NCBI GenBank assembly: GCA_963922205.1
Contig: CAWUHX010000028.1
Coordinates: 1,302,001 to 1,366,000, forward strand
Origin: Romanomermis culicivorax
Taxonomy: Eukaryota; Nematoda; Enoplea; Mermithida; Mermithidae
Direction: 5' to 3'
DNA: 64,000 nucleotides
Shown here: piece by piece, positions 1 through 64,000 of the stretch
Layout of the letters: each line of letters starts with the position of its first letter
Position numbering within the stretch: the stretch's first letter is position 1
Program-made: the position numbers and the translations under genes
The notes under the pieces: generated by a model
Seen by the model: only the letters and a program-made list of their open reading frames with translations
Database searches by the model: none
Told to the model about the DNA's origin: nothing

Positions 1-3000
1 ACTTTATTTTCTCTTGAGCTGCAGGGGATTTGAGTAGACTTTCATAATATATACTGATATCATAAATAACTATTCTTCATTTAGGGACATCAAATAACTA
101 GCAATATCGTACGATTTTATGAGAGTACTTCTTCATAGACCACATACATAACGGAAATTCGACGGCGTAAAATATACTTTTCGGCCACATTAAAATTTCT
201 TATACGGTGTCCTAAACTGTTTGTTTTTAATGATGTCGCAAAAAAGACTCATTAGTAGGAAACTGTGACATACAATGTATCCCTTTTTCAAAAATTGATT
301 TATATTCAATCAGTATATTGAAATATAAGATAAGCGACGATCAGTTTAGAGTCTCTAAAATTTTCATTCACGTCATCGTAATTTCAAGCCCATTTATTCA
401 ATTCACCCTGTCCTAAGATTAATAATTATTTTGTGACGTAATTATTCGGTCTATCCAAAGCAGACTGTATAGAACCACTTGAATAACTCTTTGTACATTT
501 GTGCATCACAACAGTGCCATCTGATCATTATTTTTCACACATGTAGCTTCGCCGACAGTTCATTCTTCACAGTGGGCATACAAATGCTGCATTATGTATG
601 AACTAGTTTGTATGTATAGACAAACAACTTGGCCCCCACTCGAAAGATTTTTACGGGAGCCGTCATCATTTTGGCACCTCGTTTTTTCTCCAAGGGAAAA
701 AGAGCTTCAGAGCCCTTTGGGGCTTTCGGAGCCGCTGGACTAGAAACAATGAACGTCGATGGAAAAAGTATACTTGAGAAAAGAGATGTCGCCCCTTGCT
801 GTCTGCAGGGTCGAAATTTCATTGTTTGTGCAAAAATGTGGACTCCGTTGGATACTTGAGACTCGGAATGACAAATACTGTATGTGTGTGTGACAGTAAC
901 TCAAAAAGCTTACTGTATCCTTTAATCCTTATTAATCTTCCTACGTGCCGCCCGGCCGTCTGCTCGGCAAAAAGTGGCTCCAACGAGTCTAGTAGTGATG
1001 GAAAGGAAAGGGACCCTGGAAAAACGACCTTCTTTTCTACTACGTACAACCTACAGTGGTCAGCAATTTTTCGACCGTATAATGTTTCGTGTATTATTTA
1101 TCCTTTATTTTTTGTAAGTCGTGTCTTAGAGCAGGAGAATGACCAAGAGATTTCTTTCTCCGACGCTCTTCTTTTGTGTCTTTCACCTAAATCTTTCGGG
1201 ACGATTATCTAAAGTGTCTGTTTATTTCGTAGATTTTATGTACACCATATACACGTACATGAAGGGAAAATGGACATTTGCCTCTATTCAATATGTCGTC
1301 AATTTACTGTATTTACTGACATTACATACCTAAAGGTCAATCGTATCAGTGGTCATCTGTCATTGGAAAAGATGGATTGAAATGTATACTGTATGTGCTT
1401 CGGATGAAAATTGATCGTCAGGCCAAAAATCTATGTGTTGCGTACCATGTTTTATTTTTTAAACCAGCCCAGCTCGTTCAAAAGACCGTTCCACCAAAAA
1501 TCTAGGAGTTATTTTAGTCCGAAGTTCTATTCAAATGATAATCTGTGAATGACTTTCATTTACATGCCCGTGGCTTTGATTCTTATTTCCTCTGATCTAG
1601 TCCCGCGTCCACACTATACCCATTAATGCACGAATGTTCTGATCTGAGCACTTGCCGGAATCGTCTGTGCAGGGTGAGCCAAAAAAATCGACCGGTGCTG
1701 ATTTTCATAACTTTCGAACGGATGAAGCTTTTGTAATGCGGATTGCAGCATTAGAATGCCCTGTTTGTCTTTGTTACTAAGGCCAAATTTTATGCTCTCA
1801 GTACATACAGAAATTTAGTAAAAATGGTCATTTTTCAAAAAATAAAAGTTGTGAAATAAAAGTAAAAGTTGGCCTATTGTGAAAAAAGTTCTGTAAAGCT
1901 GTTTACACATAACAACACTTTAAAAATCACCCAGATTTTTAAGTTACACTTAATTTAATGTCAGCAACTTCTTGTTTCAAAATGGGAAAAATTTCGCCAG
2001 AATCGAGAGCTTTTGTTATGAAATTGGAAAAAAACAAAATTAAACCAAAATCAATTCTGTCATTGACCAGATCGAAAAACGATAAAAACGATTGAAATTG
2101 TTGGTGGAACAGAAAGTAATACATACTAAAACGGCTCTCTTGTAGTTTCCAGCTGTTATGTGATCCTTATGATTGGATCTATTGTACTTTTCCGTAAACG
2201 CAAAAAGTTCACATTTTTGATGTTGGTTGATTGACGTTTTTTTACGTGGCCTGTACGGTTTGATGACATCAAAAACCCTAACTTAAATGACCTCCCGCTT
2301 GTGAGGTCACCTCGAGGAGCAACTCCCGGGCCATGCGTAGGAGGGCTAAATCCTTTCTTCATTAACATCATTCAATCATTCGACCGAAAATACTAAATCT
2401 CGTTTTGATTGACCACTCATTTTTCCAATTAGTAATAAAATTAATCGGTCATTGACTACCTTCATATAATCTACGTAAATGACGACATTTTATGGAACGG
2501 CGGCTCCCGTCATTTGTCGAGTTTCCTTTGATGAACGGGAAACGAGCAAAAATTATATAAATCATCGTCCCCTTTTTCCTGTTTCTGATAGCAAAAGTTA
2601 AACAAAAATTTTCGGACAGCGAAAAAAACAAATTTTAAGGAAGATAAGACGCCCGTAGTCACGTGATGTTCCAAATCCCGCCTGTTTCGTATGGTAGAGA
2701 AACTACGCCCACCAGGCCCCGCCTCTTCAAATTAATGTTTTTTTAATATGCTGCGTTAATTTGTTTTTAGGTTTGAGTATAGTGGAGAGATAGAGCGAAT
2801 CAGGTTTTCTTACTGTAAGCCAACTGTCCCCTTTTTATTGATGATAGGTTGTTCTAAGAAAACTTTTTTTCTGCCATATGATGGATCGACTGGCAGTGTG
2901 TATGTTTTTGTTTTCTTTGTAGTTATATTTCCACATCTAGAAACGGATAAGCGAGCTTGTTGTAGAACTTCTCTTTTGTTTGTTTTGCATCTCCTTCAAA

Positions 3001-3259
3001 GAAGGCAAACTTTCGACTTCAGAAGATGAGGAAGAAGCAGAAGTCTCGAAATGTTAGAAAAGTTGTTAGAGACACGTTGTTGTCTTTATATCGGGTGACA
3101 AGTTTTTCTTCAAGTAGAAAAAGGGAGATTCCTTTTCCCTTATTGTCAAAAGCGACTCACCCCTAAAATAGACAAGTCCTTCGTTGATTAAATTTGACAC
3201 TTTAGATTCGGTATAGTGGAAAATAATTTCTCTAACCAATCAGATTCTTATCTCCATTA
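1..3259. other. Non-coding region upstream of the forkhead gene
   Basis: I see no supportable gene here. The longest open frame (796-1212, plus) has no recognisable motif, no convincing splice context and overlaps an equally open antisense frame. The stretch holds ordinary AT-rich DNA with a moderately GC-rich patch at about 640-1050. A CACGTG E-box lies near 2660, and isolated CAGGGTG-type sequences near 1670 resemble transposon ends but have no partner. The cis-regulatory DNA of the forkhead gene probably lies in the right part, but nothing in the sequence proves a specific site. Confidence 0.5.
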
Positions 3260-3279
3260 TCTTTTTTGTCTTCTTTCAG
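3260..3279 (+). promoter_or_regulatory. 3' splice acceptor ahead of the forkhead start codon
   Basis: A pyrimidine-rich run ends in TTCTTTCAG 23 nt before the ATG at 3303. It could be the acceptor of a 5'UTR intron or a spliced-leader acceptor. The RAMAC-like gene (acceptor at 31040-31041), the secreted-protein gene (19129-19130) and the exon at 42993 (42995-42996) have the same arrangement. Confidence 0.55.
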
Positions 3280-3302
3280 ATTAGGATAATAGATCGCCAA
3301 AA

Positions 3303-4130
3303 ATGTCCAAACTGAAATTCTCCATGGACGATATTTTGAACAAAGATATTAAACCCAAAACGGCAACACTGTGTCCCAAAATAATTGACAATTGTCAAAC
3401 GTACGATTATTTCGAATCTTCATCGTCGGATGAGGACGACATTCGACCGGGATCGTCGAACGATTTTTGCAATAGCAAAACGGGCGAAAAATCGCCAAAT
3501 TCAAATCCCACTTCTTCGACAAACGAAAATTCGTCTTCGGCGGCCAAACCGCCGTTTTCGTACATAGCTTTGATCGCAATGTCCATCCTACAATCGCCCA
3601 GTCACAAATTGACCTTGAGCCAAATTTGTGATTTCATCATCAATCGATTTCCCTACTATAAAGAAAAATTCCCCGCTTGGCAAAATAGTATCCGGCATAA
3701 TTTGTCTTTGAACGATTGTTTCATCAAAATTCCCAGGGAACCGGGTAATCCGGGTAAGGGTAACTATTGGACTCTGGACCCGGCCTGCGCCGACATGTTC
3801 GACAACGGCAGCTTTCTACGCCGTAGGAAACGCTACAAACGCCAAAACATGGGCGGCTGTCACAAAGAATTCTCCGGTCACCACCATCCCTACAGGTCGT
3901 GGGCGCCGACGCCCAATTTTTTGCCTCCGCCTTACATCGCGGAGCCACCGTGTTTCAAAAGTCTAACGCCCATGATAGCGCCGACGCTCTCGAAAAATTT
4001 TCCGTCCAATTTTTTGCCGCCGCCTCTGTCGTCCTATTTACCATCGCCGCAGCACCACTTCGTTTTAGCGCAGCCGCCGCCGCAGCCCCACTTCGTGGGT
4101 CCTGCACCACCGCGAGGACTTAGACCTTGA
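3303..4130 (+). CDS. FoxD/UNC-130-like forkhead transcription factor, single exon
   Basis: 275-residue nuclear DNA-binding protein. The forkhead (winged-helix) domain spans about residues 82-177. It starts with [18 protein letters not shown], has the recognition helix [13 protein letters not shown] at 128-140 and ends in the basic wing [12 protein letters not shown]. The [13 protein letters not shown] stretch and the [12 protein letters not shown] tail are typical of the FoxD class, and [18 protein letters not shown] resembles nematode UNC-130. Residues 6-12 (FSMDDIL) fit the eh1 consensus FxIxxIL used to recruit Groucho/TLE corepressors, so a repressor role is likely. Residues 38-80 are Ser/Asp/Asn-rich; the tail after 185 is rich in Pro, His and Phe and looks disordered. 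An acceptor-like CAG just upstream and in-frame uninterrupted coding support the start. FoxD is favoured over FoxE/FoxL, but the exact subclass needs a tree. Confidence 0.93.
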
Positions 4131-7100
4131 AGGGTGCGCGAAAAAACAATGCCTGTTCGGTGTTTAGAGACTTGGGGCGTTATCTGAAAATTTGGCCAAA
4201 CTTCGAGCAGGTGATTATATTTGTATTGATTGAAACCCGCGTTTATTAGGGGTACATCGGGAATAGATCCACTCTAATCTGCGGCCTATTCGCAGTGTCT
4301 CCTCAAAGAAAAGTTTGACTTTATCTGCCAAAAAGGAGTAACAGACAAGAAAGCAGTTTTCCAACAACAGCGTAGGAATTTAGAACTGGAGGCATAACTC
4401 GTCACACTGGAACCAAGCTTTTCTCAATGGACTGCTGGACGTCCTTCTTGATTATATACTGTTGGACAGGGTGTCTCTGAGTTTGCGAAGTTTGAGTGCT
4501 AAAAGTAAAGTGACCGTGAATTTTAGATTTTCCTCTAATTTTTTCGGGCGACGTTTGGTGGTCTTTCAATTTTTTAATGTAATGGATCTAATTTTCTAGC
4601 CTGGCTATTCCTGAGTTTAAATTCCATGTGAAAAATTGCGTTTTGTACTGGTCTTGGCGTTACGTTGCATAATTCTAGATGTGTGAAGTCTGTCAGTTTC
4701 CGTAAGTTGTCAAAAAATCTTGAGAACATATTCCTTTTAGAATCATGTGTAAATAAGGCTTGAAGAGAGTTCATGGTTATAGATAATAATGTACTGCACA
4801 AAAATTTCAAATTTAATTATGTGATTTTTAGAAATAACTTCCCTTTCGATGTACTCAGTTCCGTTTTTCTATCGAGTTTTTAACCCTCCATTTGCGGCTG
4901 AACACATGTACTAGTTAACATGATAGTTTTTATGCAACTTCGCATAGCGCTTTCTCATTCTCCTCTATATCATATTTATTTTTTTCTGTTTTCATATCAC
5001 GGATCTTTAGACTTTTTGTTACCCTATTACATTATTGTTTTATGTATTTGTGTATAGGAAAATAATATAGTAAACGATTTTTTCTTCACTTTATGTAGCC
5101 TATCGTCGACAGGTTCAATTTATAAACTTTTCTTTATTCTATTTACTAGGGAAACAATTTTTTGTTCCCCTTTCTCAATATTTTGGGTAAACATTATTAT
5201 AGAAATGTGCCCCGGATATTGAGTCCGGATCGAAATTGTGATTATAAAAATGTCCAATCGAATCACGTTACTTTCGTAGAGAGAAGGTCGTCTTACTGTA
5301 GGCATACTGTAAAACTAGATTGTGCATCATTAATTATGCAATAAAACTGACTAGGTATCTAATGCGTGTACGAAGTACCAGTTTTTGTATGTTGTGCTAC
5401 CAAAAAGCTACTGCTGCTTTTTCTCACGCCTCATTTGCATAAAAATTATGAATAATTAAGCAATTGCGAGTTTCGCGGGCAAATTATCCATTAAAGTTTC
5501 CAAAAAAGTTTTAATGTGCCCAAGAAGCCGCAAATTATGCAAATTGTCTACAGTAAACTTCGTACGTACACACACACGCACCATATAATTAAACAAATCG
5601 CTCCGATTTGGAGCAACACACTACAGAAACCGGTACAAATGGCCTTTTACTGTAGTATTTGTGTTTGTATTATGGACTAATATATTTTCGTAGGGTTGTG
5701 GATAAGTTATTTCGGCTGACGGAATTTCTGTCACATAACATCAACCATTTCGGTTGATTTTTCGATGCCTCAGGCTTGAATTTTCGCCCGCCGCGTCCCC
5801 GAACGACACTTTTTCCTATACGAAAATGTTTATTTAAGATGCTTCGGTGTTATTCCAACCAAAAAAAAATTTTCCTATACAACCACATCATTTTTGCGCT
5901 ATTTTGAGAGGAAAAATAGGAAAAGAGTGATCAAAAGTTCAAAGTTTTCATTTCAGTAATGAATTTTGGAAACGTCGATACTCGTCAGGCACTGTTGAGA
6001 AATTCGAACATTTTTCATTGTATGATATGTTGTGCGATGAGTTTCAGGTGTTTCACTTGGGATTTTGTTCGAGACCACGTATCGGCATGTCTATATCTTT
6101 TACTGATATCTTATCAAGAAGTATGCATAATGCAAATATATCCAGAAATGCTGTATTTCGGTAAATATTGAGTGTTTGAATTTTCTTTGTCACATATCAG
6201 GAAACTAACCAATCAAGTTTATGCTCAAGAGATCCTGATTCAGATGCCTTTCTAGACCAAAATGTATTAGGTTTAGGTTTTATCGACATCTATGATAGGT
6301 TTTATCGACATCTATTCGACGAAATCATTCAAAATGGGGAATTATAGTGGGTAAAAATTGTTAATCATCAAAATTCTTTACATCCTGATCAGAAAGTAGA
6401 TTTCAGGTGATCTATCATCTATAGAAATGAGAGAAAACTGGACTATGTAAGTCATAAAGGGTTTATACATATTTCAAAAGTAGAATATGATTTGAAAAAT
6501 CCCAAACAAATAGAATAATGTGGCTAACGTTAACAGTATAGGTCATTCATACGAAAATTCAGCTAGAAAGGACGAAGAGAATTGAGCGAATTCTGAAATT
6601 CTCACAATTTTCTGATAGACTCATTTTCTGAAACATCAACATGAGATCGGTCAGTTCGAGGTTATCCATTTCATAATTATAAATTACGACCCAAACTATA
6701 AGGTACATTATGCTTAGAAATGTGCGAATGTGCATAATTTTGCTGCAAAAGTTGTTGAAAAAAATCACGGTTCTCCAAAAAATTCGTGCAGACGTCGTTT
6801 TTAGTGCACACTTCAAAGAAAATTATACTAAGAATATAAAAAGAACTTTTGTTAAAAGTAATTTGTTAGTTTTATTATATTTGAAATATTATCATAATAG
6901 GTCGTTCTTCTTTCTCGAGCTGAAGAAGCATTCTAGTACCCTCAGCAACTGCTGCTCTTAAAATATGCAAATTAGTTTGTATTATATATGCGCACACTAA
7001 ACTATTTGTCATGTTATGTATAGACCGACACCAACCAAAAACTTTTATTTACATAATATAACACATACAAGCGTCACAAACTTTTGTTGGGTGATATGTT

Positions 7101-10100
7101 TCTCTCTCCCCTCTCTCTTTCATCCTACGAAGAAAAACTTCTCAAAGAAGCTAATTAATTATAATAGCTGAAGGAACTTTTTCCTCCGCGGACTTTTCTC
7201 TCTTTGCCTCAAAATATGAATTTTTTGTTGTTTTTTACTAGCAAAAGAGCAACTAAAATAACAGCGTACCATTGAAATTTTTATGATGAACAACAAATTT
7301 TCATTGAGTGGAAGAATAATAATCTACATGTCCATCTATTCTCTTTTCTTGGCAAAAGTTTTTTCACCGGATTATGGTGCCGTAACGGCTATAATGAAAA
7401 ATTGAGCATATTCTCCAGGAGCCGGAATACGGTATATGAACGACATTCAAAAAATCGAGGACAAGTTTTGAGAGAGAATGTTTATAAAACTGAATAGAAC
7501 AACGGGATCATTATGTTCGAATTGCATATAAACAAATTTGCGAACCATTGATCATCCCATATCTATGATTAGTGCTCATGAAGTGAGATTATTTCAAACT
7601 ACAAATGGGCAAAAAATTTTGCTCCGATTTTGCTTGTTTTTGTTTTGATGGGGCGCACTGAAATCCAGAATCAAACGGAAAACGAACTTAAATAAAGATA
7701 AAACAGAATTTAAGAAACTAATATCCACCAAAGCAGCGAATAATCGTGTCAAAAAATGAAATCTCACTGAAAAACTTCGGATTTATTTTTCTGACAGAAT
7801 GAAAAATTGTTCAAAGTTTTGTCTTCGCACGTACATATCTCGTGAACGGTGGGGCTTACTCTCGATTATTCTATCATTTGATCCAGGGCTGCTCAAATTT
7901 TATGTCACAGAATTTGACGATGAATAATCACAAAAATGCAATAAGAAATCTAATTCAAGGGTTTTGCGAGTCGCTCTGCGGACTTGCGGTGCAAGCTTGC
8001 ATAAACATCTCTGTATTTGCAACGCCGAAACTCGCCGGAGAATAAAAAAATGAAATGTAGAGATTCACGAGAAAAAATTTTCTCGGTGGGAAAGTCCGGA
8101 GGCCGTATTTTAAAACCTAGCGTGTGCTTAATCTACTCTAGAGAATGTATATATTTGTCCTAGCAGCAGCTAGTTGATATGCTAGATGATGCTACTTTGT
8201 ATATATTAAAATGTAAAACGTATGGGCGTATTGTAACTTAACTCTAGTCCGAAAGGGTTCCCATCGACCAAATCAACCCTGAGAGTTTTCCCGATTCGAA
8301 TTTCGTTTTTTCGAAGAATCCAACTGTGTTAAGAAAGCTTATGTACGGCTCAATGCTCACGGGTTATTCAGGCCGACTGGGCAAGACTTTAGGCTAGACT
8401 TAGAAAATTAGGGTAGGGGTAGAAGAAAAATGCAAGAGGTAAAATTTTCCTTGAAAAACTACAATTTTCGAATAAAAACGATTTCTTGAGCATTATTTGT
8501 CATTCTTAAGAGTTGAGGTATGTATGGGAGAGAATTCAAAAGTTCAGGTATGAGTATTTTGGGCTTCAGGTAGGAGGGTTTACCACCTATTACCACATGT
8601 TATAGTATTTTAGAAATAGGCCTCAGAAAAAAATCCAAGAAAAAATCAAGCAACATCCATGCGTAGTATAAATGAGAAACTAATCGGCCACATTGAGTAA
8701 AAAACTTTGTCATTCCTCTAAAATCAAGATTTTTGTAGAAAAGTATCCCACATGTGTTTTCTTTCCGAATTAAAAAGCTATCAATTTTTTTATAAAATGT
8801 TTTAAAATCGAGAAATAATAAAAACGTTTGTCGTTAAAATCGTCAACATAAAAAGCTTATACTGTAGAATTTCTTACTCAAAAATGGTTAACGGTTGATT
8901 TAGTATAACGTAAACTCCTAGTTCTTCTTCATAAACTTCTAGTCTTATGTGATTGGAAATTCAGCAGAAAATCGCGCTTTCCATTTTATTTTTCAAAAGT
9001 GTTAATGAAAAACAGACCATAGGTGTTCTCTATGGCAAAAAAATCGTTGCCGACGCTGTTGTGTTCAAAACCCGCTGGATTTAGCATGGTGCACTTCTAA
9101 TCAGTCACATACTCAATGCTACTAATTCGAAATAAAAAAAACAACCGGTCTGTTAATGCACTGTGCGTCAGACAATAACCGATCATTACAGATAAAAAAC
9201 AAAATAAAATACAAATTTCCACAGAACATCGAAATCATTTTTAAACATGCACAACATTAACTACAATTGACCAAACGCAAACATAAAGTGGCGTTTCATA
9301 CAGCAAATTTTGAATTTTTATCTCATCAAAGATTCATTTAATAGAAAGCTGATTGTTCGAGATCACATAGTTCCATTAAGGACCCTATTATCATTGAGGA
9401 ATAGTTTGGAAATTTGAATCTGAATGACCATGGACTAGCATAATTTGTAATTTAATTAATAGCAGTGTACACCAGAAAACACAAAATTCTACTTGAGTGA
9501 AGAACTACAACATGCATCTAAGGAATAAATCACAAAATATCGCAGTGTCTGGCGGAAGATCATCTCAAAGAGGCATTATATTGGACAATTAGTGAGCATT
9601 AAAAAATAGTGTAGACCATTATTAACACGGACAAACTTTTACGATTTCATAAATTTTCGCTCTATTTTTTGCAGCGTGCACGGAGCGGTATAAAACATAT
9701 TCGAGGGTAAAATTTTATATTATTTTTAGCTTATCAAAAGGCATATATTTTTGTCGATAAGCTTCATAAACGTATGTAATCAAACAATGTTATTTCTACA
9801 GCTTAGTTGATGCATAAAAGTACATACTACAGAAATTTACAGTAAGCCGCAGCTGTCTGGACTTTTTCTCGAAAGTAAAGTTGACGGCATATTCGGAACG
9901 CGAAACAAAAGACACTTTTTTGTATCTTCTGTTACCGACACCAAGACACAGGAAGCAAAACTTTTCTTCTTTTTGTTTATGAATGAGTGTCAGTTGTTCC
10001 GTTCGCAGATTCTATAGAGGAGACAGAGAAAACGCAAGCTGCTCTTTTTCACAAATAATAAGACAAAACTTGAGCATAAATCAAAAAATATATCGACGCC

Positions 10101-11231
10101 CTGATAAACGGCTTCGCCTTTGATTTGACTACGTCTAAAATAAACAATTCATTTGTTTTTGGATGAAAAAGGAAAGGAAAGATAGGAAAAGTAGTAAAAA
10201 ATTCAAAAATCTCAAAAAAGTAAAAAACATGACGTGCTTCGACGACAGCATTTTGTAAATTTTTCGGAAATTTGGAATGAATTAATTGAAGCTAAATTGA
10301 ATTGAAGTTTAACGAAGTGTAGAATCGGGCGTTGGATTCGGTCTGAAAAGATTTCCGAATTAATGAAAAGTTTTGATCGTTGTATCACATGTTTTTCTTT
10401 TCATTAAAGGCCTGGATAGACACCTGGAGATTATCAACTCAAGGTCGAACATCGTATAGATTAGGATTACTTTTCCCGCTATTTAAATTTTATAGACCTT
10501 ATCTTTTCAACATATGAATTGAAACATATATTACATCTGTAAGGTTTCTCGGACACTGGGTGGTCTTCTCTACCACCGACTGCAACGCCTGTTGCGACTG
10601 CAGCAGCGCCTGTTTGAAAAATCCACGTCTGGGCCCGTGACGTGGATGAGCAACATCAAGTCTACGGGTTCAGAGGAAAATGCACGATGGCACCTTTTGC
10701 TCATCTTCACAAAATGCTTCAAGGGTTAATTTTGGTTTCTGTCAGAATTTGTGTTGCACTGCTAACGTCTCGCGTTCCATTTACTCATTCACACCGAATG
10801 ACTTGCACGACAGAATCATGCAGTTGTTCAAATATGATTGAGCTATGTCATTATCATAATTGTGCTCGGACCTAAAGTCCACATAAATTTCGTGTGACAT
10901 ATTTAAAAACAATGAAACAGCGACAGCATTCGATCTGCCGAGAGCCCATTCAAATATTCAGTATCAGTAAACAAAATTGAGAAAAATCCACTCAGAACTG
11001 TCGATACCGCGTTATGTACTTTATACTTTACGTGACACATCAATACACGTTTGTAGAAAAGTAGCACTCAATAATGGTTAAAATGTTTGCAAAGTCCAAT
11101 TTCGACGCGCTATCAATAAGAGTAAAAAGAGGCTATGAAAGTTCAAAGCTAATATCACGGAAAAAGAAAATTCAGCCCTTAGTTTATGAGAAGAAAGATT
11201 TTCCCGTATTTTCCATATGGCTTTTTCATTT
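4131..11231. other. Long intergenic region without a supportable gene
   Basis: The forkhead 3'UTR must lie at the left end; candidate AATAAA signals occur, for example near 5340, but none is decisive. Open frames at 5959-6171, 6710-6961, 7842-8045 and 10642-10875 lack motifs and coding character. Contents noted: a direct 23-bp duplication near 6273-6318, one arm of a dispersed repeat at 8115-8206, and a short hairpin CCACGTC...GACGTGG at about 10623-10647. The rest is AT-rich DNA in which I recognise nothing. Confidence 0.5.
8115..8206 (+). repeat. Dispersed repeat, copy 1 (inverted relative to 16026-16132)
   Basis: About 90 bp beginning AACCTAGCGTGTGCTTAAT and ending GATGATGCTACTTTGTAT. The reverse complement of 16026-16132 starts AACCTAGCTTGTGCTTCAT and ends in the same GATGATGCTACTTTGTAT, with clear similarity between. 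Two diverged copies in opposite orientation 8 kb apart indicate an old dispersed, probably mobile, sequence. Family unknown. Confidence 0.6.
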
Positions 11232-14200
11232 CTATCCGGAACTTGTAGGCGCCGGGCAAGGGTTTTTGGATAATGCCCCCGATGCCGTAGCCGCTTCGAA
11301 CAAAAGGCCGGTGTTGGCTTTCGAGCCACCCAAATTGTAATTGACCAAACTTTGGCGGCAACCGACTTTCTCTGATTGCGAATATTTGTACCAATTGGAA
11401 ACTTCGGAGTCCGGTGGCGAAAAAGAGAGCAAATATTTGGGATTCTAAAAGGAAAGAGGCAAATAATACAATGAAGAGAATTAAGAACAATTGAAAATAC
11501 GACTAAAGCAGCCAAAAAAAGCAGGACGGCCTAGAAAAATTAAAATAAATTTGCATAACAATTCAAGAAAAGATGAGTGCGATTATAGTCTGTCCTTTTT
11601 GCAAATGCTAGTAAATAAAGCATGAAAAATAATTACTGTATTCAAGATCGTTTGCACCATGCATGTATCTTGGAACCGAAAATTTTTGAAGGACGAGTTA
11701 GGCAGACGGCAAACTTCTACTTGCTTTGATTTTTTGTATCGGCTTCATAGAAAATCACACAACAAGTTTTCTAATGTCATTATTTTATAAGCGTAAGAAT
11801 AACGAACAACAAAGTAAGGAACCAAAAATTGACCAAGGAATAACAAATAAAAAGACTGACTAGAAAATAGAAAATCCGTGTTTCTGAGAAAAACAAAGAT
11901 GACAAAAACACATGAATTAAACTTCTGGAAATGCAGAAATGCACGAGTCAAGAATTGAAGCATTTTCGCTTACGTCCTTTTTGAACTGCGATACAAGACT
12001 GCTATATTTGGCTCTGTCGGCCTTGGCGGCAGCGTAGTCAGCGTCCGTTTTGCGATTGAAAACTTCGAAAGTGACGTCTAAATTACCCTTTTTTTGCCAA
12101 TAAGGGTCACCAAGACCTTTCGAAAAGTGGTCGCAATAGTTGGTCATGCTGGCCTGCGGAGGCGGGCAGATGGTGGCAGACACGACCACCGTATCGCCGC
12201 CTTTGGCGTCACAAATACTAGACTGGGCGTTGGCCAACAATTGTACGTTACCGCGTTTGACCGGATCACACATGTCGCAATAGTAACTACAAAAAATGAT
12301 GCTCAAGTTTACGAATAGACGAAAAATTTTGGACAAAGTGTACTACAGGTACCCATGAAATAGCACACTGCGAATTACAGCAATAATATTGTAACTTTTT
12401 TTGACAAAAACGGTACTAAATCTAACACATTTAGCGACTCCACTGACATTCAGAGGTTCGTATGACACTCACATCGAGTAAAACGCACAATCGAATAATT
12501 ACTAACTTGTTTGAAACAGTCAAGGAGAAGTCACCAACTGTAGATAAAAATATTGTGAGACTTCGACTTTTTACAATAGGTTCGAATTCGAGGAAAATTG
12601 AAAGCTTGGAAAATTCATCAGTTTTTCAATAGCTAAAGTTCAATTATTTTTCGTTTTCTGTTTCGATTTCTAACTTGATTTCCAGCTATATATTGAAAAA
12701 ACCCGAAGATATGGAAAAAGTTTCATAAAAAAGATAAATACGTATACAGGTTAGTGAAGCTTGAAAATATTTTAGACTACCTTATGTTCCACAAGACGTA
12801 ACATGACCAAAAATGACTCTATGTCCGTACTTTGTCGACAAGCCATGAAACAAACACATGATAATGCAGATAAGACACTCATATTCGTTCGTTTATGTTT
12901 TTTGGAATGAATGAACAAATACTTTCGTCATAGCATAGAATTTTTAAGTTTCCACACATGAACGAAAAGTTTAGAGTCATTTTCCATTCTAGGGGTTTCG
13001 AGTAGCTTTACATTTTAAGAATAACTGAAAATCAATCACCATTGTCCGGCGGGAGATCCGCAGGCTATAGTAGCCGGATCTTGACAATTTAGACGACCGG
13101 CCGGCAAGACTAGCGGAGTGAATTTGAAGGCTAAATTTTTACCCAAAATTCCGGCGCCTAAAGTCACTGGAATCGAAGCGTCGAAGCACGCCGGCCAATC
13201 CCAACGTTGTCCACCGTCCACAGTCCGTGAATTAGCGTATTTGAACGTTATACCTTTGCCCGGTTTGACTTTGTCGTTGGTGACTTGAAAAATTTATTGT
13301 TACTTTTGATGTATTTATCGACAAGAAATTTTTGAGCGAACTATACTGTAGGTTTACTGCCCGCATTAACAACGGTTTTTGATTTCATGCAGAGATAAAG
13401 ATTATTTGCACGTAAGACATTTTCGTTTGAAAGATTGGAGAAACCTATAACAGCAAAAAACAAATTTGCTTACATCCGGGACAATTTTTATCAACCTGTT
13501 GTCCAGAATCGGCGTTGAAAATGCCATTATTGACGCTGACGGTCGGTTTTCCGCTGCTATCTTTGACAGCTTTGGCTGACGCAATCGGAATGCCCAAATT
13601 GTTGACCACGGTGACGTCGCCGGCTTTATTGCCGCGGACTTCGCCGACTTTGCGACCCCATTCATCCTATACAAAAATAAACCCACTATCGGTATACAAG
13701 AGATTATTTGGAAAGTGACATACAGCGATTTTTTTGTGCAATGACTCTCAAGACTTTTGAAGAAATGTTCAGAGCATATTTTTAATAAAATGCGTATAAA
13801 ATGGAAAAACAAAACTTAAAATTCACTGAATGACGTCCCACTCTCCTAAACCATTCCAGATTCTGTGAGTCATGAATAAACTAAGACTGATAATTGGAAC
13901 GCAAACGAAACTGTATTCTAACGTTTGTCTCCGTTCTGCAGTTATCGTGATTAGAAGAACATGCGGAATACCATAATGTACATTCAAAGTCGCAAAATTA
14001 CATTCAAAAGAATAGTCTTGTTTATGAAATCCAGGTGCTACTCGGATCTCTACAAGATATTGTATAAACAAAATATTTATATAATATTACTAAATGAACC
14101 TTCTTCAATTCAGTGCATGGATCTACTCAACGGGTTGACAAGGCCGCTTATATGGCCCACAAAAAGTCATTGTCGCGTATTTTTAGCAACAAAAAAGGTA

Positions 14201-17200
14201 TGGGCTTTGACAGTGCAGCACGGGAGGGAGATATAAAAAAGACTTGGAGAAACTTGGTCTGTACGAAATATTCGCAATGGATATAGTGTTGAAAAAATAA
14301 GATAAGTAAGATAAATAAGATAATAAAATCAGATAAAAATAAAAAATAAGGAAAAGAATTCCGTATAAGACCAAAAGGGCATAAAAACTGATGATGATGA
14401 ACCGATAGAGACAATAGAACCTGGACCTAGCGACATAGCTAGCTTGGAAATGGATTCATCAGAGGTGATGAGTAACCAGGTAACATTCTTTTGAATAAAA
14501 TGTGGTACTTGTCAGTCGATCCTAACTTCTGTCTTTTTAGCATTTTGCAAGGTTCTCAACTTACAATTCAGAACTTTTCATTGAAATTTTCATATAGTGC
14601 ATTTATTCAATGACTTGTTAAATACTTGCATACAGTAACTGGGTGCCTCAAAGCATACACCAATTGGGGGAGGGGGAAGAGAGTATTTTTTGCTCAAAAA
14701 TGCAAACAGTCGCTGTTTCTTTGCGTTTTAAACGTATTTTTGCATTACGCTGCAAATGGGATCGAAAATTTTTCAAATCGAATAAAAAATTGTAATTTTC
14801 TGAAATTCGTCTCAATTTTATCATGCAAATTAAATAATAGTTATGCAAAGCACCTATCATTGAGGTTTTATGCTTACAAAGCTGTTTTCCTATCAGAAAA
14901 ATAAATCTTACACGAAAAAATTATTAATTGCGAAAGAGAACAATAGTAAATATGAAGGAATAGTAGCGATAAGCTCAAGTACGTGTTGTAAGCAAGTGCG
15001 AATTAAGCTCGAAAAACTCAAATAATTTTGATCGAAAACGTGGCATATTGTTGGAATCAATCATCTCATTAGATAAGGTATTATAAACATCAATATTTCT
15101 CCAGCAGAATTAATGTTTTGAAGCATTTGTGAGGAACCTTGATTCGTGCAATTCAAACGAGTTAGACGCGCGATAATTCATCGGACTCAAAGTTAAAAAT
15201 CAATCATATATCTGGTATGTAATAACAGAGTCTGCACGAAGCGCCGGAAATTTTCCTGAGGTTATTCTAAATGACTTTTTACGGCAAAAATATCTTAAGT
15301 GAATGACAGAAAAGGGCTTAGAATTTCACTTAAATGACTCTATTGATGTAAGAAATGTTCTTACGGTAGCAGTCATCTCACCCTATGAAAATATTGAAAG
15401 ATGGAAAGACGCCACATTGAGACCGAAAAACGATAGTGATGTTTATTCTTTTATGATTTATATCTAGTGGTCATCTAGCGTTTCGTCCGTCGTCAGACAA
15501 ATTTCGCTGTGCTGACTACGCTAATAAACTGCCACGCCATATATATATTATTATTATATTTACATAATATTTTATCATCTACCCACCCTTTATAAGTGGA
15601 AAATGGGGGACGCAGTATATCACCCTGGACGATCCCACTTTTTACCGCACGTTTAGTGTTGTAATATTGTAGTTTTATATACAGGGTGTCCAAAAATTTC
15701 GGTACGGGGGTGTACAGCAATAGTGTACAGTCGTATTTAACGTTTTCTCAAAAGTAATTAGGATTTAAACTTTTATGCTAATCTCAATTTAATTTTTTCT
15801 CACTAGATGATTTTTATGATAGTAACAGGAAAATTTAAATATGAAATTTTATCAACTTTCATCATTGAGGAACATCAAAAAAAAAACATTTTTTCGATGT
15901 TTAGAACCTGAATGCTATGAGCTGGATTTTAAATGGTGTTCAATGAACGGGAGCTATATGCTGAAAGATAACAGCTTTGTGGTAGATGCTATCAAAGCCT
16001 GCCCTAGGATCATACTCCCCTAGGTTTTAAAAGATACAAAGTAGCATCATCTAGACTCTTCTCATATAAACTGGCTGCTACTTGAACAAAAATAGACATT
16101 TTCTAGGGTAGATGAAGCACAAGCTAGGTTTTGACATAGAGCCGGGGTTTCCATGTTATGCATGTTTGGTTTTTGAATAGGTCAAGTAACGTCGGCAATG
16201 TAACTACGATTCTGTGATCTATTTTCTCTAAAATACTTGCAGGTAAGGAAATTGAAAGCACTTTTATCTTTTCCTGCTGAACCAATACGGCAGTTAAAAT
16301 CCATGATCCTACTAATGTTTCAAAATGATGGAATCAAAAATTGTGGAAACCTTCCGGTAGACAACTTTCAACACAGTACCTACACTTATGTTTCATTTTT
16401 TAGTTTGCGAGTGTTCTGTTAAAAACCGACTAATAAGCTCATTGTACCTAATTACAACCTATAATTGAGCCAAGGTGTTCTTTCGGTATAAAATCGCTAA
16501 ATTATTTTACACTACTCTTTTGCTTATTTCATGATGGATTACAGAAAAAAATAAGATTCTTAAATTTTAAGAGAATTACTCCAGATCAAAATATGCAAAT
16601 CCATACCTGGCAATTCGAAATACCATCTTTCTGTCCAACGCACGTATACTTTTTCGTTCCAACAAAAATGGATTTTTGACTTTGATCGGCTAAGGTCGCC
16701 TGACTTTTGCCGTCTGCTGTTTTACTTATGGTATAATCGTAAGGTTTTCCGTCGTTTTTCAATTGACCTTGTTTATAATCACTATCGCCAGGATCGGCCT
16801 ACAAAATTTTACCTTTTTTTGCATTTAAAAAACAGTGTTTCAAAAACTATACTAACCTCCCATGTATGTTTATTACCCGTGGCGACAAAATCTTGTTCTT
16901 TGCCCACGTCTTTGACGTTCAGTTTTTGTTGAGCGTTGGAGTTGAGATCGACAACTTTAGCATTACCTTGCACGGATGTTCTGTTGAGAAAAATTTCTAC
17001 GGTTAACGACCGACAAATAACGATCAAGTTAAAAAGCGAAAAATCGTCAACTTGATTGAAATGGATCATTTTCCGTGAATTTGTCAAAACACGCTCATAC
17101 GCAGTTTGTAAATATATCCATATCATAACAGGGTTTTCTTTTTTAGTACAGGGCTAATACAGTTGGGCCTGCGCTAATGAAAATTTCAGTCGTGCTAAGA

Positions 17201-19113
17201 AAAAGTAATAAAAATTAGCAGTTGCGCTGATGAGACTCGGGCTAAAAAAAGAACCCTGTATCATAGCATACACTGGATAATTCACACACGTTACAGTAAT
17301 ACTAATCAGATTTTCACCTGTAGTCTCCTTTATTTCTGGGCGTTTCGTACGTTCCGCCGGATCCGATTTTCGTCGCGATAGCAGTTTTTCCGCCAGCGCC
17401 TTGGGCCGACGCTCGTCCGTTGGCGGCGTTGGTCAAATAATTTTTACTACCACCGGCTAAATGTAGATCGGCTTCACCTTTCTTTCTCTCCAAATTGTAA
17501 TCGCGGTTTTTGGCGTCCTGCCCTGAAGAATAAGGTTTTTGTTTTATATGAGGAGTCAGAATAAAATGTCAATTCTGTGCAACCAGACAGAACATTCATG
17601 CAAGTTTACGATATTTTTGTATACACTTGGCCGAAAATTAGAAAACTTTTTGATTGTGCCGAATTTGGCCAATTTTGTTAAAAATCCGATTTTGACGCAG
17701 GTTATTGAAAGCTCGATTTGAAGGACTCGGAGATTTTTCATGATTTGTCACATTTACATAATTACTTCGGAAGTCTTCCTTTCTTATTGTATGATAAGTT
17801 GCATGTGAGCAATCGTGATGGCTTTTTCATAGAAATTACGGTTGTAAAGCTGCATGAAAAGTTATCTCATTTGTACTGTTTTTCTGGGATTACCGTATTT
17901 ATATTAGTACAGATCCCAATACAACTCGCCCATTAATAAAAAATGCAAAAAAAAACTGAAAATTTTTATAGAACGTGTTCTCTGATGAAATCTATGGTGT
18001 CAAGACCAGACTTCTACAATAAAAATTAGTGTTTTCATGCGATTGTGGTACAAGAATCATCAGTCACAGTGGGAAGTTTAGCTCGGAAGGATTGAGTGGA
18101 AAATAGTAATTATTGTTCTGATCCTGTTCCGTTCCAACTGAACTTTCTTTTGCTTAGCACTCGTAATTGATTTAGCTACTTTCATCAATAAAGCTATGTT
18201 GCATTAAGGGAAACATTACATGTTCCTACGAGATGGTACGATTTCTTGTATTTTGATAGAGTTGAACGTATGTACAGTACATTTTAAATTAATTTCGTAT
18301 AGATTGCTAAAGATTGAACAGCTTTCGACCTTTTAATATCAGTGAACTGTATGTGAAATGAGTTTTGGATCGTACTTGAGTTTTCATGATCATTCATAGT
18401 TTAAGGACCATGGAAAGCGTACATAGATAGCACAAACATCCTACGGAATGAAAATTCATCGCCAACAACACACAAACTCGCGATATCTTACGAAATACGC
18501 GTCAGAGTTAGCTGGAGTAGTAATCTTGCAGAAATCAAGTCAATATTCGAGTATTCATGTGTTGTTACGATCTCGAGAACTTGAAATACTGGAGACTGTG
18601 GCATGGTTATAAAAAATGATGTTGCTGTAGGCTGCGAAAAAAAATTATCGTGAGTACGTAAGTATGGTGTAAAGATATCTGAAAATTTATTACAACACAA
18701 GCACTCTTTGGCCAAGGACAGGGTAAGACAATGAAAGTTTCGTAAAAAAGCCAAAAGAATTCGAACTACGACATAGGGAAACATTTCTATGACCAAAACT
18801 AAATTAGACTGATAATTTTCGTTTTGTTCAAAAAATAAGAAAAGACACGGAAATTTTCCCAAATCTGTACTGACAGTGGCAAGGTTTGAAATTTTTTATC
18901 ATGTTTGCATCGTTCGTGTCAGGAAACCGTGGGATAGAAGATTCCCAAGAAAGCCTTTGCATATATGATGTATAATAATGAACCTTTTATATTATTAGCA
19001 TAAACAACTGCCGTCCGATTTTCGAAACCTTTCGCCCTCGGCTTTTGATTGTCCAACGATTGGCATTTGACCTCGACGGCGATGACCACCAAAATTAGCA
19101 ATTTGACCAGCAT
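11232..19113 (-). CDS. Secreted cysteine-containing protein of unknown function, eight exons
   Basis: Exons (minus): 19113-19029, 17522-17318, 16980-16857, 16798-16607, 13666-13474, 13283-13040, 12286-11974 and 11444-11232. All junctions are GT-AG and all phases match, giving 1569 nt and 522 residues. Exon 1 encodes a signal peptide (MLVKLLILVVIAVEVKCQ). Exons 2-5 encode a Gly/Ala/Asn/Lys-rich, low-hydrophobicity region. Exons 6-8 form a globular part with conserved-looking Cys, Trp and Pro: WDWPACFDASIPV, CYYCDMCDPVKRG, SATICPPP, YCDHFSKG, DPYWQKKGNLDVTFEVFNR and GCRQSLVNYN. Exon 7 can also be read through its donor (GAC/GTAAGC) to a stop at 11917, giving a 470-residue form without exon 8. 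I do not recognise the family. It is probably extracellular. Codon third positions are GC-richer than the flanks, which supports coding. Confidence 0.8.
14040..14650 (+). repeat. Old copy of a dispersed hAT-like non-autonomous repeat, within an intron
   Basis: Lies in the intron between exons 5 and 4 of the secreted-protein gene. It is collinear with 46275-46920: both share ACAAGATATTGTATAAAC, then TCAGTGCAT...CTGCTCAACG-like sequence, AAGGCCGCTTAT, TTTTTAGCAACAAAAAA, a GATGATGA stretch, and end near AAATACTTGCATA. The 46-kb copy is bounded by GGGTACCCG-type sequence as in the hAT element at 21868-24280, whereas here the ends have decayed. Confidence 0.65.
15680..15722. repeat. Solitary mariner-like terminal sequence
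   Basis: TATACAGGGTGTCCAAAAAT resembles a Tc1/mariner inverted-repeat end beginning at a TA target. I found no matching opposite end nearby, so this is at most a remnant. Confidence 0.3.
16026..16132 (-). repeat. Dispersed repeat, copy 2 (inverted)
   Basis: Reverse-complement partner of 8115-8206. It sits in the large intron of the secreted-protein gene. The segment just left of it (15800-15990) is weakly similar to 30200-30350, sharing CACTAGATGAT/CACTTGATGAT and TTCATCATTGAGGAACATC-like stretches, so a longer old repeat may exist. Confidence 0.5.
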
Positions 19114-21021
19114 TTTATTGAATTTGGACTACAAATAAAAATTTTAGCATTAAAAAGGTAGAAAAACAACAAAGTATTCGAAGAGTAATCAAGTGTAACG
19201 CAAAATGGTGAAATAATCCTTCAGTAAATGAACAAGTTTTACGGTTATAATGAACGAACCGTAACTTTTTCGCTGCGTTAATTAATGAGCAATTATAAAC
19301 AAAGGGGTAATCCTTTATGGTGGCTCAACTAGGCCGCCCTATAGTCTCAAACAAATACCCCTTTTCATACAACTGACGAAGAAAAATGAGTGGGAGTTGA
19401 GAAAAAAGCGAAAATTTTCATCCAAAAAATTGTTAATTTATTTGAACTTATTGTCAACAGGTTTTAGATTTCAAATAAATATTTTTTTCTTCTTCAATCA
19501 AATACTATGATATCGCCGCCTACAGTAAGTTGTGTACGCATTTTCTAAAACGTACCCTACATACTTTTTAAGAAGCGAAAGTAAAAGTATAAGAATAATT
19601 GGTCGCGGAGTTTTTATACTATGCTGTTCTTCCCTGCATATGTGATTCCGGTTTTTCATGGGCGCCATACCCACCTCCACCACGTCCCCCGTCAGAAAAA
19701 TTTTCGGGAAAGTTTACACGACCTTAAGGGAGATTTTAGAAATGAGCAAAAAGTAAGCACCAGAACAACTGGTAAATAATTCATCATAGTGAAATCCCAC
19801 ATCGAGCCACAAAAAATGGCCTCGGGCGGAAAATTTCGGCCCACTGGAGACATCTAGAGCAAAAATTGTTATTGTTTTTCAATGCTGACAATTAGCAAAA
19901 AGAAAACTTGTTTTTGAACGAACCAATAAAACGATTATAGCCTTTTTAAAAGTTGTCCTACGAATAACGTTTGGGATACTAATAAATCGGAAAATTATCT
20001 TCTTAAAAATTCAACGAGCGATTGAGATGCAGTAAGTAATATTTCTTCAAAGATTAATTCAGATCGAAAATGCGAAAGGTAACATGTTGAAATTAACCGA
20101 CTGATAAAAGTTTCACGTAACGATGTGGGCGATATCGGTTCGATCTGCGATTGGGATGCAGGTCATCGAAATAACAAAAACTTGTTCGCATTAAAATTAT
20201 AGATTCATCGTCGAGAAGTCTAGCTTACAGGTTTGATGAATTTCCTAACGATTCCGTCTCAGTTTATGTCAAAAAACAATATTTCTTCTCCATTTTCCTT
20301 TAAGCTACAGTCAAATGACATCAAGAACGATCGTGTTCCGAAATTCGAAAAATATAATCGATCGTTAGGGTACAAAACGAAAAAAAATATTTTGCAGAAG
20401 CATGATTTCTAAGATTTCGTTTTTGATCTTTATCCTAAGTATTGATTTGTTATCATCGCTTCAAAAAACTTTTATGAAATTTTTTGAAATATTAGAACTC
20501 TTGGTCAGAAACGTACTATATAAATATGTTGTAAATTCCGGAAGATGGTAAATTCTTGTTCAAAAATCCTGTTCAGTTATCCATATCTCCTACGGGCGAA
20601 TATCTTCCTGGAAAAATCGTTTCCATTTATAAGTCAGTCAGATTTTTCGATAATACATGCAGACCAGATTTTCCATACGCACAAATTTCAAGAATTACAG
20701 ATAATCAGTCCAATATGCATCGCCACCATACAAAACCATGGAGAAATTTCTTCATTGCTTCGGAATTTCTGGCTCTTTGTGGAGTATCAAAGCATCTTTT
20801 GGTGGAATTTGTGATCTGTCTGTACTAAGAGTAACCTTTTCCAGAATTTTTCTGCCGCTGATCATTAGACATTTTGATAGACACGATACACACTTTACTC
20901 TCGCATTACATTTTTTTCGCAAAATTTTAAAAATTTTGAAATTCAAGTTATAAAGCTTGTATTAAGAAGCTATTACCTCGCCCGAAATATAATAACAATA
21001 GGGTAATATATCAGAAAAAAT
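19114..21021. other. Intergenic region between the secreted-protein gene and the RAMAC-like gene
   Basis: It contains the acceptor TTTATTTGTAG (about 19129-19140 on the minus strand) just upstream of the secreted-protein start. The promoter of that gene is presumably further right. Overlapping frames at 20545-20953 show no motif and contradict each other on both strands. I see no gene or clear repeat. Confidence 0.45.
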
Positions 21022-21187
21022 TCACGTTTGGCCTCCTCCTGAGCGAAAACTTGATCGACCACCGTCCCCACGACCACGACCACTGTCGTTTCGGAATCGA
21101 TCGTTCCTTTGAGAATTTTCGAATCGTTTTCTTTTATCTGACGTTTCGTCGGGTCCGTTTCCTGATTCGTTCGGACGTTTTTGCCTC
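21022..21187 (-). CDS. RAMAC-like cap methyltransferase activator, exon 2 (C-terminal)
   Basis: Opened by acceptor CACTTTTCAG and closed by TGA at 21022-21024. It starts with one nucleotide that completes the phase-2 codon left by exon 1 (30874-31034), giving 108 residues in all. It encodes a very basic, disordered tail with RPNESGNG, DKRKRFENSQRNDRFRND and SGRGRGDGGRSSFRSGGG. RG/RGG-rich, Asn/Arg-rich tails of this kind bind RNA and are the second region of vertebrate RAMAC (about 118 residues). The two exons are separated by 9.7 kb of transposons, so the joining rests on phase, strand and composition. Confidence 0.65.
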
Positions 21188-22109
21188 CTGAAAAGTGATA
21201 TAAATCATATAAACAGTGCTACGGGCGGGCTTAAAGAATGCTAACACATGACACGTTAGAATGTCTTGGACTTAGAACTTTCAAGAAAAATCCGAAGTTA
21301 TTTCGGTTCACATATCACCTTTATATTTCTTTAAAAATGTAGACCAAATGACTCTGTGCAATGCTTGACAGAAAGACTTTGGTTCAGATTACCTGTTTTC
21401 TTAGCTGATAATTTTAAACAAAGATTAAGCAGCTGTTTTGAAAATGAGTTTGAGTTTACTACAGATCAGGTGCAATAGACATGCACGGTAAGAATTTTCC
21501 AGGTGGTCCTTGAGCTTTTTGTCCAGGGGGTAGGGGGGGTGGTTGAGCAAAAAACAAAAAAGGTCTGAAACCTTGTTTTTCATACAAAATATGCACAAAA
21601 ATCATCAAAAAAGTTGTCTTAAAAATAGTTCAGGGGGGACAATTTTTTAGGCCAAGGGGGGATGGCCTTATGTGCATGTATGAGGTGCAAAAAACTATCA
21701 CTTCGTCGGCCTTGAACGCAGCTGATTCACATCAACACTAGTGATGTACATCGGATATCCGGACGGATATTTTGAAAAACGGATATCCGGATGTCAAAAA
21801 ATATCTGGATATCCGAATATTTTTTATATTTTCACTGTTCAAAAAAGAAGTAAAGGTTACTGAGAAGTAGAGCTTCACACCGGGTACCCGAATTACCCGG
21901 GTACAAAATGAAAACCATTACCCGGGTACCCGCGGGTACACGGGTAATTCGGATACCCGTTTTGTATCACGTATAATATGTAGACTTGAGAGTAGAGGTG
22001 TATGCATAGTTTTTTTAGCCTTTTACAAGCCATGGCTTGTTGGACTGACAAAATGGCTTGTAGAATTTTAGTCCAACAAGCAAAAATGGCTTGTCAGAAT
22101 TTTTTGAGT

Positions 22110-22800
22110 CATGTGTTTGATCATATCGGATACAGAAAAGATGCATTTTGGTGCATTTTAGAAGGTCATAATCTCAAAATTTTCCGGCGCTTGGCGCCGG
22201 TTATAACTTAAATAAGCATTATTATTTATTTCCTAGCTCAGGCGCTGCTTCTAACATGTCTACCTTCATTTATCATTTAAGCTTTAATAGTCTTAATCAT
22301 CTTAAACGTATGATCTCATGTTTTAATTGGTAATCTTCAATATTTCATCTTGATATTTAATGAAGATTCACATTTTTCCCTTGACACATTTTTTGAGAAA
22401 GATCAATACGTCAAGTCTGTAAACTTTTTGAAGTGATTATTCTTTTCTCAACGTAAAATCAATTCAAAAGCTTCATGGAAGTAGTTTTCGGAAACTTCTA
22501 CTCTTCTTGCTCATATCTATTTGGCCAAGTTCATTAGAGTGTGTGAATAAATTAATGGTTTTAAAATTTTTCAAACATGGAATTCCAGAAATTACGACCT
22601 TTGAACAGAAAATTCGAAACTAATTCTTCAAACAAGTGGTTGGAAAATTGATTTTCCAGTATCGCAGAATGTCAATACCCAAAAAAATTTTCCGGCGTTT
22701 CAGACAGGAAAGATTAATAGCTTTTTTGGGCTCTCACTTGTGATCATAGACGACTTAACCGTCGATTTCTCATGTAATTCAAAGTCATTATGTTCTTGGA
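22110..22800 (+). repeat. GGCGC-palindrome repeat family, copy A
   Basis: Starts around ATCGGATACAGAAAAGATGC and contains the palindrome CCGGCGCTTGGCGCCGG at 22184-22200. It continues through CTCAGGCGCTGCTTCTAACA, a block with GATATTTAATGAAGATTC and GAAAGATCAATACGTCAAG, and the CAATTTTCCAG region near 22650. The same order recurs at 45345-45620 (plus) and, inverted, at 51690-52170 continuing at 54906-55013. This copy preserves the uninterrupted sequence into which the hAT at 52179-54897 inserted. Confidence 0.75.
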
Positions 22801-23097
22801 TAGTTTGCTGGAAAATTTTCTCCACAATGCTTGTAGATTAGACTTCGATCAAACTCAAAAATTTCAAATGTTTCCTGAATTTTAATGAATTAACGGCTCT
22901 AAAATGTTATTGAATAAATGTTGAATGACATCTCTTTTTTGATCGATTGCCGTGATGCTCAATATATACTTTCTTTAAAAAATAACCTAGCATTGAAATT
23001 TATTCACGTATACTGATATTATAAAATTGGCTTGCAAAAATTTGGAATGGCTTGTAAAATTTAAGGTCAACAAGCCACTTGGCTTGTGACTCGTAGG

Positions 23098-23888
23098 CAG
23101 GCTTTTTTTCGTCAAAAATTTACAGGCCAAATGGCTCCTAGACCTAAATTTTTAGGAGCCAAACAGACATTTTTAGGAGCCATAAATAATCAATGCACAC
23201 TTTTGATAAAAATTAATGCATTATATAATTCGTATAGTTTGATTGTATTTAATCCAAATTTATTTGTATCACAGATAGGGCAAATTTTTTGAATTTGCTT
23301 TTAAAACGGAACTCATCAAAAAAGTCTATTTTCAATCAAAACACGACACGTTTATTCATTACGTTTCTTAGCAAAATCACCAGTTTTATATTGCGTTTCT
23401 TTAGCCCTTATTTTGTAAGCACTTTCGAAATCAAAATTATTACAATTGCTGTGGCATTTCTGCAAACGCATCAAGACGTCCAAATGTTCAGCCTGATTTG
23501 ATGATCGATGAAAAATCTAATTTTGCTATTTGATTTTTTGATCGAGTAAGACCTTACTGTTGTTTGCGACCAAGTTTTCGTCTTTAATCTGTTCACCAGA
23601 GAAAAACCACGCTCAACGCCAGCATTTGTTGCATTGAAACACAAAATTATCTCGGAAAAAACTGTTAAAAATAGTAGTAAATCGTTTATTGTTAAAGAGA
23701 TCTTAAAAATAGAAACTCATTCATGTAAAGTTGCTTGATATATAATATAATTATAGCAAACAACTAAAATTCGGTTAAACTTCAGCTGAATTTTTCGGAG
23801 CCAAATTGGCTCCTTGGAGTAAAATTTTAGGAGCCATTTTCGAACTTTTAGGAGCCCAGGCTCCTAAAATGACTAAAAAAAAAGCCTG
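23098..23888. mobile_element. Third hAT-type short element nested inside 21868-24280
   Basis: Ends CAGGCTTTTTTT and AAAAAAAGCCTG, with perfect 8-bp duplication CTCGTAGG at 23090-23097 and 23889-23896. Subterminal regions repeat TTTTAGGAGCC / GGCTCCTAAA many times. It is 791 bp with no transposase. It sits within a further GGCTTG-rich repeat (about 22000-23970) that may itself be an insertion, since GTATGCA occurs on both outer sides, but that duplication is imperfect. Confidence 0.8.
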
Positions 23889-26671
23889 CTCGTAGGTAGA
23901 AAAAAAACCCTGGAGGTATGCAAATTTTGCTTTGTCTCGTCAATAATATTGAGCTATCGTGATGTGATGTGTAGTATTTTGCAGTGTAGGTGCGTCGATG
24001 ATGTGTATCAATCATCATCTCTAGCATTATTCGCAATATACCTACCTATGCTGCCTATTGTATACAACAACACAACCAGTGTTTCAACACAAGTGTTAAA
24101 AAATATTATGTGGTAGGGACTACGGAGTGTGTGTGATGCATCATTCTATTTTCACAGTGTATCTGTCTAATATTATATATGTACATTAACATTACAACTC
24201 ATTTTAACATGTACCCGGGTATACCCGGGTAATGAATAAACGGGTACCCGGGTACGAAATTTTTGTCGTGTGAAGCTCTACTGAGAAGTTAGGTGCTACA
24301 TTATTACACAAAGTTTCAGCAACAAAACAAGAAAAGGTAAAAATTATTCAAGTGTATATACTGTTCATATACGCTGCCTCATGTATTATTCACTGCAGGT
24401 TTTTTTTGGCACGAGTCCCATTAGCATTTAGCACCGTTAGCACTGTTGACAAATAATACTTCGTTGGTGTCAAACTAATGTGTGAGTTTGTCAATTCTGA
24501 TAACATGCTTTTATTGTATTGACTCATGAAATTATGCTTGATATTGGTACTTTTAAACTGAATAAGACACTTATCTGATTCTAATTAAACCAGTTCATTC
24601 TTACATTATGCACTTGATTAGTTGACCAAGAAGTGAATATTCACTAGTTAGTTTGACAGTAATACTTTTAGGAATCGCTAAATTCGCGTTTCGATAAGCG
24701 TTTACATCTTTTGATTGTATCTGGAAATATTTGTGAAAACGGCGATTTTTGATTTCCCACCACAATTTTGTGATATTCTTAACTTTCTTCTCGAACTTTT
24801 TTCCAAAATTTCTCCTTTCCAGTCAATAGCACCGTACTAAAAAAATCTGCTATATACGTTACATCAGATTTGGCATACTAAATCAATCTTGAGAATCCTA
24901 CTGTAAAAGCGTTGTTTAAACGACTTTAACAGTGATTAATGCAGTCCGTCTTCGATTAAGAAGCATAAAAAAGATTATATAAAGTTCTGTTTACTTTGAA
25001 ATGCAAAGGACATTAGACAATTGAGACCAACATTTGGTTTAAAAGTAACTTTTCCTGAAGTCGCTAAGTTCTTAGAAGTCAGTTTTTACCGGAGCTGTCG
25101 GATCCAACGATTCCAGAGTAAAATCCAGACCGAACAAATACAAGATCCGGATTCAACTCCAATATGTGGCTGGATCTTCGTAAACTCAAGAGAGACGTAG
25201 CAAAAGCAGGTCAATTTTTCAGAATCTCCATCGAAAAGCTTTTTCACTTTTCACTAAAAACGAGAAGAAAAAAATATAAAAAGGTATACTTTTCCTGCAG
25301 TACTTCATGTGATATTGCAGTCTAAAAAAGTAACATACTTTTATAACAATCACGGTTAACATAAATATAAGACGAAAAGTTATTGCACTTATTGAATATT
25401 GTGACTTATTTTTACCCATGTGCAAATAACAAAAAATATCCGGATATATATCCTGATATCCGAAGGTGCAAAAAACACGGATATCCGGATATGGAAATTT
25501 CTCCGGGCCACATCACTAATCAACACTGTAAAAATATGTTATGAAGTTTAATTTCGGGAAATTCGATAAAACCAACTGTGCAAAAATTTTTTTAGTCAAA
25601 AAAATGGCTTTTATTCCGATCTTTCATTGAATTTTTTTTATTTTTATTGTTCTGGGACACTACCACAAAATGGTCGGCGTTAGGTAACTTTCCCCCCAAA
25701 AGAAACATGAACTAAGGTGGTAAGAAGTTGGCGAAAAATTTGGAGGAGTTGGCATAGATTTGGTCATAAATTGTAGGGCATTAAAAAGTTAAGATCAAAT
25801 CAGAACTATTTTTGTTAAAATACGGACGATTAAGACAAATGAACGCCTAAAATGTTGTATTTCAGAAATTGGAGTATGTCACACTGTAGTATTAACTATA
25901 CAGCATTGAAATTATCCTGATATAATCTGCGGGAATTTTATAGAGGGATCGTAGAGACAAGGTGAAATATAACATAATTTTATACGGTTTCACATGTCGT
26001 TTCTCAAGCGAAAAAAGCAACAAATTCTGCAGAAAAAGTATAATCTGAAATACAAATCATTGTATATTGACTCCTTTTTCACTGATTAGGATACGAATTC
26101 CGGAAAATAACTCTGGAGTGCGAGAAATTCAAAGAATGTCAACACGCTGCATTTCAACGTGAATTTTTCTCATAATAGTTCATTACATAGCCAAAAGCGA
26201 AAGATTTAGCACACTTATGTTTCTTTTACTGCTTAACATTTGTACAAGAACAAGAAGGGAAAACGTGAGTGAAAATTCGCTAGATATCCCCGATAAGACA
26301 TGATAACGTAATGAAAAGTAAAATTGGCCCTCAAAAACGTACACATTACTTGGGCCGGGAAAAAATAGGCGGGCCAGCCTGGATTGAGGGTCTAGGCCCG
26401 AAAAAGACCACGGGATTTAGATGTAACTAAGTACATATGTTTGAAACTTTGTTTTATTCTGGTTTTTTGCTTGCTCTAGAGGGCAATGCCTATGATCAGG
26501 CCTGTAGGCAGTAGGGTTGGAGGGCCCTCCAAAATTTTTTAAATGTTAAAAACGGCTTTTCCTTGGAAAATTCAAGTTAGAAACGCCAATTTTACAGTAG
26601 ATTAAGTGAAAAAAACCCCGCGAGAAAAATTCCTGGCTACAGCCTTGTCTATGACGTTGCGTTGATGACAG

Positions 26672-27340
26672 GTTTTTAAAAATCATTTTAGGGGCCTGGG
26701 CCCCTAAAAATTTAGAAATGGCTCCTAAAATTGTTGGCCTAGGAGAGCCATTTTGGCTCCCAAAATTTTGATATTTCAGTGAATAAAAAATATTTTTCAT
26801 TCAATATTAGATTTAAAGTAAGTGTTTTCCAGGCTCTAAAATCGGAAAACATTGACAATTTTTCGGCGCTTCGCACCGGATTTCATTCTATAATTCTTCG
26901 GATTGGTCTATCTACTGTTTTTTCACAAACCAAACTTTTTAGAGAAAAAGATTATCGAAAGAGAGGAAAAATATGACGGTTTGTCATAGACAAGATGAAT
27001 TTTGCAGCATTTAAGAGGTTAAAATCTCAAATTTTCGAACTTTTTTCTAAATATAATTTTAAACATGAAGCCGAGTTCAAATTCACAACCGTCATGGAAG
27101 TGATTTCCAGAAAATTTAAGTTCAACTTGGAAGTTTTTCTAGCCTATGAAATCAGTTATTTTTCTGAACATGTATCAACTGATTGAATGTCTATTAATTA
27201 CATATTACAGTGTGTTACAAACTTATTTTTCGATATTCTCCAATCATAAATTTTTGGCCCCCCAAATTTAAATTTGGTTCCTAAAAATTTAGGCCTAGAA
27301 GCCATTTGGCTCATGATTTTCAAAGCAAAGAAAGCCTGGT
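26672..27340. mobile_element. Older, diverged relative of the 23098-23888 element
   Basis: Starts CAGGTTTTTAAAAATCATTTTAG-like and ends AAAGAAAGCCTG. Both subterminal regions carry the GGAGCC / GGCTCC motif series (GGCTCCTAAAATTG, TTTAGGCCTAGAAGCC). Flanks GTTGATGA and GTTGACGT agree at 6 of 8 positions, consistent with a decayed duplication. It contains a degenerate GGCGCTTCGCACC palindrome at 26864-26879. Confidence 0.55.
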
Positions 27341-28269
27341 TGACGTTGATGTCATATGTTCGATTTGAATGAGTTTCACAACCCAATAGATTAATTCTCA
27401 AGGAAGTTTTGATTTCTTAAATTTAAAATTTGAGATGCTATTTAATTTAATGCCCATTTCAGATATAACAGTTTTTGTTCTTTAACCGAATAAATAAATT
27501 TAATGATTTTATTTTTACTTGTGTCTATATTTCTGGTGCATACATTTCAAGAGACAAATGGAATATACCTTCTTTTTAGGTGTAGTACGATTTTTTAAAC
27601 CCTTCTTTGTTTAATTTATAATTATGGATTTCAACAACGAGGAAGCTTTACCTGATAACGATTCTTTTTTCTTCCATGATAATGCGTCAAATGATAATCG
27701 ACCAATGTCTCTAACTTTAAGCACATCATCGAAATCAGCTAAGCTTTCAAATTTCACTGAACTTTTCACATCACTAAAATCATTTAGCTTTCGAATTCTG
27801 ATAATCGCAAGTCTTGAGTCTTGACATATTTCAGAAATTTTAGTTGCTGTTTCCCTGCTGGTAAGTTATTCTCAAACAGAGGCTAATAAGTCAAATTTTT
27901 CAATTTTTTTTCAGGATATGTGCAATGTAAAAATTGCGAAAATATAAAAGCATTTTATTTATTAACCAAGCATTAAATATTATACGAATCATTACAAAAT
28001 TCCGTATATTTAAAAAAAGGAGGAAGTAAAACAAGCTCTCTACTTGACTTGACGAACATAAATGCCAACTGAAATACATGAAATACAGTGGTTTACCAAC
28101 AGAAGTCATCTCTTTCTTTAACAGTTGAGTAGAAAAATACTTCTCTCTGCCGCTTTCAAAAAATCCTGAGTATTGATAATAGTATTTTGCTTGTGTACTG
28201 TGTGAAAATCACATAAAATGTCCTTGGTGTTTTTTTATTCCTTTTGAGTATTTGTTTTTCCCATTGTAA

Positions 28270-29720
28270 ATGTTACTATTCTCTCACATAGTAATAATAA
28301 TAAAAAATTGCAAAAAGATCTTCGAAACTCTACATTGGTGGGCAGCAGTAACATGTTGCATCATGCTGCAAGTTGCAATTCTGAACTGGAGCATTCATCC
28401 AGCCAGCAAAAATTGCAAAGCTATTGTCAATCCACAAGCGACACTCCAAAGCCCTCAAATGAAACAAAACGGAAAATTACCCTGGCTGCTGTTAAAGTGT
28501 GCGCCAAAGACTTGAGGCCCTTTGAAGTAAGCACGAAAGTCATGTCTCACTGCAAAAAACAAGTTGATATTTTATATCTTTTTCAAACATATGATGGTTA
28601 ATGATGGATTCATCAAATTTTGCCAAACCCCGTTGAATTTGGGCCGCAGCTATGATGCCTCAAAATTGTTACCTGGTCCAACAACAGTTAATCGCCGAAC
28701 AAATGTTCTTGCCAATGAATTCTGAGCAAAATGAAAATTCTGCATTTATAATTTTGAGTCACCAGGTTTTTTGAAATTAATCTTGTTTTCATAGGTTTTG
28801 CAACAATCTGATGCTGGAATAGGTTGGATAACAGGTCACTGGACTGATGATTTCCGAGATCGATTTGTGTGTGCCAAGGAATTTAATGCCGAACTCTATA
28901 AAACTGGTGATAACATAAGGGCAACAGTATTTGAAGAAAGTGACTCTAAATAAAATTTTACGTTCTATGATTAGATTACGAAATGCTTTCAACAGTTTAG
29001 AACGAAATGGACATACTGAATTGATGGATACATGCAGGGAACTAGTAACTTACATGAAGCAAAGTGGTGATGTTAAGGTGATTTTTAGTAAGTTATAAAA
29101 TGCACTTATTGACAACTTTAAATATTAATTTCATTTAGTTTCTGACAAAAGCAGTAGTCCAAGAAACAGAAACACAGTGGAATGGTAAGCTATTCATGCT
29201 CAAATCCGTTTAGTAACATTGGGATAAAATTGAAGCCGTTTTGTTTGAAAAAATCAGCAGCATCATATGGAGGATATTGATAGAAATTTGCTTGAAGCTA
29301 CAATGACCTTTTTGTCTCCTTTTTAGATGTAACTGAATTAATTGAAGCAACAAAATGCCAACACTGCTGTTTTCATTCAATGATCGAAAATTATAGTGGC
29401 TATCTTTCTGGGCAGAGTTTACGACCATTGCAATTATTCTAAAAAGAAATTTTCAATTTTTCGCATTGGAAACTTAAAATTACGAACTTTCAATAAGCAG
29501 CATTGTTATTGTGGCGAAATATAAAAAGTTATCTATGATACTTATTCTAGAGCGTGAGAACACTCACCAATTGGTTTGAGATCCTAATTGCAAAACTACT
29601 GTCAAAAGCTGAGATGATATCCGAAATTGGACTAGACAATCAATTAGCAATGCACTGGCCAAGAAGAAGATGCAGCTATTTTCCATGTTCGAAAAATACT
29701 CAAATGCAGTAGAAACTATG
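28270..29720 (+). pseudogene. Decayed hAT-family transposase
   Basis: Fragments in different frames in the right order for a BED-type hAT transposase: the end of a zinc-finger region (LRNSTLVGSSNMLHHAA), a linker to KRKITLAAVKVCAKDLRPFE, a catalytic-domain start near 28800 (GIGWITGHWTDDFRDRFVC), LYKTGDNIRATVFEESDS, an RELVTYMKQSGDV-type helix at about 29030, and KAVVQETETQWN at 29145. Stops and frameshifts separate them, so it is dead. It lies in the RAMAC-like intron, next to non-autonomous hATs it may once have mobilised, but its own ends were not found. Confidence 0.65.
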
Positions 29721-30785
29721 ACCGCAGGCCCGCTCTCCAAAATCCTGTAACTCGGTCAATTTTCAATTAATTTACTTACTTTAAAGTTTCATAGATAAAG
29801 TGAGTTGGGCTTGCAGCAAACTGCGAGCGAAGCGAGCCCAGGCTCCCCAAAGGGAAGACTGGCCTGAGTTTTAAGAAATGAGCTTACCCGTTGATGGGCA
29901 GGGGGACTGGTTTGGCTGGGCCGGGCTGCACTTCTTCGGCCCATGCATGCCCCTAATATCAGCTCATTAATTGTTTAAGTGATAATTTGTATAAGGTATG
30001 CGACACTTTAAACATTCAGGAAATTTATGAATATTTCCTTTCCACAAATTTGCGAATTCCCAAAGAAATGATGCGCACTGCTACCTTTGGGGGTAAAAAG
30101 CTTAGTTTGACAAGTACTTCACCCCAAGTATGATATAACGACGTTACGCATATATTTCCGAAGAGCTAATCGGGACTTTTTATATAATTTTATTTTTCCC
30201 CACTTGATGATTGTTAAGTTAGTAATGCAGATTGAAATATAGATAATTTCTCAACATTATCATTAATGAATGCCAAAAAACATTGTAAAGGCATTACTTT
30301 ACCATTTTTCCGATGCCCAGATGCTAAGAGCTACAACTTCGAATGATGTTCATTCAGTCATTTCATCCGACTGAAATTACAGATTTTTCAACTTCCGATG
30401 AAGATTTTCTTGCTAGAGAATGCCATTTTCAACATATTTTGGACTAAAATTTTGGAAAATTTTCAGAGGTGATGGATTTATTTTATCTGATCTAAGAACG
30501 GCTTTTTATAAAAAGCTTATAATAGGATGCATGTTTTGAGTAACATTTAAGTTATTGTGCATGACTAAATTGGAACGAATCTCGGAAAATTTAATTCCGG
30601 AATTTGAGAATTTTCGATGCCAGCTATAGCGTGATGCAGAAATAAGTTCATGGGACTGTAAGCCTCTTTGAGCGAAAGCAGTCCTAATAATTTTTTCCAC
30701 ATGCGGAAATAGCTTGAAGATTTCTCCATAACTATCGAGAAAGATTTGTAGGAAAAACAACGAACAAAGTCATTCTCTCAGATTA

Positions 30786-30851
30786 TTGATCAGATATCCG
30801 GATTTTCGAATGGATATACAGATTTCAGAAAATATCCGACAAATATCACTA
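30786..30851 (-). repeat. Solitary end of an outer-hAT-type element beside the RAMAC-like exon 1
   Basis: On the minus strand from 30851 it reads TAGTGATATTTGTCGGATAT followed by GGATAT/ATCCGGAT motifs, matching the left end of the element at 21739 (TAGTGATGTACATCGG). No partner end is visible. It lies 22 bp inside the intron from the exon 1 donor. Confidence 0.5.
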
Positions 30852-30873
30852 TTCGACATTACTAAAAAATTAC

Positions 30874-31034
30874 CTAGCGTAATCGAAAGTGCGTTTTGGT
30901 TTCGAAGACCATGGATAAATACACAGCGGTCGGTTATCCTTGTTGGTCTCAATAACCTTCAAATAGGCCTCATCCTTTTCAGTATAACGGTTTTTGAAAA
31001 TTTCGTCGAAATCTCCAGCGATGGCCTCGGTCAT
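30874..31034 (-). CDS. RAMAC-like RNA guanine-7 methyltransferase activating subunit, exon 1
   Basis: Exon 1 opens after acceptor TTTTCTTACAG, with ATG at 31034, and ends GCTAG/GTAATT (phase 2). It encodes MTEAIAGDFDEIFKNRYTE, continuing KDEAYLKVIE. The FxExFxxRxTExDxxY pattern is the core that in RAMAC (FAM103A1) binds and activates the mRNA cap methyltransferase RNMT, and the first acidic/aromatic segment then leads into a basic RG-rich tail (exon 2, 21022-21187). The predicted total of 108 residues is close to the usual size. The role would be nuclear mRNA cap-0 formation. The segment LCIYPWSSKPKRTFDYAR has no obvious RAMAC counterpart, so I give the family as likely, not certain. Confidence 0.72.
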
Positions 31035-31059
31035 GATTTCTGTAAGAAAAACATTGAAT

Positions 31060-33095
31060 AAAAAATAACCACGAATTTCTAGATTTGAAAATAAAATCAA
31101 CGAAAACTGGCGATAAAACCAGAAAAAGCTTTTTGTATCGAATCTCCTTTATTACATCATACGTACACAGAAAGCGGCAATAATGTCAAAATTTACGAAA
31201 CAAATTTCACGCGGTGTAAAAAAGCCACAAAGTCCACGAAAAAAGGAAATCAAGATGGTGACAGATACACAAAAAAGAAACAAACTACGAAGTTGAAAAT
31301 CATGCTTTTCACACGATAAAACCAGATCTGAACGAATAAACGAACAAAAGACAGCAGGTTTTTTCGCAGAGATAGTTTTTAAAAAGCGATTGGTTCTGAA
31401 TAAAAATAACAAAAATGGATAAAAATTCGAATTCGTAAGTTAAAATAACGAGGAAGCTTCAGAAATTTTGCAGCAAGAATGGCGAAATGTTATTCTCAAA
31501 CAATTTTACGCTAAAAATGCGACAAGATATTTGCAAAACTATTTCACTGTTCCTTCAATTACTCTTCCTTTCAAAGTAAGCCACGATGAAAATAGAGCAT
31601 TGAGTCAGAAACTAATCAATATACTTACTTTTTCAATATCAGCGTTTAATCAAGAAATAATTCACCACTTAAATCATCCAATACGAACTTTTATGATAGA
31701 TCAACGACCTAAGTTTCGATTTCTGTAACTTATTTTGGATATGATCCATTCTTTATGTTTCAAAAATTGCTCTCAACACTGTCTTTATTATATATTGAGT
31801 ACCAAAATACTTGAAGCATGTAGGTACGAAAATTTCCGCGAATGTTTGATCTTTTCAAACACCAACAAAAGGCATTTTCTATATGTTAGATAAATGCCCA
31901 GAATTGATTATTTGAAGAGAAACCGAACTGGGGCGCGTAGCCAAGCCTGCTTTGGCCTCTAGCCTGCTAAATTCCATGTTTCATAAGTTTTGTTTTTTAT
32001 CGCATTTATTCTGGATTAAAAAACAATTTAATAGAAGATCAAAGTTATTAAAGAATGGTTTCCAGTACCCTTCTAAAAACCAATTACCTAACAGTCAAAA
32101 CTGGTCAACCCAGGTTTTCGAAATTTTGCGAGAACAGTTTATCAATTGTATGACGCAGGACGTTCTCCAGGATTCAGTCTATTTGTGAATTTTTGATGTT
32201 TATATTGCTATCATGCTGATTTAGATAACATAACATGGTTCGAAGAATGGCAAAAAACGTATCAGGCACGAGCGAAGGGCTATCGCAGGGGAGCGCTAAA
32301 AATTTCCTTGACCATTTACATTTTTCACGTTGAAAACTTTAAGGGTACTTTAGCCTAACCTGTATTTTATATTCTCGCATAACAACAGATCGACAAGTTT
32401 AAAATTGTTAAATGTGAACATGAGGTAATAAGAAATTTGTTGTTTCAAATTTTTAATTTCGCCGAGAAACAATTAAAATCAAACTATGTAAAAACAATAG
32501 AGCAGCTGAGAATCTCTGGGAAACTTTAATAATCTTGTCAAGCTAGCAACAGAAAAAATTCGTTTGGCTGCTTCCGGCGCAAAAACTGACGATTGATCAA
32601 AAATAAGTTGACTATTCAAACAGAGGCCCCTATATATTCCACGTCACGGCCAAGGCGGACGTGAATAATCAGATTGAGCCGTGAAAAATCGTTGTTAAGC
32701 ACGATTGGTAACGTACACTGGAATCTGATTGGTCACGTTAGCAATGGTGCTGAGAGTTTTATGACGGAAACTTAGATGTTGCTTGCTGCGTTTATTTATG
32801 GAATACGTAACATGCAGAAATCTGACAGTCTTCCGAAGATTATTTAGAATCCGATTAATGACTGAAGGACATCTCAGGTGAGAAATTGAACAGCGACTAA
32901 TTTCATTTTTTAAAATTCGAATTCCTTGGAAAAATGCTATTCTGGACTAAACAAAAACACGAGAGCATTATCTCTACGAAATAACTTCCCGATTTTACTA
33001 GCTTAATGAAACATCTGCCAGGTGCTTTCAAAATTTTCTTTCAACTTCACCTCCGTTTGAAAACTTTTTGTATCGGATATCACATAAGAATTGCT
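31060..33095. other. Intergenic region between the RAMAC-like and DNAJC14-like genes
   Basis: Open frames at 31152-31412, 31468-31728 and 31952-32188 have no motif and no splice support. The sequence is AT-rich with no repeat end I can pair. The RAMAC-like promoter presumably lies at its left side. Confidence 0.4.
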
Positions 33096-36000
33096 TCAAA
33101 TTCGCGATACCTTTCGTCGTCGACCGCCCTTCCTCGGACGGCCGTCTTCATTTTGACTGTACGTGGGTGGCTGAAATTTCGAGTGCATTGCAGCAGGGAA
33201 TGAGGAGCCCTTTTGATTCGCCGACCCAGAAGACGGATAAAAATCAGAAGCGAAATGATCGGCGGTAGTTTGCGATGGCGGTGGCTGCGTAGTCGTTGGC
33301 GCCGATTGTCGACACGATGGCGAGGACGACATTTTTTGATTAAATTGACTGCCTCCGCTGTTTGGGCAAGTAAAGTCAGGCAACTTATGGCTAAGCAACT
33401 TATTCAAAAATTCTTCGGCGGATTTATCGCTAAGAGAAAAAATAACGTATTATGAGTAGTTTTGCCAAGATCAACGTTTAATTGTTCAAAAAAATAGTAA
33501 TCGTCTAGACCATAATAAGTTGTGTTTATGGCACAAAAAACCTAAAAATGACGTTTCAAGATATTTTCTGCCATAAGTTGACGTTTTTTCGTCCAAAATG
33601 AGAGGATTCTTATGGCTAGTCTATTTCTGCCATATGATTGGCAAATCTATGCAAAGATTTTTAGGAAGGGTTTCTAAGGAATTTCTTCAATTGCATATAT
33701 ATGCCTCATGTATAGGCATTTACTCAGCGATAACAGCGCTTAACTTATAATAAAGTTTCATCAATATTTCTGCTGCTTATAAACAGCTAATATGAAAGTT
33801 CAGTGAAATGATCTCCCCTACACTTGAACTGACTCGAAGATCTTGCTGTTCTTCAAATTTTTCTTATTCCGGTCTTGCTTATCGGAGATCGGCGCACCGC
33901 CCGCCGTCAATCGATACTTGATGAAATGTTCATTCGGTCGGATATACTTCAAATTATTTTTCTTACAGCCGGCCCATTCTGTTATATCGTAAATTGAACC
34001 CTCCATACAAGCGAAATAGTACCACATTAAGCCAAACCATTGACTTTCGACCCAAATATCACCCTAAAATCGAAAAATAGCAAACCACAGTTTCGATTCG
34101 AGTAATGCTAAGGCTTAAACAGGATTTGAGAAAACATGACTTCTCTATATGTTCAAGATCTTTTGCAATATTAAAACCAAAAGTTGAATTTATTCAAAAG
34201 GTCGAAAATACGTAAAATATCATCCTCCCACTTTTCTTTCAGAAAGACAGACGAGTCTCCTGAAATTCGAGTTACATTTTGTGCTGCATGGTAAGTGTGA
34301 CATCGACGACAATAACGCGCTGATGATAATTCCCGTTTTGTGATAAAGCGTTTATGTTTTTTACTGCAATCGCAGTGCATCGTAGTGTGTATTTCTTCCA
34401 TTTTTTCGCGCAATTTGGCTAGCATTTCTTCTAATTCTTTCTGCAAAGAAAAAAACACTACAAAACGGATGAAGATAAGAAAAAGTAGAAAATAACTCGT
34501 CTATGTTTAGAATTTTTCAACGTCTTCAAAAGTTAGGAATTAATCTCAACGCTATTCTCTTTACAAAGTAATGAAGAATTAAATAGATACCATTGCTTTA
34601 GTTCTGTGCAAATTTTCAAGATCGTATAGTTTTCTATGCTGCGGACTGCCAACTAGTTCGAAAGCAGCGGCCAGGATTTTGAAAGCTTCATCTGCACCGC
34701 ACGCTGAGTTCTGCATAAAATAATAAGTTTTGCTTATTAATAGCATGATTTTCAATGTGCCTACTTTGTCTGGGTGCACTAAAACAGCCTGTCTCCTGTA
34801 ATAATGTTTTAGTTCTTCGTCAGTGCAATTCGGTTTCACGCCTAATATGCTAAAAGAATAAAAGTTCAACAGTATTTCGAGGAGAATGAAAGAATCGTTA
34901 TGATCACTTTTCGATAAACGAGAAACATTGGACTTCATACTTACCTGTAGGCATCCTGACCTCTGCACATTAGCAGTCTCCGTAAAGCTTCTTCACCTAT
35001 AAGGAAAATTTCTGGGTATATATGCAGAGGGTTGATGAAAATTATTTTGCGATTTAGGGATATAAAATTTAGGGAAAATTTACTTGCTTGGACCATTTTG
35101 AAAATTGACAACTAACCTGTATTGGGAAGTGGTATATTGTCGTCCAAACCAAAGCCTATGGTATCGTCGTTCCTCGATTTGGACCGTCTCCAGAAAACAA
35201 AACTCCATTTTTTACAACGCATCGTGAACCAACAATGACGAATGAATTGGGTAGAATGCGAGTGAAGTCGCCGCAAATAAGCATAACACTTTGCATAGTA
35301 GGATTTAGCACTGAAAATGGTTGACAGTAGTTGATGTTTATAACTGCTAAACATCACAGATGATGAGTCAAGTGTTACTGGATAAACAAAAGAAATTAAC
35401 GGATTTAACCGTGAGCCTAAATTCATCTTCTGAAGACGTCGTTTTAAACAATTTTTCAAGAAAACGTACCAATGGACAGAAATTTCGGCCAACTGTTGAG
35501 CAATGTCGATTATCAAATTCCAAAACCATACGACAATATTTTGTAAATAAAGCACAAAGGTACCAATAGCAATATCTGGAAAACGAAAAAATTAAAAATC
35601 GTACATTACACGAACAAGTGCCGCATATACTACATAAACCTTGAAAGACATGAATCAATATAAAAGAAGCTGTTATCAACTATTATTGTCGTATCGAAAT
35701 TTTTTCACCGTTGCCAGATTTTTGTATACGTCCAAAAACAAGCAGATTCACAATTTAAAGCAGGACTTACAAATCGAAGACGCAAAAATATTCGTCTCTC
35801 TCTTTTTACGTTTGTTTTTTTCGTCCGATATTTCCCAATGTTTTGTTTTTTTGGTATTAATTTTCGAAGACACTTTATTCGACGAAGAAATAGCAGCGGT
35901 GGCGGCGGTCGCTTGTCTTCTGGAATTTTTGCTCGCATCGCGGCTCCTAGGCTTCTTTTTCATATTTTTCTCGCGCGATTCGTCACCATTTTTTAACGTA

Positions 36001-37354
36001 TCAATCATTGTAGAACGACGAGCATCACTTTCACAGCAATTTACGAAACTATAGTTCCCATTCGACTAGAATAAAAACGAAAAAACGTCAATAAATTTTT
36101 TGCGAATTAAACTAGATAAATTTTAGATGCTCTAAATATTTATTCATTCAATTTGACGAACAAAATCTCCAGCCGATTTATGAGTCAATACCTGTCACTA
36201 AAGTAGAGAATATCATGACTGGATTAAAATTTGAACAAAAATAATCACAAATTGAGTAACTTTGGATTGTAAGTGATAGAAACTAATAAATTGTTGTCAA
36301 TTTTAAATTCGTTCATAAAAAATAAGTTAACGAAAATAACAACTAGATTAATAAAGACGATTCGCATTCATGAAACTTCTATTCTTAGTGTTTCTCACAT
36401 ATAACTTGCCTCCGGATCAGGAGTATCAGGCGTTTTCAGATCATTTTTTATATAAATCCATTTTCTGTCGTCACCGGAGTTAACAGTAAAACTTTTTTGA
36501 GACGAATTTTCACCATTGTTATTCAATTGTGAGAAAACATTGAACTTCTGAGGTACGCCGCTATAATTTTGTGCGTTGACATCATTCGACGCAGAATTCA
36601 ACGGCGGATAACAACTATTCAACGGTTTTAGGAGCGATTTCGAAGCTTTCCTTTTCACGGGATGTTGAAAATCTGACGAATCTGTGACTGTTGTAGCGTT
36701 TTTGGTGAACGTATTTTGATGATTAGTATATGGCATTGAATCATCTATAATACACACGAAATCTTATTTTAATAGTAACCTAAACAATCTCGAGACTTGT
36801 AAGTGTTTTTTCCAATAAGAAAATTCACAAAAACTAACTTTCTGTCTGATTTGCATTATTTCGAAAGAAATTCGTCAATTTATTCTGCTTAATTTTTGCG
36901 TTAGCCGACTTCGCGCTCTGTTCGCTTTCGTTATCGCTGTCTTTGATTTTTGTTGGTCCGCTCAACGACGTTTCCGACAAACTATCTGACGAGGATTGGG
37001 CGCCCGATCGATTTCTACGTTTTTGATTCTCGTCGTACGGAAATCGCCCGCCGCCGCTATCGCAGGAAGCAGTTTTTATTGCACCACGCGACGCTACGTC
37101 GCGGTAAGACATGACGGGTGGAGTAGCCGGAGGGAAGATTTTCGCACTCAGAGGAGACGGCGATGGTGGTTGATGACGATTCAAATCCGGTTTGACCGAA
37201 GGCGGCATATTCCGCCCGTTTTGCTTCTGATGAGGTAACCAAAATGATGACCCTGTAGCAGGAGTTGTAGTCGTTTCATGTGTTGTTTTTAAAGGCCCAA
37301 AAGGAGTATAAATTGAGTCCCATTGATGCTGATGATGACAGTCACTATTCGAAC
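33096..37354 (-). CDS. DNAJC14-like ER membrane J-domain protein, 5' end not found
   Basis: Exons recognised (minus): 37354-36839, 36744-36410, 36065-35771, 35575-35117, 34996-34945, 34849-34765, 34710-34591, 34440-34276, 34063-33822 and 33429-33096. Phases all fit; together about 866 residues. Order: a disordered Ser/Asn/Pro-rich N-terminus, a Lys/Arg block (NKRKKRETNIF), hydrophobic membrane segments in 35575-35117 (VLYLQNIVVWFWNLIIDIA), LPNTGEEALRRLL, and a J domain (ILGVKPNCTDEELKHYYRR, then the essential HPD in VLVHPDK, then EAFKILAAAFELVG). After it come the Cys pairs HCDCSKKHKRF...ARYCRRCHTYH, the signature SIYDITEWAGC and a basic tail RPRKGGRRRKVSRI. This order matches DNAJC14, an ER co-chaperone for Hsp70 linked to receptor export. 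One intron (donor after 36410) is GC-AG. The exon 35575-35117 may contain another intron near a TTTTCAG at about 35310. The start codon exon lies right of 37354. Confidence 0.88.
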
Positions 37355-37609
37355 CTAAAAAGCAACATGTTGAAAGATTATAATGAATTAAATAACATCA
37401 TGAAATTTTCTTATCGAATAAGTTTGTTCAATGCGTGGCTTGACGACACTTCCTCCCACAATACCGATATTTTCGATGTTCCTCTATTTTCGAATTGAGA
37501 AATATCGCAGAATACTTCACTTCTACCGTTTTAAATCAGTCTAGATATAAATAAAATCAAAATCCGTAATCAATATAGGATTTCGAAAGAATAATAATTA
37601 GGCACCTTT

Positions 37610-37790
37610 GTACTTTACAAACTTTTTGGCTTGAGTACAAACAAAAATTTGGGCCTTGTTTGTACCAGTACAAACAATTTTCTGGTATGAAAATTCAATC
37701 TGATATATCAATCACAGTGTAACCAATGAAGTACAAACAAATGTTAGACTGTCGTCGGTACCAGTACAAACGGGTCGAGTACAAAAAAAA
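37610..37790. repeat. Cluster of TTTGTAC/GTACAAA motifs
   Basis: At least seven copies of TTTGTAC or its complement GTACAAA lie within 180 bp just upstream of the first recognised DNAJC14-like exon. One is the palindrome TTTGTACCAGTACAAA. They could be subterminal transposon repeats or an upstream regulatory cluster. No matching terminal repeat was found. Confidence 0.4.
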
Positions 37791-37799
37791 ACGCAGTGT

Positions 37800-39790
37800 T
37801 TCTGGGTATGACCGTAGGCGACCCTTTTTCGTACCTAGTGCCACTATCAGGAGTGGTGTTGAGCATTTATTGCAGAGTCGAATCGAAGCGGTGCGGTATG
37901 GCAGGAAAAGTAAAAAACGTAGAAAATGAAGTATTAGGCCTTGAAAGAGAAGATATGAAGTAACTTTTTGGATTTTCCTGATGATAAAATACAACAGTCT
38001 AACTCAATAATTATTTCACAGGGTTCATACAGATTCTCTAAAACCAAATCAAACATGCACATAGGAGGGAGGGGGGTGAACTTTCTTATCTGAAACCCTG
38101 GAAACCATACATGTAACGGGGCCCCGAGATCTTTAGGATCAGGCGACATTTTGGAGCCGGGGGTCACTGATTCGTCAAAATTTTAGGAGAAGGGTCTTTG
38201 GAGGAAAAAAATTCGATTTTTTCACCAAAAAAGTAAAAAACCGTTCAAAAATAGCAATTTTCGTCTAAAAGCTCGTAGAAAAAGTATTTACGGTGCGAAG
38301 CCGAGAGGAAATTGAAGTTTTCGATCATTATTGTTCAAAAATTTACATTTTTCAGTGTTTTCCCGACCACAAGTATGGAGGTCCATGACTACCATCTAGC
38401 CATTGGATTGTAAAACCCTCGGAGGGGGTCGCTCAATGGCTAGCCATATGGCTGACGATTGCAGACAACCCTATAGGGGGTATGAGGTTATTACCTCGGT
38501 CTTAGGTTCGGAAATTCATTTACCATTCCGGTTAGAATGACTTACTGGTCGAGTGAAATGGGACAAAAATGACTTACTTACTGGTACAAAAATTTTGGGA
38601 AACGTGATAATGTGTAAGCCCATTTCAATGTATTGATTGAATTTTTGAAAGGACTGCTTAGGCTATTTTTTTGAGTGCGTGGTCAGTATGAGAGAAAAAC
38701 GTTTACGGTGTCCACAGGTTTGAAAATTCGGTATTTGATTTTGATGTATGAAAGAGGCAAAATTGATGGTTTTGTAAAAGACAAACATTTCTAATTCCGC
38801 ACGAAGATTTTTGTGATATATTTGTAGAAAGTAGAAATATATTTTGTGGAGATTAGAGTTTTCTGGCTTCTCGCGCAAGAGTCTATATATAGTAATTCTT
38901 ATGATTAGGAAATCCACAGTTTTCTCTTAAATTGTGCTTATTTTGGGAAAATGTCAAGAAAAGGGGAAAATGTTGATGATTCGACGTAAAAAATAATTTT
39001 GGGACGTTTTATAAAGTGTGCGTGTGAAATTGGAAAAGGTAATGGGGAATAAATGACTTGAAGTTTGTTCATCGCTGCACACGTATTGTATTCAGGGAGC
39101 CACCGAAATATACACTCCTGCGACATACAACAGCGAGGAAAAAAGTTCATGGTGAGGCATGGGAAACGTACTACTCTTACTATATACGATTTTACCCCTA
39201 TCTAGATTTTCGACCTTGGGGACATCTGTCAAAAGCCTATACTTGAACATCATGTGAACTCACCAGTCATCATGCTATAGTCCATCTTTTCCAAATGAGC
39301 CTCGGAAAGAAAGAAGATGCTCATGCAAACAAAAGACAAATTGTGTACGATACAGCCTTTTTTCTCAGATGACTGTGTGGCAGTTAGAACTAAACAACTT
39401 CAAAATAGAAAATGATGGCTTTCCGATTCATTGTCATCATCGTCTTACGATTTTTGAAATTATACGTCCAGCACCGGCTCTTCCGCAGATCAAAAATTAC
39501 ATCACAATTTCTTTATTTTTAGCTAATGATTAATACGAAATTAAGATTCTTTGATAGGAGATTAATTTTACCATTGATCTTGTCAATTTGAGAATAGTGG
39601 AATTGAGAAGTTTTTTTCACTCGACATGTCGCACTGAACCAGAATTCTAATCATTATAATCGAGGGAACTACAGACATAGTATGTTTGTTTGTCTCCAAT
39701 AAGTTTTTATAGTCAGCTTTTTGTCAAAAATTGCTAAAGATTTGTTGAGTACACAAATTTGCAGTTTAATGTGACATATAGTTATGTAGA
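37800..39790. other. Non-coding region, no gene seen
   Basis: AT-rich with a short inverted motif around 38393-38450 (CCATCTAGCCATTGG and CAATGGCTAGCC). The frames at 37726-37929, 38663-38917 and 39058-39246 have no motif. Nothing else recognised. Confidence 0.4.
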
Positions 39791-39796
39791 AAGGTG

Positions 39797-40877
39797 TCGT
39801 GACAAAATGTCCCCAACATATGACTTTCACACAAAATGTCTCCAACAAAATATCTCTAAAAAATAGCGTACAGTTGATCTAAAAAGCGGAAAACAATATG
39901 TGACTTTTCTTGTTGAGCATGAATCCAAAAAGTCGGTGGTTCACATAGAGACCAAACGAGGTAAAACTTTTCAGCGTGAATTGTTATACCAGCCACAAAA
40001 ATTCTGAAAAAATGAAACGTCCTGTAAATTTCAATTTCAAAATATTCAAGCCACCTCCTTTACGCGTCTTCATGATTTTCCCACAATTCGTATCGACTTA
40101 ATAACAGACAAGTATAAAAGAAGACAAAGATAAGATATAAAGAACAAAAGAAATGGAACTGGAAATAGGAACTAAACCAAAAAGAAGATAATGAGAAGAA
40201 AATACATAAAGATAAATAAAGTTTAGTAGAAGATAAAAATTAACAGGGATTTAAAATTTAAAGTGAATGGCTATAAAATTAAGTTGAGACAGAATAGAAT
40301 GGAAAGAAAAAACTCTAGAATAGAGAGAAAAATGAAAAAAAAAACAATAAAGTACAGGAAACAGAACAAGGATAGTGAAAAAAGAGGGAAGCGGAAAAAA
40401 GAAAAATAGAATAGAAAAAAGAAAAATAGAATAGAAAAAAGAATACAAAGAAAAAGAAGTAGAAACAAGATCAGGAAAAAAATGTCCCCATAACAAAATA
40501 CCTACTCCTTCCTGGAATGTCAGTATACGCGCAGCAGAACTATAGGGAACTGAGTGGAGGCGCAGCCTTCCAACCAAGCATGGCAAGCTACATTTTTGTG
40601 CCACTATTGCAGAGCCAAACTGTCTTTCTTTCTTTTTTTGCTCCTATTTTATTTATTTTTTCCCTTCTTTATCCAATATTTTTATTCGCATTTATTTTTC
40701 TTTTATTTTCTGTGTCGTATGTCAACCAAATGAAAATTGGGCAGTATGTCTCTGGTCAGGAACCACTATTTTGTTGGAGACAGTTTGCAGGGGACATTTT
40801 GTTTGGAGATTATTTATTGGAAATCTTTCGCTGGGGATATTTTGTTGGAGATATTTTGTACGGATACATTTTGTCGT
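39797..40877. mobile_element. DNA transposon-like element with AACAAAATRTCYCC end arrays
   Basis: The left end reads GTCGTGACAAAATGTCCCC and continues ACACAAAATGTCTCCAACA. The right end, reverse-complemented, reads CTACGACAAAATGTATCC and then repeats CAACAAAATATCYCC and ACAAAATGTCCCC several times out to about 40740. Multiple subterminal repeats inside inverted ends are typical of cut-and-paste elements. The middle (40260-40480) is an almost pure purine strand (AGAAAAATAGAATAG repeats) with no transposase. The superfamily is not clear and no target duplication was established. Confidence 0.6.
40260..40480. repeat. Purine-rich low-complexity tract
   Basis: About 220 bp in which the plus strand is nearly all A and G, with a short tandem AGAAAAATAGAATAGAAAA unit near 40399-40440. 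It lies inside the element at 39797-40877. Confidence 0.6.
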
Positions 40878-40879
40878 AG

Positions 40880-42750
40880 ATTCATACAGAAAATCAAAAG
40901 AAAATATAAATAGTACTTGCTTTTCACTTTTCTTATGTAGAAGCTTTTCAAAAAAAGCAAAACAGAATATAGCAACATACGAGCATTATGTGCATATTTT
41001 CTCAAACTGAATTATTTCGAAATGCAAGAGAATGTCCATAAGATCGAAAACTAAAGAATGGACTTCATAAATCAATGAAACAATAAAATTTTGAGACAGT
41101 CATAGCAAGTCATGTCGTGTCACAAGATCAGGCTCTTTTATACGCATTTGAGGGATCTTCTGCACAAAGGGAAATTTTTGATCGAGTTTGTCGAAGTTTT
41201 ATATTTTTCTACTCAGCGAATCGTACAAAAGTTGAATTTTTCGGCCTTTTCGTTACAATTCGGGTCATTATTGAATATACTAACCTCAGCGTGGCATTCT
41301 TGAATGTGTAAATATTATGCTAGGCATATATCTTCATTTTCTATTCAAACCATTTTCACGTCCTTAAAATTACTCAGAATACTTGAAAGACCTGGAAATG
41401 AGTACACTTATCGTTAAGTGGTGACAAAAGAATTTTTTGCTTGCTAACTCCAATATAATAGTCTTATGGTAGCGGTCGACCAATCGCCGCAGGAAGAAAC
41501 GTTACTGCATCAGTTTTAGCAGCTAACGACAGTATCTAAACAGAAAATTCATCCTCAGCATATCAAAAGGACGGCTGATATGTTCCCTCATTTTTATTTG
41601 AAAAAGAGAAAATTTACGCGGTGCGAATAAAATCTTAATCACTTCTGCAGGGTGCAGACGATAAGCGTACAGAATAAAATGTCTCCAGAAGAGACAGAAA
41701 ACTTAATAACCGCAATTCAGCGCGGAGCGTCGAAAAAATTTCGCTTTTTCTGTGGCTTGTTACATAATTTCAGAAAACTTATGCAGTTGTATATAAGGTT
41801 CATTCAAAATCCCCAGATTTCCTCAGGTTTGCCAGATGCCGCAAAAAACCCTCTGAGATTCCCATATTTTCCAAGTTGTATATGAACCTTCTCATGAAAG
41901 AGAAAGCAGTAGCGCATAGCATTGCATCTTATAGGTTAAATAAGTGCTCTTTTCTTGACCGCCCGTTTTCTTGTTAATAAATAGTGTAAACTCCTTAAAA
42001 TGAAGTGTACTACTGAATCAACTTCTCACACATCACGTTTTAAGAAAATCGATCACATTAGTGCGTCCTTTTTCGAGAAGAAGTAAGCTTTTTTAACCTC
42101 CTATTAGGGGTAATACCTTGACTGACACTCCCTATGTTGCGTTGCTATCTGCGTCAATCGAATCTGAGAATACAAATTTTTGAAATTGCTTAACAAAAAA
42201 TCGGACATTTTCATTTCTAATAATTCATCAGAATAGTTAGACAATGAGATTTCTACGACTAACTCGTTTTTTGTCTTGATGCAACGAAAATCTGGGGAGG
42301 TTAAACATATTGCTTCATCAAATTTTAAGTGACTAGTAACTCATCGTCAGCCAATTTATATATTCAACATCTAGAATTAGTATGCTTTGATATTTAGGAT
42401 TGATATTTAGCATCCGCATTTTGACACATTATCTTGAAACATAATGTAATTAGGAGGTCTGGGAGACGGACGAGTTTTTACGGATTTTTTATTGGTTCAT
42501 GGTTCATCGAAAAATGATTTTAAAAAACAGTTATTTCGGGTAAAAGGACGGCGACAATAGCTCTAAGATAGCCATTGGAAAATCTGCAGTCTATGTTGCA
42601 AAACTTACGGACGAAAATTTTCGGGGGATGCATATGGCACTTACTCCCAATTATATGCATGGTATGCCTGTCTAATCTTGGTGAGGTCTACGTTTACGCT
42701 GATCAAGACACAGCTCGGATAAAATTCGTCAAAGCAAGTAAATTATACAG
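40880..42750. other. Non-coding region, downstream exons of the 42993 gene not found
   Basis: The gene whose first exon is at 42753-42993 should continue here on the minus strand, but I could not find an exon with a matching phase and coding character. A weak GGCGC-type palindrome with CAGCGCGGAGCGTCG lies near 41717. Nothing else recognised. Confidence 0.35.
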
Positions 42751-42752
42751 AC

Positions 42753-42993
42753 CTGAAGATTGATAGGCTGCTGCTGATGGCCAGTTTGGATTATCAGCCT
42801 GGTTGACGACAGGAACATTATACTTTTGATCGCGACGAGTGAAAGGGGCATTCGCAACAATACGTCCCCAATGCGGCAAATAGTGGTGTTCGTTAAAGCT
42901 ATTGCCATCACCGACCAACGAATTCAATAAACTATCACCCAGTAAATGTGCTTCTTTTTCATTATTCTCGTCCGAAGATGAAGATTCGGTCAT
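42753..42993 (-). CDS. First coding exon of an unidentified gene
   Basis: Opens directly after acceptor CCATTTTAG (one A, then ATG at 42993) and ends TCTTCAG/GTCTGT with one nucleotide left over. It encodes about 80 residues: an acidic Ser-rich start (MTESSSSDENNEKEA), then HYLPHWGRIVANAPFTRRDQ and NWPSAAAYQSS. The GC content and aromatic/charged composition contrast with the flanks, and the frame is the only sensible one. I do not recognise the family. The donor GTCTGT is weak, so the 3' boundary may be slightly different. Confidence 0.55.
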
Positions 42994-43075
42994 TCTAAAA
43001 TGGTCAAATGATGGTGATAGCAGAAATGTTCATTTGCGCCGAAAAGAATAATACGGAACAGAAATCCCCGATATA

Positions 43076-43802
43076 CAGGGTGTTGCATAATGATTGGAGA
43101 CACCCTTGTAGATGTAAAGGTATAAGCTACAAATACTTATCATATAGTAGCGTGTAGAGAATTCAGTTCTGCATTTCATTAACTATTTTCCAGTTTGAAA
43201 TACCGAACCTGACTAAATTAATGGGTTTAAAAAAAGCTACCCTAAAATCAACAAAAAAACGTGAGTTTAAATTAATAATCAGTTTCACCGCCATTTGCTT
43301 CCATAGCCTGTCAGAAACGTTCTGGCATCGAACACAAAAGGTTTTGAAAAAGCTCAATGTAATATTCTAATTCGGTGAAAACGAGACGCAAATTTCTTTT
43401 GTAATATTTACCTCGAGTAACGTCCTTGACCAACCATCCAGATGCATCAAACGTTTCACTCGATTTTTAACAATTTCCTCCAAATTTTCAGAGGGATTCA
43501 AAATCTGAATTGTTGCCCGGCCACATGTCAAATTTGAATTTTGAGGAATTTGAGACCTCGCTCTGGGAGCAGTAGTTGCGTGGCATTCGCTTTCATGCAT
43601 GTTGCATTTTTTCTGAATTTTTCTGACCAGTTTTATTGTAACTTGTTTCTTTACACATAAATTTAAATTGTAAGCAATGTAAATGTAGATTACCTTATGC
43701 AGAATTGAATTCTCTATAAGGTGGTGTATAACACTTCATTCTAGTATACACCTATTTGGCTAATGGCTGTAGGGGTGTCTCCAATGATTATGCAACACCC
43801 TG
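43076..43802 (-). mobile_element. Short Tc1/mariner-like element with decayed transposase tail
   Basis: Inverted ends CAGGGTGTTGCATAATGATT and its complement (one mismatch over about 30 bp, reaching GGAGACACCC), flanked by TA on both sides (43074-43075, 43803-43804), the mariner target. At 727 bp it is a deletion derivative. Minus-strand fragments NPSENLEEIVKNRVKRLM and, in another frame, MPERF...QAMEANGGETDY resemble the C-terminal end of mariner-type transposases (the NLEEL...I and RL...I..NGGH..Y segments). Confidence 0.7.
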
Positions 43803-43804
43803 TA

Positions 43805-45340
43805 GGAAACTTAGGAAGGGCTAAAATCCGATACGGTGGAGGCAGTACTTACTACCACCCTACCGCGATCTTTTCTTTGCTCACTGTCACGTCGGAGGCG
43901 ACGTTAGGTGGTTACCGTTGCCTCAATACAAAAGCATACAGCGTTCTGCTATATAACTCGTGTACTTCTCTCGCATGCAATTAAAAACTATGATTTTGTG
44001 TTTATTTTTGTCCAGATAACTTATTTAACAAACACATGGTTTAAATTACCATGCTTCTCAATTCAAATTCCGCTTCATGTTTAAAGGTATAGTCACAAAA
44101 AATTTGACAAATTTCAGATGTTAACCGTCAAAAATGCACCAAAATTATCTTTTCAATGTCAAATCCCCAAGCTTTTTCTCCTTTCTCGAAGATGTTTCTC
44201 CAAAAAACACGATTTGGGAAAAATACTGAATAGACGAATCCGATGAATTAGAAAATAGAATCCAGCGCGAAGCGCCGAAAATTTTTGGTCTTTTCTGATT
44301 TTACAGACTGGCGGAGCATTTTCTGACCAGGTAATCTCGAAAAAAATGTTTTTTAACTTTGTGCAAAGTTAACACAAAAATCTTCGTATGGAGCCAAACA
44401 TGTTTGTCTCGTACAAAAAAAGTGATGGTTTTTAATTATCGATTTTTTAGATTTCACACATCAAGATCAGCTATGAAGTATATACATTTTCAGGACTGTG
44501 AACACCCTATTTGTCTCAATCCACTCTCAAAAATACTACTCACTAGCCATCTTTCTGAAAGTACCCACTGATTCATTTCCTTCAAATTATACCTCACCAC
44601 TAATGAGTAATGACACTTCCTATAATTTTGTGTAGCGGTTAATCATTTTTCGAACATTTCACTCGAGCAGGAAGTCCTTCTTACAGGGCTAGTTAAATAA
44701 ATTTCCTGACCTATCGGAGTAATACCCTCTATACCTCTTATGGGATAGTTTGCATCAGCATTCGGCTTTTTTAATACTTTTTTGTAATTTTTGGGGACCC
44801 AACCCCCCCAAAAAAGTTTTGGTGATTCCAGAACCCAACTCCAAAATTTTGGGTTTACTCCCGCCCCAACTGGTCGTAGTTCTTACAGGTATGAAAGAAA
44901 TACTGCCTTAAATTTATAACGTCGCCAAGCACAAAGATTGTACAAAAAATTGGTCGAAAATTGAGAAAAATTCAAATTTCAAAAATTCGGCACTTTTTTA
45001 AGATTTTTAATTCAAACTCATCGGAAAAATACATTTTAGCAATAAATCCGATTAAATCGCCGAATGAACGATAATTTTGCAAAAAACCGCGATGAAAATG
45101 GTTTAAAATTAACATTTTGGTGCGAGCACTGTCCGCTAGGATAGAAAAATTTCTAAACTAGCAGGCGCGTGAAAACACAAATTTCTAGCGGGAACTTCGG
45201 TCGTCACGCGCGACACTGATCGCGGCCTGCCCGCTTGGCATATGTCACTTCCAAAGCGGACGAGCGGTTCACGCTCGATTTTGATAGGTCAATTTTTTTC
45301 TTTTTACTATAACGTGACGCGGGAAGCGTCAAGTGACATT
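43805..45340. other. Repeat-derived non-coding region
   Basis: Contains a degenerate palindrome CAGCGCGAAGCGCCG (44263-44277) with the GAAAATTTTT neighbour typical of that family, and a GC-rich patch at 45130-45300 with direct and inverted CCGCTAG/CTAGCGG-like words. No gene seen. Confidence 0.4.
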
Positions 45341-45344
45341 CGCC

Positions 45345-45620
45345 TTTACCTAGCTCAGGCGCGGCCTTTAGCATGTCTACCTTTATATATCACTTAATGT
45401 ATAAAAGTTTTCATCATCGGAAACGTATTATCTCATGGTTTAATTAATAATCTTCAATATTTTATCATGATATTTAATGGAGATTCGCATTTTTTCCTTG
45501 ACACAGTTTTTGAGAAAGATCCATTACGTCAAGTCTCTAAGCTTTTTGATGCGATTATTTCTTTCCTAACGTAAAATCAAATCAAAAGCTTCATGGGAGT
45601 GGTTTTCGGAAATTTCTACT
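45345..45620 (+). repeat. GGCGC-palindrome repeat family, copy B
   Basis: From CTAGCTCAGGCGCGGCCTTTAGC-like sequence through ATGTCTACCTT, ATCTTCAATATTTTATCATG, GATATTTAATGGAGATTC and GACACAGTTTTTGAGAAAG. Collinear with 22230-22480 (copy A) and with the reverse complement of 51990-52170. Confidence 0.75.
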
Positions 45621-45745
45621 ATTCTTTTTAGAAAAAATTTTTTTTCAAAAAAAAATTTTTGTGGTTTTCGGAAATTTCTACTCAACGTTTTAGAATATAT
45701 AAAAAGTGGTTTTCGGAAATTTCTACTCAACGTTTTAGAATAATA
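45597..45745 (+). repeat. Tandem repeat, three units
   Basis: GTGGTTTTCGGAAATTTCTA occurs three times (about 45599, 45660 and 45706). The last two units are also followed by CTCAACGTTTTAGAATA. It sits at the edge of repeat copy B, followed by the palindrome CCGGCGCTTCGCGCC at 45763-45777. Confidence 0.75.
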
Positions 45746-45942
45746 AAAAATCGAAAATTTTTCCGGCGCTTCGCGCCAGAATAAGGAACAAATCACTCTC
45801 TACTTTGATTTTAATTCATTTCTCAACGTTGTGAAGGTTCATTTAGAGCGTTTTAGGATATGAAAATCCGGAAAATTTTCGGGCGCTGTGCGTCGGACCA
45901 AGAGCTACATAAAATCAGATGATTCTAATCGGAACCATAGAA

Positions 45943-46146
45943 CATACCTGTATTTGGGGGGGGGGGGGGTTGGGGGGACCCCCAACTTGGCCAACCATAT
46001 ACCCAACCCCCCCCCCAGTTTGGAAAAAATTAAAAAAAATTTGGGAAAAATAAGAAAAGATTTGCAAAAAAGTGTTTTTTGGCCTTTTTTGGGAAAAATT
46101 CCAACTTTTTTCGACCCCCCAACTGGTCGGAGGTCTTACAGGTATG
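45943..46146. mobile_element. G/C-tract inverted-repeat element, copy 1
   Basis: Bounded by CATACCTGTA and TACAGGTATG. Inside, in order: a G run, CCCCCAACTTGGCCAACCAT, a C run with CAGTTTGGAAAAAATT, TTTTTTGGCCTTTTTTGGGA, a second C run, and CCAACTGGTCGGAGGTCTTA. The same order recurs at 46959, 47166, 47704 (inverted), 47866 (inverted) and 55225 (inverted). Size and ends suggest a miniature transposon; it has no coding capacity. Confidence 0.75.
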
Positions 46147-46189
46147 GAGGGGGGTTGGGGGACTTGGCCAACCATATACCCAACCCCCC

Positions 46190-46957
46190 TAGTGCTTCAC
46201 ATCGGGTACCCGGGTATACACGGGTACCCGAGTTAATTTTCTGAATGAAACCCGGGTGCTACCCAGGAACCCGGGTCTCAACAAGATATTGTATAAACGG
46301 AATATTTATATGCTATCACTTGTATTTATGTGCAGTTACACTGAATGAACGTATTTTCCTTTATTAATTCAGTGCATTTACCTGCTCAACGTGTTAACAA
46401 GGCCGCTTATGGCTCTCAAAAAGTCACTGTAGCATATTTTTAGCAACAAAAAATCTGTGTTTTAACAGTGAAGCACGAAACGGAAATGTAAAAAAGTCTT
46501 CGAGAAATTATGCCTGTGTGAAATATTGGTACTCGATACAGTATGCGAAAACAATAAAAGTTGGAGAAATGCGTTATGTATAAAGATTGAAGAGGCATAA
46601 AAATCGATGATGATGAGCCGGTATAGATGGTTAAGCCCGGACCTAGTGGGATATCTAGTTTGGAAATGGAATCATCAAATAGTTGTGATGCGTGACCAGG
46701 TCCCCACAATTTGCTTTAAAGAGTAAAAAATTTTGAAACATTCATTTTGTTCAAACAAAAATTTTTTTTTTTTAAATTTGTTTGAAGAAAATGTGTTATT
46801 GGGTTTTCCTAACTTTTGTTTAGTAGCACTTTGCAAGGCTCATGCCTCAAAATTTACGAATTTTCTGAAAATTTTCATGGAGTGCGTTCATTCACTGACT
46901 TTTTAAATACTTGCATATAGAACCCGGGTACCCGAAATATCTGGGTAACCCGGGTAC
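46190..46957. mobile_element. hAT-like non-autonomous element with GGGTACCCG ends
   Basis: The left end TAGTGCTTCACATCGGG matches the TAGAGCTTCACACCGGG end of the 21868 element. Both sides carry GGGTACCCGGGTA palindromes. The interior is collinear with 14040-14650. The right terminal TIR is cut off at GGGTACG where a CATACCTGTA element starts (46959). It appears inserted in another partial G/C-tract element (46147-46189). Confidence 0.65.
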
Positions 46958-46958
46958 G

Positions 46959-47144
46959 CATACCTGTACTTGGGGGGGGTGACACCCCAACTTGGCCAAC
47001 CCTGTACCCAAAATCATTTACCCCCCCCTCACAGTTTGGAAAAAATAAAAAAAATGTGCAAAAAACTGTGTTTTTTGGCCATTTTTGGGGAAAATTTCGA
47101 CTTTTTTCTACCCCCCTCAACTGGTCGGAGGTCTTACAGGTATG
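46959..47144. mobile_element. G/C-tract inverted-repeat element, copy 2
   Basis: CATACCTGTACTTGGGGGG at the left, GGTCTTACAGGTATG at the right, with the same internal block order as copy 1, including TTTTTTGGCCATTTTTGGGG. Confidence 0.75.
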
Positions 47145-47165
47145 GGGGTACGGGTACCTGGGTCC

Positions 47166-47355
47166 CATACCTGTACTTCGGGGGGGGGGGGGGGGACCCC
47201 CAACTTGGCCAACCATTTACCCAACATCACCCAACCCCTCCCCCAGTTTGGAAAAAATTTGCAAAAGAGTGTATGTTTTTTAACCTTTTTTTTGGGAAAA
47301 ATTTCGAATTTTTTCGACCCCCCCCCCTAACTGGTCGGACCTCTTACAGGTAATG
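47166..47355. mobile_element. G/C-tract inverted-repeat element, copy 3
   Basis: CATACCTGTACTTCGGGGG start; the degenerate end CTTACAGGTAATG carries a one-base insertion. Same internal order; one G run exceeds 12 bases. Confidence 0.7.
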
Positions 47356-47703
47356 TTAATATTTCGGATAAATTACTATTGCGGATAAATTAATGAGAAC
47401 TCTTTCGCTTTACCATGCTTTATCCGCTCCTGCAGAACACCAATATATTCTTCATGAGCTCATTTTGACTAACATAAGTAACCAGAATTTACTCGATTTT
47501 TTCATCATTCTTGTAGGTTTCTGACTCCAGGTACAACCAAATGCTTGGGTATGCTCCTAAAATGCATAAAAAAGCATCCGTTAGCCACATTATTATAAGC
47601 ACTTTTAAAAATGTCGTAAATTTTTGGAAAATGAGGAGAAAAGTTTTGGGTCCGGTTCTCATGTGGAAAAAATCTTCGAGGAAAAAAACGGTGCTTCCCC
47701 CTC

Positions 47704-47995
47704 CATACCTGTAAGAGGTCCGACCAGTTGGGAGGGGGGGGGGGGTAAATCCGAAATTTGGGAGGATGAGGGAGTCGAAAAAAGTCGAAATTTTTCTCAA
47801 AAAACATATACTTACACTTTTTTGCGAATTTTTTTAATTTTTTCCAAACTGGGGGGGGGGTTGAGCATACCTGTAAGACCTCCAACCAGTTTGGGGGGGA
47901 GGGGGGGTGAATCCGAAATTTTTTTTTGGGGGGGGGGGGGGGGTAGAAAAAAGTCGAAATTTTCCCCAAAAAGGCCAAAAAACATACACGTACGT
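47704..47995. mobile_element. Two G/C-tract elements in inverted orientation, copies 4 and 5
   Basis: CATACCTGTAAGAGGTCCGA at 47704 runs to about 47865, where the next copy begins with CATACCTGTAAGACCTCCAA at 47866. Both lack their distal ends. Copy 5 stops after AAAAGGCCAAAAAACATAC at about 47990, followed by ATCAATCAATCAATCA. Confidence 0.65.
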
Positions 47996-48048
47996 AATCA
48001 ATCAATCAATCAAGCACACTAAATTACTCAATGATAAATTGTTTTTAG

Positions 48049-48680
48049 AGAAACTGAACTTGTCCAAAAATACATCGGCTTCTTTGTTATTCAGTCCACT
48101 ATCAAATGGTACCTTGTAGACACTTTTGAACATTTATATGCGATTAAATACTAAATTATTACAGATAATAGTTCAACAATTGTAGTACAACAAAATTTAT
48201 CGACGTTGTCTTTTCCGTCATCGACTTCAACGTTTGAAAGTATGTACTTCTGTTACGAAATTTACAGAGGAATGATATCTAAAACTTTCAGAAATGCCCA
48301 CATCGTTGGCATCAGCCATCAATGAGGTTACACCATCGAGATGTATGACGGCCAGTGTCATCAAGTATCTTCAGACGGTACATGCGAAAAAAAACGAGTC
48401 GAAAAAGTCCAGAAAACGTCCTTGTCATGCACTTAGCCAATCTTTGATGGAACCAGAAGTCAGTGCTCAACTGAAAGAATTGAAAGAAGTGAAAAAAGCT
48501 AGAAACACTAATGTGTGTCCCATTTGCCGTATTCAATGGACAATTTACAAGAAAAAGTACAAAAAAGACTGGGCGTGCTGTGATGGATGTGATGGGTGGA
48601 TATGTGGTAACTGTTTAGCTGATGATTTTGATCCCACTGGTAATTTTATTTGTCAAGTTTGTGTTACTCATAACAATTAA
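48049..48680 (+). pseudogene. 3' exons of a pogo/jerky-like transposase gene with C-terminal zinc finger
   Basis: Exons 48049-48108, 48165-48239 and 48292-48680 join with matching phases and GT-AG borders; stop TAA at 48678. The protein end is Ser/Thr-rich, then basic (KKNESKKSRKRPCHALSQSL), then a zinc finger: CPICRIQWTIYKKKYKKDW, then ACCDGCDGWICGNC, then ICQVC. That C-x2-C...C-x2-C...C-x2-C pattern around Trp resembles the PHD-like finger at the end of pogo/jerky-type DDE transposases. The DDE domain itself is absent; G/C-tract elements lie where it should be. It could instead be a host gene end, so classification is moderate. Confidence 0.5.
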
Positions 48681-48765
48681 TCTTCCTTTGAATTTGGTTA
48701 ATATCGTGTATTTTGATCATGAAAATGCACATTTATCATTGTTTTAGTGTACCTCATATTTTTGT

Positions 48766-48813
48766 GTGTTGACCAGTGTTACCCACCCATTGGTGGGTAA
48801 CATTGGTCAACAC
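48766..48813. repeat. Near-perfect 22-bp-stem palindrome containing TTACCCACC
   Basis: GTGTTGACCAGTGTTACCC... pairs with ...GGGTAACATTGGTCAACAC across a CATT loop with one mismatch. The word TTGACCAAAGTTACCCACC and its complement recur at about 48950, 49165-49207 and 49380. They may be ends of the transposon whose gene ends at 48680. Confidence 0.7.
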
Positions 48814-49164
48814 GTTAATTTTTTTTCGTTAATAAATTTTGAATGATTGGTATTTTTATTTTCATCCATATTGATATTCTCATATACCTCTTGACTTGCT
48901 GTATCTGAATAACACAATATTTTTCACGTCAGGTACTTTTTTAGGTCAATTGACCAAAGTTACCCACCATAGGGACAGCTGGGAGTAGATTTACGAAAAC
49001 TTTTTTGCTGTTGATGATATTCATCATTTTCAGCTGAAATTTTGTGACAATAAAGGTCGATAGCTATGTTACCTTATATCCAAAATTTGTTTTGTTACGT
49101 TCTATCTGTGGTTAGATATAACAATTTTACTTGTCGAAAAAGTAACTTGAACAGAAATTATAAT

Positions 49165-49207
49165 GGCGACCAAAGTTGACCACCATGGTGGGTAACATTG
49201 GTCAAAA
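49165..49207. repeat. Second TTGACCAAAGTTxACC palindrome
   Basis: GACCAAAGTTGACCACC, then ATGGTGGGTAACATTGGTC: the same sequence family as 48766-48813, with an ACCAT/ATGGT centre. Confidence 0.6.
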
Positions 49208-49397
49208 AGTGAGCTCTTTTCAACGATCAATGGTATGTCAAATCTGCATGCTACTTATGAAATGATGTGTTTAATTGATTTGTCTGACATTTTTGACATA
49301 TGAGTTCCATGAAACATTTTTACGAATTACCCATGTATAAAAAGTTATATGTCGGAGAAGTCGAATTGACTCGATTTTGACCAAAGTTACCCAACTT

Positions 49398-51365
49398 TAC
49401 CTTACATTGTGTATTGTATATTTCTCTTTATTTGTAATTTTTCTTCTTTTCCTTGAATTTGCCCCTTACATATCACATGCTCTGTTCCATTTTTACTTTT
49501 CTTGTGTTCTTCACTCATGATTCCTTTTTTATGTGCCCACTGTATTTCAATTGCTAAATAGGGATTTCCTACTGCATAAAATAATGACACTTCTGATAAG
49601 ATTAATACTTTTAGCTGCCATTTCAGGGTTCATACAAAGTTGGAGAAAAAAAATTCCCTGTGTTTTCCAGGTTGACAAATGAAATTTTTCCAGGTTTTTA
49701 TAATGATGAAATATACTATACTGAAGAAAAATACTGAATAATAGAAACATGTGTGAGCTAAAGTATCATCAAAAATAGAGTTCTGAATCAAAAAATTTAT
49801 TTAAAATTATTGCGCAACCTAGTGCCGAAAAATTTTGGTTCCGAGGCCTCTAAAACGTCAGAAAATTAATTTTTCAGCACACTCTTATGCAGCTACCGAT
49901 GATCAATCATAATATTTTCACCATTTGATTGGTGGAAGCGTTAAAAAATTTTTTTTCTTCGTATATCAAGAGCCAGTAATTTACCAATCATAATTATTTA
50001 TGATATATATAAACCAACGTATAAACCATAAAAAAGTGTGATAGATATTTTACTTCGGACTCGGATATCGGTAATTAATGCGGTGCAGAGCACCGGAAAA
50101 AATTAAGATTTTGATATTCTATATCGTTGGAAAATGACTATTTTTAATATCTATTTCCTGCCTGAAAAGTCTAATTTTTCAGTGAATTCAACATGTTTTC
50201 ACTCAGCCAAACTACAATTCAGAAATTAGGCAAGCAGCAATGAATTGAAAGACTCTTTCAGACAGACGAGCCTCTGCTATTGTCCCGCGCTTAATCATTT
50301 TCCAAATGCACAAAGTTATCTTCACGAAAGACGAAAATTCTAAAGAACCACAAAATGATTTTGTGGAAATAATGTAGAAAAATCTAGCTTTTAGTCAAAT
50401 ATGTGAAAAAACAATACAAGGTCAAACATTCATCCATAACATGCTGATGTTTAAAAGCTATAAGCCAGCGTAAGCTAGGCCGCCATTTTCCAACCGCACA
50501 ACAGAAATGATAACAAGAATCATAAGTGATTTGAAATCCGGCGCGAAGCGCCAGACAATTTTCTAATATTTTTTCTTAAAAACGCATAAGAATACATCTC
50601 CGGACAGGAAACTCACCCAATCAAAAGGGTCGTTAGGCTCTAATTTTTATAAGCCATGTTGGCTTGTGCCCCTAAATTTTTAGGAGTCAATCAGAATTTT
50701 TAGAAGCCATGGTTCCTAATTGACCTAAAAAACCCTGACCAGACTAGATTTTTTTCGCTCGCAAATATGAATGCTCTATATAGCCGAAAACATTTTGTTG
50801 ATTAGTCTCCAATTTTCAGGCATAAATGAGGAATTTGAATGTTTTCTCGAATATTACCCTTACAATCCAATTGAAACATTGACTTTGACATAATAATTTA
50901 AAGGCTACATCGAAAGTTGAAGTTGGAAAAGTAAAAAAAAACGATCTCAAATACTCGATGATTTTAAGCAATTTCACTTTCAATGTGCATAGTCGAATAA
51001 GAAAACTCGCCGCAGCGCGGCGAAAAAATTTGACGATTTTCCTGTAATTTTCAACACAATATATTTATTTTTCCTTAAAATTCCCTGTGTTTTCCAGGTT
51101 TTCCAGACCTGAAAAAAAATTCCCTGTGTTTTCCAGGTTTTCCAGGTTGTGTATGAACCCTGCATTTTAAGGCTCCCTAACTAGTCTTAGATGATACAGG
51201 GAGCTTCCAGCAGTTTTTTACATAGTTATTTTGACGTACCAAACATTCTAAAGAATTAAGCCAGAAAAAAACCACTAAAAAACCATAGAAAAACCAAAAA
51301 AACCATAAAAGCCACTAAAAAACCAAAAAGTCGAAATTTCAAAAGTTTGGTTTTTGCCAACCCTG
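49398..51365 (-). mobile_element. hAT-type element related to 53418-54785, truncated at one end and interrupted
   Basis: Reverse complement of 53418-53870: the right end TTTTTGCCAACCCTG at 51365 equals the left end CAGGGTTGGCAAAAA of that element inverted, followed by the AAAACC-rich block. The segment at 49398-49620 matches 53640-53870 inverted. Another element (49624-51162) splits it. The left end is missing. Confidence 0.65.
49624..51162. mobile_element. Element with CAGGGTTCATAC inverted ends inserted in 49398-51365
   Basis: Ends CAGGGTTCATACAAAG and TGTGTATGAACCCTG, followed inward by repeated TTCCCTGTGTTTTCCAGG. The uninterrupted sequence is seen at 53628-53640 (inverted), which proves insertion. 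The flanking duplication looks like CATTT (5 bp), not the 8 bp of the other elements. It contains palindromes CCGGCGCGAAGCGCC at 50538 and GCCGCAGCGCGGC near 51011. No coding capacity seen. Confidence 0.65.
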
Positions 51366-51690
51366 GTTGAGGGCACTGTTTTTTCCCCGGGCCTTTTCCC
51401 CAAATGGGGAAAGGGGTCAAAATTTTTTTCCCCATTTTCCCGAAGTCGTTTTTTTTCGCTTAAAAATGCTCACAGACGCTTTATTTATGTGTTTTTGAGT
51501 CTTTTCAAGCCTTCTGGTGTTTTCAGACCCGTTAATTCATTAAAATTGAGGAAAAAATTGAAATTTTCGAGTTTCAATTCTAATTTACAAGCATTGGAAC
51601 AAACTTTCAAGCAAACTATCCAAAAGCATAATGATTTTGAATTACATGAGAAATGTATGGTTAAGTCCTCTATGATGACAAGTGAGAACC
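51366..51690. other. Poly-C/T and G-tract repeat fragment, no gene
   Basis: Contains TTCCCCAAATGGGGAAAGGG, shared in diverged form with 55040-55100. The frame 51354-51827 crosses this and the next repeat and is not a gene. Confidence 0.4.
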
Positions 51691-52170
51691 CAAAAGGGAT
51701 GTTAATCTTTCCGGCGCGAGGCGCCGGAAAAATTTTTTGGGTATTGATATTCTGCGACGCTGGAAAATCAATTTTCCAAACGTTTATTTCAAGAATTAGA
51801 TTTGAATTCGGTGTTCAAAAGTCGTGATTTCTAGAATTTTACTTGAAAAATTTTAAAACCAGTATAATTTATTTGTAAACTCTCATACTACTTGGTCGAA
51901 AATATATGAGTAAGCAGAGTGTAAGTTTCCGAAAGATATTTCTATGAAGCGTTTGAATTGATTTTACGTTAGAAAAGAAATAATTGCATCAAAAAGCTTA
52001 GAGACTTGACGTATTGATCTTCCTCCAAAGGAAAAAATGCGAATCTTCATTAAATATCATGATAAAATATTGAAGATTACCAATGAAAACATGAGATAAT
52101 ACGTTCAAGATGATGAAAACTATTATAGATTATATGATAAATGAAGGTAGACTTGCTAAAAGCCGCGCCT
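51690..52170 (-). repeat. GGCGC-palindrome repeat family, copy C (left half)
   Basis: Inverted relative to copy A: palindrome CCGGCGCGAGGCGCCGG at 51711-51727, then TGGAAAATCAATTTTCC, GACTTGACGTATTGATC, AATATCATGATAAAAT and GCGCCTGAGCTA. It resumes after the hAT insertion at 54906-55013. Confidence 0.75.
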
Positions 52171-52749
52171 GAGCTAAGCAGGGTTGGCAAGACCTGGGTT
52201 TTTGGGTTTTTCTGGGTGCATTTTCTTGACAAAATTTCTTTTAAATTAAAAATTCAACTTTTAAACTTTTAACTTTTAAATTTTTTTTTTTAAAACTTTT
52301 AAATTTAAATATTCTTTTAAATTTTCAGATAGTATTGTTTTCAGAAAAAGAATTTAGTTTTCAGTTTTTTTTTAAATTTTAAACTTTTTTTATATTTTAA
52401 ATTTTTTTTTATGTTTCATAAAATTTTTTGTTTTCGTTTTATTTTTTTCATTAAAAAAATTTTTTTAAAATTTTTTTTTATTTTTTCAAAATTAAAAAAA
52501 ATTTTTCATAGGAAACACGAATGGGAAAAACACGGTTCCTGCGCTATGGAAGTCAAATCTTTGCCCGATGAATCGGCCCATTTTAATCGTGGATTGAAAA
52601 TACACGATTCCTATAATTTGATAAGGTAAAAAATGACGTCATCAATTTTTTTGATAAGAAAATTTGTTTATTGTTCAAAGTTTCAAAGTTAATTTTGAAA
52701 AATCAATATTTTGCATTATTTTCGGTATTTATCACTTGAATTTATAAAT

Positions 52750-53222
52750 TTTTAAATGTTTTCAAAAATTTTAAATTTTTTTCTTTTTTTGTTTCATTTT
52801 TTCGTTTTTTCCTGTTTGTTTTTTGTTTATCTTTTTTTGTTTTCTGTTGTTTTCTGTATTGTATTTTTTTATGTTTTCATTTTTTTCTTTCTTTTTTTGT
52901 TTCTGGTTCGTTGTTTTTTGTTTTTTTTTAAATTTTTTTCTGTTTATTTTTTGTTTGTGGTTCGTTAGTTTTTTTTTGTTTTTTCTTGTTTGTTTTTCGT
53001 TTTTTCCCTTGGGTTTTTTTGTTTTCTGTATGGTATTGATTTTTATGTTTTTTTTCTTTCTTTTTTTTGTTTCTGGTTCGTTGTTTTTTCTTTTTTTTGA
53101 TTTTTTTCTGTTTGTTTTTTGTTTTTCTTTTCTTTTTTTGTTTTTTGTTGTTTTCTGTTTTGAATTTTTTTATGTTTTCATTTTTTTCTTTCTTTTTTTG
53201 TTTCTGGTTCGCTGTTTTAATG
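52750..53222 (+). repeat. T-rich low-complexity block with a triplicated unit
   Basis: The unit TTTATGTTTTCATTTTTTTC, then TTTCTGGTTCG, occurs at about 52868, 53045 (slightly altered) and 53169. Phe-rich frames across this block are artefacts of T runs. Confidence 0.75.
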
Positions 53223-53417
53223 GGCCAAATCGATAAAATCGTTGTGCAATGTGCAGTCGTGACTCGTGTAAATATGTTACAACCAAATGTATAGTCAGTC
53301 TTGAAAACTGTTCAGCAATTTAATACACTTTATACATTAAAAATAACATTCTCATATATATTTTAAGTAAAATGATCATTCATTAGTACAAATTTGGAAC
53401 AAAAACCCTACAAAAAC

Positions 53418-54785
53418 CAGGGTTGGCAAAAACCAAACTTTTAAAATTTCGACTTTTTGGTTTTTTAGTGGTTTTTTATGGTTTTTTAATGGTTTTTTTG
53501 GTTTTTCTATGGTTTTTTAGTGGTTTTTCTCTGGTTTAATTCTTTAGAATGTTTGGTACATCAAAATAACTATGTAAAAAATTGCTAAAAGCTGCCTTTA
53601 TCACCTAAGATTAGTTAGGGAGCCTTAAAATGGCAGCTAGAAGAATTAATCTTATAGGAAGTGTCATTATTTTATGCTATAGGAAATCCCTATTATAGCA
53701 ATAGAAATACAGGAATAGTGAGCACATAGGAATGGAATCATTAGTGAAGAACATAAGAAAAGTAAAAATGGAACAGAGCATGCGATATGTAAGGGGCAAA
53801 TTCAAGGGAAAGAAGAAAAATGACAAATAAAAAGAAATATACAATACACAGTGTAAGTAATCAAAATTCAAAAGAAATCAACTACAGAATTGTATCAATG
53901 CATCACATATATACATATGCGCAGAAAAGTTGAAGTGACACAATACCGTTTTCGATGAGAGGGTTTTAAATTGATAGATTGCTACATATGTTATTAATAT
54001 TACCAATATAGTTGAAGGTCACACGTAGACATTTCAGATGTTTCCAAATTTTTGCTTTTCAAACCTGACTGCGAGCTATAACTACAGCAAATGGGTCTTA
54101 TTATATATACTATTCTCGCTTGCATGATAGATGTACATATTTTTGCACAATTTTTTCTACTTAGTAGCGACGTCAAGTCACATAAAAATGAGCCACTGAA
54201 AAGCTCTTCTCTTTGTTAACCTACAGTATGCTTAACTGATCTGTATAAAATTTTATTTTTGTTGTCTCATTTATATTTTGAAATTTCGAGCTAAGAAAAT
54301 TGAAAAGCTTACCGTTACAATAAATTTAGGATATTAAACTCAATCATATTTTATAACATTTTGATGATGATATGGATCAATGGATGTCACCCCGTATGGT
54401 CGAAGTACACTCCACGAAAGATTTAGCATCTACTTTTTTGTGAGCAAATTATAGCAAAGTTGTCTCATGTACTGAATGTGTGCTTGCAAGATGGATACAA
54501 AGGATATCGATTGATTTATATTACATCTTTTGAGTACGAAATGTATCATAAAAATACGACTTTTTTCTACTTTGTAGTGAAGTCAATACAACTAATTTAA
54601 TTGTTTTGTTGATTTAGATAGACACCTATACATGCCTAGAAGACCAACTAATGTGAAAAAACGGTTTCCTTATGATTTTGGAAAAAAACCAAAAAAACCA
54701 AAAAACCAGAGATTTTCCAATTTTTTGGTTTTTTTAAAAAACCAAAAAAACCAAAAACCAAAAAACCAAAGCCTTGCCAACCCTG
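53418..54785. mobile_element. hAT-type element nested inside 52179-54897
   Basis: Ends CAGGGTTGGCAAAAACC and GCCTTGCCAACCCTG, perfect 8-bp duplication ACAAAAAC at 53410-53417 and 54786-54793. The subterminal parts are runs of GGTTTTTTAGTGG on the left and AACCAAAAAACC on the right. 1368 bp, no transposase; sister of the truncated copy at 49398-51365. Confidence 0.85.
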
Positions 54786-54862
54786 ACAAAAACCCACCGA
54801 AAACCCAGAAAAACCCACCAAAAACCCAGAAAAACCCACCAAAAAACCCAAAAACCCAAAAA
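54786..54862 (+). repeat. Tandem AAAACCCACC/AAAACCCAG repeat
   Basis: About three units of 22 bp reading AAAACCCACCAAAAACCCAG, forming the right subterminal region of the 52179-54897 element. Confidence 0.7.
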
Positions 54863-54905
54863 TGAAGATTTTAAAAACTGGGTTTTTGCCAACTCTGGAG
54901 CTAAG

Positions 54906-55013
54906 TAATGCATAATAATGATTATAAAAGTTATAATCGGCGCGAAGCGCCGGAAAATTTTGAGATTATGACCTTCTAAACTGCACCTAAATGCATCTTT
55001 TCTGTATCCGATC
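54906..55013 (-). repeat. GGCGC-palindrome repeat family, copy C (right half)
   Basis: Continues copy C after the hAT insertion: TAATGCATAATAATGATTAT, the palindrome CGGCGCGAAGCGCCGG at 54938-54953, and AATTTTGAGATTATGACCTT to GTATCCGAT, matching the reverse complement of 22118-22235. Confidence 0.75.
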
Positions 55014-55224
55014 CCCAAAATTTTATTCCCCAAATCGTGCTTTTTGGGGAAAAAAAATTCGGAAAAGGGAAAAAAATTTTGGGCTCTTTCCCCATTTAGG
55101 TTGAGTGAGGGGCGTTGGGTATATGGAACAGTGGTTGAGGGGCGTTGGGTATATGGTTGGCCAAGTTGGGGGGTCCCCCCTAGCCCCTTCCCCCAAGTAC
55201 AGGTATGTCCCCCTCCCCCTCTAA

Positions 55225-55463
55225 CATACCTGTAAGACCTCCGACCAGTGGGGGGGGGGAAGGGGGGTAAATCCGAAATTTTGGGGGGGGGGGGGTATAA
55301 AAAGTCGAAATTTTTCCCAAAAAGGCCAAAAAACATACACTTTTTTGCAAATTTTTCTAATTTTTTCCACACTTGAGGGAGGGGTTGGGGGGTAAATTAT
55401 TTTGGATACAGGGTTGGCCAAGTTGGGGGGGTCCCCCCCAACCCCCCCTCAAGTACAGGTATG
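55225..55463. mobile_element. G/C-tract inverted-repeat element, copy 6 (full length)
   Basis: CATACCTGTAAGACCTCCGA on the left and CAAGTACAGGTATG on the right; same block order as copy 1 but inverted. A further right end (CAAGTACAGGTATG at 55194-55207) belongs to a partial neighbour copy at about 55105-55207. Confidence 0.75.
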
Positions 55464-56566
55464 CCCTCTAAAAAATACGGGCTTGGTTCGATATCGACCG
55501 TTCTATATCATTCCATTCCACTTGAGTTCGAAATACAGTAAAACAATGAATTCTGTGATTTCAATAAGCAAGACATTAAAACCTGTTCGTCACTCATAGA
55601 AAAATATATACATCTAATTCCAACGAGCTTCCATTTCAATATGTGCAATCTCGAAAGTAATTCTGTCAGAAAAAAGATTTGTGACGTTAGGTAACTGAGG
55701 CAATAGAATTTAATTTCTAAACCTAATTAATTATGTCGATCAGTTCGAATGGCTCACGGAGGTTTACAACACATATAGTCTATTGTTTATAAAATGCTTC
55801 CAAAAAGAAAAAAGGAAAAAATCAGTAGTATCGTCAAAATCGTTTATATAGAGCTCTTACTGTAAAATTATGCACTCGAAAAATTGGTTAAAGATTAGGT
55901 CTATATGTTCACAAATGTCCCAGTCCTGTATGGTATGTATGTTGTTCATCGGCAAATCGTGGTGATCTGAATTACTACTTGGTTTCCACTTTCATTATTT
56001 AGAAGCATTCCAAGAAAAACATACATCACGCAAAAATGGGATTCATCGTTGGTGCGAAAATATTTCTTAATGAGTCTACAGTGTTTCAAATTGGCCCGTG
56101 GCGTTTCAGCTACCACGCCATTTCAATGTGTAGTCCCAACATTGCCACTTCCCATCAACATTGCCACCATTTTTTAAAGTGGATGGATAAAACTTTGGCA
56201 TAACATAATCAGATATAACCTATTGAAGCAAGTTGGGTGCCTCCAAATTCATGAAACATGTGAATTAATCATGCCATCTTTAATTTTAAATTTTTGGGAA
56301 ATGATTGACTTGTGATGGTTAATTGGATTTGCTCTTTTCGATGCACATTGGCGCAACCAGAGGCATTCTGCATGCAGCTTCTTCAGGTGGGCAATAACGT
56401 CTTCCCTGGTTGGCCTTGTTCATAAAAAATTAGATGATGGACACAGTCTGTAACAATAGGAATTAAAAGCTGAACACATTTTAAACAATAATGCACCCCT
56501 GCAAAATGGAAAGAGCTTAAAATAGTTTTATTTTCATGCAAATTAGACTGGGAAAGTAAAGGATGC
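55464..56566. other. Non-coding flank of the MULE pseudogene
   Basis: AT-rich, no supported gene. The MULE terminal repeat may be here but was not identified. Confidence 0.35.
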
Positions 56567-57390
56567 ATGGTACATGAACACAACAAACTCCTCCGTAGTA
56601 TTTGCTTTTCTTGTTCACAAAAATGGTTGACTTTGGTCCTATTGAATATTTTCTTATATAGTCAAGAATTGAAAAATACTTCTCTAATTGTCGAATCGCG
56701 AAATCCTCGATTATATTACTTGTTCCAAAGGAAATCTTCTAAGCATTTGTCCAATAATGTTTTATCCAATTATTATGTTTGTAAATTTTGCTCGCCTCTT
56801 GGAAATGGGGGCTCAGCCAGAGTTATGGTTCAAAATGAAAGATTTGTGACAGATCCAACCATAGGTCATTTGCCTGACTGCAATCTGAAGAGCTAATGTG
56901 AAATTGAAGGGCTTTAATTGAGTCGAGAAACAAGGAAGCAATGTTCTGAACAGGGTATTGCTCCACTTTGTGCTTTTCGAGAATCTGTGGCTCAAATTCC
57001 ATACAGATTTCCACTGGATCAGCAAATGCAAGAGGAAATAGAGATGGACATAGGAGCATACAAAAAGAATTGTTTCAGTCTTTACCGACAACTTCAGAAA
57101 ACATTGATACCTATAATAGGTCATCATGATTTGCCAATCGAATATTGCTAAACCTTACGTGGCAGGGAAGCTCATTCAGTGGATAATGACGCAGATCTGG
57201 CGAATGAACGTCTGCTCTTGTATCAAGGTATTCAGCTCGGATTTTGATGTAGAAACACTTCATCAATCAGAATACTGGATCATGGATGGGACGTTTTAAA
57301 TGTGCCCTAAGCCATTCATGCAACTTTATACCATTCATGGGTTCAAAAGTGGGGAAGGTGAATTTTATCTTTTTTGCACTGATTATTAAT
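56567..57390 (+). pseudogene. MULE-type transposase pseudogene (FLYWCH-like finger plus start of transposase domain)
   Basis: A first frame (56567-56896) gives SLIVESRNPRLYYLFQRKSS, then YYVCKFC and GHLPDC, a FLYWCH-like C-x2-C...H-x3-C finger. A second frame (from 56918) gives KQCSEQGIAPLCAFRESVAQ, IPYRFPLDQQMQEEIEM and FSLYRQLQKTLIP. After a frameshift near 57245 comes HQSEYWIMDGTF, a stop, then MCPKPFMQLYTIHGFK, the conserved opening of the MULE domain including the first catalytic Asp in MDGTF. At least one stop between frames, one frameshift and one nonsense codon make it dead. The C-terminal half is missing. Confidence 0.75.
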
Positions 57391-57489
57391 TTTAGATTTA
57401 AGAATTTGATGTCTTCCTTTAATTCCACATTCAATGCTAGTAGTATTGCATGACATCCTAGGTCGCAAGTGACATCAGTAGTAAGGCCG

Positions 57490-58740
57490 GCCCGTATAGG
57501 TCATATGGTTAAGGATACCCCTATCTTTTGTGTATGACCTATAATTTGTCATTTTTGGTCGATTTATAGGTCATATGGTAAGCATATACGGTCGATTTTT
57601 CGTCGATTTATAGGTCATACGGTTAAGCATACAGGTTCTAGAGTTACCGTAATAGTGGAATTACGGTAATTTTCGATTATGGTAATAGTAGAATTAGGGT
57701 AATAGGTGTGTTACTGTAGGTGGAAAAGGAAAATCGATGACGAACGGAAAATGGAAAAAGGAGACTAAAATGAACAAAAAATGGAAAAGAAATAAAAAGA
57801 GATCTTGTATAAAAATGGCTTCCCCTCTGGGAAGAGGAAGCCTTTCAAAAATTTGCGCCCCTGGACCCCCTTTGTCAAAAGGGCGCCACCTGCAGGCGTA
57901 AATATGTTCGGAGGTCCCATTCCTGAACGATCGTTCAAGTCAATAAATGTCAGAACAGTCAAATTGGTCAGTAATGGTCTGTTTAATGAGTAAAATCTCG
58001 AGAGAGTCAATACGCGATGAAACATTATCCATACTGGTGCATGCGTATAAAGTTTGATTGACTGCCAAAAATGACCAAGAAGGTCTTTTATAAAAAATGA
58101 CCAGAGCGAGCTGACCATAAAAAGCATGTAGACAAATAAGGCCTTTTATAGAAAATGACCAGAACGAGCTGGTCGTAAAAAGCGTGTAGAAAATTTGGAG
58201 AGTTGAGGTACGGTTATGCATACAGGTTCAGGAGTTACCGTAATAGCGGAATTATGGTAATTTTCGATTATGGTAATAATAGAATTAGGGTAATAGATGT
58301 GTTACTGTAGGTGGAAAAGGAAAATCGATGATGAACGGAAAATGGAAAAAGGAAAACTAAAATAAACAAAAAATGAAACAGAAATAAAAAGAGATCGTGT
58401 GTAAAAACGGCTTCCCCCGTGGGCAGAGGAAGCCTTTCAAAAATTTGCGCCCTCGGAGCCCCTTTCACAAAAGGGCGCCACCTGCAGGTGTAAATATGTT
58501 TGGAGGTCCCGTTCCTGAACGATCCTTCAAGTCAATCTCAAACGGTCAAATTGGTCAGTAATGGTCTGTTTAATGAGAAAAATCTCAAGAGAGTCAATAC
58601 GCGATGAAACATTATCTTTACGGGTGCATGCGTATAAGGTTTGATTGACTGCCAAAAATGATCAAGAAGGTCTTTTATAAAAAATGACCAAAACAAAATG
58701 GTTGTAAAAAGCATGTAGAAAAATTGGAGAGTTGAAAAAA
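57490..58740. repeat. Tandem duplication of about 0.55 kb, next to the Polinton polymerase end
   Basis: Copy 1 (about 57620-58209) and copy 2 (about 58211-58738) are near-identical in sequence order: CATACAGGTTC, AGTTACCGTAATAG, TTTTCGATTATGGTAATA, GTTACTGTAGGTGGAAAAGG, AAGGGCGCCACCTGCAGG, AACATTATC and TGTAGAAAATTTGGAGAG. Copy 1 has an extra internal repeat of about 62 bp (GGCCTTTTATAGAAAATGAC). Left of copy 1, TTATAGGTCATATGGT repeats three times (57497-57622). No coding capacity. Its relation to the Polinton terminus is unknown. Confidence 0.75.
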
Positions 58741-58802
58741 TCTTTACATATCAAAAAGAAAAAAATTTTAATTCGATGCAACATTCTACTTTATTGTAAA
58801 AA

Positions 58803-59901
58803 TCATTTAGTCCAACCATAAGGAAATGTAAAAAAATTACATTTCAAAATACGTTTATCATATACTACACGAAATTTTTTCAAAGTTTTATGAGTAACAA
58901 CTTTACAATCTTGCTGACGCTCTATACGGAGACTATGTACATTTACTTCTTCTTTTCCATTGTTTTTTACAAAAGCAAAAACCATTCGACGAAGCGAATA
59001 AAAATTAACTTTTTTCATAGTATCTGATGACAAAGTGATACCTCGGACTTTGATTACGTGATGGTATTGGTCTGTAGATGGACTGTACAACCTGTAAGTG
59101 TAATTTTTAGGACCTCCACTGATGAATTCGGTAATGTAAGATCCGGAACCATATTCACGTAACTCGTCAGTCATTTCACCAAGGCACCAACCAGTAGGTA
59201 CTTGATATTGTTGTTTGTCAACTGTTGACAGGTAAATAATACTATCTGTGTCAAAATACAATACTTGACTTTTTAATCGCTCATTGTAAGAATATAACTT
59301 TAGTCGAGCTTGAGCCCTTGTATAAGCTGCAATAACAGCGTTAGTATTTCCCATGACTTCCGCAAAATCATCATGTTGACAATATGTTGTTGACACCAAT
59401 TGTTTATTAATTAGTCTAACATTCTTAATAATGTTGGCCGCATTCATCACAAGTTCAAAATATTCTTTGGGTGCATTGTGGATAACAGTTTTATCCATAT
59501 TGCTTCCTTGACCAAACTAAAAAACATAAAAATAATTAAATAAAATACAAAAAATTATGCAAAGTTACTTTTCCCCAGAAAGAATTTAGCATTAATTTTG
59601 CCAAAGCCCTCTTTCCAGGATTTTTTAAAATTTTCGAAGAATCCAATAAAATATTCTCACGATTGTAGACCTCCATTTTGCATTCACGTTTTTGCTCAGC
59701 TGTCTGAGCTTTAGCAGGGTAGCCTTCACTCTTCTATAAAAATTACAATCAAATTCTGCCACATTTACATAATATAAAACTTACTAGTTTCATTTTCATA
59801 AAGGTATTGACGTATTGAGTAAATAAACCACCAGTGGGGTTTTTGGTTGGATGATATTGCTCAATATTATCATAATGCCAAACCTCAAAAATCTTGAGGA
59901 T
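58803..59901 (-). CDS. Polinton/Maverick family B DNA polymerase, C-terminal part with two introns
   Basis: Exons (minus) 59901-59785, 59733-59569 and 59516-58803, separated by phase-0 GT-AG introns of 51 and 52 nt. Exon 1 gives ILKIFEVWHYDNIEQYHP and GGLFTQYVNTFMKMK. Exon 2 gives NPGKRALAKLMLNSFWGK, motif B of the palm. Exon 3 opens FGQGSN and holds motif C, YFDTDSIIYL, with the catalytic Asp pair, and ends KCNFFTFPYGWTK. Motif A, the exonuclease and the N-terminal parts are absent: the acceptor of exon 1 is followed upstream by a long G run and unrelated DNA, so the gene is cut or its earlier exons have been moved. The polymerase copies the element by protein priming. Other Polinton genes on the same strand support the assignment. 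Most likely a remnant. Confidence 0.85.
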
Positions 59902-59919
59902 CTGAAACAAAAATAATAT

Positions 59920-60562
59920 ACATAAGTAGTAGAGAGGGGGGGGGGGGCTCGAGCGCCAAAAGCTCCCCGGCCCATGCAAAAGATAGGCGTTGGACTTAGA
60001 AAAAAAATCGCAACCTCCCCGACACACAAAACATAGCCGACCTTCCGCCCACTACTATGACGTCATTTTTCGGGCTGGAAAAAAGCATGACGTCACACCT
60101 GGTGTAGAAAGAAAAAAGTTGCCGAAACTTGGCCCACCCACATCTCCGTCAAAACTCGAAATAATGTAATATATATGGTACTTTTCGGAATCAGCTCAAT
60201 GTGATCTATCCATTGGTACCCAACATGATCCATTTAGCACAAAAGCCTAAATTTAGTGTGGGATATGTTATTTGTTATTATGCATTACTGCCGCTGCCTG
60301 CCACCGCCGCCACCACCGTTGCCGCACCTGTTGGGGGGAGGGAAGTTCGCCTAGCTAATAAAGCTGAAGCTGCCGCTTCAAGCTTTATATAGCTAGCCTA
60401 AATGGAATAAACAATCGATATGAGCAATAAATCATGTGATATATCAACAGAAATTGTGTACTCATTCGCACTGATCACAGGATCAGTCCCAGCGCCAGCC
60501 GCGTGGAGGCTAGTATACATGTGGCGCCAGTACTTTCATAGAAAGTACCCATAATAAATGTT
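59920..60562. other. Non-coding break between polymerase and capsid-side genes
   Basis: Contains a run of about 13 G (59936-59948), two palindromic TGACGTCA words (60058-60065, 60088-60095; the CREB/ATF consensus), a CCGCCGCC-rich patch near 60300, and inverted repeats CTGATC...GATCAG (60471-60486) and GTACTTTC...GAAAGTAC (60530-60548). No polymerase exon is seen. The sequence may be foreign to the Polinton, but no transposon ends were paired. Confidence 0.45.
60530..60548 (-). terminator. 8-bp-stem hairpin just after the small CxxC gene
   Basis: GTACTTTC-ATA-GAAAGTAC is a perfect inverted repeat 14 nt beyond the stop codon of the gene at 60563-60742. Its position suggests a transcript-end structure; this is inference only. 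Confidence 0.25.
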
Positions 60563-60742
60563 TTACTTTTTTCTACTATAGTTGTGATCCCAAGTCCAGT
60601 CTTTCTTCATCAGCTTTTTTGTTCTTTTCACTGGTGGAGGATCAACACCCAATTCTCTGTATCTATCTCCCTGAACATATTTACACACAGCATAATGCAC
60701 AGAATGCATAGGAATTTTCCCACATAAGTTGCAAGGCTCCAT
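60563..60742 (-). CDS. Small CxxC (zinc-finger-like) basic protein, 59 residues
   Basis: ATG at 60742, stop TAA at 60563-60565. It begins MEPCNLCGKIPMHSVHYAVC: Cys4-x2-Cys7, then His13/His16 and Cys20 can supply four zinc ligands. The rest is Lys/Arg-rich with VDPPPVKRTKKLMKK and ends WTWDHNYSRKK, which suggests nucleic-acid contact. It lies 86 nt downstream of the last stop of the TBP-like gene, on the same strand, between virion genes and polymerase. I do not recognise it. The intact frame beside broken neighbours may be chance because it is short. Confidence 0.5.
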   Translation of the reverse strand: MEPCNLCGKIPMHSVHYAVCKYVQGDRYRELGVDPPPVKRTKKLMKKDWTWDHNYSRKK

Positions 60743-60828
60743 TGCAGAGAATGAATGTTTCAGCTTTCTATATGATATATTTATACCAGTGGGTAGTACT
60801 GTAATTGAATCATACTAGTACTTACTCA

Positions 60829-61347
60829 TCAACTTTCAAAACTGACAAGTAACTCTTTGAAGTTCTTCTGCAGTTCACCCTAGGTCTTGGCACCTGTGAT
60901 AATAATTTTACCTTTGTGAAAAATCAATGCACATAAGCCCTGCTTGTTAATTGTATATTTCAGTGCAGGAAATAATTCAGGAGAATAATCACACTGACCC
61001 CTATGAGTGTTATAGAATTCCTCAACATTGATACAGTGATCTAGGGCATATGACCCAACAACATTGCACATTCTAAATTTTCTGGGTCTTGGTCGATAGC
61101 CGAGTTTGAGCAGTATTTCTGCAGCATAATCTATACTTTTCACAGCCTGCTGAGTTGCCTTAATGCCCACACATATGAGCTTGCCATTTTCATACAATAG
61201 TAGACAACATTTTGGATCATTAAGATGCCAAATTAGCGACCGAAATTTTCCCATTGTCAGTTTAGAGCCATCCAATTTTTTAGCAAGTAAGTCTAAATTG
61301 AGTCAACAGCCAAGTTCAGCTGTGACTGTAATGTTTTGTACTTGCAT
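60829..61347 (-). pseudogene. TATA-binding-protein (TBP) homologue carried by the Polinton, two nonsense codons
   Basis: Reading from ATG 61347 (2 nt after the penton stop) to TGA 60829-60831 gives 172 codon positions, close to the TBP core of about 180. Repeat 1: MQVQNITVTAELGC, then LIWHLNDPKCCLLLYENGK. Repeat 2: FRMCNVVGSYALDHCINVEE, YSPELFPALKYTI, then CALIFHKGKIIITGAK. These match TBP VQNIVSTVNLGC, NPKTTALIFSSGK, YEPELFPGLIYRM and LIFVSGKVVLTGAK without gaps. Of the four DNA-intercalating Phe positions, three are Phe (GKF, ELFP, LIF) and one is Tyr (LLLYENGK). Codon 15 is TGA where TBP has the Lys of GCKL, and TAG at 60880-60882 falls in the last helix (RxEIYxAF), after which the frame continues GELQKNFKELLVSF. 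Both stops are one transition from Arg or Gln codons. Readthrough is possible but decay is likelier. The expected role is promoter recognition. This is not a host TBP with introns; the tight spacing marks it as a viral-type gene. Confidence 0.82.
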
Positions 61348-61349
61348 TT

Positions 61350-62132
61350 TTAGAATAAACTTCGCTTACTAAAGTGTAACTTCACAATTGTTTTACCAGT
61401 GACAAATTTTATAGGTTTGTCTTGATCTGTTCTAATTGAAATTTCGATAGAATCGATATCTTTTACCAGTACAGGCAAGTAGTGAGGAGCTATATATATC
61501 TTATCTATAATGTCACCAAAAGCTCCCTCTATATTAACAATACGGAGGAGGGGGGCTAAAATATCACCAGCAATCTGTTGTTCAATGATGTTACAATAAA
61601 CATACATAGTTTCGAGACCAGCCTTCATATCAGCAGGGTGTGCAGCAGCAATTTTCAATTTTTCAGATGAAGTTGTTTCTAGTTGTGATTTTTCAAAGCC
61701 CAACAGGTAGAGTAAAGGATCACTTAATTTTATGCTCTTGATTCTAGTCAGGTTCACTTTCAGGACAACTGCTCTGGCTAATCTCCTGCATGAAAATTCG
61801 ATAAACTCATTATATGGAACTTTTTCCTGTTCACTCAACAACCTGATGGATTGTTGAATAGCTTCAATTAAATCTATTATAGATTCATACCTTGTAGAAG
61901 GTACTTTTAGTAATTGCCTAGTATTGGTCTGAAGATCATAAAATTTTATTACACTATCACTAGGTGTTACATTGAACCAGGTATTTGGGTAGATGAATTC
62001 ACAAAGTGCACATTCCCATTCACCTTGCAAAATCAATCTATGAGGCAACCTGATACTAAAATTTGAAGCCGAGTTACTCGGATCGCTCTGAGCATTGCTC
62101 GGTAATGTTACATAAAACTGTGAAAAATCCAT
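61350..62132 (-). CDS. Polinton penton/minor capsid-like protein
   Basis: Intact 260-residue frame, ATG 62132, TAA at 61350-61352. The start MDFSQFYVTLPSNAQSDP, the ASNFSIRLPHRLILQGEWEC segment and FIYPNTWFNV are the conserved N-terminal part of the second capsid protein of animal Polintons and adintoviruses: strand-rich, ending near a TWFN turn. The remainder alternates beta-type hydrophobic segments and ends LPVLVKDIDSIEISIRTDQD and KTIVKLHFSKRSLF. It would form the vertices of the capsid together with the major capsid protein. It lies 34 nt after the protease and 2 nt before the TBP-like start. It is the only complete virion gene here. Penton assignment follows gene order and the N-terminal motif; the fold was not tested. 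Confidence 0.78.
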   Translation of the reverse strand: MDFSQFYVTLPSNAQSDPSNSASNFSIRLPHRLILQGEWECALCEFIYPNTWFNVTPSDSVIKFYDLQTNTRQLLKVPSTRYESIIDLIEAIQQSIRLLSEQEKVPYNEFIEFSCRRLARAVVLKVNLTRIKSIKLSDPLLYLLGFEKSQLETTSSEKLKIAAAHPADMKAGLETMYVYCNIIEQQIAGDILAPLLRIVNIEGAFGDIIDKIYIAPHYLPVLVKDIDSIEISIRTDQDKPIKFVTGKTIVKLHFSKRSLF

Positions 62133-62166
62133 TTTTTCGATATGTCATTATGGTAGAAACTAACTT

Positions 62167-62662
62167 TTATATTCTGTTGAGCTGTTCAAATAAAAATGCA
62201 TCATCATATATGGGAGTATTTGTTCTAAAGAGACTGTTGATGAAGCCAGTAATGAATTCATCAGCATAGCTTTGTTCCAAACTAGCAGCAATATCCCTCA
62301 TTCTTATACCTCTGACTATCCACATGAGAAAGTATACACATAACTGACCACATGTAGCAGTCAGGTACATTTGAACACATTTGGTATTCCACGTGTAAGA
62401 AGTAGATATAGTCTTGATGTAATTCCTAAGCTGTTGAGGTGGTTCCAGGCCGTAACTGTCAAAATAACAACATGCATGTTTTTTTATCAACAAACAGAGC
62501 TACCCAGTGTGAACCAGGTTCATCCTGCTTGTCCAGATTTACAACCAATGCTGCGGGTACAGTGTCAAGAGGTGGTAAACAGTCTATAGGAAATACCTCA
62601 TTGAAGATTTGCCTGAGAGCTTGATCTCTATTGATCAAGATGTAGATTTCAGAGGTATTCAT
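62167..62662 (-). pseudogene. Adenain-like capsid-maturation cysteine protease, frameshifted
   Basis: The ATG at 62660-62662 overlaps the capsid stop (ATGA). The first frame runs to a TGA near 62459 and the second from about 62493 to 62167; the change of frame falls at a run of seven A (minus strand, about 62480-62486). Family C5 landmarks are all present: the His of DEPGSHWVALFV, the acidic residue of CYFDSYGLEP, and the Gln and nucleophile Cys of CVQMYLTATCGQLCVYF. The final part is IYDDAFLFEQLNRI. It would cleave capsid precursors during maturation. A single-base indel in a homopolymer is a common decay event; programmed frameshifting or a sequencing error cannot be excluded. Confidence 0.82.
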
Positions 62663-63956
62663 GCAGTATAATCATTAAAGACGTGTCTATTTTTATCGAT
62701 CATAATCAAATTGTCAAATTCTGCATAAACAATAACTTCTATACCTGCATCAGGTATCCTATCCGCAAATGTCAATTCTATACTTGTGGAACCATCTCTA
62801 ATCAAGTCTCAATGTCCACTATCATCTTCATCAGGTGTAAAATCGAAGGCAAAGTAGCACTGTCCATTTTTAAAATTAAGCCTGCTAATGCCATTCACTT
62901 TGTTATCTTTAGCCATGTCTAGAGTTTCAAAGAGCTGATCATATGCTCGAATATATTTGTTGTTGGCAAAATCAAGTCTTAGTGGAGTCGCTGGAAAAGC
63001 TTGACCACCAGAGACAACATTGACTTCACTTATACTGTAACATTTAAAATTGAATGGAGATTTTTTTATTTCTCCACGATATGCATCCGCATCGACGCAT
63101 GCTATAATCATCCTACGTGGCAACTGACCAGTGAATAGAGTATTCAGAGGTATTGCGTTGTACTAGCAATATGAAGATTCACCATTTGGACTCGTCTAAT
63201 TGGGTACTTGACTGGTGTCTTTAACATTGCTTTTTCCAGAGCCAATCCAACACTGTCGAGAACTTCAACTTTCCTGATGAAGAGTTTCATCTGGGAAACT
63301 TCCAGTTTTGCATTTTCTGCATCACCAGCTGGACACTGTAATACAAATGGATTACTATTGCGAATCAATTCCAGTTTGAGCTCAGTATTGCTGAGTAAAT
63401 ATCCATCTTGCATTAGAAGATCAATATGAAGAGGAGCTGTTATTTCAACCATTTGACCATTTTCAAAGTACTTTACTCTGTCTTTAAAACCCTGGCAATC
63501 AGCAGTATCTATTTTGAGGCCAGCGTCCATAGTATACAAAGAAGACTGTAAGTGACTATTTTTAGCATCAAAACCAAAATTTAAATCAGTTTCAAAGAAT
63601 GCTCTGTAGGCATATTTATCCCTACTATCATGAATGAGACGACCATTCAGGAAGAGCTTCACTTGTCTGAAAAATGCTTTACCAATCAGATTGATAGGTG
63701 CAATTACTGGTGCAGCTCCACCAGCAGGAACTGTGTAAGTAATTTTCAATGTCATGTACAAATAATTTTTGCTAAGCTGAATCATGTGAGGATCTGGGGG
63801 TATACAAAATTCGTATGGACCATCATTAGTGATAGGATTTATCGGGTTAACTTCATCCCAGTAGCCTCGTTTAATTACTACTTGTGTGGGAGGAACAGTG
63901 AAAAAGTCCAATTCAGATTTCGTACTAATACTAGAAATTGTATCAATTAGAGCCAT
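62659..63956 (-). pseudogene. Polinton major capsid protein (double jelly-roll), with frameshift and in-frame stop
   Basis: The start is placed at ATG 63956 (MALIDTISSISTKSELDFF); an ATG 30 nt upstream is also open. Recognisable core: SYFTVPP-type start (DFFTVPPTQVVIKRGYWDE), YEFCIPPDPHMIQLSKNYLY, FFRQVKLFLNGRLIHDSRDK, then ELKLELIRNSNPFVLQC and RKVEVLDSVGLALEKAM. The class is the one often annotated as F54H12.2-like in animal genomes. The first frame ends at about 63144. The protein continues in another frame from 63123 (LPRRMIIACVDADAYRGEIK), stops at TGA 62809, and the same frame then carries the typical C-terminus (EVIVYAEFDNLIMIDKNRHV) to 62659. So it has one frameshift and one nonsense codon. 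It forms the icosahedral shell. The ATPase and integrase expected of a Polinton must lie right of 64000 if present. Confidence 0.87.
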
Positions 63957-64000
63957 GTTTCCTTCTCTTTTTCTTTGAGAATATATCATTTTTCTCAACT

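Follow-up and report, generated by a model that had tools for sequence, protein, structure and literature searches.

We examined a window of 64,000 nucleotides (the whole stretch of DNA analysed here, in contig C28 of the Romanomermis culicivorax assembly) and found the remains of a Polinton towards its end, with a gene for a TATA-binding protein (TBP) directly following a penton-like gene. The recognised features are given below; L001 is a related deep-sea contig, and A and A2 are two of the Polinton lineages of this genome.

58803..59733, minus strand: C-terminal pieces of the DNA polymerase (PolB), matched at 40-53% by Polinton loci elsewhere in the genome
60563..60742, minus strand: gene for a small CxxC protein downstream of TBP, as in lineages A and A2
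60829..61347, minus strand: TBP gene of the Polinton, a pseudogene here (PF00352, AlphaFold2, Foldseek)
60880..60882, minus strand: second in-frame stop (TAG), inside the TBP frame
61303..61305, minus strand: first in-frame stop (TGA), inside the TBP frame
61350..62132, minus strand: gene for a penton-like protein (minor capsid), an open frame of 260 aa that tblastn aligns with the penton-like frame of L001
62164..62171, minus strand: TATAAAAG box, 39 nt upstream of the penton ATG, the sole TATAAAAG kept in the window
62167..62671, minus strand: adenovirus-type protease, broken, in two frames, match to the L001 protease frame
62659..63956, minus strand: double jelly-roll (DJR) major capsid protein (MCP), in three pieces (one frameshift, one stop), recognised by homologues

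The window Polinton is decayed, with MCP, protease and PolB broken alongside TBP. A search with the MCP gave 140 homologues at E <= 0.001, the best at 72% identity and some carrying PF21738, while no Pfam family was found for the penton-like protein and the PolB pieces matched none of the Pfam PolB models. The element extends past the end of the window, the MCP promoter lies at or past that end, and no integrase was found within the window; copies elsewhere in the genome were read as 10-kb stretches. The PolB pieces adjoin a direct repeat of about 590 bp (57618-58735, 87-90% alike), probably a later insertion. Positions 3303-4130 hold an open frame which we take to resemble a host forkhead (FoxD-type) transcription factor.

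The open middle piece of the TBP frame (60883-61302, 140 aa) matched PF00352 at E 6.9e-29 (100 bits, cut-off 22.9), and the profile covers it as two stretches above the curated cut-off, corresponding to the two TBP lobes. At E <= 1 the PDB search listed 36 distinct sequences, of which all but one were TBPs or TBP fusions (best E 6e-24). AlphaFold2 predicted the saddle fold for this piece (pLDDT 88.9), and all 44 Foldseek matches of the model below E 0.001 were TBPs or TBP fusions. An earlier, sequence-only reading had proposed a TBP gene starting 2 nt past the penton stop on the same strand, with three of the four intercalating Phe kept and Tyr at the fourth; the profile, PDB and structure searches agree with the identification, the frames confirm the spacing and the shared strand, which is the minus strand, and the Tyr occupies the yeast F116 position. 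The same reading had overlooked the two in-frame stops. We consider the window copy a pseudogene because TGA and TAG interrupt the frame. The L001 TBP aligned to the window by tblastn over 61344-60847 (166 aligned positions, 33.7% identity, E 7e-28) and crossed both stops in one frame; therefore, the visible damage consists of two stop codons, with no frameshift. The TBP gene of the window is real and part of the Polinton.

We searched the genome (359 Mb) and detected at least 150 matches to PF00352 and at least 151 to the window TBP piece. By hand count, 64 of the 151 listed TBP matches form a single open frame of at least 176 aa without stops, some of them perhaps haplotype duplicates. The listed places were merged into 115 window-type MCP loci and 169 TBP places, the latter without second-lobe PF00352 rows and without a few rows that continue a place already counted. 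A TBP lies within 6 kb of the MCP in 95 of the 115 listed loci, in all 95 downstream and on the same strand, at a median gap of 1,853 bp (IQR 1,839-1,871), while chance adjacency is expected at about 0.006 per locus. Sister copies with the gene at the same position, for which the sequence-only reading had asked, are present in these loci. A listed MCP lies no more than 6 kb from at least 95 of the 169 TBP places. Polintons at more than 100 places in the genome mostly carry their own TBP gene, and a single odd locus is ruled out by the same census. Polinton copies lacking the gene had been named as evidence that would count against the assignment, and this refutation has not come about. The other 20 of the 115 listed loci do speak against it, with no TBP match up to 6 kb away; at least five of them (on C16, C35, C87, C125 and C235, checked by hand) have a match 7-16 kb away on the downstream side.

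For a second MCP family, with frames of 475 aa and 17 listed loci, there was no TBP match within 10 kb. This second Polinton family, to which L033 belongs, has many listed equal-score copies in the same genome, with no TBP match near them. We found no TBP by tblastn at E 0.01 in L033 or in L034, a PolB-type locus with many listed copies. In L034, positions 7970-8692 hold a 241-aa frame with a hydrophobic, signal-like start and no Pfam family over cut-off.

We fetched twenty 10-kb stretches, of which one (L032) is the host TBP locus and the other 19 contain TBP matches. Lineage A, the window type, and lineage A2 together comprise ten loci with the order MCP-protease-penton-TBP-CxxC protein, complete in eight of them (no protease match in L024, neither MCP nor protease in L030), and the penton stop is followed by the TBP ATG after 2-3 nt in eight of the ten, the penton being broken in the other two. 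Lineage B has the order MCP-protease-penton-TBP-chromo-PolB in L016 and L021 and parts of it in L027 and L019; the penton-TBP spacing in L016 is 94 nt. In lineages C and D, TBP lies near PolB or a chromo-like frame, with a weak penton match in L013. The element TBP frames measure 170-195 aa from their ATG with PF00352 as the main match (136-150 bits for the TBPs of L013, L014, L016 and L018). Identity to the window was 93-96% for MCP and 88-97% for TBP in lineage A, 82-86% and 61-70% in A2, and 70-71% (L016, L021) and about 35% (L021) in B; judged by these identities, MCP and TBP diverge in step across lineages. A protein-primed PolB (PF03175 over cut-off) lies beside TBP on C161, C97, C354 and C1, integrase homologues were found in the TBP-bearing loci L019 and L030, and homologues of the protease and packaging ATPase were matched in many Polinton loci of the genome. 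The CxxC protein, in its L015 version, has no Pfam family, and on that ground it was ruled out as a TFIIB. In the lineage A locus L025 (4564-4797) the CxxC protein resembles the A2 version, a similarity that suggests recombination between the two lineages.

Outside this genome, a contig scan with the MCP alignment recovered three contigs, all filed under bacterial MAGs (L001, L002 and L003). L001, from the deep sea (11.6 kb), carries an intact TBP (PF00352 E 3.4e-45, 152 bits) alongside protease, MCP, penton, integrase and ATPase, so that the gene recurs in a Polinton from another source; the window penton and MCP match their L001 counterparts. Its integrase (rve, E 3.6e-7, 30.8 bits) falls just under the cut-off of 32.6, and neither the protease (PF00770, E 7e-4) nor the ATPase (PF04665, E 0.004) reaches its own. 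The L001 TBP has all four intercalating Phe, an AlphaFold2 model at pLDDT 95.1 whose 44 Foldseek matches below E 0.001 were TBPs or TBP fusions, and 39-51% identity to 16 cellular TBPs (alignment A7). No TBP match was found in L002 and L003, which are partial Polintons. Seven metagenomic proteins resemble the L001 TBP (P0123-P0128, 57-68% identical; P0231, 49%), and we infer that Polintons encode them. A word-based protein search with the window TBP piece, viral contig scans that used the TBP, MCP or penton of the window, two MCP alignments or a two-row TBP alignment, and a phage collection search returned nothing useful. A viral contig scan with seven marine-type TBPs gave one contig, L004 (IMGVR_UViG_3300027580_000054), in which a TBP gene (7076-7672, PF00352 E 5.5e-27) lies beside phage-type terminase and portal genes; this contig is probably an archaeal tailed virus.

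The phylogenetic tree comprised 24 element TBPs (window, five of A, five of A2, three of B, one each of C and D, eight marine) and 26 cellular TBPs including that of the host. One branch (100/99) parts the 24 element TBPs from the 26 cellular ones, in an unrooted tree that covers neither archaea nor viruses other than these elements and for which long branches were flagged. The host TBP (contig C95) is split by introns and groups with those of the nematodes Ditylenchus and Diploscapter (99/98). The sequence-only reading had named as one possible refutation a recent host TBP retrocopy found at this locus alone, which would here have landed beside a dead Polinton. The window copy is indeed intronless and broken, but it is only 33-38% identical to cellular TBPs, sits on a branch distinct from the host TBP, has an intact homologue in L001 and shares its place with the TBPs of 95 of the 115 listed MCP loci; tree separation and the MCP-TBP census together refute a recent retrocopy, and we give the idea next to no credence. 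A single capture of TBP by Polintons is likely. That several Polinton lineages took up host TBP separately, the gene being a recurrent passenger and not an inherited module, appears rather unlikely to us, even though several observations lean that way. Gene order near TBP varies by lineage, and two 2-residue gaps common to the marine cluster are missing in the window type. In 18 of 26 diagnostic columns the window TBP matches neither group; it agrees with the marine cluster in 6 and with cells in 2. In a smaller tree without P0231, LG+G4 unites the window and marine TBPs (99/97) and a mixture model leaves them apart, their union not being rejected (AU p 0.256). In the smaller tree with P0231, however, the window joins the marine cluster (100/100, nine rows), and once intermediates are included all 24 element TBPs fall on one side of the branch described above.

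The median dN/dS of TBP (Nei-Gojobori) was 0.18 within A (10 pairs), 0.21 within A2 (10 pairs) and 0.14 between A and A2 (25 pairs; dS 2.0, saturated); for the penton, A against A2 gave 0.06 (10 pairs). By these ratios the element TBP is under purifying selection. Residues are given in yeast numbering. The four intercalating Phe positions are aromatic in all element TBPs that reach them except P0128, which has Ser at 190; lineages A and A2 have Tyr at 116. E188 and E186 are TFIIB contacts of TBP; the first is the same in all 24 element TBPs, the second variable. K138 and Y139 lie in the N-lobe patch that binds TFIIA; position 139 is changed in all 24 element TBPs and position 138 in 22, K138 being kept in C and D. 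Three positions that are conserved among 113 cellular rows also differ, namely I194 (95%) and V203 (99%) in every element TBP and T124 (100%) in 22 of the 24. Cellular TBP, TBP2, TBPL1 and TRF2 share the two PF00352 lobes with the element copies, which differ from cellular TBP in being one frame without introns and in having V213I (24/24) and F148Y (A, A2, B and marine). We do not consider TBPL1 a closer model, because the human protein lacks three of the four intercalating Phe. V203T resembles the yeast mutant TBPm3, and TGTAAA occurs upstream of two L001 genes; a literature search on such an altered-specificity (TGTAAA) promoter found nothing, and lineages A, A2 and B have TATAAAAG as their box instead. 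TFIIB (PF00382) had 3 matches in the genome, none amplified, and an element-encoded TFIIB is ruled out at the sensitivity of PF00382, below which a more divergent TFIIB could fall.

TATAAAAG is a canonical TATA box, to which host TBP would bind as well. Across 77.9 kb from 14 A, A2 and B loci that bear TBP, it occurs 59 times in sense and 0 times in antisense, although these loci are related and the 59 boxes are not independent. When one locus per lineage was taken, each of the three gave 5:0, against Markov means of 0.29-0.49, and not one of 300 draws reached that number. Box by box in five A, A2 and B loci, 17 out of 24 TATAAAAG sit 11-63 nt upstream of an ATG with a frame of at least 60 aa, and the remaining 7 have no such ATG within 90 nt. 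The TBP-less L033 and L034 have 0 sense and 1 antisense copies between them, a comparison of two loci that are perhaps one lineage. In the TBP-bearing lineages C and D we found no TATAAAAG in the spans tested, and elsewhere one, on one strand of L031; TATAAATAG or TATAAACAG lies upstream of a few of their frames. In L001, 7 of 25 TATAWA sites are 25-50 nt upstream of an ATG that opens a frame of 70 aa or more, where the random mean is 1.66 and 0 of 300 draws reached seven, and one of these seven falls inside the penton frame.

The window holds a decayed Polinton with TBP after the penton, and we consider it fairly probable that working copies use their TBP together with host TFIIB and Pol II at their own TATA boxes. 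In lineages A and A2, TBP would be translated from the penton transcript. The protein would then bind the TATAAAAG boxes ahead of the element genes, box DNA such as TATAAAAGTT being its expected target, and would recruit host TFIIB and then Pol II, starting element transcription. Promoter recognition by the element TBP is suggested by the TATAAAAG boxes in three TBP-bearing lineages. Recruitment of host TFIIB we infer from an invariant TFIIB-contact residue and from the lack of any amplified TFIIB gene; likewise, the element TBP may escape TFIIA, TAF1, Mot1 and NC2, because the basic/aromatic patch of the N-lobe is mostly gone. The net effect would be a private promoter-recognition factor beyond restraint by the host regulators of TBP. 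Counting against this mechanism are the lack of TATAAAAG in the stretches read of lineages C and D, the listed MCP loci that are TBP-less within 6 kb, the variable E186 and the expected binding of TATAAAAG by host TBP. A wider version, which we offer tentatively, is that an old Polinton lineage possesses half-private transcription, with its own TBP blind to TFIIA, Mot1, NC2 and TAF1 and its own boxes, borrowing TFIIB and Pol II from the host, and that the gene-box pair was inherited while Polintons split into those of nematode-like and those of deep-sea hosts.

Two other functions would account for part of the same data. The element TBP could be a decoy or inhibitor that occupies host TATA boxes or TFIIB unproductively and damps host transcription or defence, the element boxes being served by host TBP; the lost or changed K138 and Y139 would suit such a role, as would the presumed binding of TATAAAAG by host TBP. 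We regard it as improbable, since E188 is kept throughout and TBP travels with TATAAAAG boxes in A, A2 and B, while the two TBP-less loci have no sense boxes. The saddle might instead bend DNA for packaging, replication or integration and have no part in transcription, a role that would suit the intercalating residues, which are kept, and the several altered partner surfaces; it would, however, make the invariant TFIIB-contact residue and the boxes ahead of genes needless, and we find it more improbable still.

The TBP-bearing loci resemble Polintons/Mavericks (adintovirus-like endogenous animal viruses) in their DJR MCP, penton and PolB and in their probable protease, ATPase and integrase; what sets them apart is the TBP gene and, in three of the lineages, TATAAAAG boxes. 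Polintons measure roughly 15-20 kb. The available part of PMC10120064 gives this size as well, and, if the mechanism is true, an element of some 15-20 kb controls its own promoter recognition. A term search found no mention of TATA or TBP in PMC4028283, PMC8097293, PMC10120064, PMC11071296 and PMC11071308, and the open-access literature on TBP or TFIID with Polintons, Mavericks and virophages and on nematode Polintons (the founding adintovirus paper lying outside it) yielded no report of a Polinton TBP, nor did the literature searched yield a Polinton with any general transcription factor. Such a mechanism would bear on the persistence of Polintons as active elements, on the origins of viral TBPs and on TBP function without regulators; the genome offers many intact copies and recognisable boxes, with its TBP-less Polintons as a natural control.

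The sequence-only reading had stated that TBP is known from giant viruses. This holds for some of them, as TBP is present in megavirus and C. parva virus (PMC11464507 and PMC12085832, in the parts available), but not for the Nucleocytoviricota set of PMC10132985, where, according to the accessible part of that paper, TBP occurs in 0% of genomes against 59% of mirusvirus genomes. The part of PMC7221094 at hand describes TBPs of large viruses as retaining the DNA contacts and losing the regulator-binding signature of the N-lobe, and in this the element TBPs are like those of mirusviruses, megavirus, C. parva virus and poxviruses. From the same part, TBP-bearing large viruses nearly always have a TFIIB-like gene too, poxviruses excepted, whereas here there is no amplified PF00382 and the carrier is a small integrating Polinton. 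KSHV ORF24, a herpesvirus TBP mimic thought to guide host Pol II to viral promoters (PMC12529657, in the part available), is alike as a viral TBP-fold protein acting with host Pol II, the arrangement proposed for the element TBP; by its description there it is set apart by an extra DNA-binding C-terminal domain, whereas the element frames are mainly PF00352.

Finally, we observed in L001 a 16-bp palindrome, GAGTGTCNNGACACTC, in seven copies (at 1095, 1149, 9712, 10854, 10915, 11489 and 11538), five of them exact and two with one change, where mononucleotide-shuffled sequences gave a mean of 0.4. By eye, five of the seven copies adjoin TATA-like sequence, and the palindromes are possible operators of the marine Polinton.
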